A stretch of DNA of 64,000 nt. Origin: Sphagnum magellanicum (lineage: Eukaryota > Streptophyta > Sphagnopsida > Sphagnales > Sphagnaceae). The first letter of the stretch is position 1. Each line of letters opens with the position of its first letter. The stretch is taken from NCBI GenBank assembly GCA_021904315.1, contig CM038915.1:18228001-18292000 (forward strand), read 5' to 3'. The notes beneath the pieces are model-generated. The model was not told the DNA's origin and did not search any database. It saw only the letters and a list, made by a program, of their open reading frames with translations. The translations under genes and the position numbers were made by a program. Positions 1 through 64,000 of the stretch are shown piece after piece.

Positions 1-294
1 AGAACAACAAAGAACGCCGTCTGCACGATGACGGGAGTCGCCGTTTTCTACGCGACGACAACACCACCGACGTGGCGTGAGGAGTCTTGGTAAGGCGCGG
101 AAAGTGCGACGATTTCTTCAGGAGTTTTTTTCTTACGTCATCGGATTGCTGCGCTTCATCAGATTGATTCCTGCATGTTCTCCACGACGCAGCATTGTTG
201 TTGGAAAAGGGAGGATCGGTAGTAATTTTGTTGTTGTCTCTTTTGCTGCTACTTTTTTCCTCCTCCTCCTCCTCCTTTCGGAGTGAAGACGGTG
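1..294 (+). promoter_or_regulatory. Upstream and leader region of the malonyl-CoA decarboxylase gene
   Basis: This stretch precedes the ATG at 295. It holds a pyrimidine-rich TCC run near 258-278, common in plant 5' leaders. A short open frame (77-286) ends 9 bases before the chosen start and could act as an upstream ORF if transcribed. I see no convincing TATA box. The transcription start is not defined. Confidence 0.4.
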
Positions 295-3200
295 ATGGCA
301 AATGCAGCAGACAGGCTCACCAAACTGATGCGGATGAGCTTGAGATCTGCGCAACTTGGAGTCCATGTAAGAAGAACTTCTCCTTCTCCTTTTGTCTTCG
401 TTTTCATCATGGATTGCTTGTCTCATGGCGAGCGAACTTCACAGAAGTGAAGTTCGGATGTGTGTGTGGCACTTGCAATTTGCGGTTTCGGATCAGAGCT
501 TTTGAGCATCAATCATGTCCATCATCATCATTATCATCATCTTTCGCTGGAACTACGAACAGTTTTTCTTGCAGCAATCGACACGTGTTTGGTAGTGTAG
601 TTTGATGATGAGCAAGCGCAGTGCAAACGGATGGGAACCGAGTTTCTCTTTTGTTTTCTTGTCCGATGAGAGAGAGAGAGGGTTGCTCAGGAAGGAAGAA
701 TGCTACTCCATGATTGTTGATGTGTGAAGCTGCAACTCTGTTCCTTTCTGATTGCCATGTGTGCAGAAAAGCAGGCTTCCTAGTAGCAGTGAGCTTCAGC
801 AGCAACAGCTTTTTAAGCAAGACAGGGGAGTAGTGGCAATGGAGGGAGCAGCAAACTCCAATTTATCCATCTTTGCATCCTCTCACTCTGCCAGGTAGGT
901 CGACTTCTTATGCAGTTCTAGAAACACTCATGTGCATGCATTCATACTTGGTGAAGAAAGACACGTGATTCACATGTGACAAAAAACTTCCTTTGTCAGG
1001 GATCAAAACTCCCTCTGAGCAAGTGATGGATCCATGTTTCTGCAATCAACCGAGCAGTGGCAAGGTTTTCTGCCACACTTGGTTTGCAAGAATCTTGTGA
1101 TCCATGTTTTGTTCATTTTGTATGATCTTTGTTTCTCTCCCGTGACTCTAACAGATGTGACAATTCTATGCTTTTTTTGAGTTGCAAATCTATGGTCTGA
1201 TTCTGAACCAGCACTCTGCTTCTTGTGCAATACTTGACAGGGTGCTGAAGAAAGTCAGTGCACTGATGCATGAAGCGATTCACATGAAGAAAACAGATAT
1301 GCCAGACAAGACACTTTCTCAACTTCGCGAGGTATTTTGCTCAATTTGTAAGTAACATTTCTGCTAATGTACAAATGCTAGTTGATGTTCAGATCATGGG
1401 TCTTGAGGAGGTGAGCAGATATTGAACCTGCATGAATTGAATTTCTGTAGTTTGGATCCTGTTCTCTGCATTTCTGAAGTAGATCCTGTTCTCCAGATTC
1501 TGATATAGAGCCTTTTTCTCTTGGCATTTGTGATATAGATCATTGTTCCTGTTTTCTGGCAGTAAGCATTCCTCAGTGATTTCTGAACTTCCGGTGATTG
1601 TTGAATTTGTTCATGATGTGGATCCTGTTTTCCGCATTCTGATATAGATCCTGTTCTCTGCATTTCTGAGGTGGATCCTGTTCCTGTGTTCAGGCTGTAA
1701 AGGTTTTTCCGGTGATTTCTGAACCTCTGTTGATTACTGAAATTGTTCATTGTGCATGATGATGTGTTTGTGGCTTCTTGATGTTCCAAGGAGTATTTGA
1801 GATTGGATGAAGAAAACCGGCGGAGAGCTTTGGTGGTCTTGGCCACCAAATTTGGAGTGGATAGAGAGCGAGTGCAGGGCCTCCTTCAACATTACAGCAG
1901 CTTAAAGCCTGGTACTCCACTCCTCCAAGATTTGTCTTCTGCCTTAAATACATACTTGCACGCATGCACCTGCACACACACTCTCATTGTGAAGAGTAGG
2001 ATAGATATCAATCCTGTTCAAGTCAGCTGACAATAGGTATATATGTATGTTTTGTGACAACAGGTTTTAAGGTGGAGACATAAGTATACTTGTGTGTTTT
2101 CCTTTGCTCCTGTTATGCTTTTATGGGTGTTGAGCTGTTGATTTTCTCACAGCTCTGGTGGTTATGGAGGGTGGCAGTTGAAGGTGCAGAAGATGAAACA
2201 GAAGAAACTGCGAGTGATTGTGGTGTGGTAGCTGCACGCTACCGTGTGGAACGGGACTTACGGGCAGCACTTGTGCCATTGTCATCACGGCTGTTTGACC
2301 AGATAAATGGCCAGGCTGGTGGTCTCAAGTTTCTCGTGGATCTTCGTGCAGATTTAAAAGCTTCTCTTCAGTATGATGACTCTCCATATCATAATCTCTC
2401 CGCTGCTGCTGCACCAATTAACCTTACCTTAAGAATTTTGATAGTGAACCTGAGCAGATCCGAAATTCCAAGCTCAGGGTTACGATGCAGGGTATTGTGA
2501 TTTTAAGGAAGAGATATGATTAGTGGGTGTTATTGCAGGCAGAAAAACTTGGCATCACTGCGTGCACTGGATTCAGACTTGAAGGGCATGTTTGCAACAT
2601 GGCTAGGCCCTGCTTGCCTGGAGCTGCACCAAATAACCTGGAATGACCCTGCTTGCCTGCTGGAAAAGATTGTCACATATGAGGCAGGTTCTGCTCACTC
2701 AATTGGAATACCATATATCTATTCATGAGAATTGTTGCTTCAGGGTATTGTTGACATCCATATCATGGCATGTGTTGTTGTGAAGGTGAATCTGATTATG
2801 TAGTAATTCCACTCTCACCAATTGTCCAAGACACTCCTGGACTCCATATATTCTAATTGGGTCAGCAGTGGTTTTGTAGCTCATTTGTTCAGCACTAAAC
2901 CTGCATGTTTCTAGCCTGTCAGTAAATCGACTTACACTGGGCTGCAACCAAGGATGTTCCTGATATCTTTCATTGATGCAGGCTGTGCATCCTATAAGTA
3001 ACCTATATGATCTTAAACGGAGACTGGGTACTGGACGCCGCTGCTTTGGCTTCTTCCATCCTGCAATGCCAGGTTGATAATCCCAACCATGAAGAGACTA
3101 AGTTTTGCATTTGATTTGGATCCACAAAAGACTGAGGCTCATATTGGCTGAAAACTTGTGTATTATTGAGTCAAGTGCACTGGTGACTCATGATGTGTTT

Positions 3201-5785
3201 GGTTGATTATCATGCAAAGTCTACAATTGATGCTTGTGCTGATATAGGTCTTTGGCTGTATAGGTGAGCCACTTGTCTTCATTGAAGTGGCACTTACCAA
3301 CAACACTGAAAACTCCATTCAGGTATGGTCATGTCACTCTGATTGGGAACAAAGAGTATGCTTCAATTGCTTCATATTCCCAGGTCACAGTGACCTTACT
3401 TAATTTTGTTTCACTGCGATGTGTTGCAGAAAGTGTTGTTTGATGAGGCCATTTGTGAAGAAAACCAGGCAACCACTGCTCTTTTATATTCAATTTCTTC
3501 TACACAGGTGCTGCTCTATATGCATTTCTCTTCAAATGGAAGCTTTATGCTGGATAATTTAGTTGCTCTTAAAACTTGTTGTCTAGAGGTGGCACAACTG
3601 CTGTTCATCTTCTTGGTTTGCCTTGGATTTGACTCAGGTCCCCCAGCATACACAAGACACTTGGAAGATTAGTGCTACCTGTCATTTGTTTTGTTCCTGC
3701 ATGTTGAGAAACAATGCCATGGAAGAAATGGGGAACTGATGCAGCCAATTGGGGGATATACATGTGATCTGGGTGGGGACAATGGATGTAATGGGTTTTG
3801 GTCTGACAACCAGGGCAGCCAGGTCTGGCAGGCATTGACCTAGGCAATTTTCTTATAAAACGGGTTATATGCCTTCTCCAACATGACATGCCCCATATCC
3901 AGGTTATCCACTTCCCGTTGCAGTGTCACAGTTGTTCTCTCCCTTCCACAGGATGGTTGCTGTGAGTAAGTAGCTCCTGTGTGCACTCCTGAAGACCCAG
4001 CATCTCAAGACTCTGCAAAATACAGTCTGGTCATGTTTTGTTATCATCTTGCATTTGATCCACCTCTAATGAAAGGTCTGAACACAAGGAGATAGATTTA
4101 TGCAGAGCTGGATGTTTTTTGTCAAGCAATCTCTTCACTGTTCTAAGCTAATTTTGTCTCTTGCTTTGCTGTTAAGATTCTAGAATTGACTGCCATGAAT
4201 AGGGAACCAAGTCAAGATAAGTACATTGTTTGACTGCTTTATGTGTGGCAATTGGTGCAGACATTTGTGACACTCAGTCCTATCCCAGGTTTCTTGCAGT
4301 GGTTGTTACCCAAGTTGGCTTTGCAGTCCAAGCCTCCTGGAAGCAATTTCAGAGAGGAACTGCTGTTGCCTGTGGAGGAAGAATCTCTGAAAGTTGCATA
4401 TGGGTGGGGACCCATATACCTTGCACAACTGACTTCTGGTTTACATTGTGAATTGTGGCTCTGGGCATAGTGAATTTGCTTTCAGTGAGCTCTGTTGTTG
4501 TGGGTGGTCTTTTGGAATTTTGTAATGCCAGAGAAGAAAGTAGCCACCAGACATGCCCTGCTCCTTTTGGATAGCTATCATAGGATTAGCCTGGTGTCAT
4601 AAGTGTATATTCCAGCACATATGTAATTTTTCTGGAGAGATTATACCGGTACTGATATGAAACTTGCAGTGGTACTAGTGGAGAAAATGCTGGCGCTGTT
4701 ATAATGTATGACCTCCTATCATCTCCACAACAGGAATGGATCAAGTCAGGGCCATTGGTTGAAGCATTGCGCACACCTCTCATGCGCATTTGTGCAAGGT
4801 AGAGAGTCCTGACTCTGTGATATACCTTGCAGTACTATTTGACTGGAATCTTGCATGTAGCCAACTGGTGGTGCATGTGGGCTTGTTTGTGCTATACACA
4901 GGTATATACTGCAGGAGAAGAAGAGGGGTGCTGCATTGGATTATGTCACAAATTTCCATGTTCGCAATGGTGCGGTGGGTCTTTTCTTCTGCACCCTCCA
5001 GAGACTAGCTTTCTGGTCTAAAAGCACAATCCTGCCTAATACATTGCCAAAGAAAGTTACCAGGAGCAGCTCATTGTGCAACTTTTCTGGATCTCAATGC
5101 TCAGTTCTCAGTTGTGGGAACTATGCTTTCCAAAGTACTTAGTGCCAATATTTGTGAAAATTGTGCACACATTTCCACCTTTGTGAAATGTTCTTCTTTG
5201 ATAAAAAATTTCACGCCTCTCTTATTAGTCTGCTACAATACACACTTGTTGTACATGACCAGTAGATTTAGGTTTACGTGTATGTATGTGCATTTGGTGC
5301 TTGTTGGCATGAAAGTGACTCAATTTATATTCAATTAGTAAATGTTGTTAAAATCAAGCACAGCATCCATATGGTGTGGAAATTTTATATGTGTATATGA
5401 TGGCTGTTACAGAGTGTGGAACAACTGAATTGGATGGGTGACACCTCATGCAAAGGTCTGGAGAGAAGTGCTGGAATAATGGTGAACTACCTCTACAGGT
5501 GAACAACCAAACTAGCAACAGCTTTGCAGACAGACAGACTGGCAACCATTGAAGTTATAGATAGTAGTGCAATTGGAAATCAATTGTTTTGATATGAAGT
5601 TTTGGGTTTTGATGCTTCAATGCTTTGTTCCATCTGGTGCATTTTGTTGTTGCAGGCTAGAGAAGATTGAGGAAAACAATCAAGCCTATCTCAACAAGGG
5701 CACAATTGCTGTGTCTCCAGCTATGGAGCAACTCCTAGAGCCACTACCAGGTACAGGCTTGCAAAGCAGTGGAAATGCAACCTGA
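295..5785 (+). CDS. MCD: Malonyl-CoA decarboxylase, 15 exons, 540 aa
   Basis: Decarboxylates malonyl-CoA to acetyl-CoA and CO2; plant members are thought to act in mitochondria. Exons by frame and splice sites: 295-366, 767-894, 1241-1331, 1791-1911, 2178-2370, 2539-2683, 2982-3072, 3264-3322, 3430-3507, 3819-3902, 4261-4403, 4670-4798, 4902-4974, 5413-5498, 5656-5785; total 1623 nt, a multiple of three. Family motifs in order: LDLRAD-like helix, YEAVHPISNL, RRCFGFFHPA, GEPLVFIEVAL, GLAGIDLGNFLIKRV, TLSPIPGF with the likely catalytic Ser360, and NFHVRNGA with the likely catalytic His464. The Arg-rich N-terminus (LTKLMRMSLRSAQ) looks like a mitochondrial presequence, which is why I start at 295; the in-frame ATG at 839 is the alternative. 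The C-terminus (SGNAT) is not a peroxisomal SKL signal. Intron 6 uses a GC donor. The gene looks intact. Confidence 0.93.
1440..1695 (+). repeat. Imperfect tandem repeat inside MCD intron 3
   Basis: A unit close to GATCCTGTTCTCTGCATTTC, followed by TGATATA or TGAGGTG, recurs with variation several times between about 1455 and 1695. It lies wholly within the intron between exons 1241-1331 and 1791-1911. It looks like local slippage or duplication, with no evident function. Confidence 0.6.
2684..2981 (+). other. Non-canonical GC-AG intron of MCD
   Basis: The exon ends GAG and the intron begins GCAGGT; it ends GATGCAG. Only this junction gives the family motif YE-AVHPISN in frame. The nearby GT at 2688 would leave one extra base and hit a stop within about seven codons of the next exon. 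Confidence 0.75.
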
Positions 5786-7064
5786 TAACTCTTTCCAGCA
5801 CATGATGGAAATCCCTCTTTGTTGTCATGGTTGTTTCATCTCTGTCCTCATGGTCTGGTAGAAGGCAATTCATTCAATTCTTGCATACAAAGCAGTGTAA
5901 AAGACATTCATTACCATTTTCAACTGTAGATTGGGTGCTAAACAGCATCATTACAGGGGTTGTGCAAATTGTGCAGAGAATGTCTGGATTATTTTTTTCA
6001 ATTAGTACTGTGCAACTCTAGGGTTGGTTGCATTGTCTTTCAATCTAATGGTACCATTCATTGCCATATCCATCTGTGCATGAGTATGCAAGACAGTAGG
6101 ATTGGCTGCTTGGTATGAACAAGGAGTGATCCTAGAATGGTGTGTCCTCTTAATGGGGACCTTCAGGGGTAGTATTTCTGGTATCTTACCTCATTTAGGC
6201 TGTAGTTGAATGACTGACTGGTTATCGTGTGACGAGAGAAACCATGTTTTGAACCTACAACTGATATGACCATAGTGAAGGGGATGTGAAATTTCACTGT
6301 TTTGGCTTCCAGCTTTCTTGTCAAATCTCACCAGCCCATATAGTCATGTGATTTGAGAGGTATCTACAGGGTATTGCAAACCATACTAATTGATGGATGA
6401 AGAGGATGGCCACTTGCTTAGAGATAGCCTGATTTTGGAATTTCTCTTGTAGAGAGATGTGCCAAAGTTATTTTGAGACCATGGCAGGGATTTGGAGATC
6501 TGAGGAATAGGTGTTTCCCTCACTATGCATCTGTGAAGAGAGAACACCAGAATGCAAATCAGGTGAGCAACTGGTTCATTACTAGAACCATTGGATGATT
6601 TCTTTGGTTTTTTCCTGGTTTGAAGAACTTGAAGGAAATATGGTGAAATGGATGTCAGTTTTTGAGATGTATGTGTCCATGACATTGGTGCACTTATTTT
6701 CTGAGTGCTGTCCAACATATATTCCCAGCAGAATTGGTCTACTCCAAAGGCTTAGCAAACAGATCAAGTATTTGCTTCCTGCTATCCCTTTAGCTCTCCT
6801 TATCTTGGTATTGATTCAGTTTGTATCAGTGCACTTTTCCTCACCTTGGCTCAAAGTTCCACAGACTTTTGTGTTCCCAATATCTGCCAAATACATTGAA
6901 TCCAGCCTTGATAGCCATCATCATTGATTGACAACTGCACTCTGAGAAAATGGTACCATGAATTTCAACTACTGTGAAAGAATGGTGCACTCTGCTTGTT
7001 TACAACTGGGTAGATATCTTGATTAAGTCATGAATAAACAAGAGAGAAGTACTTTAGAAGCTCT
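5786..7064. other. 3' flank of MCD, no further gene seen
   Basis: Downstream of the MCD stop. It presumably holds the 3' UTR and polyadenylation signals, but I cannot place them. Open frames such as 6595-6927 show no recognisable domain and no splice-supported continuation. Confidence 0.4.
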
Positions 7065-7151
7065 CAATAGCTTTATGGATGTTTTCCAACTTATGGTTAG
7101 GCCATGCCAGAAACCCTAACCATAAGTTGGAAAACATCCATAAAGCTATTG
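7065..7151. repeat. Perfect 37-bp inverted repeat with 13-nt loop
   Basis: Left arm 7065-7101 and right arm 7115-7151 are exact reverse complements. The loop 7102-7114 is 13 nt. A transcript of either strand would form an uninterrupted 37-bp stem. It could be a foldback transposon relic, a recent inverted duplication, or a small-RNA precursor. Nothing in the flanks decides between these. Confidence 0.9.
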
Positions 7152-7576
7152 GCCCTTTCTTTTCTAGATTTTTAAGTAATGTTAGAGCTTAAAAGAGAAC
7201 AAGAAGAAAAACTTTGTATAAAAAAAGGCAGAGATGGGAACCTATCAGCAAGAAGTACAGGGCAAATAAAAGCTTGAAGACGCAAGTCATGAAAGAGAAC
7301 AATCAAGACACCACTAATACATTACTAACATAAAAGATCGTAAATTAAAAAGGCCTAGTTTGCTATAAATCAGCCAATGGCGGAGGTGCATTGGCTGCAA
7401 TGTGTGAAAGAAATGAAGATTGCTTCCCAAACACAGCAATATGCTGAAGAATCTATGGACACACATTGTCAATGATAAGAAATAAGCATTATGAGGAAAA
7501 AAAGAAGGACCTCTAATGACATGAACACAAGTAGTAAAAAAAAGTCAAAACAAGAATGAAGACAACCATAATTTTT

Positions 7577-7644
7577 TATGGCAAGGGGAATGAAATTGTT
7601 TATGAGTCCTCATTTTTTAGAATTATTTCATTCCCCTTGCCATA
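7577..7644. repeat. Perfect 20-bp inverted repeat with 28-nt loop
   Basis: Arms 7577-7596 and 7625-7644 are exact reverse complements containing the GC-richer core GGCAAGGGGAA. It lies 426 bp after the larger hairpin, in DNA of otherwise random AT-rich character. Confidence 0.85.
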
Positions 7645-7829
7645 GAGATCAAAACGTGTATGATCGAAATGTGAACAAAATTGAATCTTCATGCATGCTC
7701 TGTGTATGATCGTGTTTTTTCATGAGCAACAATTGTCATTGCATACGATGTTATGGACAATGCACACTATATCATGTCTAAATGAATTGGATTAGTTATG
7801 ATAATGTTTGCTAAAGTCCAAAAGTTATT

Positions 7830-9110
7830 TTTTGTGATATTAATATTGATTTGGCGTTGAGTGTGATGGGGGAAAAGGTGAGAAACCTTTGCATTTGTTC
7901 CATTTTCCAAAGCAATAGTTGCAATGGTATTTCAATGAGTATGGTGTGATGCAATGCACTCACCCTTGCATGAACATCAAAGCAAATGAACACCCAAATC
8001 ACCAATGGTATGTTTGCACTTCAAATTAACAACATGAAAGATGTCCAACTATAGGATGTGGCAAACCAAAGCAAGTGCATAATGTTGTAAGGAAATGAAT
8101 TGAATATAACATAATTCAAGTGTGGGAGGATAAGTTAATAACCACGCACCCATGAATGGATTTGCACAAGATTAAAAACATGTTTGTGCGCCATGTAAAG
8201 GAACATTGATTAGAAGTGTGGCAAACTCCTTGTGTAGGTGATCCATCAAAGCATGTAAATGAGGATACAATTGTACCACAAGAATTTCAAAAGGGGGATT
8301 TGAGAATTGGCCATATAGGATAGTATAGCTCGAGTATCCCATAATGCCACCCAAAAGGGAAAAGTGTTTATCTCAACATGTGCCACTACATTGAAAAGAA
8401 TAAAATGATCATCCAACTAGAAACAAATGACAAGTGTAGGAATAATCAGAACCCAGAATCCCAAGAAAGTAGGGGCAACAAGTTGAACCACTAAATGAAA
8501 GCCAAGCCCCCTTGAAAAAACAAGTAAAATGACTTGACAATAAGCCAAATGACCCACCATACTATTGAAAGATCCTATGCCCAATAATTTATCCAATGTA
8601 GCCATGGTACACAAATGAAATTCAACATAATACTACAAGATGCTTAAAAACAAAAATATGATGCATAGTAAATAGCATGGCTATTGGGCAACAAAAACAT
8701 CACAAAGGTTGCATGTGGATCTACAAGCATATGGATGTTAACTATGGTGTTAAAATCCTCTTGAAACACCTTTGTGACAAAAAGATTCCACAAATGGCAT
8801 AAAACCCATTGGTGCACCTAGAATACAACATGTCATGTGTAAGAAAACATGGAGGAAATGATATGGATGAGTCTAATCCATATGGAGACCAAACAACACA
8901 CTTCATTAATTGAGTGGAAAGTCTTAATGCTACAAATTCCACATATAATTGTAAAAAAATGGGTACCACATTTGAAATATGACCAACAATATGTGTATCA
9001 TCAACAAATGAAGGAAACACAAGTAAAATGAATTGTTGTAATAGGGCAGATAATATGAAAATGTGTTAAGGTGAATAATGATCCACCCAAAGGATCCCCT
9101 TATCATGTAC
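7830..9110 (-). pseudogene. Decayed non-LTR-type reverse transcriptase fragment
   Basis: Read on the minus strand from about 9110 to 7830, frames interrupted by stops and indels carry a recognisable order: LGGSLFTLTHFH, then FVDDTHIVG (the RT active-site segment, V-D-D), then TKCVVWSPYGLD, VESFVTKVFQEDFNTI, a segment MATLDKLLGIGS, and a C-terminal stretch resembling the zinc-binding tail (CFDVHARVSALHHTI). I recognise this from a family of plant and algal RT proteins that I believe are LINE-like; I could not check it. Upstream endonuclease or gag-like parts are not recognisable. It is clearly non-functional. Confidence 0.6.
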
Positions 9111-10681
9111 CAAACTCAAACGAAATGATTATGAAATCCTCATGTCAATAAGCCTATGAAAAATATAGTGGGAATAGGCACATAGAAAAATTATTGAACA
9201 AATGAAAAAAGTTAATCCAAAGGTCTAATAATAGACCATGATTTTTTTTTAATGGTTTTCAGTTACAAGAAATTTAAAACATTATGAACATCCATCTATG
9301 ATACCACCCAATTTGGATGCAAATCCAACATAATGTGAACCTTAAGGACCACCATCTCACACTTACCCCATGTCACCACATGAAATTGGTGATGACTAAA
9401 ATGTTTGACAAATATATCCCTAAATTGAATAGCAAATGTGTGGGCAACTAGCCATTAAATCACCTTTCTAATTGCTATGGGTCAAATGCCACTAGTTCAC
9501 TTTTCTAAAATTAGTAATCATGATGTTGCAAACAAATGTAATATAAATTCATATGGGAACATGATCACAATCAATGTGAGCACATACTTTTAAAAAAGAT
9601 AAAAACCATTCACAAAATCACCTAGGACAAAACAATCTTATAAAAGCTCACACACCAAACTTGAAGGACTACTAAATGAAGGACGTGATAAACATGCCAA
9701 GCAGAAATAAAAGCCTTTTAGTTTAAAGTAACCTTTGTCTCTAAAGGTTGACTACTATTGATAGGTGAAGAAGGCGAAGGGATGCCATGGTCTCATCCAA
9801 TGGGAATTTTGAAATGTTTGGAACCATTGGATGCACTACTTGAACGTACTCTCCTTCATGTGCAAGTGCCCATGCATAACACAATCGTGCCAATGGAGGT
9901 GGAGAAAAATCCAAAACCATCTTCGAAAAATTTCAAGAAGCTAAAACGTGGGCTTTAATCATGTGTGCTCCTCTAATAATGTTTCTTAATCACTTGTTAT
10001 GTATCAACAAAAGTGGGCACAAATCTTTTAATGGCATTTTTTGTCACCTCATGGAGGAAAAAACAAACACCAAGAAAAGAAAAGCAAAAATGCATGTCAA
10101 GCTACAATCTTAAATGTGTCAATGGCCATACAAGTTAAAAGAACATGCAAGGCATGTTGAACATGGACATGAAGAACATATGGAATATGATGGTATGAAT
10201 AGGTATGTGGTAAACCTAAATGGAAAGCATTAATGATATCTATGGATGTGATCCATGCCCATGGCAAAAAAGGGGGGGATTTAGTAATGTCAAAGGCATC
10301 ACAATCGTTATAACTAATGACTATCTATGAATGAAACATGTTAATCAATGACAAACTAATCCTACCCTTGTTACCTAAAAATGACCACATGTGGGATACA
10401 AAACATGGGGACACAAAAGGAAAGGGCCAATTATGGACATTAATGGGTAAGGAATAGTTCGTGGCTAATGTGGCAAACTAAGGGTAACATGTGTTGGTGT
10501 ATCATGTGAAGGTGAAGAAATTGGTTAAAACAAAGTAAAGGGGATGGTAATGATAATATGACGAAGTAAAGTTGGATCACAAAAGTCCATGGGGGCCATT
10601 TTGACATCAGCCTCCAATTGTGATGCATGTCACCATTGGGGTTAATGAAAATGCAAGGTCTACCATTTTTAATGACATTAA
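9111..10681. other. AT-rich spacer without a supported gene
   Basis: This may hold the decayed N-terminal part of the reverse transcriptase to its left, but no motif can be named. A 66-codon open frame at 9758-9958 has no recognisable feature. Confidence 0.4.
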
Positions 10682-11802
10682 CACTATGAAAAAAAAGGTG
10701 CTTTGCAACTAGCCTTACAACTCAATTTTTGACTTGTAATGGACACTTGCAACTCACTGTATTTGGCATGAATGCTAATGGACAAGTTGCAAATCATTGT
10801 AGTTAACGTGCAACTCATTGCAATTCAATTATAATTTAATCAAAACAACTCATTTTCAACTACTATGCAATTACATTATAATTGCACCCATGATGTCATG
10901 CTAATGTCATTAATTATCATCCATTTATTAAAATTTAACACATGGTATTATGAATATTTTTTGACATAAATTTGTTTTTTGAAATATTGATCTCCATCGT
11001 CCATTATGATTTTTAATGATGGTTCAAATTGTGACACATGGCATAATACAAAAATTGCCACGTGGCATATTAATTATATTTTGGAAGAAAATTTTAAAAA
11101 TATTTTAGTAACTAGGTAGGTCGTACATAACCATAAGTAAGTAGGTTAGTAGCTCTTAAGACCTACATACCTACATATTTACCTAGGACCTACCTACCTA
11201 CATAGGTAGGTAAAAAAGTAGCATAAGATTTAAGTGCACTAAATAATAGCCATGAAATTATTATTTTTATTTTATGTTTTGTCTTTCGATTAATTTTTTT
11301 TAAGCTCGTCCCAAAATGGCATATATATTTTAATGTGAGAACATAAGATAACAAGCCTTTTTTATATAGTTTGTAACATGGGATTCAAAAACAAAGCATA
11401 TGAATTAAATCTTTTAATTATTCATTAGTTGCAAATTAAGTTGCAATTATAAGTATCAATGGGAATCATAATTGAAAATTAGTTGCAAATGTATCCCATA
11501 ATGGGTGGTGGAAATGTGGACACGTAGTATGATCACACATATGTACATTATACACTATTTGCAACATAATTATTACTTTAATGACACATTTATAATAGTT
11601 CTAAAATAGTTACCACATGCAACTATAATGCAACTCTTGAAAAAGTTAAACATAATTGAGTACATATGTATGTACGATGTGTATAAATTATCGTATAGAA
11701 AAACCCATTTTTCAACTCATTTGCAACTATAAGATAATTAACTAATTTTTTGTCGTGGCAATTTATTTATTAATACATCATATTTTTAAAGGGATAATTG
11801 CA
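10682..11802. mobile_element. CACTA-like transposon copy 2, left part
   Basis: It begins CACTATGAAAAAAAAGG, followed by repeated subterminal motifs of the type TTGCAACTA. It shares an internal order with the copy at 17258-20412: a GTGGCATA/CACGTGGC block, an array of TAGG/CCTA words (about 11113-11215), then a block around TTTTAATGTGA and TTTATATAG. No transposase frame is seen, so it is non-autonomous. The Ty3/gypsy element inserted at 11803 separates it from its right end at 28023-28133. Confidence 0.6.
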
Positions 11803-12435
11803 TGGTAGAAATGAAATTTAAATATTTCACACTACTGTAACAACATATTTGCATTTCACATGCATATGTTCATTGTTTTTGTCTTAAATTTTAACAAACT
11901 TAACATTATAATTCATTCCCACGTCATATTCATAATTATTGCATATAACTATAATTTGCACTTCAAAATACATTGTAAGAAAAAAAATCCAAAAATAATA
12001 ATACAATTCATTCATCATAATCTAATACTACAAAAAATTCACACAAAAGTTGGACATAGAATTCATTGTAGAAATTTATGCTTCTCTATATTACTGAGAA
12101 CATTAATCCCAATTACAACATAATCCCATGTTTTGTTGAAAAAAATCCCAAAACAACATTTAAAATTTGTTTTATATCAAAACAAAATCTATGGTTTTCT
12201 ACCACAAGTACCTCTAGCTTTTCCTATTTTTCTCTAAAAACTCCCTTATTTCATCTTCTTTTCCTTTCCTTTTGTTCTCTAAAACTCCCCCCCTTTTGAA
12301 CCATCCCAAGTCACATCATTATGATCCAAAACAACAAGAATTCAAAATTCAAACTAACAAAGTTCCCTAATTAATCCCTATCCTAACAACTACCTTGTTC
12401 ATCCCAAATCACATACTCAGCTTACCCCCTTAACA
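11803..12435 (-). repeat. 3' LTR of the minus-strand Ty3/gypsy element
   Basis: On the plus strand it starts TGGTAGAAATGAAATTTAAA and ends CCCCCTTAACA, so on the coding strand it runs TGTTAAGGGGG to TACCA. It matches 27380-28017 along its whole length, with visible substitutions and small indels, so the insertion is not recent. A purine-rich tract (AGAAGGGGTAA on the minus strand) abuts its inner edge. Confidence 0.93.
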
Positions 12436-12439
12436 TTAC

Positions 12440-15400
12440 CCCTTCTATACTTTGGATTCCATCCCCGAAATCTTTGTAAAATGACAGAAATGAAATGATA
12501 GTATTATATATCATTTTAAACATCTATTTACCCTACCATAGTGTTGTAATCCCAATCTATACAAAAATTAGTGGTTTTATATTCATGTTTTGCTCTACAG
12601 TTCTGATCTCCTCCCCCATTAATTCAATTTGTGGTTCTATGACTAGATGTTGTATTTTGGATATCTCTTATTTTGGTGTTGGAATAACCTCCACCTTTTC
12701 TTGTTCTTAAATTCCCTTTGGTTCTTTTTCTTCCTAATCCCCTCCTCTAAGGTCCTATGGTATCTATGGATGTACCTCCTCCTCCTAAGTTGTTCCACTT
12801 TTGAGGTCTTGTGATTCCTTTGTTTATACTTCTTCTTCCTGAGTTGCCCCACTAAGCCCTACTTCTGTCTTTTCATCTTGGCTTGATACCTCTGTGCTTG
12901 TTGGACTTCCACAAATGAAATCTAGAAAATTCTTTTGATAAACTTCCAATTTGTATTTTAGAATTCTTTCATCAACTTTATGTTGAGCCAAATTCTTCTC
13001 CAACTCCTTTGTAAAATATTCCTTTGTAACCTTCCACCATTCCTTAGATCATGCCTTAAAGTCCTTCATCTTGTTTTTCGTCCTCATCAATGTATAGTGT
13101 TGTAGCATCTATTCATAATCTTCTAATCTTTTCTTGATACTAACTAGATCCAAACTCTTCCTCTGTTCTTGTGTCCTCTCTAATCGTGCTTGTAGGTGTT
13201 GCAAAGTTTTTTAATACTCCTTATTGTCCTCCATTAAGTGCTCTCTTTTTGCTTTTGTTGTCTTTCATCTAAGCTCCTCAGATTGCAACATAGATACATT
13301 ATGCATATTTATCAATTCCAAATCTATCATAACATTTTCCTTCTCCTTCTTTTCTTTAGTTAGTGCTTTCACCTAACTATCTAAAGCCTCTTATTGTTTC
13401 TTATGAAAAAACAATGTTTCTATCCACCTTCTCTCTATGGTTTCCCAAATTTCAGCCTTCTGCTTTGAATTCTCCAATTTTTCATCTTGAGACTTCTACC
13501 ATGATGTGTTATCCTTGAGCTCCTCATTTTCATCCTATAGTTTCTTAATGAATATATTCCTCCATTTAACTTCTACCTTTTTTTTCCTCAAAATTTCCAC
13601 ATTATGTTTATACCTTTTTTGGAATACTCTCTCCTTATCTAATTTGTCCTATAACATTGCCTTCTCCTTTTCCCTCGTAACCAATTTGTGTTTCAAAATG
13701 TTTACTTCCAAAGTCAAATTCATCATATTTAGACTCACAATTGCCATGGTCTAAAATAACTCAGTTGCCTTATCTACTTTCATTGCTTCTACAGTTACCT
13801 CCTCAACAGACTTTGGTATTTTTATCTATGTTGTAGGATTTCCAATCCTTTTGCAAATGATCCCAGTTCCTATACCAATTTTCTCCCCAGTTCAACTTCA
13901 AATGGGAATCCTTCTATAGATCTTGCCTTACTAAGTGGTATCTATAGTTATGCTACTTTAAACTCTTCAAAAGCAAGTTGTAGACCTCTCTCCGTCTGCA
14001 ATTTAGTAGCCTGTAGACCTTCATGTGTCTATTGTTGTTGTTATAAATGTTGTTGTAAATGTTGAGTTTTTTTTGGACTTGTAGTGGTCCCCATCCAATA
14101 TTAGCATACATCCCCTTTAACGTATAGATGCTCCTCACCCTCTATAAACCTTATGTCATGTTCCCTCTTAACAACCTAGTTTTACTCCTTCAATTATCTC
14201 TCTTGTGGCAATGTCATTTGTGGTATCTCCTACTTTTGTTCCCTTGACTATCTCTCCTATGGAAATGTCATCCGTAATACTGTTATAGTTTGTTTAACTT
14301 CCTATAACATTGGTGGCACTACCCTTATCACTGTTAGTAATGTAGATGGTTCCACTTTGCCCTCATCATTTTTTGTGCCCTCAAATATGTGCTTTCATGT
14401 TCCCTTTTCATTCTTGAACCTAAGGTTCCTCCTTCCTCAACTATGTTCTTTCTCTTAAGAACACTTCTTGGAGAATCTATTGCATCTTTCATTATTTTTT
14501 TAATGCTATCTACATCTCCTCCCTAGTTCTTTTAACCTTGGCCGATGGTTTCTATGGATTGTCCTTTTGATGCATAAACAGATATTGAAATTTTTTTGCC
14601 AATACCAAGGCAGATTGATAAGTATCTTTCTTATCCCCCTTATTCTCTTTAACATACTTATGCCACCTATCCAGTTCATTACACAAACTATTGAATATAA
14701 TATGTGCCCAATCTACCTTATGCACATTCTATGTTTTCACCAATTTAATAACATTTTTGTTATTAAAATATTGTACCTTCTCCTTTTGATAAATGACAGA
14801 TATAATGGTAGGATATTTGACATAGTATGGCAAACCTAAACTCTTTGCATTCCATTGATTTGCAGAAAAATTTGTAGGTGCAATCTACAACTATGTAATG
14901 CCCAAAGTATTAGTGACTTACTAACCTATCCTTTTGGTTTTTCTACATACCCTTCCGCACACACTCTAAATACATATACAATCAATTGTTTATTGATTAC
15001 ATACACCTTATCCTTATGCCCAAAATAGATATTTGTGCCTTTGATTAAGAATGTGTTAAAAATTTCCAACATTACATCGGGAATCGACACTTCCCACCCC
15101 ATCAAAAACAAAAGAACAAGCCCTGCTTTCGAAGCCCATTCTTCTTTTGTAACAATATCCTTCCAATTCTCCATTCGCTCTATATGTTTATCAGAGTTAT
15201 GTTTTGTCTATGTTCACATGAAAACGCTTAAGATTTGGAATTTTAATACCTTTCTCTAAAAGTGTAGCTTTGTCCAAAATTACACGTTTTCTCTTTGCTA
15301 CCACTTCCGCTTCATGATGTTCCATCTCCATCGACCTTCAATGTGCTTTTGCCGTTGTTTGCACCTTTGTGGCTTGTTGTACTTTCAACTACACTTTTTA

Positions 15401-16690
15401 TGAATAATTGCTCTTCATGCACAATAACCTTCTCCTCCCTCCCTTGTGTCCATCTTCACTGTCTATGTTTCCACAAAATGATGTTCCTCAACTTCGTCTT
15501 CCTATGAGTCTTCAATGAACACCAAACTCATTGATGTAGCTCCTAGTCTTGTTTGCTCTCTTACATGCCAATGTTGTATACTTCTGCATAGAAATTCAAC
15601 TGCAAATGTTCCAATTGTATCTATGTTTTGAATTATCGTCTGCACAAACAATATCTTCACATTATATAGCTTCCCTTCTGCACATTCTGAAGATGATGAT
15701 GAATGTGACGGCAACCTTACAATCAATGGTTGAATATTCGACACTCCTTATCTCTCTGCTTTTCTCAACTCCTCTTCTACTTTTATTCTTATCAACAATT
15801 GTCTTCCTCCTCCTGCCTTCACATGTGCTCACTCTTTTGCACTTCCTTTTCCCTTGCTATTCGCTGTAGTTTTTCAATTGCACTCTCTACACTCATACTG
15901 TTATGAACTCCAAAACTTCAAAAATGGACACAATTTCCAACAAACGCAAATCATTTTTGACATTATCTTAGTTTTTCACGTCCTTGAACATTCCGTTCAT
16001 CACATTCATTTTTTCATCTACCTGTCGTCTTTTAATTAATGCATGATCCCCGAAATTAATATGGCCCATCACTACAAGTTTATGTGTCCCTTGTATAACC
16101 ACGTGGAAGCACTTAACATCATCAGTATGAGTGAATGTCACAAATTTCATCTTCCGATTACTCTGCATCCATAATCTCCCTACATTATCTATATTAACTC
16201 CACTTGATTCACCATGTACCCCTTTTGTTGACTATGCCCATTTATTGGTTGACTGTGAAAACACATATGCTAACTATACCAATTTCTCTATTGACTATGC
16301 CCACAATTTTGAGGATTGTGCGAATACTCAAGATGACCAAACGAATATTGTTGTTGATTTAGCTGATATTCCTAACATTTCATCTTTAGATCGTTGCATC
16401 CCAAATCGAGCACTATTACAATTATTAGTCATCTACTGATCAATCCACATTAACATCAATAGAATAGTCATTGGGTTTGTGCTCATTGGCATTATTGGTG
16501 TTCCCATTGGGAACACATAAGGGTGCAACCCACACCAATATGAAGGTATAATGATCAAATCTTGTTGTTGTTCAAGCACTTTTATAATCTTCAAGTGTTT
16601 ATAAGCTTTTATATTAATAATCGATAAAACAATAAAGTTCACAATCATAGGTGCTTGAAAATTTTGTAACTATGGATGAATCTATGGGTT
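12440..16690 (-). pseudogene. Extra 3' reading frame between integrase and LTR, coiled-coil protein
   Basis: Downstream of integrase, in the same sense, the minus strand reads as a long Lys/Glu-rich protein once in-frame stops are ignored. An N-terminal region about 16.4-15.5 kb is poorly preserved. A globular segment at 15174-14926 (WKDIVTKEEWASKAGL, VLLFLMGWEVSIP) follows, then YVKYPTIISVIYQKEKVQYF and WAHIIFNSLCNELDRWHKY. From about 13.8 to 12.7 kb come heptad-like stretches such as LEDYEQMLQHYTLM, with Q at an interrupted codon. It ends in an acidic Ser/Thr-rich tail. Nearly all stops replace CAG, CAA or CGA. It occupies the place of the env-like ORF of Athila elements but has no membrane segments. 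I do not know its function. Confidence 0.6.
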
Positions 16691-17254
16691 TCCAATTGAA
16701 TGTTTATATTTCACATTCATCATCATCCTCCTCTGTGTCAGAATTCACCTCTTGAACTCCACTTGCATTTTTTTCCCAATATATTGGCATCTATTGTTCT
16801 TTTTTTAGAACTTCAAATTCCATGTATTTATAAGGTTTGAGCTTATTCACATTGACCAACACATGGTTAGTTTCAAACTTCTCAATGGTCACCAATAACA
16901 CAATGTTATTTAGCACCACATATTATACTTTATACAATCCAAACCATTTCCTAATAAACTTCCCTAGGTGTGACTTATTTCCCTTTGTAAATCACAAAAC
17001 ATAATCACCAAAACTAAATTGTTTTTTCGGATTCTTTTGTTGACTCCATAATGCTCTATTGTAGTGTTAAATTCTTGAAGTTTCTGCAGCTTACATTTTA
17101 GCTTCCTCTAACTTTTTGAGCTTTGTAATTCTACTAGTTAAAACTTTCATTAGAGTATTGTCTCTCTCATCTCCACTAGCAATTGGAACAATGTACTCTA
17201 TGGGCATTAAGGGATGTAATCCGTACACTAATTGATATGATGTATACCCTATTA
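16690..17254 (-). pseudogene. Integrase C-terminal part (Ty3/gypsy, minus strand)
   Basis: It contains TSYQLVYGLHPLMPIEY directly after the CACTA insertion point, then a C-terminal domain with KWFGLYKV, NKLKPYKYMEFEV and an acidic tail ending near 16715. It joins in frame to the integrase core at 20416 when the insertion and one CTA copy are removed. There is one TAG where Gln is expected (KKEQ-MPIYWE). Confidence 0.85.
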
Positions 17255-17679
17255 CTACACTCGAAGAAAAACATGTATTTTCAACTACTCTTTGCGAGTA
17301 AATTTTAATTACAAGAGACATTTTGCAACTAAAATCCTTTTAGTCACCTAAGACAAGTCGCATGTGATCAATTAATCACAAATGACAAAGGGTATTGTAT
17401 GAAAGAAAAAGTCAACAAATACATTTCATACTTTGACTCCATTGTATATGTATTGCCACATGCAATTAAGATGCAATTATTTTGGTCACAATTGAGCGCA
17501 AATCATGTGTTGCCACATGTCTTAATATTTGATTTAAAATAATAATAATTATTATTATTTTGAAATAATCTAGGACGTTCAATTCAAATACTTGGATGAT
17601 TTTATATTATGACACGTGGCCCAATGTAAATATGCCACATGGCGATAAAAAATTAATTTAATAAAATATCAATATTAGG

Positions 17680-17900
17680 TTAGTAAGTACTTAGGTAGGT
17701 ACATAAATAGGTGCATATATTCTTTACCTACCTACCTACCTACCTACCTACCTACCTAGTTAGGTAAATAAGTAGGTTCTACTTTCCTAGGTTAAATACC
17801 TACTCATATAGGTAGGTATTTAGGTAGGTAGGTACATAGGCCGACCTAGATGGGTAGGTCAAACTAGGTACCTACTTAGCTAGATAGATAAGTAGGTTGG
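17680..17900. repeat. TAGG/CCTA tetranucleotide array
   Basis: A block of TAGGTAGGTA words, then a pure CCTA run (about 17727-17758), then TAGGTAGG words again. The opposite orientations can pair into hairpins. A shorter version sits at 11113-11215 in the other CACTA-like copy, so it is a conserved part of this transposon family. Confidence 0.85.
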
Positions 17901-19121
17901 GGAGGCAAGTACTTTAGAATTGTGCATTATTTGTTTTTTTGTTTTGGGTTGAACCTTTTGATTAGTTCATCCCATGTGCACAAAATTTTTAATGTGAAAT
18001 CGGGTGGCCACACCCCCTTTGTTTATATAGTGTTCAAAGTAGGAATGAAGAACAAACAATATGGGATAAGTTTTGAAGTTGCAACTTCCTTACAAATTAA
18101 GTTGTAATTCCAAAACTTTCTTCATGCCTAACTTTCTTAGTTTTTAGATTTTTAAACAATTCAAGTACTAGATAATTAGATAATCATTTAATTAATAATG
18201 ATTCAATTTACATATATTTAAATTATAAACAATACACTACAAATATTCATTATTCATTATCAATTACTTAAATAAACAATGGTTTTTTAATATTTAACAA
18301 ACTAGCTATTTAGTTACTCACAAGTTATAATACATAACTCATAAATAATTAAATAAATAAAATATTTATAAAATATTTATTACTTTTTAGAATCTGATCG
18401 AATTATATGTAATATAATTGATGTAAAACTAATTTAATGACTGTAATTTTAAAAATAAATATTTTAAATATTTCTTTTAACATTATAAGTAATGAATTAA
18501 CAATTGTTATTAAAAAAGTAAATTCTTACACGATTTCTAAAAAATTACTATTCAACTAATTACATTACTTACTGGATAATTACATTTATTGTTGTAAATA
18601 TTATTATAGGTCAAGTTTTCTTTTTGCTCTTGGTAATTCTTAACTATAAATACAATAATTTGTTCAACATAACATTAATTTTCATAATTACTGTAAAATT
18701 ACTAAAAAATATTTGTCATAGATGATTAATCAAAATTTTTTTAAAGATAATATTATTATATAATAATTGGTGAAATTAAAATCAGTAAAATAATTATTTT
18801 AACTACACCATAATTTTTCCAATTTTTTAATTCAGGTTTGAAATTATAAATTAAAAAGTGTGAATATTATGTCCAATTACAAAATAAATCTGCACATACT
18901 AATTAATTCTTATATGAAGTAATTAAAATGATTTGAGAGTAATGTCACGTTAATTTTATTTATTTATTTCTTCTAATATAAAAATATATATTATATAATA
19001 TACAAATCTATGTTATTAGAATAATTACTTAGTGTCACTTAGATTTAATAAAGATAATCATTTATAGTTATTTATAAAAGTGATTTATTATGGATAACAA
19101 TAGTAGAAAAAACCCTTGAAA

Positions 19122-20030
19122 CTCAATCAATAATTTTTTGGATTAAAATAGAAATTTAAGATTCCAAAATAGTATTTCAGAATTCAAATATCAATTTTAA
19201 ATCAAATAAGTTTTTTGAAGTCAAATAACAAATTTCAGAATCGAAATGTCAAATTTCAGATTCAAATAATAGTATTCAAAATTAAAAATGTCCATTTTAA
19301 GGCTCAATTAATAATTTTCTGAATTGAAATATTAATTTTGAAAATCCAAAATAATAATTTGGAATTCAAATTTCAACTTTCAAGTCAAGTAATTTTTTAA
19401 AATTTAGATTAAAAACTTCAGAATTCAAATATCAAATTTCAAGTTCAAATTAAAATATTTAAAATCAAGTTGCCAATTTTTAGACTCAATAAAGTTTCTT
19501 AAATTGAAATAATAATTTTTAGATTTGAAAATAATAATTTAGAATTCAAATATCAATTTTTAGATCAATTTTTTTTTTGAATTTAAATAAAAATTTTCAG
19601 AATTGAAATGTCAATTTTCATATTCAAATAACAATATTCAAAATTGAAATTTCCATTTTTATACTCAATTACTAACTTTCAAACTTGAAATATTAATTTT
19701 GAGAATCCAAAATAATAATTGGGAATTTAAATTTTAGGTTCGAATCAAATGATTATTTAGAATCTAAATGAAAAAAATTCAGAACTGAAATATAAATTTT
19801 CATATTCATATAAAAATATTCAAAATTAAAATGTCCATTTGTATGATCAATTAATAATTTTCTGAATTGAAATACTTATTTTTTTATTCCAAAATATTAA
19901 TTTATAATTCAAAATCAAATTTTAAATCAAATAATTCTTTTTGAATTTAAATTCAAAATATCATGTTCAAATCAAAATTTTCAAATTCAAATAATGTTTT
20001 AAACAACTGAAATAACAATTTTCAGATTTG
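19122..20030. repeat. Tandem repeat of about 181 bp, five diverged units
   Basis: The marker CTCAATTAATAATTTTCTGA and its variants occur at 19122, 19303, 19485, 19664 and 19846, with spacings of 181, 182, 179 and 182 bp. Between markers the same order of words recurs: GAATTCAAATATCAATTTT, then CAGAATTGAAATGTCAA, then AATATTCAAAATT. Units are diverged. The array lies within CACTA-like copy 1. Confidence 0.85.
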
Positions 20031-20412
20031 AAAAAATTCAAAGTTCAAATATTAATTTTGAGATTCATTATTTGAACAATATACATATGTATGCATATTA
20101 TATATATATAATTTTAATACATACATTAAAATACACTTATATGTCATTGTAGAATACGTTTAAGATACAACTAATTTGGTGATTATTGCAACTAATGAGA
20201 CATATTAACCTATTAATGGATGAAAATAAATGTAAAATTGATGCAACCAATAGGATGAAATTTTTAGTAGTTGCATCATAGTTATGAAAATGACCAAAAT
20301 AGTTGAAAGTTGGTCTTTTAATTGCAAATTTTCCCAAATCTAGTTGCAAACGACTACAAGTCGCATGTAGTTGTAAATGGAGTGGTTACATTTTGGCTGA
20401 TTTTTATTAGTG

Positions 20413-21010
20413 CTACTTGGTCTGCAGTTTTGTATGAAAATAACACTACAAACAAATGTACATCCTTATCTATTATAATTTCATTAACTAACTTGGTGAA
20501 CAGTGTCCCAAGTACCTTGTTAGTAGATTTAGCTTGCCGATTCCCTTGAAGATAATAAGTTGTAGAACTCACATGTTTCATTAGAAAATGATTTATCAAA
20601 TACTTGATGGCATCATTAATAAAATGAACTCCTTGATCTGTGACTATAATCAAAGGACATTGAAACTTGGTTAATATGCACTCATAATTTTGTTTTGTTG
20701 TGACTAATGTTATATTAATTTTCAATGCTCTTGCTTCCACCCACTTAGTAGCATAGTATGTGGTAACAAGAATATATTTGTTCCTTGTATATCTCCATGA
20801 TGGCTTAATTGGCCCCATAAAATCAAATCCCCGTTTCATAAATGGTTCCTTTGGAAGACTTGTGACCATGCAAGACTTTGAATTGCTAATCCTCTTGTTT
20901 TTTGACATGCATCACAAGATCTATAGTAATCATGCACGTCCATGTACATAGTTGGCCACCAATATCCAACATCCAATATCTTCCTCCACATTATTTACAT
21001 TGCAAAATGC
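20413..21010 (-). pseudogene. Integrase zinc-binding and catalytic core (Ty3/gypsy, minus strand)
   Basis: It starts near 21010 with YWWPTMYMDVHDYYRSCDACQK, abbreviated here to its key residues: the C-x2-C of the HHCC zinc site. It continues with GFDFMGPI (first catalytic Asp), VTDQGVHFIND (second Asp) and the segment just before TNKVLGTLF, where the third acidic residue lies in a diverged context. Frames agree from 20908 to the CACTA-like insertion. Decayed, not functional. Confidence 0.85.
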
Positions 21011-21198
21011 CTTTTTCAAGGTCCTTCATGCAATTCTTTCATCACCATTTGTGCTTCTATTATTGTCAAACATCATTGAAGTCTATTGTCTTGGCCCATT
21101 TTGTACAATTCACCATTCTTCAGTGTAAAAGGCTTTGTTCTCCTAACCAATATCTACTTCTACTACATTAATAATGTGCCCTCAATATGTCTTGTTTT

Positions 21199-21666
21199 TT
21201 AAAATTCTTTTACATCATTTAACCACTTAGGCCATGTATAAAACAAACTTGCATTTGTGGTTTGATTAGGCACACTTGTGGGTTCTGTACTATCCGATAA
21301 TCTTAACAATGCATTTACAACTACATGAATTCTACTTGGTTTATACACTATTGTGAAATCATAATAAAAAACCAATAACAACCATTTAGCTATTCTCCTT
21401 GAAACATGTGGTTTGTTGGCCAAAAAAACCAATGCCATATGATCTACATAAAAAACAAACTTATTGCCCAACAAACAACGTTTGAACTTGTGCAAAGAAA
21501 AAACCATTACTAAAGCCTCTCTTTTTGTTGTACTATAATTTTGTTCTACTCTATTTAGAAACTGAAAAGCATACACTATTGGTTTATCACTCTTTTGTGT
21601 TATGTTTAAAGACAACATATCCCCCATAGCTAACAAAGACACATATGTATGAACATGAAATTCCAC
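21199..21666 (-). pseudogene. RNase H domain (Ty3/gypsy, minus strand)
   Basis: Typical Ty3 RNase H order: PIVYAFQFLNRVEQNYSTT, then REALVMVFSLHKFKRCLLG, then FVFYVDHMALVFLANKP and a tether region with DFTIVYKPSRIHVVVNALLR. In functional copies the last segment reads N-x-x-A-D-x-L-S-R; here the acidic residue is lost. It follows RT on the same strand. Confidence 0.88.
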
Positions 21667-21849
21667 CTACCAATTTGGTGATATTAGTATCAGTGTTTCA
21701 ATATACTTTTGTTTAATCAATTCCTAGGCCTTATGACATTCCTCTATCCAAAGAAGAGTCTTTTTTTTGTTAATTTAATGATAGGTGCCATAATTGCAAC
21801 AAAATTTTTTATAAAACATCTGTAAAATTGTGCCATCCCATTGAATATT

Positions 21850-22790
21850 TGAATCTACTAGGGATTCTTAGGTGGTGGCATGTTTACGATTGCTTGTATT
21901 TTCGTTGGATATGGTAGTTTCCCTTCCTTGGAAACAATAAAACCCAAGATCATCCCTGAAAATACCATAAATGCACATTTGTCTGGATTCAAACTAATGT
22001 CATATTCTCTATACTTTTAAAAACATAGTCCAAGCTTTTGCACATGGCTCTCCATGTCATAATACACTGTAAAGTCATCCAAAAATATCTTCTTAAAATT
22101 ATCCAAATACTTTTTAAACGTTTTGGTCATGGCTCTACGATATGTTGGAGGTCCATTTTTATCTCCAAATGGCATCACCTTCCATATAAAAGCCCCCCAA
22201 TCTATAACAAATGCAATATTTTATTTGTCATCTACAGCTATAACTATTTGATGATATCATGAATATCCATCTAAGAAGGAATATGTCTCATACCCTGCTA
22301 TTGTGTTCAACACTTCATCTGTAAAAGGTAATGGGTATGGATCTTTTTTTGTGGCTGCATTTAGTTTTCTAAAATCTATACAGATTTTCAACTTGCCATT
22401 TTTGTTGGATACTATTACTATGGGTAAGAACCATGTAACTTCTTCTACAAATTCAATGAACCTAATTGCTAATAACTTATCTATATTTTGTTTAACCATT
22501 GTAACATAGTTTGGATTAATCTGTACCTAGCTTAATGTGTTAGCAATATAGTAGTGTCCAACTCAATTGTGTGTTGTGCTAACTTTGGTGGAATCCCTTT
22601 TAGATCTTTGTGTGTCCATGCAAAAACATCTTTGATTTCCTTCAACAATTGTTCCAATTCTAGCACCTTGCCTATTTTTAATTGTGCATTAATCTTCACC
22701 ATTTGTGGTTCTATATCAGTTCCAAGATTGAACTTCATCAATTGTTGATATTTAATTAACATCCATTTTGTTATCTGCAATCCCTATGCT
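21850..22790 (-). pseudogene. Reverse transcriptase (Ty3/gypsy, minus strand)
   Basis: The pre-RT segment VFAWTHKDLKGIPPKLAQH leads into KLKICIDFRKLNAATKKD, then PYPLPFTDEVLNTIAG and the motif FLDDFTVYYD near 22090-22060. F-L/M-D-D in place of the more usual Y-x-D-D is typical of the Tat/Athila branch. Several frameshifts and stops interrupt it. Confidence 0.88.
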
Positions 22791-23100
22791 TTGATGTTTG
22801 CTAGAGTTTCATCAACTATAACATTCCCTGGTAGATGTCTATAGTACGTCTCTAGATACACCTTATCTTCCAAAGCTATTTCAGGCTCATATCTATTATT
22901 AGGTATCTTCTTCTCTATGCTCTGTACTTCAAATCCCTATTCAAAAATACTAGATTTCACATATGTATGCATGATCCCATCTGTGCTTTTCATAGATTGA
23001 ATTGTCTCAAATAAACTAATTGTTCTTATGGAAAACAAGCAAAGATGATATATTTTTCTTCATTTGTGATGTGATTCTGATAATCGTAACACATTAACAT

Positions 23101-23463
23101 TTATGGTCTTCTTACTTCACTTCCCAAATGTTTGGTAATTGTAATTGTTCGGATTGTCCCATTCCCTTGTATGGTAACAATGTTACTTCCCCAATCATGT
23201 GCCATTTTAGCATCCCTCAACCATGGTCTCCCCAACATGGAATAACTAGAATCTACCATACTATTTTGAAGTATAGTAAACATAATTATGTGAGGAATGC
23301 CATGAACACATATTTTTAGATCTCTAATCAACCCCACTAGTTTTGTGGTTGTTTGATCTACCATCCTCAAATTATATAGTGCAAGTTTAGGCTTTGGAAA
23401 CCCCAACCTTAATCTCAATTGTTTTGTGATAATATTAACTCTAGAACCTCCATCTAGTAACAC
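23101..23463 (-). pseudogene. Aspartic protease of the minus-strand Ty3/gypsy element
   Basis: 120 codons open with MLLDGGSRVNIITKQLRLRL, the D-G-G-S-x-V-N-I-I active-site form used by many plant Ty3 elements, followed by the flap region and MLGRPWLRDAKMAHDWGSN. Retropepsins cut the polyprotein. It lies between gag and RT as expected. Confidence 0.88.
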
Positions 23464-24019
23464 ATCTAATATAGTATTCTTCCCAATCTATAGTTGAATA
23501 AATGCCATATGATTATCTATTGCTATAGTAATTATCCCTACTTCTGTTACTAAATAACCAACTTGTTTTTTGGTGGTTGCTTTACTTACATTTTGAATTT
23601 TGAACACAACTTGGGTGGGTATGCCAAATACTACTCCTATGGACGCATAGAAATCTTAGGAAGTAGTGAATTCACAAAGGAAACTAATCACAATATAAGA
23701 GATTTTTCTAAACATTGGTAAACAAATGCTAGAAACAAGTTATACTTTGAAGTTAAGTGGATGGCCTTTCTGTTTGAGTTTGTGTTTTTTGAATATATTG
23801 AATTATCTCCACCATTGATTGCTTCAACCGTTCTTCTTTCTCCCAATTAACAACACTCTCTACTTTTATTTTATTTTTAATCCTTGAACACATGTTTGTC
23901 AATTACTTTACTTCTTGTGGTAACATTAACATCCACCACATTCACGTCCATAATGATTGTTTGTGTCTTAGCAACCGGTTGAACCTCTACTACTATCATA
24001 AACTTCCCATGAAACATTT

Positions 24020-25160
24020 TCTGCATTTCAACAAACTATGGACAATCCATCATTTTATGTCCATTCAAACCACAAATGGGACATGCATATGAAGATGTCT
24101 TCTGTGTTTTTTGACTTGGTTGTGCTACCTTTATGGTTGCCACTGTGGTCTATTCTTTCTTCTTTTTACATGTCTCCACATTGTGATTTGTCATCCCACA
24201 ATTCGTGCAATGTTTGTCAACCTTCCCTATATTACTTTGTGTTTTTGCTGGTACTACCTAATTGATATTCTATGGTACTAATAGTGCACTCCTTGCTTCT
24301 ATAATAATCATATTTTTTTCACACAACATTACCGCCTCCTTACGTTGTTATAATGTTGACCATTTCATCCTTGTTGTAATTATGAGGTATTATTATAAAT
24401 TTGCTCTAAATGCAATAGTTAAAAAAATATCTATGGTTGGTACTTGTAAACCATGAGCTAGCTTTTGAATTCATTCATAGTAAACCTCCACCTTAATTTC
24501 CTTTTGCTTCATGTTCTTCAACTCCATGTATATTTGCTTGTCATTTTGAGTCTTTCGACAAATGTGTAAGTTCCTAAAAAACATAGTAAAAAAATTTGAC
24601 ATGTAATTATGGCACCATTTTGATGCCATATCTCTTAGCGTATAGTTAAATGCATTTATGATATACTCTTCAGAAGACTCTGCATTTGCTTTTATTGCAA
24701 AATTGAACACTTTGACATGAACATCTAGATCAACATCTTTTTTGAAATCAAGATACTTAAGAGCTACCTTGTTTGGTTTAACACAATGGCCATCTCTGTG
24801 ATCAAGAATTTGTGTAGTTATAGTAATTGGTTTTCGATATCCTACTTTTGAATGCATGACATTTGCATTTTTACACCTTCCAACAGCCATTGAGCTCATT
24901 AGTGGTTGATCTACAATCTTGTTCACATGAGTAGTTATTATCGGATTAGTAAACACCATTTGAGGTATGCTAACAACTCCAATAGTCGTTGCTGGTAGTG
25001 CCGAACTTCAACTCAAATTCCTTATTACCAAGATTCCACCTAATCCACTACCCAATTTTGCTACAATTATAATTAATATTTCCCTTTTAACAACATCTAT
25101 GTTGGGTGCAACAATTATTTCCATTCCTATGGTTGTTATATTTGCACCAAGTGATTGAAT
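24020..25160 (-). pseudogene. gag of the minus-strand Ty3/gypsy element
   Basis: Capsid-like segment KYLDFKKDVDLDVHVKVFN and WCHNYMSNF within 24959-24471, followed by two CCHC knuckles: CTNCGMTNHNVETC (about 24215-24174) and CPICGLNGHKMMDC (about 24088-24047). Both keep the C-x2-C-x4-H-x4-C spacing. Stops occur between the segments. Confidence 0.8.
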
Positions 25161-25609
25161 AATTCTTATTTCAGCTTGTTGAAATAATTGCCACTTCTCA
25201 CATTATTGGTGGAATTGTGTTGACTTGAGATCGACGATGTTCCATTTTGTGGTTACCCATTGGTATCCACTGTGATGTTGTATGTGGATGTGAATACCCC
25301 TCTAGTTATCTACTCTTGGTCTGAATATATGAACAAATCTATTAATTTTATGGTCCCAATTGGCTTCCCAACTCCATGCTTCTAAATTTGTTTTAGATTA
25401 TAGGAATTTTTTATTCTTGTTCTTGTGGTTGATTTATTATTTCTCTTGCCACATTTTGTAATTCCACATGCCTAATAATACTTGCTTTGATGTGAAAAGG
25501 CACAAAAAGACAATCCATGATTGCATGTCCTTCTTCCTCACAGAATGCATAGACCTTTGAAAATAACCTAATCATTTTTTAATCCACATATTCATGATCA
25601 TGTGTTTTG

Positions 25610-26451
25610 TGTCACAATCCCACTTTGAGGGAAGTGTGAGGTCGCCACTCACACTCCCGAAAATGGGACTTGTGAGTCCTCCGGGACTTGGGAGTCCTTC
25701 GGGACTTCTGAAAATTTAGAACATGATTGTAGGGGTCAAAACACCTTGTATTGAGGTGCTCTTTATACCGTTGGAAAGGTCTTGAAGTGTAGATGTCCAA
25801 AATGTCCTTGCATGAGCAATTTTGACATCTATAGCACAAGTTATGGTCAAAGGAAGAGTCGGGAGTCAAACTGACAGTTTGACTCCCGACCACTAAAAGT
25901 CGGGAATCGACCCGATTTCGGTGTGTGCAAGTGCAATACGAGACACAGTTGGAAAGATCTTAAGGAGAGCTACAAGTTTGCTTTAGACCTCGTCCCAATC
26001 GGAGGTCGAAGTGAGAAGTTATGAACACCCAAAGTCTCGGGAGTCCAAACCGGGACAGTTTCGGGACTCCACTTTGGGAGTCCTGGGAAAAAGTGCCATT
26101 CGGATGCAAGTGCGACGGAGAGACGCAGAAAATACTATATGGGGGAAGGTGGTGGTTTCCCCCCAGTCCGGGCCGTGGTGAGTCAAGTGAGTCAAAAGTT
26201 GCCCATGGCTTGTCCTAGCACTAAAGGTGTTTTAGAATGTGAACTAATCAACTTGTTGGTTGGTTTTGGATGTAGGACCGAGTAACTAAGTAGCTTGTCC
26301 CTTTTCCTAGTCTAATCCCGAAGCTTTCAGCACGCCTTTCTTACCCCCTTTAGTTCTGGAAGTTGGAAGCATGCCCCGAGTCCCTCACATTTCCGCAACT
26401 TGAGTGACTTAACCACAACTTGGGGCTAACTAGGGACTTGGGAATGTGTCA
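25610..26451 (+). mobile_element. Solo LTR, family X copy A (842 bp)
   Basis: It begins TGTCACAATCCCACTTTGAG and ends GGGAATGTGTCA, flanked by the 5-bp duplication TTTTG at 25605-25609 and 26452-26456. It is homologous over its length to the copies at 28310-29274 and 39068-39873, sharing GGGAGTC words, a GTTGGAAAG...CTACAA block, GGGCCGTGGTGAGTC and GTCCTAGCAC. No internal retroelement region is attached. It lies between the primer-binding site and gag of the host Ty3 element, so it inserted later. Confidence 0.92.
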
Positions 26452-27357
26452 TTTTGGTTGTGTGCCTTATTTGATCCAACTCTGGATTCCTTTGATAAGG
26501 GTATGATTGCGGTACTTCATCCAACGCATTCACCTGCGCCTTAAATGATTGCATACTTAGATGATCGTGGGTAATATTCCTCAGTCTCTTCAAACACATC
26601 AACATTGGTGTTTTCATCCACTTTTTAGTGTTCCACTAGTTCATAATAATCTAAAGATGTAGACTAATACACAAACTTGAGTTATATACTTCCTATAACA
26701 TCCCTCCTTCAGCCAGTCATTAACTTTGGACTTGAGATTTCCTATGATTGTCCGATTACTACAAAAGTCCTTGCTTCATTTTGATCTCTACAACTTTGAA
26801 CCACAAATTGCAACTGAGAAATATATTGCATACGTTCATTCGAATGAATAATAAACTACATCTCTTTTCATGGAAATCGTTGTTTGGAACTATGTTTTTT
26901 TCAAAGACCCCCAATCCATATGTCTAGCCATACCATTTCTTGTGGTAAAAATGACATGTGCCCCACAAGCCTTTCCTATGTTCTCAACATTCATCTATCC
27001 AACATCAGATTTTGATATGGGGTTTTTGTAAGCCTTGCATCCTCCTCTCCATTTTCAATATTGTCTTTTGTCTAATGTTCAATAATTTGCCAATTTGCCT
27101 CCAAGTTTAATTGTTGCTATAAACTTCGAGTCACCATCCAATTCATTTTATTCACAATTCTTTGTTTTCAGAATTTGTAGATCACTCTACAATCCTTATG
27201 GTGTCAACCACGTAGACCTTTAATACTTTCTAATAGACCCCTTAAAATTATGAATTGAACAAAAAAAAATACTATTCATTTGGACATTTTCGTTTACAAT
27301 ATATAACAAAATTTGTAGAAAACCTTTCCATTATTAAAAGAAAGAATAGAAAAAAAA
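26452..27357 (-). other. Leader region of the minus-strand Ty3/gypsy element
   Basis: Between solo LTR A and the primer-binding site. It is presumably the untranslated leader or the decayed start of gag. No domain is recognisable; a 63-codon frame at 26617-26426 overlaps the solo LTR edge and is not supported. Confidence 0.5.
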
Positions 27358-27379
27358 TCCCCACAAGATGGTCGCCAAA
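27358..27379 (-). other. Candidate primer-binding site
   Basis: Directly inside the 5' LTR, the coding strand reads TTTGGCGACCATCTTGTGGG. The TGGCGAC...GGGG form matches the style of PBS seen in Tat-type plant elements. The exact tRNA cannot be named without a tRNA set from the genome. Confidence 0.6.
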
Positions 27380-28017
27380 TGGTAGAAATGAAATTTAAAT
27401 TCCTATAGAATATTTCACACTACTGTAACAACATATTTCCATTTCACAGGCATATGTTCACTATTTATATCTTAAGTTTCAACAAACTTAACATTACAAT
27501 TCATTCCCACATCATATTCATAGTTATTACATATAGCCATAAATATTCATTTTCAGAATACATTGTAAAAAAACAAAAGTACAATTCATTTCATCATAAT
27601 TTAGTACTACAAAAAATTCACACAAAAGTTGAACATTAAATTCATTGTAGAAGTTTGTGCTTTTTTGGATTACTGAAAACATCAATTCCAATTACAACAT
27701 AATCCTAGGTTTTGTTGAAAAAAATCCCAAAACAACATTTTAAATTTGTGCCATATTAAAACAGAGTCCGTGGTTTTTTACTACAAGTACCGTTAGCTCT
27801 TCCTATTTTTCTTTAAAAAATCCCCTATCTCATTTTCTTCTCCTCTCATTTTGTTTCCATAACTCTCCCTTTTTTTAACCATCCCAAGTCACATCATTAT
27901 GATCCAAAAGAACAAGAATTCAAAATTCAAAATTCAAAATAACAAAGTTCCTTGATTAATCCTTATCTTAATTGCCTTGTTCATCCCAAATCACATACTC
28001 AATTTACCCCCTTAACA
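27380..28017 (-). repeat. 5' LTR of the minus-strand Ty3/gypsy element
   Basis: 638 bp, the partner of 11803-12435. The plus strand starts TGGTAGAAATGAAATTTAAA and ends CCCCCTTAACA, followed by the duplication TTGCA at 28018-28022. Confidence 0.93.
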
Positions 28018-28022
28018 TTGCA

Positions 28023-28133
28023 CAATAGTTGTAATACCCAAAGGATAGTTGCATAATAGTTGTATATGAGTTATTTTTTGAGTTTTAGTTGCAAGGTTGT
28101 GTGGTTTTAGCAAACACGACTTTTCATCATGTG
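28023..28133. mobile_element. CACTA-like transposon copy 2, right part
   Basis: The sequence continues from the TTGCA duplication with repeated ATAGTTG words, like the subterminal region of copy 1. It ends TTTTCATCATGTG, which read inward is CACATGATGAAAAG and resembles the left end CACTATGAAAAAAAAGG. The flanking trinucleotides (TAA left, AAT right) do not match, so the exact end is uncertain. Confidence 0.45.
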
Positions 28134-28309
28134 AATCCAGTCCATTTAGCTGAAACCTTAAGCCTTCATTTCACCTAGCCCCAACCAAAAACCTTAAACC
28201 TTAAGCCAATTACAAGAAGTTAGATTAAAAAATAGAACCAACCAAAAACCAAAACCAAAACCAAAACCAACCAACACTTGTCCTAATTTACCAAACCAAA
28301 TAACATGTT

Positions 28310-29274
28310 TGTCGCAACCCTAGCTTTGGGTTCGCGACCAAGGCTAAGGGGGTTGCAAGGTTGCGGGCCAAGAGGAAGGAAGCCCAGGAGTCAAAGCAAA
28401 GGCATTGCAAGAGTGCGGGCCAAGAGGAAGCCCGGGAGTCACATCACATACTCCCAGGATTGTTAGAAAGTGTGAGGGAGTGAGCCCTCACACTCCTAAG
28501 GCAATTCCCACTTGGGGAGATGGAGTCCCGGTAGACTCTCAAAACTTCAGAGAGCGATTGCAGGAATCAAACCTCAATGTCCTATGTCGTTCTTTATATC
28601 ATTGGAAAGCTCCTGGAGCGTAGATGTCTAAAATGGGCTCTCATTGTTCATTTGGACATCTGAAACACAAGTTATGGCCAAAAGAAGGGTCGGGAGTCGA
28701 ATTGCCAGTTTGACTCCCGACCACAAAAAGTCGGGAATCGACCTCTTCCCGATGTTCGATTCGGGAGTGCGACACGGCGTTGGAAAGCTCTCGACGAGAG
28801 CTACAACTTTTCTTTGGACTTCATTGCGATCCAAGGTCTGCTCGCAAAGTTATGGGGCTCCAAAGTTGTAGGAATCCCAGTTGGCGCGATTTCGGGACTC
28901 CCGCGCGGGAGTCTCGGGAAAAATAGCCATTTGGATGTAGTCCCCGTGAAGAGCTGTAGAGTATACTATAAGGGGGAAAGTGGTGGCTTCCCCCAAGTCC
29001 GGGCCGTGGTGAGTCTTGTGTGTTTGTGTTGCCCGTGGCTCGTCCTAGCACCAAGGGTGCTCCAACTTTGCACTAACCACTTTGTGTGGGTTGTGTGCAG
29101 GCCCGTGTGAGTGAGTGAAGCTTGTCAACTCTTCCTACTCCCATCCCGGAGCTCCAACACGCCCCTCTACCCCTTAAAGTGTTGTGAGTTAGGGAGCGTG
29201 CTCCAACTCCTCCTTTTCCGCTGCTTTCTACTTGGGTTCACATTTGAGCCCTTTAAGGAGTTGGGAGTGCGTCA
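28310..29274 (+). mobile_element. Solo LTR, family X copy B (965 bp)
   Basis: It begins TGTCGCAACCCTAGCTTTGG and ends GGGAGTGCGTCA, flanked by ATGTT at 28305-28309 and 29275-29279. Relative to copies A and C it carries about 120 bp extra near its start, including a repeated GCGGGCCAAGAGGAAG unit. The rest aligns. Confidence 0.92.
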
Positions 29275-29659
29275 ATGTTGGTTGTAATTTACCCAACCAA
29301 GTAACCAACCTACAATGTTCCAACTCCAACCCATAACAACAGATTCGATTCAAAATCCATTAGTTAAATAAGAAACTTTAAACCTTAAAACGTCAAATCT
29401 AAAACAACTAACCACATTACCAAGATTTTTCATTCTACTTTTCCCTTGTGGCAACATGTTATTTCAAGAAAAATAAAATAAAAAATCTAATGGTTGTAAA
29501 AAATCATTGGAGATCATCACTACCCAATGTCATGCCCGTACATGGCCTCATACATGATGGCTAATTACGGGCATACCCATGTGTGCTTTTAGGGTTAATG
29601 TACGATCTTAAGCAACTGTACGTTATTAGGTACTTAGGGTTTCAATTTGTTGGCGACGG

Positions 29660-29668
29660 TATAAAAGG
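29660..29668 (+). promoter_or_regulatory. Candidate TATA box
   Basis: TATAAAAGG in the context GCGACGGTATAAAAGGTC, about 1.7 kb upstream of the gag start. It is of the form found in LTR promoters. No transcript evidence is available. Confidence 0.4.
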
Positions 29669-30109
29669 TCTAACCTTATCTTTCTCTTTTTAATTTTTCT
29701 AGAATTCCTTTGTCAAGAGAGCTTCCTCCATAATAAGTTAGGATTTCTAGATGCTCACGGCAGCCATTGCACGACCACCATCTACATACATTTCATTTTC
29801 TTCTTTCTTTGCAACTTAATTCTAGAAAAAATTACATTTTTTGTGCTTCATGTTGAAAGCCATAGATTTCTTTTGCTTGTAAGTTCTTGAGTTATTTTTG
29901 TTGTTGCTATTGTTACTATTGTTAGTGAAACTGCTGCTGGAGGGTGTTGGTGTTGTTGCTGTCGAAGGGAGTTGGCATTGTTACAAGAAGGAGCTTGTGT
30001 TATGCTAACCAATAGAGTGGGAAAACAGGTTTCGAATCTCTCTCCTTTCTTTCTTTCTCACTTTTTTTTTTTCTCTTGAAGTTGTTGAGTAAAAAAAAAA
30101 ACAAAAATT

Positions 30110-30716
30110 TCGGCGGTTGCCACCTGCCATCGCTACACAACAGTGGAGCGCTACCGTTGCCATGAACTCTAGCGCCGCTCGCCATTATTGCATAGTACAT
30201 TGTCGTCCACCGTTGTCGCGAGCTGTAGCGTCACAATGCTATAACGTCACAGTGTTGCGAGCTGCAACACCACAGTGCCATTGTAGTAGCAGCATCGCAA
30301 CGCCATCATTGTAGCAACCACGCCGCAACAATAGCAGTGCTATCGTTACAGTAGCCGTGCCACAACGCCATTTCCGCAACAACAGCGCCACAATGCCATT
30401 ACCGCAGCAACAGCGTCGCAACGTCATTACTGCAGCAACAACGCCGTAGCGCCATTGTTGCAACCCCATCGTCACAGCGCCATTGCCATAGTGCCATCAC
30501 CGTAGCACCATCGCCACAACAACAAGGCCGTAGCGCCATCGTTGTAGCACCAGTGTCGCCGCGCCATTACTTTAGCACCAGCATTGTAGCAATAGTGTTG
30601 TGAGCTACAACGCCATTGCTGAACACCAATGCCATCGCTGTAGCAACAACGCCATTGCTGTAAGAACAATGCTAGAACGTTGTGAGCTGTGGCGCCATCG
30701 TTGCGACCTTGGTCCA
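30110..30716. repeat. Degenerate GC-richer minisatellite
   Basis: About 600 bp built from irregular repeats of words such as GCGCCATCG, GTAGCA, ACAACGCCA and AACAGCGCC, with unit lengths near 20-40 bp. It is CG-rich against an AT-rich background. All frames give low-complexity peptides and none is a credible gene. Confidence 0.75.
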
Positions 30717-30980
30717 TTCGATGTTCGTCCGAGTTTCGTCAGACTCTCGTCCAATGATTTGTTCAGGTTTTGTCCGTCAAACTTCCGTCCATCCAGATAC
30801 TTCCGTCCGACGTTTATCATATTTTCATCCTGCACTTTGCCGTCCTACGCCTTGCGCCCTGCCATCCTGCGTACTATTTTGTCATCCTGCCTTTTCATCC
30901 AACATCTATTTGACTTTTGTTCGACCTTCGTCCGACCTTCGTTGGACGTTCGTTTGACCTTTGTGCGATGTCTGTGTGTC
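30717..30980. repeat. TTCGTCC-rich degenerate repeat block
   Basis: Words like CTTCGTCCGAC, TTCGTCCGAG and CTTCCGTCCG recur at irregular spacing, most regularly at 30919-30955. It abuts the minisatellite and precedes the gag leader. Confidence 0.65.
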
Positions 30981-31360
30981 ACGGGTCATTCCTAACAACG
31001 CACTATATTCTTCAAACTATACATTGTGTTAGAATTTTGTAGTTAGTGCTATGTATTATCACAAAATTTTGGGGCATGGGATAACACCATGTCCTTAGAT
31101 GATGAGAGCACTATCGCTCAGCGCGAGCCCATGTATTAGCTATGAAATAACACACAATCCTTTGAGCCGATTTTTTTAAGCTAACAATCTTCATGACGAT
31201 ACCATCAAGTGTCTACAGTAGCATCGTCATCTAGTACAACTCCTACCAAGAATTCAGGCTCAGGTTACATTACATCAACGATACATTAGAGCCCATTTGG
31301 AGGGGCTCATTAGTGGGGTATGCTTGTTGTCGCACCTACTTTCACACCATCACTGTGACC

Positions 31361-32575
31361 ATGGAGGTCAACAGTTCTTCTGGGAGAATTTAGAAGTTCA
31401 ATGAAAGGCCAGGTACTATTTCTTTGAGGGAGTTTAAGGCAACTTTTTCAACTGTGGTTTTTGAATTGGAGCTCAAGTATGGGGCTAATTACACCGAGGC
31501 GTTTGCATTCAAATAATTAGCTCGTTATGTGCACTATGAGGCATTAGATGTCTATGAACAACATTCTGCAAGGATTTTGGGTGTCACCTAGATTCCCAAT
31601 CCAACTTACGCCATAGCCATCGCCACTGCCTTTCAAGCTGCATTACAAGCTACAATTGCACATCACGGGACTGTGCCGAATAATCCAGACCCGGTACCTA
31701 CCTCAGTAAACGTTTTTCCTCAACAACTCATTGCTATTACCACAAACATTCCTCCCACCATCGATGCGCCAGCTTTTGCTGATCCGGTGGGGGAATTCTT
31801 GTGAATTCTTGAGGTGGAATTTCTAGTTAAAAAATTCTGCAGATTGATGAAACCCTCAAGATGCTCTATAGGAGGCTTCTCAAACTCAAAGAAGATACCC
31901 AGAGCATCACAGACCTAGAAGCGGCCCACTGGTATCTTCGTTCGTTGGAAGGTACTCCAACACTCCATGCGCAGGTTTTACAATGGGTTTTTGCAAAATT
32001 TGGAGACTCGTACACTTTACTGGATGCGTACAACATTTCCGAAAAGCTAAAACTAGCTCATGCACACTATGAGGCCAGTACTATGAGGCCTCCATCACGT
32101 TCAAGGCCTCAACTTACACCAATTACACCAACTTGATCATCACATTCTTCTTCAAAGACTAAAGCGGTGCACTCGACTACACCCATCTTACCTTCTTACA
32201 ACTACTGTGGCAATCTCGTGACAAAGCTAGTGAGTGCAACATTCCTTCCGAGGATCTCTTTTGTGATTATTGTGGGAAAGAGGGACATCGGGAATCTGTT
32301 TGTTTTACCAAGTTCTCGAAACGGAAGCAATTTTGATTATAATGGCAAAATCTGCAAGCATCTTCCATTGTCCCTCAACCAAAAGCCAAGGCACCTCAGC
32401 CTTCCACTCGGGCTTTGCCCACCAAGGGTAATTCCAACAAGAATGTTAAGAACAAGGAGCACAATGCTAGTAAGAGGGAGGTGCTTCAAGCCCATGCAAT
32501 TCAAGTTCAGACTTTACAAAATGAACTCGAATCATTAAGGGCCCAACTTGCTAATCTAAAAGGCAAGTCCTTCTA
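31361..32575 (+). pseudogene. gag of the plus-strand Ty3/gypsy element, with CCHC knuckle
   Basis: ATG at 31361. Capsid-like text includes FNERPGTISLREFKATF, YGANYTEAFAFK and LARYVHYEALDVYEQHS, with TAA or TAG at Gln-like positions. After a shift it continues at about 31840 with ITDLEAAHWYLRSLEG. The knuckle CDYCGKEGHRESVC is at 32262-32303. A Gln/Leu-rich helix (VQTLQNELESLRAQLANLKG) ends near 32565. The knuckle frame continues into protease. Confidence 0.75.
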
Positions 32576-32762
32576 ACCAGTTAATCATGCCCAACCTGTA
32601 CAAGGTTTAGGATCACGAGAAGGACCTCCTAGGTTGTTCTATGGCCTTCCACATGATGCCATGGTTGGGGGGTATGTTCTTTCCACTCCACACAATTCTA
32701 GTCTCACACCATAATTTGCTACTTCTTTTTGCCCTTCCTATGTCGCGGCACAACAAGCTAGT

Positions 32763-33713
32763 GTGGCACCCAGAGTTTTTGCCATTAGGCAGGTAATTCA
32801 GACTAATGGATTCGCATTTGGTTCAAGTCCTATTACCAGGGCTAGAGCAGCTCGAGTAGTCATGCCACAATCTTTTTGTCCTTTTAACATGGAAGAAGAA
32901 CGCACCTTGTTGGCGAGGGGGCAGGAGACTACTACACCACAAGTTGTTAGGGCATCAAATTCTCGTGTCCCAGGAATACATGTACATCAGGAAAACACAC
33001 AATTTTCCATTGATCAACTTATGGAATGCCAACTTCAAATGCATGAAATGGCGCAAAAGCTTATGAGTACACCATTGTTTAGTTTTCAAGATTTGAAGCT
33101 AAGCACCAGGGACATAATTGCAGTCCTAGAAGATACCTTGAACACTACATCAGATCCTTTACCAATCCCTAATCCACATACTACAGAAGTCCCATCCAAC
33201 ACCTTAGAGAGACATTCGATTGGCTCACGTGTTGTAGATAGTGGTCGTAATTTGGTCACTAGTCCTAGCACGGTTAAACTAGTGGGCTTTCCTACCTCTG
33301 ATTTTACATTCACATATCAAAAGGGAGTTAAGAACACCTCACTTGTAGATTTATTATTTAGCAAAGGTGTTGTGGATAGCCATTCTCTCCACAAAGTCTT
33401 TCACTCATTTCCGAAGGTGGTGCCTAATGAGAGAACTTCCATCGCCACCGGAGTTGCCATTGTCGACAATACTAGGTCAGCAATCCAAGTGGGAGGACAT
33501 ACACCCAGAATGGTACTTCTTGACACAGGTGCCCAACCAGTGATTCTTGGATTTCAATTCGCCAAGAAGATGGGCATGCTTGACTCCAAATTACGGAAGT
33601 CTATGTGGCAGATTCGCATTGCTAATGGGAGCGTAGAGGAGATACTTAGGGAAAGCTCGGATTTGATTACACTTAACTTCAATGAAGGTATAAATCGGGA
33701 GCTTTGCTTATAG
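32763..33713 (+). pseudogene. Aspartic protease region of the plus-strand Ty3/gypsy element
   Basis: 316 open codons. The N-terminal part is a linker. The retropepsin core starts near 33480 with PRMVLLDTGAQPVILG (D-T-G at 33522-33530) followed by KKMGMLDSKLRKSMWQIRIA. Open at its end only as far as a TAG at 33711, after which the same frame continues toward the methyltransferase. Confidence 0.85.
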
Positions 33714-33824
33714 GTCAAATGTTTAGTCACCAACGCCACCAATTATGATGTGTTCATTGGGCAAGAGGCCCTGTTTCCACCAAGTTTCACAATTGACAAC
33801 TAGTTTGAACATGCGTACTACCGA

Positions 33825-35216
33825 GTGGATTGGGAGACTGATGGTCGCCACCTAGGATACATACCCCTTGATTTACATGGTAACCATAGTCCTATGGCTC
33901 ACCATTGTATGCTCAAACAAGCACACACCATTTCCTACATCCAACAAGTTAACCACGAATGGATAGAGGGAGATGAGGAAGAGATAGCTTACGGTCAAGC
34001 TACTGAAAGCTTGAGGGTGGTTCCTACTGACATTCAACATGGACTAGAGGTTTTACAGAGGTTCAAAGTAGCCCACAAGCCCTTGGTCAAAGCTTTGTTT
34101 AGTTTTGAAAACATGGAGAGCCATGGTGAATCGATTAAACCATTACTTCGTCAATTAATCACCTGGACACCACCTAAGGAAGGGATTACATTACTAGAGC
34201 TCTTTGGTGGTATTGGTATAGGTGTCGAAGCCCTACTACAGTCAGGGATGGTGGTTCGAAGGTATTTTTACCTAGACATTGATCCTATTGCAAAGCAAGT
34301 GGCGACATCAAGAATGAGGGAATTCACAACAAGATTTCCACAATAGTTTGTAACCACCACATGGAAGGTTAGTTTCACATTTTTGCCCTCTGACATACAA
34401 CCAATTCAGAAGAAGCATATGGAATTACTTGGCCCCGTCGACCTCATCATTTCAAGTTGGGAGTGTCAAGGATTTTCAGCGCCTAGATTTGGAAAAGGCT
34501 TGAGTGACACAAGATTTGGTCTTTTCACAGACATGATACAATTAATCACCTAGGCTCAATCCATTTCTCCTACACTTGGTTATGTAATTGAGAACACCCC
34601 TTCTCAACTTGACCAGAGGGAGAAAATCCAGGAGCACTACACACTGGTCAAGCATTACCTTGGAGAGCTGCTCCTACTTGATGCGGCACAATGCGGTTCC
34701 TATGCGCACCGCCTGCGCAATTGGTGGACCAACTTGGCACCACTCTTAGTTCTGCAACTAGCTCTGAAATACACTATCAAAGACCCCAACTTACAAGTTT
34801 CTCACATATTGGATGATCAAAGTTTTTGCCAACCAGTTACAAGGCAAGAAAAACCTCCTTGGTTTCATGCGAACATAATAGGAAAACCAAGAGGTGCTTG
34901 GCCCACCTTTGTTTCCTTCCTAGGAGCACATGCCTTTCAAGGAGATGGACCAGGCTTGGTGTATTGTCATGTTTCAATCACTTGGGATGAACCAAGCCCA
35001 GAAGAAAGAGAAAAGGCTATGGGGTTCCAAGCTAGCACTACTAATCACACTAAGGTGACTAGATTGGAGTGTAATGTTCTACTAGGGAGAGGCATGGACC
35101 TGAACTCCCTTACATGGTTGTTGGTAATTTGTGTACTCTTTCAAATGTACACAACACTAACAATGATTCAATCAACTTGCAGTTCTAGCGATGTAACCAC
35201 ATGGCACCTCGACTAA
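33825..35216 (+). pseudogene. Cytosine-C5 DNA methyltransferase domain in the Ty3 polyprotein
   Basis: Transfers a methyl group from S-adenosylmethionine to C5 of cytosine in this family. Motifs are in non-permuted order: I LLELFGGIGIG (34191-34223, SAM site), II YLDID, IV DLIISSWECQGFS with the catalytic Cys codon at 34464-34466, VI GYVIENT (about 34581), VIII CGSYAHRLRNWWTNL (34691-34733), and a motif X-like end EREKAMGF, LLGRGMDLNSLTWLL. Motif IV has E where P usually precedes the Cys. Plant DRM enzymes are permuted, so the order fits the Dnmt3/Dnmt1/bacterial layout; the motif IV and X style recalls Dnmt3. Only two TAG codons (34344, 34551) interrupt it. Frame is shared with protease and RT. 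Confidence 0.88.
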
Positions 35217-35495
35217 GTACACTTGTCTATTTTCAACACTCTACATTTCACTCTTAGTGTTGGGGGGGAGGAGGTACCATGTAATTTGACTCAAGTTGTG
35301 TCTAATACACCTGGAGGTACATCAACTTCTAGAGAAACAATTACAACCTTTTACGAATCTACGCAATTGGATAGTGGAAAACCCAATACACCAAGTTCCT
35401 CAAACACACTTTCCAACTCCATTCCATGTGTTTCCAACTACCCTTTTGTTATGGGAAACTAGCTCACCAAGAACGAGAGAGACCAAGTCACAGAC

Positions 35496-36296
35496 TTGCT
35501 AATTAAGTATGAGAATGTGTTTGCATTCTCAATGAAAGACTTAGGTAGGTGTAAGACCATGCAATTTTCTATAGACCTTACAAATGAAACACCCATCTAT
35601 CGAAGGAAGCATAGGTTGAGCAAGCATGAGTGGGAACCGGTAGATGAAAGATGCAAAGAACTCCATGAGGCCGATCTCATTCAGCCATGAAGTTCTGATT
35701 TCGTAGCCGTTACAGTAATGCTAGCAAAGAAAGATTCAGCTGGATTATGGACTGAGAAAAGGATGTGCGGGGATTATAGGCCTTTGAACCTAGTTACACC
35801 TTAGGATAGGTACCCCATGCCCATCCCTGAAGAATTATTTGATAACATTAGAAATTCAAACATCTTCATAATTGTGGATCTGAGGCAAGGTTTCAACCAG
35901 ATTGTGCTCGTTGCGAAGGATCGCAAGAAAACGACATTCCATGGAAGTAACAAGTTATGGGAATGGCTTGTGATGCCTTTTGGATCGAAAAATGCACCTG
36001 TCTTATTTCAACGAGTCATGGACCAGGTTCTCAAAGGGGCAGATTTCTTGAAATGCTACATAGATGACGTCCTAGTGCATAGCAAGGAACTCCTGCAGCA
36101 TTTGGCTCATCTTGAGGAGTTATTCAAGTGGCTCCACGAAGTCAATATGAGGATCCATCCTAAAAAGTGTGAGTTTGTTGTCACCGCAGTAATCTACTTT
36201 GGACATAGAATTTTGCCAAATGGTATTATGGCTCATTGGGCCAAAGTAGTAGCCATTTTGGAGATGCCTAATCCTAATGATGTTCACACGTTGTAG
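35496..36296 (+). pseudogene. Reverse transcriptase of the plus-strand Ty3/gypsy element
   Basis: The pre-RT text FSIDLTNETPIYRRKHRLS is followed by MCGDYRPLNLVTP, IIVDLRQGFNQIVL, LVMPFGSKNAPVLFQRVMD and the catalytic box CYIDDVLVHS. Stops: TGA at 35688 and TAG near 35803. The Y-I-D-D form differs from the F-L-D-D of the minus-strand element, so the two are different lineages. Confidence 0.92.
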
Positions 36297-36880
36297 AGCT
36301 TCATCGGACTATGTAATTACTACAGAATTTATGTCCAAGACTTTAGTACTATTGCTCATCCTCTCTATGCATTGTTAAAGAAGGATGTTGCTTGGACATG
36401 GAATGATGAGGCTCAGGAAGCTTTCAACACACTCAAGGAAAAGCTTTCAGAGTTCCCCATTTTGAAAAGACCTAATTTCAACAAGGTCTTCATTCTACAC
36501 ACTAACTAAAGTGCTTTTGGTATTGGAGCTATTCTTGGCCAACTTGATGAGGAAGGTAAGTAATATGTTATCGCCTATGCATCTCGAAGCAACAATAAGG
36601 CTGAAAGCAACTACTTTTCATACGAGGGGGAGTGCCTTGCTGTTGTATGGGTCGTCATACGTTTCAGGCCCTATCTTTATGGCACCAATTTCACTTTGTA
36701 TATCGACCACCAGCATATCAAGTGGTTGATGACCAACGATAAGTTTACTGGTAAGTTAGCTCGTTAGGTGCTTATACTTCAAGAGTATGAATTCAAGGTT
36801 ATTCACTGACTTGGTATTACACATCAGAATGCAGATACCATGTCGCGAAGACCCCTTGCTACCTCTAAAGATTTTTCAAA
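36297..36880 (+). pseudogene. RNase H of the plus-strand Ty3/gypsy element
   Basis: The RT connection FIGLCNYYRIYVQDFSTIAHP leads to RNase H: FILHTN-stop-SAFGIGAIL, where the first catalytic Asp is now Asn, then YFSYEGECLAVVW and LYIDHQHIKWLM, ending HQNADTMSRRPL. Stops at 36294, about 36508, 36561, 36766 and 36809 show decay. Confidence 0.88.
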
Positions 36881-37110
36881 AGCCATGCAAGATTTTAACC
36901 ACATTCCAGCAATACATGTATCTTAGGCATCTAGTTATCTTGCAATACTGCAATGTAACCTGGTTGAGCATCCCATTCTGGATATATGGGAGGACTTGGA
37001 CACCTTGAGGTTTCTTCAACATGGGGAATACCCTCCCCAAGTTACATCAAGTCAACGGGATCACATACAATAGCGGTCAAAACAATACTCATGGAAGGAT
37101 AATCACCTCG

Positions 37111-37996
37111 TCCGATGCTTACCACAAGGCGACAGAATGGTTCCACCACCACATGAAGAACCTGGTCTTATTCAAAAGGTACACTCGGAGCTTGGACACT
37201 TTGGAATTAAGCGTATTTATAGCCTTCTTACTCCTCATTACCATTGGAGAGGTATGTCTGCTCAAGTCCGAAACATCATTGCTAGGTGTGAACAATGTGA
37301 TAGAGTGAGACTTCTTTCTCCTCTCGATAATTCACGCTTTCTCCACTCCCTATTCAGGGCATGTTCTATCGTTAATCATGTGATTTAACTGGAAAGTTAC
37401 CACAAACCTCCAGGGGTAATGTTTACATCATGATTATGATTGAGCATTTTTCAAAGTGGGTTGAGCTTGTTGCGCTATCAGACAAGTCATCACATAGCAC
37501 TAACTAGGCTTTCTTACAACAGGTTCTAAGTAGGTTTGGGGCTTGTGTTGAGTGCCTTACTAATCAAGGATCAGAATTCAGGGGAGAATTCCAAGACCTA
37601 TTTGACCATGTTCTCATTGACCATCGTCGGACTTCAAGAGATCATCCCCAAGTTGATGGCCTTGCAGAAAGGATGGTTCAAACATGCAAGAAAGGACTTC
37701 AGAAAATTTGCCTCACTAAGAACAAAGAGGATTCGGACCTAGCCTTCCCTTACAACACCATGGGTTACAAGATGTCCAAACACGCCTCTTTATCTCATTT
37801 CTCTCCTTACTTTTTACTTTTTGGGAAACATCCCATTCCACCCTCTTCCATTACTGCTCAAATGGACCAAGTTGTGGACTTGGACTCCCCAACCACTTGG
37901 GCTAAGGTCATTACAGAAAGGGTCGTTCTATTCAAGAGGGTTATGCCCATGGCCATGGAGAACTTGTCCATTGCACAACATCGAGACACCTTATGA
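37111..37996 (+). pseudogene. Integrase of the plus-strand Ty3/gypsy element
   Basis: The zinc site HSELGHFGIKRIY...CEQCDR lies at about 37182-37305. The catalytic core reads EHFSKWVELV, then CLTNQGSEFRGEF (the second catalytic Asp has become Asn), then HPQVDGLAERMVQT (catalytic Glu kept), then SHFSPYFLLFGKHPIP. A frameshift occurs between 37388 and 37673. Confidence 0.9.
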
Positions 37997-38029
37997 TATG
38001 CACACACACAAGGTGGCAGTTACAAACCT

Positions 38030-38254
38030 AAGGTGAGACAATTTGATGTTAGCGATTTTGTGTATCTCCAACGGCAACCCAATGATACTTTAGACGCCTC
38101 TTCCGGTCGCACTATCTTGAGGATTAAGGCGATCATGCCTTTAGGTGTGTTGGAATTACAAGGAGTTGACGGACACACAATTCGGGATCATTCCAAAAAT
38201 TGTGCGCCTTGCCACCTGCCGAACTTGGATCCTACCATCATCACGTCGACTTGA
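38030..38254 (+). pseudogene. Integrase C-terminal domain of the plus-strand element
   Basis: It begins RQFDVSDFVYLQRQPND and continues RTILRIKAIMPLGVLELQG and HTIRDHSKNCAPCHLPNLD. This is the SH3-like GPY-type region that follows the integrase core. It stops at TGA 38252-38254 where TGG is likely ancestral. The frame continues into the PHD finger. Confidence 0.82.
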
Positions 38255-38275
38255 ATTCCTCCACTTGATTATCCA

Positions 38276-38410
38276 TGTCAGGTTTGTCAAAGGATAGATG
38301 ATGTTGATCAGATGTTGCTTTGCAATAACTGTAATGGTGGATACCATCTATTCTGCCTCAAGCCGGAGCTCATTCAAGTTCCCACCGGCAATTGATATTG
38401 TTCATCATGT
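38276..38410 (+). pseudogene. PHD finger at the integrase C-terminus
   Basis: 45 codons carry a complete C4HC3 ligand set: CQVC, then CNNC after an 11-residue loop ending MLLC, then YHLFC (His plus Cys), then CSSC. The LLCNNCNGGYH core and LKPELIQVPTGN text are standard for PHD fingers, whose known role is reading the histone H3 tail. The Trp two residues before the last Cys pair is replaced by TGA, one change from TGG. It sits where chromoviruses carry a chromodomain. Confidence 0.88.
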
Positions 38411-38463
38411 TCTCCTACAACATTTTGATTCCTACTTAGACCATGCCACGCTTTTCCCGGCTC

Positions 38464-38480
38464 AGGTCTAGGGGGGGGAT
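38464..38480 (+). other. Candidate polypurine tract
   Basis: AGGTCTAGGGGGGGGAT lies about 50 bp past the end of the coding frame. It would prime plus-strand synthesis and mark the inner edge of the 3' LTR, perhaps starting TGAGAATTTCATCTC at 38484. Confidence 0.6.
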
Positions 38481-39067
38481 ACATGAGAATTTCATCTCAG
38501 CCTCCTCTTGTGCATTGTATATATATATGTGTGCATGCATCTCTTTTTGGTTAATTAGTTTATACCTTTGACTAGCTTTAATCTTTTTGTTTAGTAGAAT
38601 TTACTACAGATTTACACCCTTACGACACTGTATGTCACGACATTACATGTCACGACACCAATGCCACATCAAAAGAAAAAAGACAACCTCACAAAATATA
38701 CAACAAATTCAAGCCAAGTTGTGGTATGTTTTGGTCTATTAGTGGGTTTTGTAGACAATGTTCAAAGCCCTTGTTTCTTTCACCCTAATGATATCCTTTA
38801 AACCCATAATATTAGTTCCTTCCCCATTTTTGTTTTACACTTGCAATTCATTTACAATTGATAATGTCATCAAATGACACACTTGGTGTAAAACTTGGTG
38901 GAGTAGCAACAATTTAGACATTGTCTTATCAAGGAAGGGGACCTGACCCCTTGGCTTTGGAAGAACTAGCTACTTACAACTGAAATTATTTACAAGTTGT
39001 CAACACAACAATTTCACTCCAAAACAAAAAAACAAGGTGTTAAATAATCACAATATATGTAAATGTG
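38481..39067. other. Possible 3' LTR remnant or spacer
   Basis: It holds a short TA run (38518-38528) and two TGTCACGACATTACA-like words near 38632-38662. I found no copy of it upstream of the element, so I cannot call it an LTR. Confidence 0.4.
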
Positions 39068-39873
39068 TTATGCGTTCCCAAGTCCCTTGCTAGACCCACT
39101 TGAGGGTCAAAGTACATTGAATTGCGGAAAGTTGGGATTTGAGGGCCGCTCCCGACTTCCAACACTAAAAGGGGGTAGAGGGGCGTGCTAGAAGTCCCGG
39201 GATTAGATTAGGAAGAGGGACAAATATTATCTCACTTGAATCTGCATCCAAAACCAACCACAAGAGGGTTAGTTCACATTCGGGAACACCCTTGGGTGTT
39301 GGGACAAGCCACGGGCACTTGGACTCACTTGACTCACCACGGCCCAGACTCTGGGGAAGCCACCACCTTCCCCCATATAGTATTCTCTATAGTTCTCCAC
39401 CGAGGCTACATCTGAATGGCATTTTTTCCCGGGACTCCTCATTGTCCCGAGTTAGAGTCCCGGGACTTTGGGAGCTCATATCTCTTGGCTCTGACCTCCG
39501 ATTGAAATTAGTTCTTGAACCAAAGTTGTAACTTTCCTCGAGACCTTTCCAACGCCATGTTGCACTCCTTCAGTAGACGTCGAAAAGAGTTCAATTCCCG
39601 ACTTTTAGTGGTCAGGAGTCAAACTGCCAATTTGACTCCCGGCCCTTCTTTTGCCCATAACTTGGTCTGCAGATGTCCAAATGGCACATGAGAGGCCATT
39701 TTGGGCATCTACACTTCAAGACCTTTCCATTGATATAAAGAACACCTCAATGCAATGTGTTTTGACCCTTGAACTTGAGCTCTGAGTTTTTGGGAGTCCC
39801 GGAGGACTCCAACTTCCCACTTTTGGGGGTGTGAGTTTCATCCTCACACTTATCCCAAAGTGGGGTTGCGACA
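39068..39873 (-). mobile_element. Solo LTR, family X copy C (806 bp)
   Basis: On the minus strand it begins TGTCGCAACCCCACTTTGGG and ends GGGAACGCATAA. It is flanked by ATGTG at 39063-39067 and 39874-39878. The last dinucleotide is AA where copies A and B have CA, a single change. Confidence 0.92.
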
Positions 39874-39878
39874 ATGTG

Positions 39879-42800
39879 AAAACACCTAATGTTAAATTAA
39901 CAATTTTGAGGTTAGGTATGAAACATTGATGTCAATTATAATTGCATTTGTACCTAGCTAAGTGTCAAGGGCAAAAATTTGCTCCCCGATCATTAACATC
40001 CACCAGGGGGTAAGACCAAGGCACAAAGTTGATAACTTATTTCTTGATGTAAATAACTACCCTCCCTATCTTATTTTATTACAACTATTCAAGTAGGAAG
40101 TAAGAGGTCATACCAGGAATAAAGAAGATAAAGGTATGTTGTTTATGACCACACCTACCCTCTTATAAGTAATCTCAACTAAGGAATGGGGAATGGAATG
40201 TAGGGAAAGGAACAATATGAAAAAAGGGGAAAAAACCTATGAATAGTTATTCTCCTTATTTTTGTAGTACCTTCAACACCCCCAAGATATTGCTATGGGG
40301 TTTGCAAACCTTTTTACCACTACCATCCCTCCTTCCCCCTTTTTATTGATTCTATAATGGCTTTGTTTACCACCTACAACCCTTGAAAAGTCCTTCCTTT
40401 GTTTTGTACCTTTTGCAACAAGATGTCTTCCCTTTAAGTTCATGCCTTCTACTTATAGCAGTACCTTCCAGCTTGCAAGAAGTAGTTTGTTACTTTATTC
40501 CTTCTTTGATTCCCACCACCAAGGACTGGTTGTTACCCTTTTATGGGAACTAGTAACTTGGTGCTCCAAAGGCTATCCATGGTCAACCCCATTACTCTTT
40601 ATCTTAGAAAAAATGCAAGGATACCAACTCCAAGAAGTATCCTACTTACATAACATACCTTATTCTACTTCCCACATTTAGTACAACAATAATGCAACAC
40701 AAGAGACTCAAGTCATTCAACCATCTTCCATTAAAATCACATGCCAAGTACGTACATCTTTTTTCATTCATCCCATCCCTCTCCAAGGAGAGTTTTCCAT
40801 ATCCCACATAAATCTATAATGAATCCTTTCATCCCCTCCCACTTCTTCTATCCCCCTTCCTCACATACCACACACAAGGCCCACATTGAGCTTTAAAAAA
40901 TAGGGCTTTTATCCTAATCCCTTCCTAAAAATCTCTTAGATGATTGGGTGAATTACCCCCAACCACTCACTAACCCAAGCTACCTAATCCCACTAATTTC
41001 ACCACTTGGGCAAGGGACGGTAAGTCTACTATTAATAACTAGTAGTCACTTGGAGACCTATAGAACTAAATAATATAGAGATTTCTACCTATTAACATTA
41101 GGTCCTAATATAACATTTTAATTAAAGTGCAAAGTTTGATTTAGCCCTTGCACCTTCATCATTGTGTGACACATGTTATTCATTTTGCCTCGTCATTTGC
41201 ATTTTGTCTTCTTTACATTCATCTTCTTGAAGTTTCCACCTTTTGTGATGGTAAACCTCTTTTTGTAACTTATGATACAAGGTTTTTTTTTTGCAAGATC
41301 CTTTTCAAGTGCATTTAAATTTTTCAAAATTTTGCATTAATTTTTTTATAGTTAGCAAATTGAATTCAATTTCACTTCTATATCAAATATGTTGAAGCAT
41401 GAAAAAACTTGTAAGTATATGGATTTTCAATCTTTACATCACAATCAGATTTAATTCTCCTTTGAAGTTATCAACATTGGGCACCTTGTTGAGCCATTTT
41501 GAACACGTGAAGTTCATCCAAAATCTTCCACCCTTGAATCAATTAATGAACTTCTATAGATAGGAGTCTTCACCAAAGTTGCAAACTCTTCCTACATGTG
41601 ATGGCAATTGAAGTTGTAGTTGCAGAGCTTACAACAATGTTTATGAATGCATGTTTGATAGATGGTGGTATGATGTTTTTGTTTACATTTACATGAATAG
41701 TTTTTGTTTCAAAAAAGTTTCTTATGTTTTGTAAAGTTATACTTTTTACAAGGTAGGTTCAAAACATCATATGTGTTTTTTTGAACCACTAATTTTACAT
41801 GTCTTGTTTTATCTCACATGTTGGCCTCTTTTTTTATGATAGGCAAGAGCCTTAGAGAATGACATTACTAGAACTAGGTCCACATTCAACTATCCCTCAT
41901 TTAGACTTACTTTGGTAATACATGCATCCTAAGTCATTACCATACATGAAAATTAATTGTTGTGAAAATACATGCACATAACATTCATTGGAATACATTT
42001 GATATAATATATTATGTAATTTCATTTATTCTATATAAAGTGTTGAGATATCCTACATGAGTGTTGTCCCATATGTGAGAATGAAACCTTTTATAGAATA
42101 TATAATTTAAATGTTTTCAAAACACACCATGTTTATATTTACTTATGTATTTTTAATGGGTTTCTAAATAGATTTTCCACAAATGGTTGGTTGTGAATAT
42201 AATAAAAGTGTTGACATATAACTAACAACAAAAAAAACTATCAAAGTTTAAATAGATTTCAATGCAAAATATTTCAAATTGACCATTATATAAATGATTT
42301 ATTTATAAATAAAATATTTGGACATTAATAATTGAAATGATGCACTTATGTGTAATCCAAATCCTTTTCTAATTTTACTTTACATCAACACAAAGTTGTA
42401 AGGGTCAACTTTAACATTTCTAACATAAATTTATATATATCTAGATTTCAATAAACAAAAAGGAAACAACAAATACCCATGACTTTCATAACACCGAGTA
42501 TGATGATCTATTCATTCTGATTGTGGCAATGTATCAAAAATCTATACTTGATTTTTGATTAGTTTTCTAGTTTGACAAGCCACCAACCCATTTTTTGACA
42601 TCACATAGTCATAATCTATCACCATTTTCACATATATCTTGATTTAGGTTTTGAGAACATTTGTTTGTGCTCAAAGATTAATCACCTAAATTTGCAATAG
42701 TGAAAGCTAATGCAAGTTGCATAGAAACACATTAAATGAATTTAGAATGTACCAATGCATTCATGGCACAAGGCAACAATTCTTTTCAAATGTGTTTCAA

Positions 42801-45800
42801 GAATGCATAGATAAAATTAAGGAAAGAATTGCAAATAGTGAATCCAAATATAGACTTGTTTTGTGATCCTTTTATTATACCATTTTTAGCAAGCTACTCA
42901 GAGATTTTGATAGGGTTTGAACTTTTCACAACACCTATTGTGACTTACCTTTTCAAACAAATCAAACATTTTATTGTTTACCTCACTCAAACATTGACTC
43001 CATAACTCAAATTGCACTTTAAGCATATACCAATCTCTCAATCAAGGGAGGATGATGCATATCAAATTAACAATTTAGTTGCAACTATGGAGTTTTAATA
43101 TAAACATTAATTATTACACATATTAGAAATCTATTGAGGCAATTTTTGAACCAATATAAAAAGAAGGAAAAAAAAAACCAAATAAATTGCAATGAATTCA
43201 ATGAGATTCTGATGTGGCAAGGTGCACACCCCTATGGTGGATGTATACATATAACATAGTCAAAATTTTCATCAAACAATTTCCTAATTGGACTATTGGT
43301 TTGTAATTCCTTGTTGCTTGTGAATTTTTTTTGTTATAATAATTTTAATTACAAATAGACCAGCTACAACTAAAATGTTAGTTAGAAATTAATCGTTATT
43401 TTTTAATTTTCTTCCAATGAAGGTAGGAGGTAATTGGGTTATAGACCATGCACCCTGCATTAGGGCCAAACATGAAAGGATGCACACTTGGTGAATGTCA
43501 CGAATCTCTTCATGAGATAACATGTTGGAAAGGGTGTGATTGTGCAATTATTATGAGATGCAATCATGAAATCAAACCATTTGTTGACCAATAAGTTACT
43601 CAATGGGTGATAATCACGTGCTAGGGGTGGCAAAAGTTTCCAATCCATTTTCAATTATTGTTGAAAAGAAAATTTCCTTTCATTGACATGTGAATTAAAT
43701 CTTATAAAAGAAAAAACGTTGGTCAAATATACACCTAAAAACTACCATTGAAATTCTAGGAGCCCATCTCCTTATATGTCATCAAAACATATCAAGGTGA
43801 TTAATCTAGCTACTGAAATGAGGATGATGCTTCCAAAGGGTATTGGGAAAAAAACATGTTTAAAGGTTCAAATTCCATGTGAGATATCAATGAACCCTAG
43901 GACCTTCATCATTTGATACATATATAAATTTTGGTCTTTGTTGTATAGTGAAATTGAACTTGGGGTTGGTTTCATGTTAAGGGAAGGATTGGCTACAATT
44001 TTCATTTCATTTGTTCTCTTTCCCTCTTATAGATATTGTGTCATGTTGTTGTTATTACTTTGTGTTGTAGTAGTGGCACCACCATGGGGTATATTATTAT
44101 TAAAGCCTAGAAAGGAAGGAAGTGGGATCCGTTTTGATTTCCCATGCATATGAGGAAGAACGACTTGAACATATTAATCATTAGGTTATGCCTAGTGGAA
44201 TGCATGTACATCAAGGGTGTAATGTTGCATGTGGTTCATGGGTGTTTCCATAGTATGGTGTAGACAAAAATGAGTCACAATGTTGTAGTTTTCATTACAA
44301 CACACTTTTACAACACACTTTTGAAGTGGCTTTCTAGGTATTTGGAGAAGACTTTGTGGTAGAAATGTGGAATTAAAAGCGGATCACATCATAAACTCTC
44401 ATTATGTTATGACATTGGTGCACATTTGAACCATTCAATGGTTGATTAAATTACATTTTTAACTTGCAAGAACTTGTCACAAAGATTGTAATTTAGTGGA
44501 AGGACTGAAAAATACTAGTTTAAAAAAACATTTGTCCACGAAATTTTGCACATAAAAAAAGACAACCATAATGAATAATCTTTTTCATGAAAAATTTAAT
44601 TTAAAAAATAAATAAAGATGTTTGTATCATATGATAAATAAATGTTCAATGGTACATTATGTTATGATAATATTAATGATTATGATTTTTTAAAGTTGTG
44701 AAATGTTTTCCCATTAAAGATATAGTTAGGTTAAATGTTTTTTTAATCACTTTAGAAAGATAAAGTGAAAACTTTAAATTAATGAAACTAATAAACGCAT
44801 GTTAAACAAGTTGTTTTAAATAACTTTTATTAAATTATTGGTGTAAATTTACATTAAAAAAAATTGCATATTCATGGTTTATATAATTTTTCTTGTTTTT
44901 AAGGCCCAAATAAACCATATGTGATTTTAAAAAAGAATTAATAATGAATAAAATTTTATGTGTTATTATTTTTGATATTATATGTACTTCCAAATTTGAC
45001 ACAATGTGTGTACATTTTACCATGGAAACATGTTCATAACTTTGGTAAAGGAACACCATTACTTAAAAGTACCTTACGTCATTCTTTCATTTTTAAACAC
45101 TAAAAGGTGCATTTCATTATTATGGAAGGTATATAGACTTGGGCTATTTTTTATACTACATTACTTGTTAAAAAATATTTTTTCCTTGAGGTCCATGCCT
45201 AAAGGAGTTGTTGTGTGAAATGTGGAACACTATATGGGTGACTATGACATGTTCACAAAAGTTTTCATGGACCACACCATCATTGTTTCCCATAACCTTG
45301 ACACATGCGCTACACAATAATTACCTCGGTTAATCTCCCTTTTTTAATGTAAAAAACCCTAAATGCAAAGACATTATGACAATTGTAGGACCTTATGTAT
45401 GGATTTTGATATCTTCATAACACAACTCTTTAGGTGCTTTATGAATCAAACTTCTTTGCTCATGCCAATAGAACTTAAAATTAGGTCAAATTCAATTTTG
45501 TGAATTTAATGCACACATAGTTTTGTCATTAAAGCCTTACATTATGTGCTTAAAAAGAGCTTGTGTCGTGATGGTTTGGGATCTAGTTCAAAATTGCTTC
45601 AAGTGATCTATAGGAGAAAACATGCACAATTGTTTTAAATTCATCACAATTTATGGCTCATTTTGTTTTGAAAATTCATGATGTTTCTTTGTGTTGGAAA
45701 TGTATCAAACTACCATCAAGATTGAAGAAGATAATTCTTAGTAGATGTCGTACCATGATTAAATATATAGTAGGAGGGAGTGGCATTAAGAAATCAATGT

Positions 45801-48400
45801 TGAAAATGTTATACCACAAGTACAAGGTGAAAAGGAACAACTAGCTTAATGTGTAGGGGTGGTAATGCACCATGTGGAGTATTTGCACAAAAAAGTAGCC
45901 ATTGAAACATATTAGGCATGCCAACATAGTGAAATGTGTTGCTCCTTAAGGAAGAAGGTTGGTTTAATTGTTGCTTGTCACACATGTCATTTGTGTGGTT
46001 AAATGCAACAACTATGACCAAGACAAAAAAGGCTTAAATTTTTATGATTAATCTTGAGCACTTCATAAAATTGAATATGATCAAGATGGTAGAAAGGTGG
46101 ACAACACAAAAGATTTTATTGTTAGGGTTGAATTATTTAGATATACTTGTTACGACAAGTGATCCCCATGGAGGTTCCTAGAAAGATTCTTGGGTAATGA
46201 AATAATATTGTTGGAATATAACTTTGTAAGTTTTGATACTAAAATGTGAGGTTTTTCTTTTTCAATTTAAAGATTTGTTTGACATTGTTATGTTCAATCT
46301 TTGCTTCTAGCAATGGAAAATTAAGGCATTTGCACATGAAGCCATTAACTTTTAGTTTTTTAATTTAGTATAGTGACATTGTTGTGCAATTAATCTTTCT
46401 ATGATCTTGTACATATGATAATGGTGTGCAACTTGGCTCTATACTTGTAATGGTGTACTAGAGGTAATTGTTAAAAGTTTTGTGATACTTACATGTTTTT
46501 ATCTTAATTATTGTAGGTAATTTAGGGTAATTGAGGTTTGAATTGATTCTAGCAAGAACATAATTTCAAACATTTTGTGTTTGGAATATAATCCCTTTGT
46601 GAGTGGTTTCAAACCACTTTTGATGATTTAAGATTCCAGAGAATAAATGCTAGGGTTCAACTAGAGTCATTTAAAATGGCAAAATATGCACGAACAAGAT
46701 TCGAATGATAATTCAAAGAAATTTACAATACCCTATAATGAATATGTTGTACAATAAAATTTATAAGTATGAAAATGTTATCCATGCGTTTATGACACTA
46801 GTGTGGAATGATCTATTTATATTTAAATTGCTTGATGATTCGTATCGATGTTTCATTCTATTTGTTATATTTGGTCTTGTTTGTTTTGTCCTTCTTGTTT
46901 GCTTTGCTATTTTTTCCTTCTTATTGTGTGTCTTTTTTCTGTTTGTCCCCGAACTTTTTGCTATGTGTTTCCCCTAATGCTAGTAGTTGCTAGTGAATAT
47001 CATGGCTTAGACTTCCTCTTGCACAACCTTGCAATAAAAAGTTGGGACATAGCTTAGTAGTTGCAATGGCTTATACTCATTGTAGGGAGCTAATGAAGTC
47101 AATGAGGGAAGTTGTGACCGAATAAGTCACTATCATAAATGCTACTATGGATAGTCCTTGAGGAAGTATTGTTTATATTTCACATGTGTGTACTTTTAAT
47201 TTCTTCATGCTAATTTTGTTCCGTCACGGTGATCTCTCTTCACAGTTCTGGAAGGTCCGAATCTGGAAGTTTATGTTTGATTTAAAACGAGAAGTTTTAC
47301 ACTTTGTTCTGGCTTTTTAGATCGTGAGTATGGAACTTTTTCTTAATGCTCATGAGACTTATATTGTCATATTAGTTTTGTGGTGTCTATAATACCATTG
47401 TATAACATTTGGTTTCATTTAGAGTCTCTTAAACAGTGTTCTAGTTCATGGAAATGTATTTTCTCTGGATTTGGAAAGCATTGTGTCAGATCTAGCAAGC
47501 TAATCAAGGAAGTCACCGTGGATGAGTTTTTAGACACATCGAAACAAATCAGCTTTTCTTTGTGACACATTACAAGGGAAGTACTCGTGATTGGTAAGCA
47601 ACCAATTCCAATTTGGACAATAGTTTGCAAGTATCAAGGAGGTTTGCTCAAGATGTTGGAGCTTTCCCGGGTGCTCATGCCAACGAAAAATTGGATCAAG
47701 CAAAGTAGAGATGCAGCATCAGATTCAATATTGCACATCTGGAGGAGTCAATGGTAGGAGGTGGATCTCCAATCCTTGACAGTGACAATGTGTGCGTGTA
47801 CAGACGTCTCAAAACATAAAGAGAAAGAACAATGCTTGCATAAAAAGCATCAGAAACAAACCAAATTTGAGAAACCAGATGAGAAATCACAGTAGCCTCG
47901 TTCGACAAACGCACCCAAAAGCACGGCTCAAACCGCCGCACACATCAAATTTTCAATCTCGCACATTCGCATTTGTATTCTAGTTTCTCTTCATGGCAGG
48001 TAGAGAATACGCTCTCAATATCACATATGATTTCCTGGCCACGATAATCACTGAATGACAAAGGTGAGAGAGCTCCATGACCGCCTTTTCCAACCACCTT
48101 CCGCACGTTGTCAAACATCGTGCAAAAGAAGAACATGACTCAATAATGAACAGACACGAGCAATCCCCGTTTTAGATCCGATCTTGTCACACATGCACAA
48201 CAGCCGCCACAAGAAGTGAGACAGAAAAAAAATACAAGAACAACCAGGTTCACGCCGTCAACAAAGCAACATGCCGAGCAATCCGCAATCCATCACTAAT
48301 CAAATAGTTGGGATTTCGGTTCCCATCAAACTGCAGAAATCCACTTCCATACTGCGAGACCAAATGCAATGCTAAATCTTGCAATCGGAGATAGCACGAG
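39879..48400. other. AT-rich intergenic DNA, no supported gene
   Basis: About 8.5 kb. Open frames (for example 43938-44153, 45653-45844, 46705-46977) are short, of biased composition and show no domain. From about 47200 the composition becomes more genic. Fragments such as LVHGNVFSLDLESIVSDL near 47430 hint at an old gene relic that I cannot identify. It is likely decayed transposon sequence. Confidence 0.45.
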
Positions 48401-48464
48401 CAATGCATATACGAAGGAAAGAGCGCCGCCTTTAGAGTTAGGTTTCGACGATTGTCCGTCAGAC

Positions 48465-48609
48465 GCCCCTAGGGTTTTACAGATTCTCTTTGCAGGCTCT
48501 TCGTTAGAGCACGCAACGGATGGAGAGCACCAAACCCTAATTTGTTGCAAGCGGAGATTGGGAGATTCAAACCCTAACCCCCCACGTGAGAGAGAGAGAG
48601 CGTAGGGCG
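48465..48609 (+). promoter_or_regulatory. Promoter/leader of the EER5-like gene with telo-boxes and G-box
   Basis: CTAGGGTTTT at 48469-48478 and AAACCCTAA at 48532-48540 and 48570-48577 are telo-boxes, common in plant promoters of growth and RNA-metabolism genes. CACGTG (48583-48588) is a G-box core. A GA run follows to 48600. Confidence 0.6.
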
Positions 48610-50032
48610 ATGGCGGATGGCAACAACGCGGATGAGAGCAGGAGATTGGTTGACTACATCTCGCGTGTGGTGGACGCCTTGAGCTCCCAGGATGGAGTGG
48701 CGCTTGCAGAGTTGCTGGCCGTCTCTGGAGGTTCTTGGGGTCACTCTGTGGCCTCTGCTCTCGATATTACTAAGGTCGGTCTCATCTGCCTCCTCAACAA
48801 ACCTCATTCCACGATGAAAGTGTTCGGAGCACTTGCAGTAAGTTCAGTCTGGCAATGATTCATCTTGTTACTGTGGTGATCAGAAACTGGGAAATGACAC
48901 CATCGTTGAAGTCTGCCTTGATCTGCAAGGGGTGGAGGATTGTGATCTCCTTAGAATAAGGGCACTGACTGTAATTGTTGGTCTACCATACTAGGAGAAA
49001 ACTCTCACAATGTACTTCCAGCCAGTGATCTCTGCATGGAAGTGTTGTAGGTTTCAATCATAACCAGGCAAATTCGGACTTTTTCGCCTAATTTTCAGAG
49101 ACCCTATCACAAGATGGTGGATATTGATGAAAATTTGCAAGATTGAGTGAGGATCGATTAGTATTCAAAATGTAGCCATGACTGCTCTTGTGGAGAATTG
49201 CTCTGTAGTAGAGGATTTCATGAAGAAATCAGGTGAATTTTCTTTTTTGTGATTTCTGTTCAGGGAAAAAGGCCAAAGAGGGTGGTGCCTTGTATGTGAC
49301 TTGCTAACTCTTCAAGGTGTCCTTTAAGGTAATGTTCCCCTGGCTCAAGGTTACATCTGTCTTTTGGGAACTTTGCAGTTATAAGTGCTTGAAACTGTGT
49401 TAGAACTGGGTAGGGATTTGGATGATGTCATTATTGCCATACACAGTTCAGTGATGTGTGCACAGTCTTTTAGTTCATGTGCTTCACTCTTGTAGAACTT
49501 AAGAGATTCTCATTTGGGGAATGGCAGGTAGGGACAGTCCATTTGTGCAGAAGTGTAAGTCAAAGTAAAGAGATTGCGCCTGTGTTCAAGTTTGAGGAGT
49601 TCCCTACTAATGATCAGGTAAGATATCTGCACTTGTCTTCCTCCTAGCCGCAGATTAAGTGAGGTTGACTTGCAAATCAAGGCAGAGTGTTCATGTAAAG
49701 TTCATGGAGTTATTTGTTTGATATCTTCTTGGATGACACTTGTAAGGTTGTGAGTTTGTGTAAGCACTCAAGGTTACCTTCAAGTATGTCCTTGTACATC
49801 ATCTCCTCCCATTAGGCTGTGGGTTATAGCTGCAAAAGGGTGTGGTCATGGTCATGTTTCTCATTCAAGATGCTATGGCCCATGTTGAATAGTTAAGGGG
49901 TTGTAGCTGGTTTGGATAGGAAGACCTACAATGTGGTAATAGACCATAAGTTCAACTGATTCTTTTGCAGGCAGACCATAAGTTAGTGTATGCCCTTTCA
50001 TATTGCAAACCCTGCAGAACATCCAACATCAG
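48610..50032 (+). pseudogene. EER5/THP1-like (PCID2 family, TREX-2) gene, decayed
   Basis: Family members carry a PCI domain and act in the TREX-2 mRNA-export complex. Recognisable exons: 48610-48774 (SRRLVDYISRVVDALSSQDG, intact), 49264-49328 (GKRPKRV, then after a one-base deletion ALYVTC-stop-LFKVSFK, with TAA for CAA), 49528-49617 (GTVHLCRSVSQSKE, FKFEEFPTNDQ) and 49971-50032 (ADHKLVYALSYCKPCRTSNI). The exon expected between the last two (YMYYTGRLEVFNENF type) and the whole C-terminal PCI region are not found. Introns and splice sites remain, so it is not a processed copy. A full gene likely exists elsewhere. Confidence 0.78.
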
Positions 50033-52120
50033 GTCTGATCTTGATCCTTAGTGTCTTCAATCTGTGACATTGAGCAGGTCTTTGAGGAACAGTGGGGCTA
50101 AACCAAAGTGGAGTTTGTTGTACAGGTTGAATGTACCATGGCAATTCTCATCCACAGAAACATTATCAAGGGCTACTTTTCACATAAAGTAAAGTATTAG
50201 TGCTTAGCAAGCAGGATGCATTCCCAGTACTCAGTGCAAGGCCTTTGACGTAGATCAAATTGAGTTTTCCACTTGAGCCTCTTCTGTTGAAATATTGGTA
50301 AGACATCTTCCATTCCTGTCCAGTGCATTCTATGTCTGACTGATTGGCAAGTTTGTTACCATGTTGCTTGTTAGGGTTCCCCATTCCACTTGTGATGTAT
50401 CTATTCAGGATTTGTGACTTTGTGTAGCTGCTCAGTTGTATTTGGTGTAAATTGTAGTCATTTCAAGTTGTAATGAACAAGAGGGCACTAGTTTCACTGA
50501 AACATTTGTCTCCTCTCCTTTGTGGAAGGTCTGCCAATAAGCTCAGGAGAATCCTCTGCAGTCACTTCAGGTACCCATATGGTGCCATCAGGGTCACTTG
50601 AAGGTGTAAAAATCATTCAAGTGATGTTGTGATTGTCATTTACCTAATTGTTTGTTGGGTGTTTGTTTTCCAAGCATCTGTGGTCTCTCAATGTTGAGTT
50701 GTTCCCTGGTGACTATTCAGCTTCTGTTGCCAATTGAAGAGCATTTTTGGTGTTTTGGTTAGCAATTCTTGTCAACAGGGATACTGGAAGGTGCAATACC
50801 TGTGTGCTTATTGGTTATTATCTTGAGTATAGCCCATTGATCTGGGTTGTTGACCAATCATGGTTTCCCTTTGAAATGTCTAGTGATCTGGGTACAATGG
50901 TTTATCTGCAGTCATATAGTCAGTTCTTAGCATTTCACCATTAGCTTGATACCTGCAGTGCATGATTTTGACTCTCATGGATCTAGGGTTCGCAGATAGG
51001 CTCTTAGTTTGGCTATATCTGGCCCGAATCAGATACATATTCTATGCCTGGTAATGTGCACATGATAAGTTAACTGATCAAAAGAAAAATCGCTTGTAGC
51101 AAACTGCCATTTCTATCAGATTGATCTAGACTTCATGATAATTCCCAAAAAACTGATCAATTAATTGCTGATTGCCACATGGATCATTCTTAGTTGCTTG
51201 CATCTGTGTTCATCTGTGTTCTTCCATCAGATGAAAACCCTTGTTCCTCATTGATCTGGCATTTGACATGAGATTTTAATAGATGGTCCAAGTTTTTTTG
51301 CACTACTGACATCCCTGTGTGCACTGAGGAATAACCCTCAGTGTTGGATGAATGGCAAGAGGCCTTAACAAGTTCTATTCAACAATTGAAGTTGAGTAAA
51401 AGATTTATGGCAAATTTCTGACAAAAGAGTCAATTTTTAGTTTTGTGAAAATCATTCAATATCCCTTACACCTTTCACCTGCTCAAATGCTATGGTGTTG
51501 AAACAAATGAAAAGAAAGCTGAAAGGAGAGACAAACTCAGATGGGAAAGATGTGAACTAAATTTCATGCTAAACATGGACATGCTTGGTCTCTTTTATTC
51601 CTGCATATTCAATAACTGTGGGTTTCTCCAAAACTATGGGTGCCGTTTTCTCCATCAAATTTCCACCAAATGACACACATGCAACAGTCATCACACTTTG
51701 CAAAATTCAAGTGAGAATTCTTTTTGTTCTCATCCTTGTATTGAAACAATAGATTGTATGTGAAAACTTCCATCAAGGCAACTGGAATGTTCTGAGTATT
51801 GGATGATGTTTTTTCTCCTTCACATAACCTAGGTCTTACAAAATTTGTTCACCAGTAATCCCATCACAAAACAAAAATCTTCACAGTTTCCAGGTGTCAA
51901 AGGACATCAACCAAAAACCCACCTCTCAGTGTGTTGTACAGCAGCTCATGATGCCACTTCTTCTGATGTCAAGTTCAGCTAGCCTGTCACTGCTTCTCAG
52001 TGTTGTAGTGCTGCTCATGATGTCAGCCAACTGTGTGCCATTTCTTCTGATGAGTTCAGCTGGCATATCAATCTCTAAATCTTGTTAGCCATGTGCACAT
52101 GTTAGTCTTCCACTCCCTAT
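50033..52120. other. Region between EER5-like pseudogene and PHAX gene
   Basis: Moderate base composition like the gene island. It may hold eroded 3' exons of the EER5-like gene and the PHAX 3' UTR, but I recognise neither. A small local duplication with CTTCTGATG and AGTTCAGCT words lies at 51955-52065. Confidence 0.4.
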
Positions 52121-54711
52121 TTAGTGCAATACCTCATCCTCCTCCTTAGAGCAAAACTTTTCATTGACAGGGTTTCCATTAATCTCCCTATCATCTTCAA
52201 CCAAGTCACTGTAAGTAACTGGCATCCGTAACCTTTCCTTGATATTTGATATACTATGATTGCCTGGTATTGTTAGTTGGTTTTCAGAATCAAATTCTTC
52301 CTCAACTGCTGTTTCTATTCTCTCTTTCGCTCTTATGCCTTCAGCCCAAGCCTTCTGTGCCTCAATTGGCGTCCTCAGCTCGTCAATTGGCTTGAATGAG
52401 TTAGGGAGATTAGGGTCTGCAGAATGGGTCCTGGTTGGTCGTGAAGCCCACATGGTATCTTTGATTGGTGGTGAAACACCATTCAGACCTGTTTTGTGGC
52501 GTTTTCCATTATTTACAACCTCTTGGGTCAACACTGGGCGTTCTCGCTTCAGATTGTCCTTTTTAAACTTCTCCTTCAGCCTTTGCTTCTGCATAACACC
52601 TCGATTCCTGTCAGTTTGCATAGGCATAACCTGGAGTGGCAAGCCACCTGTAAATCACAGGATTGGTTTCAATCATCCACTCTGGTCCAAAACTTATAGA
52701 GTCATTGCATGCTTCAGTAGATCTATCTTATTGTCTGCCCTCCTGCCTTGCTTTTTTCTATTTCCTGCTTACCCTTTACTGGAACTCTAATCCATGTACA
52801 AGAAACAAATGCTCCACAAGACAAGAAGCTTACCACTCGTTCATTGCCCCGTGTCATGATCTCTTTATAAATGACAGGCCCAACACGGTTGCTAAGAATA
52901 TTCCAGAGCACACCACCAGGAGTGCGGCGTCTGCTTCCATCATTTGTCATCTGTCCTCCACACTTTTCAATCACATCCACCTGCCATCAAAGAAGCTCAG
53001 ATCAAATAATCAGACACTGGCTTTCTTTTATGACTCAGTTCTGTTTGACTAAATGAGGTATACTTTGACAGGTACACCTCTGCATTGATTTCTGGCTGGC
53101 TTGTGGAAACCAGTCCAAATTGAGTCCTTTTTTAGTAGTTTTGAAAGCATAAGATGAAAGGAGATGACCTGCTAAAGAAGAATATGGTTGTATGCATGAT
53201 CACTGCAAAGAGGTAATGATCAAACTCTACAGAGTGTCAAAGGTTGTCAAGTTGCAGGTCCTGCAAACTACACCACCTAAACATCTCGATGATCAATTGG
53301 CCAAGATCAGGCACAGTGGATGACTAACCTCCTGTACAAGGTCCTGGATGACATCCACACCCAGTCTTTCAACAGCTTCCCGCATCAATGGGTACTTAGG
53401 TTCTTGTAAGTATTTGCACGTTTCAACCACAAATCTGCACAAAAACAGAAGTTAATTTCAACAGCACCCTCTCAACACCATGCACCTCAAGCATTCAGTT
53501 TAGAAAGAGCCATAACTTCATAGAGGCTGCCATGAGATAGCATGACAGAGACAGGATAAGATGGCCTTTCACAGTTGCACATACAATCTGAAGCGGATTT
53601 CTCAATTTGCACTGATAGATGTCTGTTGAAGTTGTATGAGTACTGAATCCTACCACTAACATAGGGTCCCACACTCATGAGAACTTGCACTGTTAACCTT
53701 GCTTCCAACTCCCATCTCCCATCAACCCCAAACCTTACCAATTCATAACCTGCAACTACCAATGCTGGTTGAGGGAGCCATGACCAATGATACTAAGTAC
53801 AAGAAGGACATTGCTCTTCCCAAGTACTTCAGCCCATGTGTTCAGACCAGAGTCTCGATACCATGATTTGTTGTCCAAGGATTCTGCCTACTGTCACTCT
53901 TCAAAATATTTGAACCATCTGCACTGTAATTCATAAGTTAGAGCTTCCACCTGTCAAGGTTGATCTTTTTGTTGGGATGATTTCTCCTCTTCCTTTTGTG
54001 CTTCTTCTTGGAGCTACCTGAGGACATTAATTCCTCTACAAATCTTTCACCTGCAACATCTTGATGACAAGTTTGCAGCTTCACCTCACTCTGTACATTC
54101 CCCTCACCTGCAAACCCCACAAGAACAAGCAATCTCATGCATCAACTCCAACATCAGAAACTGCAAAATAAAGATGACCACATTACTTTTCATGTAAGTT
54201 CCTCATCCTAAATCCTTGACAACACAGCATGACCACATTTGAGTTTGCTTGTGCCAGAAAGTCAATAGACCTAATCTGAACCTAACTTTAATCCTTCAGC
54301 AAGTTTTTTGGCCTCAATTAACCATAGAAGTATACAGCCTTTTTACCCTAAACCCTAAACCCTAAACCTTTTGAACAATGTCAGCAATCGATTGAGAAAA
54401 TTGTGGGCAATCGCTTGAGATCCTTCATCGCATCGAGATACAATAGAAGCAGTTACAACCATCTTTCACAGAATGATGGAAGCTATCTTACTTGTAACAT
54501 TATTAGACTGCTTTTCAGAATCTCCAATGCTAAAGGGAGAACAATCCCCCTTTGAAATTTCGTGGTCTTCAGGGACCTCGCCATCTTCCAGCTCCATGGC
54601 CCGGAAGCCAGCCTGTAGCTCACCCTCTTCAATATCATCATCACCCAACGAGATGTCATAGTCCAGCGGATCGTGTTCATTGATAGCGGCGAGTACGCTA
54701 TCCGGATCCAT
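52121..54711 (-). CDS. PHAX: PHAX-type RNA export adaptor, 5 exons, 379 aa
   Basis: PHAX links the cap-binding complex on capped snRNAs to the CRM1 exporter in the nucleus. Exons (minus): 54711-54492, 54107-53951, 53434-53329, 52980-52834, 52630-52121; 1140 nt, a multiple of three. The N-terminus is acidic (DDDIEEGEL, ELEDGEVPED). A basic stretch KKKHKRKRRNHPNKK is a likely nuclear localisation signal. The RNA-binding domain runs from CKYLQEPKYPLMREAVERLG to NDGSRRRTPGGVLWNIL, the diagnostic core. The C-terminal exon is charged, with KPIDELRTPIEAQKAWAE. The ATG at 54711 is the first in frame. A second phase-consistent junction (exon 4 to 52773, exon 5 from 52647) would give 405 aa. No defect is seen. 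It is convergent with the EER5-like pseudogene. Confidence 0.85.
54345..54368 (-). promoter_or_regulatory. Plant telomere-type repeat in PHAX intron 1
   Basis: Three full ACCCTAA units plus ACC, i.e. TTTAGGG repeats on the coding strand. It lies within the intron 54491-54108. Short telomeric repeats near the 5' ends of plant genes act as telo-box elements. Confidence 0.75.
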
Positions 54712-54960
54712 CAAGAAGAAACGAGAATTTCTACCCGGTCACTCATACATTTTGCAAAGGAAGAGAATGAATATGCGCAACAGTTCAAAAAGAATCAAGT
54801 TGGACCTGATAACCCACAGAAACAAAAAACCAACAACAACAACAACAACAACTCGTAGAAAATTTGGTGGGAGTTCACGAATTAAACCGTTTCCAAGAAT
54901 GATAGAAAATTGGCAATTAGGGTTTTTACTTTCAAAACTAGGGTTTTTTAATTTTCAAAA
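54712..54960 (-). promoter_or_regulatory. PHAX upstream region with two telo-boxes
   Basis: TTAGGGTTTTT (54917-54927) and CTAGGGTTTTTT (54938-54949) read AAACCCTA-type on the coding strand, 206-241 bp before the ATG. A CAA repeat at about 54834-54850 is in the likely leader. Confidence 0.6.
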
Positions 54961-57900
54961 CACATTTTATCAAGCTTGGGGGAGGATGGCTTGGCAGGCA
55001 ATCATCTTCTTAATTGGTATTGGGCAGGTTTCATTGAGATGTTGGGTGTAATTTGTGGGGGGCTTTGGACTACTTTGTTGCAACAACAGAGGCAACCGCT
55101 GTTGTTCAAAGGGTGAAGGGGGGATGCGACGGATGTGGAGCCTAAATTAAAGATGACCTCAATCACACGGTATTCCCTGCTATGAGCGACAATGGATACT
55201 GAAATAGTTTTATCAAAACATTTTTTTCAGCAAGAAGCTCCAACTCTTTTTTTGGGAAGAGAAGTATTGAGCTTCACAGCTGTTTGTAATTTCAACTTAT
55301 GTTAGTAGATTTAGTCCTGTTATACCCCACATTAGGTGTCAATAAAAAGGTCTATTACACCACTCACAAGAGTGAAATTGATTGAAGATATACAAGCACA
55401 ACAGGAGCTTCAAATCAGCAAAATTGAGAACAAAATTTACCTCGCCTCTGGCAATGGCTATGGCAAGTGTCTGACAGAAGTTGGTAGTTGGTAATAGGAA
55501 TCAAGGTTAAACATTTTGATTGCATCCTTACTGAGAGAAAAACTACATGCAGCAGCAGCCCCACTTCGAAGGGAATGGATAGAGAGGGATGGCAAGACCA
55601 GAAGATAAATTTGCAACCAGTTCAAACCAAAGTAGACAAAGGTATAAACAAGATAATACAAGCAAGGGCAACCAAATTGATCAGAGAGCAAGCAATTGGC
55701 TTAGAATATTTAACAAAGGATATGGCCGTGAAAATTCAGATCAATGCCAAGATCGCTTGGAGTATCTCTCCCATGTATAATGTTGTTCTACAAGTATGGC
55801 AACTGACATCACTTTAACATCAACAAAGTGCCACGAATTACAATATCACAATTTTTAACATTGCAAGTCACCATTGATCTCTCAAATATTATATCAACAT
55901 GTCTAAACATGATGTTAATTTGTAACTAACATTAAGTCTTTTTTTTTGGGAGTTTGGTATCTTATCCACACCTACAAAGATAATTTTTCTCCCTTTTTTT
56001 AAAAAGAAAGATAATAAATAAATAAAAGATAGACAAGGATGCATGTTAAACATTGAGCTAATTTGTCATTTTTTGACACTTTAGTTAACATTCATGTTTT
56101 GTTCTAAAATCCACTAGTTTTAAAGATATAATATTAGTTTACATTGGTTATTAACACCATATTAACATTAATGCCATATCATATTTCATCCTAGATTTGA
56201 TGTTAGTTAATAATTTAGATGTGAACTAGCAATTAATTTTAACATCCTTAACATTAGCCTAATATTAGAGTTAACACTAAATATGATCATACTAGGTCAT
56301 ATGCTTGTTGATGTTGAAATGTTAGGTTTGCATTTTCAAATTTTTTTTCATAATATTGGTCTATCATGTCACATGTGACTACATTAAAATTTAAAATGTT
56401 TTATAACTCGGAGCACATAGTTAAGAAAATCTCTTTGAAAAAAAAAAACTTAGGCATTACAATTATAAACTTAAATCAATGAAAGATTTGAAGAACAAAT
56501 AAATTGTTGGAATTGCTTTTCAATTCTACTTTTCGACAAAGGTTTCAAAACAATAGGAATGTACAATAGGAGCAACAAGAAGATAATGGAATTGAGTGGC
56601 AACATATCAACCTATCTTGTGTTAACTCTTGAATCACTTGATCATAGCATGGTGTGTTTCAAACCCATGCCAACTAAAAAAGACCCCAAATTTCTCCATT
56701 TTGGAAAACACCTAATTTTCACACTACTTGCCAAGAAATTGAGTAATAAAAAATCTTGTAATTTAAATTTTTCATGTAGTTCTAAATTAATGACTATGAG
56801 GAAAACCCATGACATTACTTTTCCACCTAGACTAGGAATCCCTTGACAAAAAAAGTGACTATAATCCCTAGATGGAACTATTGATGTTATCACTACGAAG
56901 TCTTTTATTGTCATGCCTAAGCAAAGCTCACTAAAATCAAAATAACTTCAACAAGGTCAAATGTTTGTAACTTTGGCATCATCTTGCTTGAACTGCTTGT
57001 TAATACAACTTGTTTTTAAAATTTCACATGTTTTCCTATTGCAACTAGTCGTGTTAAATTCCTTTTCAATGTCATTTTGTAAATTGTTTTGTGCAAAAAG
57101 TAAGGTGTATCAATTTAGGTCACAAAAAAGAAGTTTTTGCAATGTGTTTCTTTTTACATAAGCCATGGAAGACAATATTTCTAGAATTAGGTCAAACGTA
57201 ATCACCTCAAAATTTGTGTGCATCTTAATGTAATCTTTGTATCACTTGCAATGTATTGTGATCTTTGTATCATGAACATAATAGATCATGATGCAACAAA
57301 AAGGTAGGTCATCATCCAATGTTAAGTTGTTAAGTACATCGTTTGATGTATGTTTGAAAAATGTTTGTTGATGTGAATGTTAAAAAGATGTGGTGGATTT
57401 ACCAAACTACATGGCAAAAGTTGTAAATACAAATTTGATTACATAAGTATTTCATTTTGAGCTAAAAAAGGTCTAGTTGCACCAGTTGAAGAATAGTTAA
57501 TGAGAGTTTTACAATTAAACATGTAGTGTGTGACATTTGAATTAGTTTTTCAACTTAAAAGGGAAAAAATCATTCATTTCCTCTAGGATCCTTAGTTTAA
57601 ATAACAACGTTCCCCATCAACTTGATTCAATCATTATTCTCCATGATTCAATTTTATTGTACCAAATTTTATACATTTAAAAAAATATTTTTGTCGCATA
57701 TGTTTTTTTCTTAAAAACTATTGTCATATCATGATTCAAGTTAGTGCACATGTTCAATGCAATCTTGCTACCTCAACATGCCATAAGACTTTGGTCCAAA
57801 TTATACTTTAACATTGCAATGTTGCACCTAAATTTGTCATTGTATCTTTGTGATGGGTTGTATTGCATACCACAAGCGCAAAGTTTAATTTGATCCATTT

Positions 57901-60900
57901 ACTTTCACTATTTGCAAATTACATAGATTGAAGCTTAGATATGTATATGTACCTTGTAGCCTTCAATTTAATTTAGGATGAACAATGTAGTTTTAAGCCC
58001 TATGATTTTTGTGTATGTAACTAATCACCATGTCCCTCCCAATGGAATTAAACCATATTTTATATAATACAATTTTACACAAGAAACGTGCCTACAATCA
58101 TTCATTCATTTACTCTTTTTTTCATGATGCAAATGTTGCAACCATTGAGGCTACATAAGAAGTGATTGTTGATGTTTTTTCCTTCATGGGGATTTTTTTC
58201 TTTTGCTTTTTATTCCTTCTTTCCATGTAATCTAAGTAGAAAACCTCCAACATATTTTCATGAATCTTATAATATTAAAAAAATATGTTATTTACAATCA
58301 TCAAATACATTTATATGCTACAATATACCATTATTAAATGAATATTTTTTATCACAAATTAAATAGTCATGACTCGGTAGAGATGGTTCCATGTTCTCTA
58401 AAACTGAAACCTTTTTTGGTGCATATTTTATAACAAATTTGTTTTTGAACGTTTCCCACAATTGTGAATGTTGGTGGGATTTTTGAATTCCTTGAATTGG
58501 CAAACATCAAGGAATTTGATTTGGATTTATGTTGGTTGGTATATTCCTCCCCCCTTTGGTGTATTGAATTTTTTATTTGAATTATGAACCATTTCAATCT
58601 TCAATTTTGACAAGAATGATTCATGGTTGAGTTTGCATGTCCTATTATGTCCCATTGCCACGTCTACATAAAACTAAAATAAATAAGCTTATTCTTTCAT
58701 GTGTTATGTGTTTTTTCTATACATTTAAGTTTGTGGCACACATCCCTACTCAAGAAAGTATTCAAAAAAATCATTAGAGCCAATTTCATTTTGACAAACA
58801 AAAGCCTTCCACATACGTGAGGTGCATGTTAAATGGTGTTACCAACTCAAAGTTGTTGCCCCTAATGAACTCAAGTGGGAAAACATTATTTCAAGCATAT
58901 ATATGTTATTCAACTTTCATTTTCAAAATGTGATTTCTATCCTCCTATTTTATATCTCATATTGCTTTCTATGTGTTTGTGTAAGCTTTTGACTTTCCAA
59001 TTAATGATTTTTTCTTATTTAGTTTTCAATTGGTTCAATTAACCACATGTTCACATGTGTAAGGTCATTGCTAAAGGGGGAAAATATATAGAGTGTTGTA
59101 GTAATAGTACCTAAATAATTACTAAAAAATAAAGTTGACTTGTCCACTACTTTTCACTTGATTTAGAAAGCATTGCCATAAATTCATGAAGTTGGTGACA
59201 AAAATGAAGAGAAAAACATGTAGTGGAGAGAAAATAGGTTTGAAGTTGGATACTCATCATTTATCTAGGTGTTGGTTGGCTACTCAAAGGAAAAAGATTT
59301 GGAACAGAATTGTAATGGTTTTATGTGGCCCAAAATTCTAGTGTGAGAAGGGATGTGTGTGTGATAGAGTAGGAAAATGCAATTGATATTGAGTATAGTC
59401 AACACTACAATATTCTAATTCCAACAACTTTGAACAATATGTATATTTTCAAGTAATGCAAATGTGTGTTGTGTGAAAATTGGAACACCCCACTATTGAA
59501 ATGTATGTGTGTGATTATTTTGGTGTTTCAATAGATTATGTAAATAATTAATGTTGTGGAGTAAGGTTAACTCCTCATATTGTAGTGGTAAATTTTAATC
59601 GGAATCACTTACCTTAAAATTTGAACTAGTTTAGTTTGGATTTGAAAGTTGTTTGTTGTAATAGGCATCTACCTAGTTATACCCCCATTGCAAATCTCTT
59701 CCCTACTAGGGGTGAAATTCAATAGTTATTATTTTCTTGTTATTAGCCTCAATAACCAAAGGTATTAAAATACTTTTTATTAGCACCTTGGGCCACCTTA
59801 GGATCTTTTTCATAAAAACCATTGTGAAGTAATTTATTTACTATTATTTATGTATTTGTTCATGTTTGCTAACCCAATAGGACTACATTGCTTTGTTCCA
59901 TAGGTATTTCATTCATGTCCTATATGGTTTTTGGAAAGTTCCATGAATTTTTTTTCAATCTTCAATTAGTTAAGTTTCCTATCAAATCATGATGGGTTAT
60001 AACAAACAATACTTGTTTGTTGTCTATTCCTTTCATGTTTGTTAAATTCTCCAAAAAGCATTCCTTGTCATTTTTGGTCCATTTTCAATTTCTTGTATTT
60101 CTATGTTTCCAATTAATTTACATACCCAACCTATGTTCTTTGCATCAATTTTATATAAGTGTTAAAAAAATTTAATGGAAAGAAGACTTAGGCCCACTTT
60201 ACATTAAGGTATAAGAATTGGCCCAACTTGAAATTAATGATTTCTATTTGTTGAAAGTTCATAATATATTAGGTGCTTATGTTTCAAAATAAGGCTTGAG
60301 TCAAAAGACTTAAAAATGAAATGGTTACTTACATTGGATTATTTTGTTGCTAGAATCATGGTCATATTCAAAAAGGACCTTTGTAAATTGAAAACACAAA
60401 CTTTTGGGCTTGGCCCAATAATTATGTCATTAATTTAGTCATATATCATTTCAATTTTTGTTGTTGGATGGAAGGCATTTTTAAAGCTTGGTTTTAGGTC
60501 ACCAAATGGCATTTTAATATACATGGCACATTAAGGTGGACCAATTTAAACAAATGTGGAGTCCAAAAAAAGTCCCAAAAATGCGTAAAATAACCTATTT
60601 AAACTTGTGATTTGAATTACAACAACTAGAAGACAAGGTGTCATTGGAAGGTCTTTGATATGCCTAGCTTAGTGGTTTATACTGTTATAGTTGAAATATG
60701 GGCTCCCATGTAATTAATTCCAATGAATAAATGATTTTATACATAAATAAATATAATAACATAAATATGTTTTTTAATGTTTTGGTCATTGACATCCTTT
60801 CAAAGGGTCTTCCTTTGTAACATTATCACCACATCATATTCCATCCTAAAATATTGATTAAAATGGGCATGACATTAGGGCGCATTGAGTCCATATTCAT

Positions 60901-61030
60901 ATGCTATGGACTATTATTAGGCTTGTTAAATCATTTCAAAAAGTTCACTTTATATAAAATTACAATATTTTATCATCAATTATTTGTATGAATGTTTCGA
61001 CCAACATTATAGATTCATGAAGTGTCAATC
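54961..61030. other. AT-rich intergenic DNA, no supported gene
   Basis: The first kilobase has a more genic composition (for example LQISKIENKIYLASGNGYG-like text near 55420), but I cannot assign it. The rest is AT-rich with short biased frames only. Confidence 0.4.
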
Positions 61031-61263
61031 GAAGTATTTCAATCCATATTGTATCAATTTTACCTTTTACCCTTATGAAAACCACCCTTATTGCACCAAA
61101 AATTAGATCAAGCACAATGTGCACATGAATGTGAATGAAATGTCATTTTGAAGTGTTTCAATCCATATTGAACACATTGTATCAATTTTACCTTTACCTT
61201 TATGAAAACCACCCTTATGGCACCAAAAATAGGATTGTATAATGTGCACCCATGAATGTGATT
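61031..61263. repeat. Direct tandem duplication, unit about 119 bp
   Basis: 61031-61134 and 61150-61263 share GAAGTATTTCAATCCATATT-like starts, TTATGAAAACCACCCTTATG, and CACATGAATGTGA-like ends. The second copy has an extra 9 bp after the start and a few differences. Confidence 0.8.
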
Positions 61264-64000
61264 CAAAATGGGTTCATGGCTTGGGGGGACAGGAAGTGTT
61301 AAAAAATTCCATTGTTTATGTTAAAACAAGGTGTTGTTTAAGGGGTATTAGGTGAGGGAACCCATTTTTTCTTTATAGGTGCAATCACATTAATAGATAC
61401 CATTAGTAGTTGTAATTGCAACTTAATTTTGTGTATTTCGAATTGTAAAAAAAAAAAAACTACAAATATTTTTTTATTATAAAATGTTAGTTTTAGTATA
61501 TTGGTATACATGTTCAAAAAAATTAGACTCAATTTAATGAATCAAAAATACACAAAAACATTTTTTATGTTATGTAACTAGTGTTTTAAAGCAATAATTA
61601 AATAATAATAACACAAAAAATACAATTTGAATTGTTTTTAATGGCTTGGTTTTGGAATTTTAAAAATATAAACCTCAACATAATAAAATTAACATAACTC
61701 TTAAAATTTTAAGATTTTTACAAATGATGTACTGAATAGATTCTAAAAATATTCATTAAAACGAATGAAAAAACATAGGTCTAAAGGGGCATGTGTGGCT
61801 CATATTAATGTGGGTGGACCCCTACAATATTATTAATTAATTTTCACATATTTAAATCATTGTAAATTTAATTATAATTTGTTTCATCAAATTTTTATAT
61901 CTTATATGTATTTAAATTTTAAAATGTAGTATTTGATAAGAAGAAGGAACACATGATGACTCCCATTTTCAAAGGTTTGAAAGATGTAATGAAAATAATA
62001 TAGCTATTTGTTCGTTGGAGGGATAAATTATAGTTCCTATTGAACAAATATGAGGTTTTGAGCCATAAACCATTTCACTTCATTCAAGACAAACAAAAGT
62101 GAAAAGGAAATGATAAGTGAATGATCTACTATCTAAAAATTAGGTCATGCTTGCATTTATTGTAGGCAAAATTTCCATGTAAATGATGTGTAAATGGAAC
62201 TAATTCACTTCTTAACCTAACCTACTAATAATATTTTAAAATTTCAATACATATGTTATATTTTTTTAACTATTTTTCTAATAGTCAAGATTAATGCATA
62301 CCTTGTATTAAATAGAAATTGGTTTTCAAGATAAATATAACCATGTTATATAATTAATTAAATTAAAAATTATATCCAAAACTCTATATACGGTAGTTTA
62401 TATTTGTATTCACATATTTTTAAAGTCAAATTAGAATGTCCTACCCAAGTTTTTTTAGATGAAATTTCAACCAATAGAATAATTAAGGTAAAAAAAATGC
62501 AACAATATTATTCATTATATTAATTAAAAAATCCATCATATGCCAAGAATTTCCATTTTCGTATCTTTATAATGAGATCTCTATAATCCTATATTATTAT
62601 TACAAGAGGTAACAAAACTACAATGCCCATTGCATTTTACATGCACTTGTAATTTATAATGCTTGTGTTATATAACTTCCAAATATCTTTACCCACCTTT
62701 GATGTTAGGTATGCCAATCAACATTGATACATTTAAATGCAAACAATTTCACCAACAATCCCTTCAATTGAAATACAAGTTTAACATCCCATAGCCATTG
62801 ATTTTTCACTCCAAATGACACAAATTGCAACACAAATCATGCAACACACATTACCCCATACTTAACAACCATAGTGTCCACAAATTGTGATCATTCTCTT
62901 TATATTTTTGGGTATTTTCTCATGGTATTCTAAAAAATAATTATGCAAAAATTTCCAACAACTATGACTCCTACAAAAACATGGTCTTTCTTGCTAGAAA
63001 CATTGTAATTAAAATGGTTGTAAACTCAAGTCCATTTGCTTGAAATGACTAACTATGTCCAATTTGACTAAAATCAAAATTAGATGTGTTTAGTTTGATT
63101 AAAAAGGACTAAATATCTAATTAAAATGGACATTATGTTGAGCACATGACATGTGTGGTATTCAAGTGGAATTGTTTGACTTTGATTAATGTGATTAAAA
63201 CCATTCATTTAAATATGATTGATTATGATTATAATGTTAATTTTGATGATGTGATAATACTAAGATCATTTTAAAATATTATTTATTTATTTATTGATCT
63301 GAATCACTGAAAAAGTGAAAGTAAATTATGAATATTGTGATTTCATTTTTTAAGATTATTCACATAAAATTAAAAAAACGGTACAACAATTGAAATTTAA
63401 CAAAATGACATGTGAAAAAATGGAAGATATAACTGATTTTTTTAGTTTAAATTGATTTATTTTTTTAAAAAAAATTATATGTGAAACTTGACTAATATAA
63501 AATTTTAAAATTTAAAAAAATAAAAAAAATAAAGATGTGTATTTTTGTTATATAATTTTAGAAGTGATTAAATTCATTGTGAAAAATTTAAAACTTATTA
63601 TACTTGAATTTTTTCCAACATAAAATATAAAAATGAATGTTATTTTTGTTGTTTTGGAATTTGAAAATTTGAAAAGTTTTGTTACATGAGAAACTAAACA
63701 AAATAATCACACTTAAAGATATTTGAAATTAGTGTAATACATTTAAAATTATAAATTTCAATGTAATTATGAAATAAAATTTAATTAAAAGGAATAATAA
63801 TATTAAATATGTAAATGTGTAATCAATTTCATTATGAAAGTGCTTGAATATATAATAAGGTTATAATGCATAATATTCAAAAAATATGTGTGTTAAATAT
63901 ATATGTTGCAACAACAATTTATATCACAAAATGAGGTGGTGGTTAAATGGGAAATGCTTTGGGTTGTGACTAAGGAATTGAAGGTTCAAACTTGATGTTG
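61264..64000. other. AT-rich intergenic DNA, nothing recognised
   Basis: Homopolymer-rich and very AT-rich to the window end. No domain, RNA gene or repeat boundary is supported. Confidence 0.45.

Follow-up and report, generated by a model that had tools for sequence, protein, structure and literature searches.

A DNMT3-like cytosine methyltransferase domain between protease and reverse transcriptase in a multi-copy gypsy-type retrotransposon of Sphagnum magellanicum

Does a cytosine methyltransferase (MTase) that lies inside a Ty3/gypsy polyprotein belong to the retrotransposon, and if so, what might the element do with it? The question is raised by a stretch of 64,000 nucleotides (the window; contig CM038915.1, positions 18,228,001 to 18,292,000), in which the initial annotation had placed such an enzyme between protease (PR) and reverse transcriptase (RT), in a genome that it rightly took to be land-plant-like: the source is Sphagnum magellanicum. 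Positions 29528–38657 of the window are one 9.13-kb Ty3/gypsy-type element copy bounded by a 4-bp duplication, CCAA, at 29524–29527 and identically at 38658–38661. All its parts lie on the forward strand. The copy opens with repeat A (A1, 29528–29820, starting TGTCATG; 79–81% identical, in two blastn pieces, to repeat A of an open-frame copy, L009), which has a TATA box at 29660 and a putative transcript start and self-primer at 29694; a putative 13-nt primer-binding site at 29818–29830 is complementary to 29694–29706. The coding parts, located by tblastn with pieces of L009, are gag with zinc knuckles (31358–32333, frameshifted), aspartic protease (33402–33791, 85% identity; PF13975 at 4.6e-05 on 32715–33710, slightly below the cut-off), the MTase domain (34155–35141, 89% identity to L009, two internal stops), RT (35577–36269, 89%; PF00078 at 1.5e-28 on 35805–36293), RNase H (RH; 36387–36806, 89%), integrase (IN) with an H2C2 zinc finger and a DDE core (37122–37888, 87% in two frames separated by one frameshift) and, as the last domain of Pol, a PHD finger (38216–38422, 84%). 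A polypurine tract, AGGGGGGGG (38470–38478), stands immediately 5' of repeat B (B1, 38479–38657, ending CACGACA, 88% identical to that of L009 by blastn).

This copy is dead, because in-frame stops and frameshifts interrupt it. PR, MTase and RT all align to the open-frame copy in frame 3, as had been claimed for the methyltransferase motifs, but in this copy stop codons interrupt it, TAG at 33711, 33801, 34344 and 34551 and TAA at 35214; the whole polyprotein has 30 in-frame stops, and frameshifts occur in gag and in the IN/PHD region. Derived changes, scored against three agreeing copies, comprise transitions at 83 of 374 CHG, 38 of 245 CG and 151 of 2341 CHH cytosines, next to 34 of 1787 T and 33 of 1877 A. 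The decay is of the C-to-T kind at CHG and CG, which would fit a copy that was once methylated and then lost by deamination, as expected of an element silenced by its host. Elsewhere in the window, a second, distant and decayed gypsy-type RT/RNase H lies on the reverse strand (21301–22388), about 27–30% identical to that of the MTase-bearing element; when the remainder of the window was searched with the polyprotein of L009, no MTase match appeared beside it. A highly AT-rich segment (GC 0.179) covers 18001–20000.

The methyltransferase had been assigned to 33825–35216. A domain is present there, but it spans 34155–35141, and the first 330 bases are the linker between PR and MTase. With TAG read as X, the window stretch matches PF00145 at 24.0 bits (cut-off 22), compared with 35.4 bits for L009; the two open pieces of the stretch, searched alone with Pfam, gave no PF00145 match. 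The best solved relative of the window stretch is DNMT3A (7.6e-04), and a profile comparison ranks DNMT3A (5.9e-24) and DNMT3B (3.6e-20) before 4onj, a DRM (2.1e-10), and M.HaeIII (2.4e-07), so that the nearest class among solved MTases is DNMT3. The motif order is unrearranged; a DRM type was rejected, as the element MTase has motif I first and the order of the Sphagnum DRM is rearranged. A phage family, phrog_116, is a further match (2.2e-16).

By the customary motif labels, P-C marks motif IV and ENV motif VI. In the window, motif IV reads E-C-Q rather than P-C-Q. The same ECQ occurs in 18 of 18 loci fetched from the window's subfamily and in a liverwort relative (Calypogeia, P0022), and therefore is not a product of decay. 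All 21 elements compared (the 20 loci fetched and the window) retain the motif IV cysteine and the glutamate and asparagine of motif VI, and 19 of the 21 retain the arginine of motif VIII; these Cys, Glu and Asn residues are also invariant in an alignment of 32 hand-picked homologues. Before the cysteine, 19 of the 21 elements have E (the window and 18 loci), and L022 and L023 have P. We know of no description of E-C-Q as a catalytic variant among C5 methyltransferases.

Searching the genome (439 Mb, 31 contigs) in six frames with PF00145 yielded at least 124 matches, host MTase genes included (123 of 387 candidates scored), some of them in open frames of 500–2379 aa. With the window's own stretch of PR tail, linker and MTase as query, at least 87 stretches matched at at least 86 places, the window counted (86 of 1264 candidates scored), and the match begins at query residue 1 or 2, in the PR tail, at 83 of the 86 places listed. 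These copies rule out a chance motif match as the source of the MTase signal. Twenty 10-kb loci were fetched on the basis of an MTase match, with preference in most cases for those whose open frames are long. L009 has a single open frame of 2,379 aa running gag-PR-MTase-RT-RH-IN-PHD, in which Pfam finds PR, PF00145, RT, RNase H, H2C2, rve and a PHD finger (PF00628, 42.8 bits) in this order; gag, zinc knuckle, PR, MTase, RT, RH, IN and PHD follow one another in 21 of 21 elements (the 20 MTase-chosen loci and the window). To avoid choosing copies by their MTase, we also searched with RT only (150 of 3648 candidates scored). An MTase match lies within 2.6 kb 5' of RT in at least 70 of the best 100 and at least 43 of the best 50 RT matches, a pairing that left out five host-gene rows of the PF00145 list and one fragment row of the window-stretch list. 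For 7 of the best 50 there is no MTase match among the matches listed, and the enzyme may be genuinely missing from some RT relatives. The claim that the MTase is part of the element holds against both conditions that the initial annotation had set for its refutation: PF00145 does match, and other copies have the MTase at that position of the polyprotein. We are in hardly any doubt that the MTase-bearing element is a multi-copy Ty3/gypsy-type retrotransposon of Sphagnum with an MTase between PR and RT.

The Pol order PR-RT-RH-IN with a DDE integrase is that of gypsy (Metaviridae-type) elements, with the MTase placed between PR and RT. In the Pfam scan of L009, chromodomain had no match and the PHD finger occupies that place; PF00589, the tyrosine recombinase, was likewise absent, and an rve integrase was found instead. 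The best solved relatives of the PHD finger are of mixed kinds, KMT2D first (3.7e-16). Two gene models annotated as hypothetical proteins in S. magellanicum, P0029 and P0041, consist of pieces of these elements (MTase pieces and PHD), and models of this type could lead to false counts of PHD or DNMT genes.

Synonymous and nonsynonymous differences were counted for every pair among nine copies in which the MTase frame is open. For the MTase, pN/pS was 0.23, with a 95% interval over codons of 0.15–0.34 that is too narrow because the copy pairs have a common history, as holds for all such intervals here. The other parts gave 0.29 (RT), 0.34 (RH), 0.18 (IN), 0.09 (PHD), 0.29 (gag) and 0.50 (PR), and the linker between MTase and RT 0.62. 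Ten further, more decayed copies gave 0.31 for the MTase, 0.40 for RT, 0.26 for IN and 0.17 for PHD. The MTase is under purifying selection, as the replication enzymes RT and IN are, and selection keeps the MTase and the PHD finger along with these enzymes.

A direct-repeat search of the window and the 10-kb loci revealed no classical LTRs, and only short repeats in L023 and L028. The element, with termini TG..CA, opens with repeat A (311 bp in most copies, TGTCATG..) and closes with repeat B (178 bp, ending ..CACGACA in most copies). Two forms occur: A-internal-B in seven elements (six loci and the window) and A-internal-B-nn-A-B in seven elements with both ends covered. Four further loci (L010, L011, L026, L028), whose full 5' end lies outside the fetched sequence, have B-A-B at the 3' end, and split A-B-A-B repeats are also found in L023, which belongs to a second subfamily. 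The two nucleotides between B and A are GC in six of the seven two-LTR copies and AC in one; A2 and B2 adjoin without a lost base in six of seven, and the repeat copies diverge by 1.0–3.7%, so that these seven insertions look recent. Of 14 elements (13 loci and the window), 12 have an exact 4-bp duplication, or 13 of 15 with L023 included; the exceptions are L017 and L021. With ends A..B or A..B-GC-A-B and no direct LTR pair, the element is gypsy-type by its domains, not a classical LTR element. Membership in DIRS/PAT was rejected: the split repeats alone agree with it, whereas the integrase is of the rve type, a tyrosine recombinase gave no match in the Pfam scan of L009 and target-site duplications are present. 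In one locus, L020, the 5' end carries inverted B-A pieces and B1 is followed by A in inverted orientation; it is either a rearranged copy or a nested insertion.

In 11 of 13 copies, a putative self-primer of 13–16 nt lies 31–34 nt past the TATA start; its complement covers the last bases of A and the beginning of the internal part. In the window the complement is 13 nt long. Two copies are without a 13-nt self-primer, L014 having a complement of 10 nt and L015 one of only 9 nt, elsewhere. Among 1000 shuffles of L009, one matched its self-primer value. The layout is that of self-primed elements such as Tf1. We envisage that the transcript would begin in repeat A at or near the putative start, fold back and prime its own reverse transcription beside the end of A. 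If reverse transcription took its usual course, the cDNA would carry long terminal repeats B-GC-A and could form circles with one or two LTRs; the integrase might then open a circle at the palindrome GACA-GC-TGTC and insert it with a 4-bp duplication, one-LTR circles giving A-internal-B and two-LTR circles A-internal-B-GC-A-B. The combination of split repeats, a DDE integrase and 4-bp duplications suggests integration from circles, a route that we consider somewhat probable from the structure of the ends.

Two accidents of sequence history could be advanced against this account. Split repeats might stem from nested insertion or from recombination after integration rather than from circles, and the inverted A and B pieces at both ends of L020 indicate that rearrangement does happen. 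Yet the form A-internal-B-nn-A-B recurs, with GC at six of seven junctions and little divergence between the repeats, and 4-bp duplications flank the outer ends of separate insertions, also in the second subfamily; we regard such an origin as very improbable. Likewise, the broken frame of the window copy and the failure of its two open pieces to match PF00145 could indicate that a host MTase gene or fragment fell by chance into one gypsy element, through nested insertion or as an assembly artefact. Against this stand the copies at at least 86 genome places, the constant domain order, the 2379-aa open frame, the purifying selection and the fact that other genera have relatives; the multi-copy result refutes a one-off host-gene insertion, and the probability of such an accident is practically nil.

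As to function, we propose that the MTase is made within Pol and would be freed by PR in the particle, where it would methylate the element's own new cDNA, which could then enter chromatin resembling host DNA; the PHD finger might steer the integrase to a histone state. Methylation of the element's own cDNA is a possible function to which we give a little less than even weight, and targeting of integration by the PHD finger seems about evenly balanced. The MTase would most likely benefit the element by protecting the cDNA or making it acceptable, rather than by silencing rivals. As the initial annotation proposed, such an element might hide itself or alter host silencing. Catalysis is not assured, since the motif IV proline is lost in the window's subfamily, and the domain may instead be kept there as a binding or structural part that does not methylate. 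Glutamate for proline before the catalytic cysteine, throughout that subfamily and in Calypogeia and some environmental relatives, speaks for this, as does the fact that purifying selection on the domain does not need catalysis; DNMT3L is a catalytically dead DNMT3. However, the conserved residues of motifs IV, VI and VIII described above, and the sister subfamily of the same genome, which has PCQ and retains the motifs, make a non-methylating role unlikely. Alternatively, the enzyme could act on host chromatin, on rival elements or on RNA, e.g. by methylating target sites. DNMT3 enzymes act on chromatin, and Pol also has a PHD finger, which belongs to a chromatin-reader class, but a place inside Pol would bring the MTase into the particle together with RT and IN, and we judge a target other than the element's own cDNA improbable. 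RNA as a substrate is discussed for LINE-type element DNMTs in PMC5890265. Our preferred explanation as a whole, in which the anatomy of the element weighs most and the proposed steps of replication and function are included, appears very likely.

Relatives extend beyond the window's subfamily. The second subfamily in S. magellanicum (L022 and L023) has an MTase with 41–42% identity, with PCQ in motif IV and the motifs kept. Three of its loci (L001, L003, L004) have a common stop soon after the MTase (..KVAA*QLVLKSS), and a Marchantia protein (P0063) stops soon after its MTase; in the second subfamily, RT may be reached by readthrough or splicing, or be read from a second frame. Two protein searches gave at least 56 and at least 66 proteins, the second scoring only the 7997 candidates that share most words. 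Relatives among them are named as from Calypogeia fissa, Marchantia polymorpha, Sphagnum balticum, S. troendelagicum, S. fallax and Closterium, with many environmental proteins; no relative named as Klebsormidium nitens is among the matches listed (120 of 3847 in one search). ECQ is also present in Calypogeia P0022, Closterium P0124 and in P0032, P0101, P0102 and P0112, while another Closterium protein (P0116) has SCQ and Marchantia P0067 is without motif IV altogether. A PHD finger follows the integrase in P0112 and P0114 and stands at the end of Marchantia P0113. The domain order of P0101 is that of the window, whereas in the environmental proteins P0115 and P0117 the MTase follows RNase H and precedes the integrase by Pfam positions, so that the MTase occupies two places in Pol; in P0032 and P0037, also environmental, it lies after RNase H and/or before the integrase. 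The order in these four proteins suggests that the MTase moved within Pol or was captured twice.

The initial annotation had proposed a phylogeny of the domain. Our tree (54 rows, 296 columns) holds 26 element MTases, 15 plant DNMT3, two DRMs, DNMT3B and ten environmental DNMT3-like rows, labelled 'prok', a label that is unproven; it is without DNMT1, MET1, CMT, DNMT2 and K. nitens rows. The element MTases fall together in a single clade with 100/100 support and a stem of 1.65, outside the plant DNMT3 clade (99/98), but AU tests favour no one sister group (p 0.286 for plant DNMT3 and p 0.45 for the environmental DNMT3-like rows); grouping with DRM/DNMT3B received 79/63. The enzyme may thus derive from a host DNMT3, a DRM, or a bacterial or phage MTase. 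In the group of 20 rows labelled PR-MTase-RT, that order was checked in nine (L009, L021 and L022 by tblastn; P0022, P0076, P0081, P0101, P0102 and P0104 by Pfam matches that flank the MTase on one side) and the other 11 are so labelled by default; among the latter, P0060, P0063, P0073, P0090 and P0116, scanned with Pfam, showed neither RT nor PR. Plant host DNMT3 (Sphagnum P0125/P0126, MpDNMT3a/b) and the element MTase are alike in their DNMT3-type motif order; the host enzymes differ in forming their own clade and, in Sphagnum (L054), in a gene split into exons, while the element MTases stand apart on a long stem. DRM genes are also present in the genome.

Chromoviruses and Tf1-sushi elements have the gypsy order RT-RH-IN, a reader domain that ends the integrase and self-primed reverse transcription. 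The Sphagnum element shares the domain order and, putatively, the terminal reader domain and the self-priming, and it differs in its PHD finger in place of the chromodomain, its MTase and its split repeats. Ginger1 DNA transposons have a gypsy-like integrase, TGTNR ends and 4-bp duplications, and Ginger1-9_HM has a PHD finger beside it (PMC2836005). Ginger1 is, however, a DNA transposon with terminal inverted repeats, and gag, PR, RT and RH rule it out as the identity of the Sphagnum element.

The closest precedent is KnitGypsy-Dnmt3 in the alga Klebsormidium nitens (de Mendoza et al. 2018, PMC5890265), described with gypsy domains, DIRS-like repeats and purifying selection and called an independent acquisition. 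The statement in the initial annotation that element MTases are known from only a few protist and algal lineages agrees with that paper, and PMC12344493 repeats the class of element-borne DNMTs. By the description in PMC5890265, the two elements have in common a DNMT3-type MTase in a gypsy-type Pol, DIRS-like repeats and purifying selection on the MTase. Compared by description only, the Sphagnum element differs in its land-plant host, its at least 86 places, the C-terminal PHD finger, 4-bp duplications, putative self-priming, one-LTR forms and the ECQ subfamily; the term 'PHD' is absent from the main text of PMC5890265. SymbioDIRS-Dnmt3 and SymbioLINE-Dnmt of Symbiodinium are, like the Sphagnum element, retrotransposons with a C5 methyltransferase, but their backbones are DIRS, with a tyrosine recombinase, and LINE. 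In the authors' tests, SymbioDIRS-Dnmt3 methylated CG de novo and SymbioLINE-Dnmt did not methylate DNA, and the authors argue for methylation of cDNA by element DNMTs (PMC5890265).

Among the titles and openings of abstracts listed, we found in print no land-plant copies of MTase-bearing elements, no C-terminal PHD finger, ECQ motif IV or self-priming ends in such elements, and no split A-internal-B-A-B repeats combined with a DDE integrase and 4-bp duplications. The text portions covered of PMC6453930, PMC10538959 and PMC10952607, on plant and eukaryotic DNA methylation, mention no element-borne bryophyte MTase. The Sphagnum element is a selected land-plant member of a kind reported so far, as found, from one charophyte and dinoflagellates, with added features. 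We consider it doubtful, although conceivable, that one ancient capture gave rise to a streptophyte-wide, self-primed gypsy-type lineage with a C5-MTase writer and a PHD reader that integrates from circles by a DDE integrase, the ECQ branch being a catalytic variant and the 'independent acquisition' of K. nitens part of the same event.

For the annotation of bryophyte genomes, counts of 'DNMT3' genes should be checked for element-borne copies. The ends of the element also point to the opening of circles, which would be an uncommon route for a DDE integrase. DNA methylation is the means by which plants silence transposons, and this one appears to bring along part of the machinery that ordinarily silences it. 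A transposon lineage with its own selected MTase and a putative chromatin reader opens the question of what a mobile element gains from methylation, a question that is testable in a land plant, since Marchantia, a genetic model, has relatives of the element.
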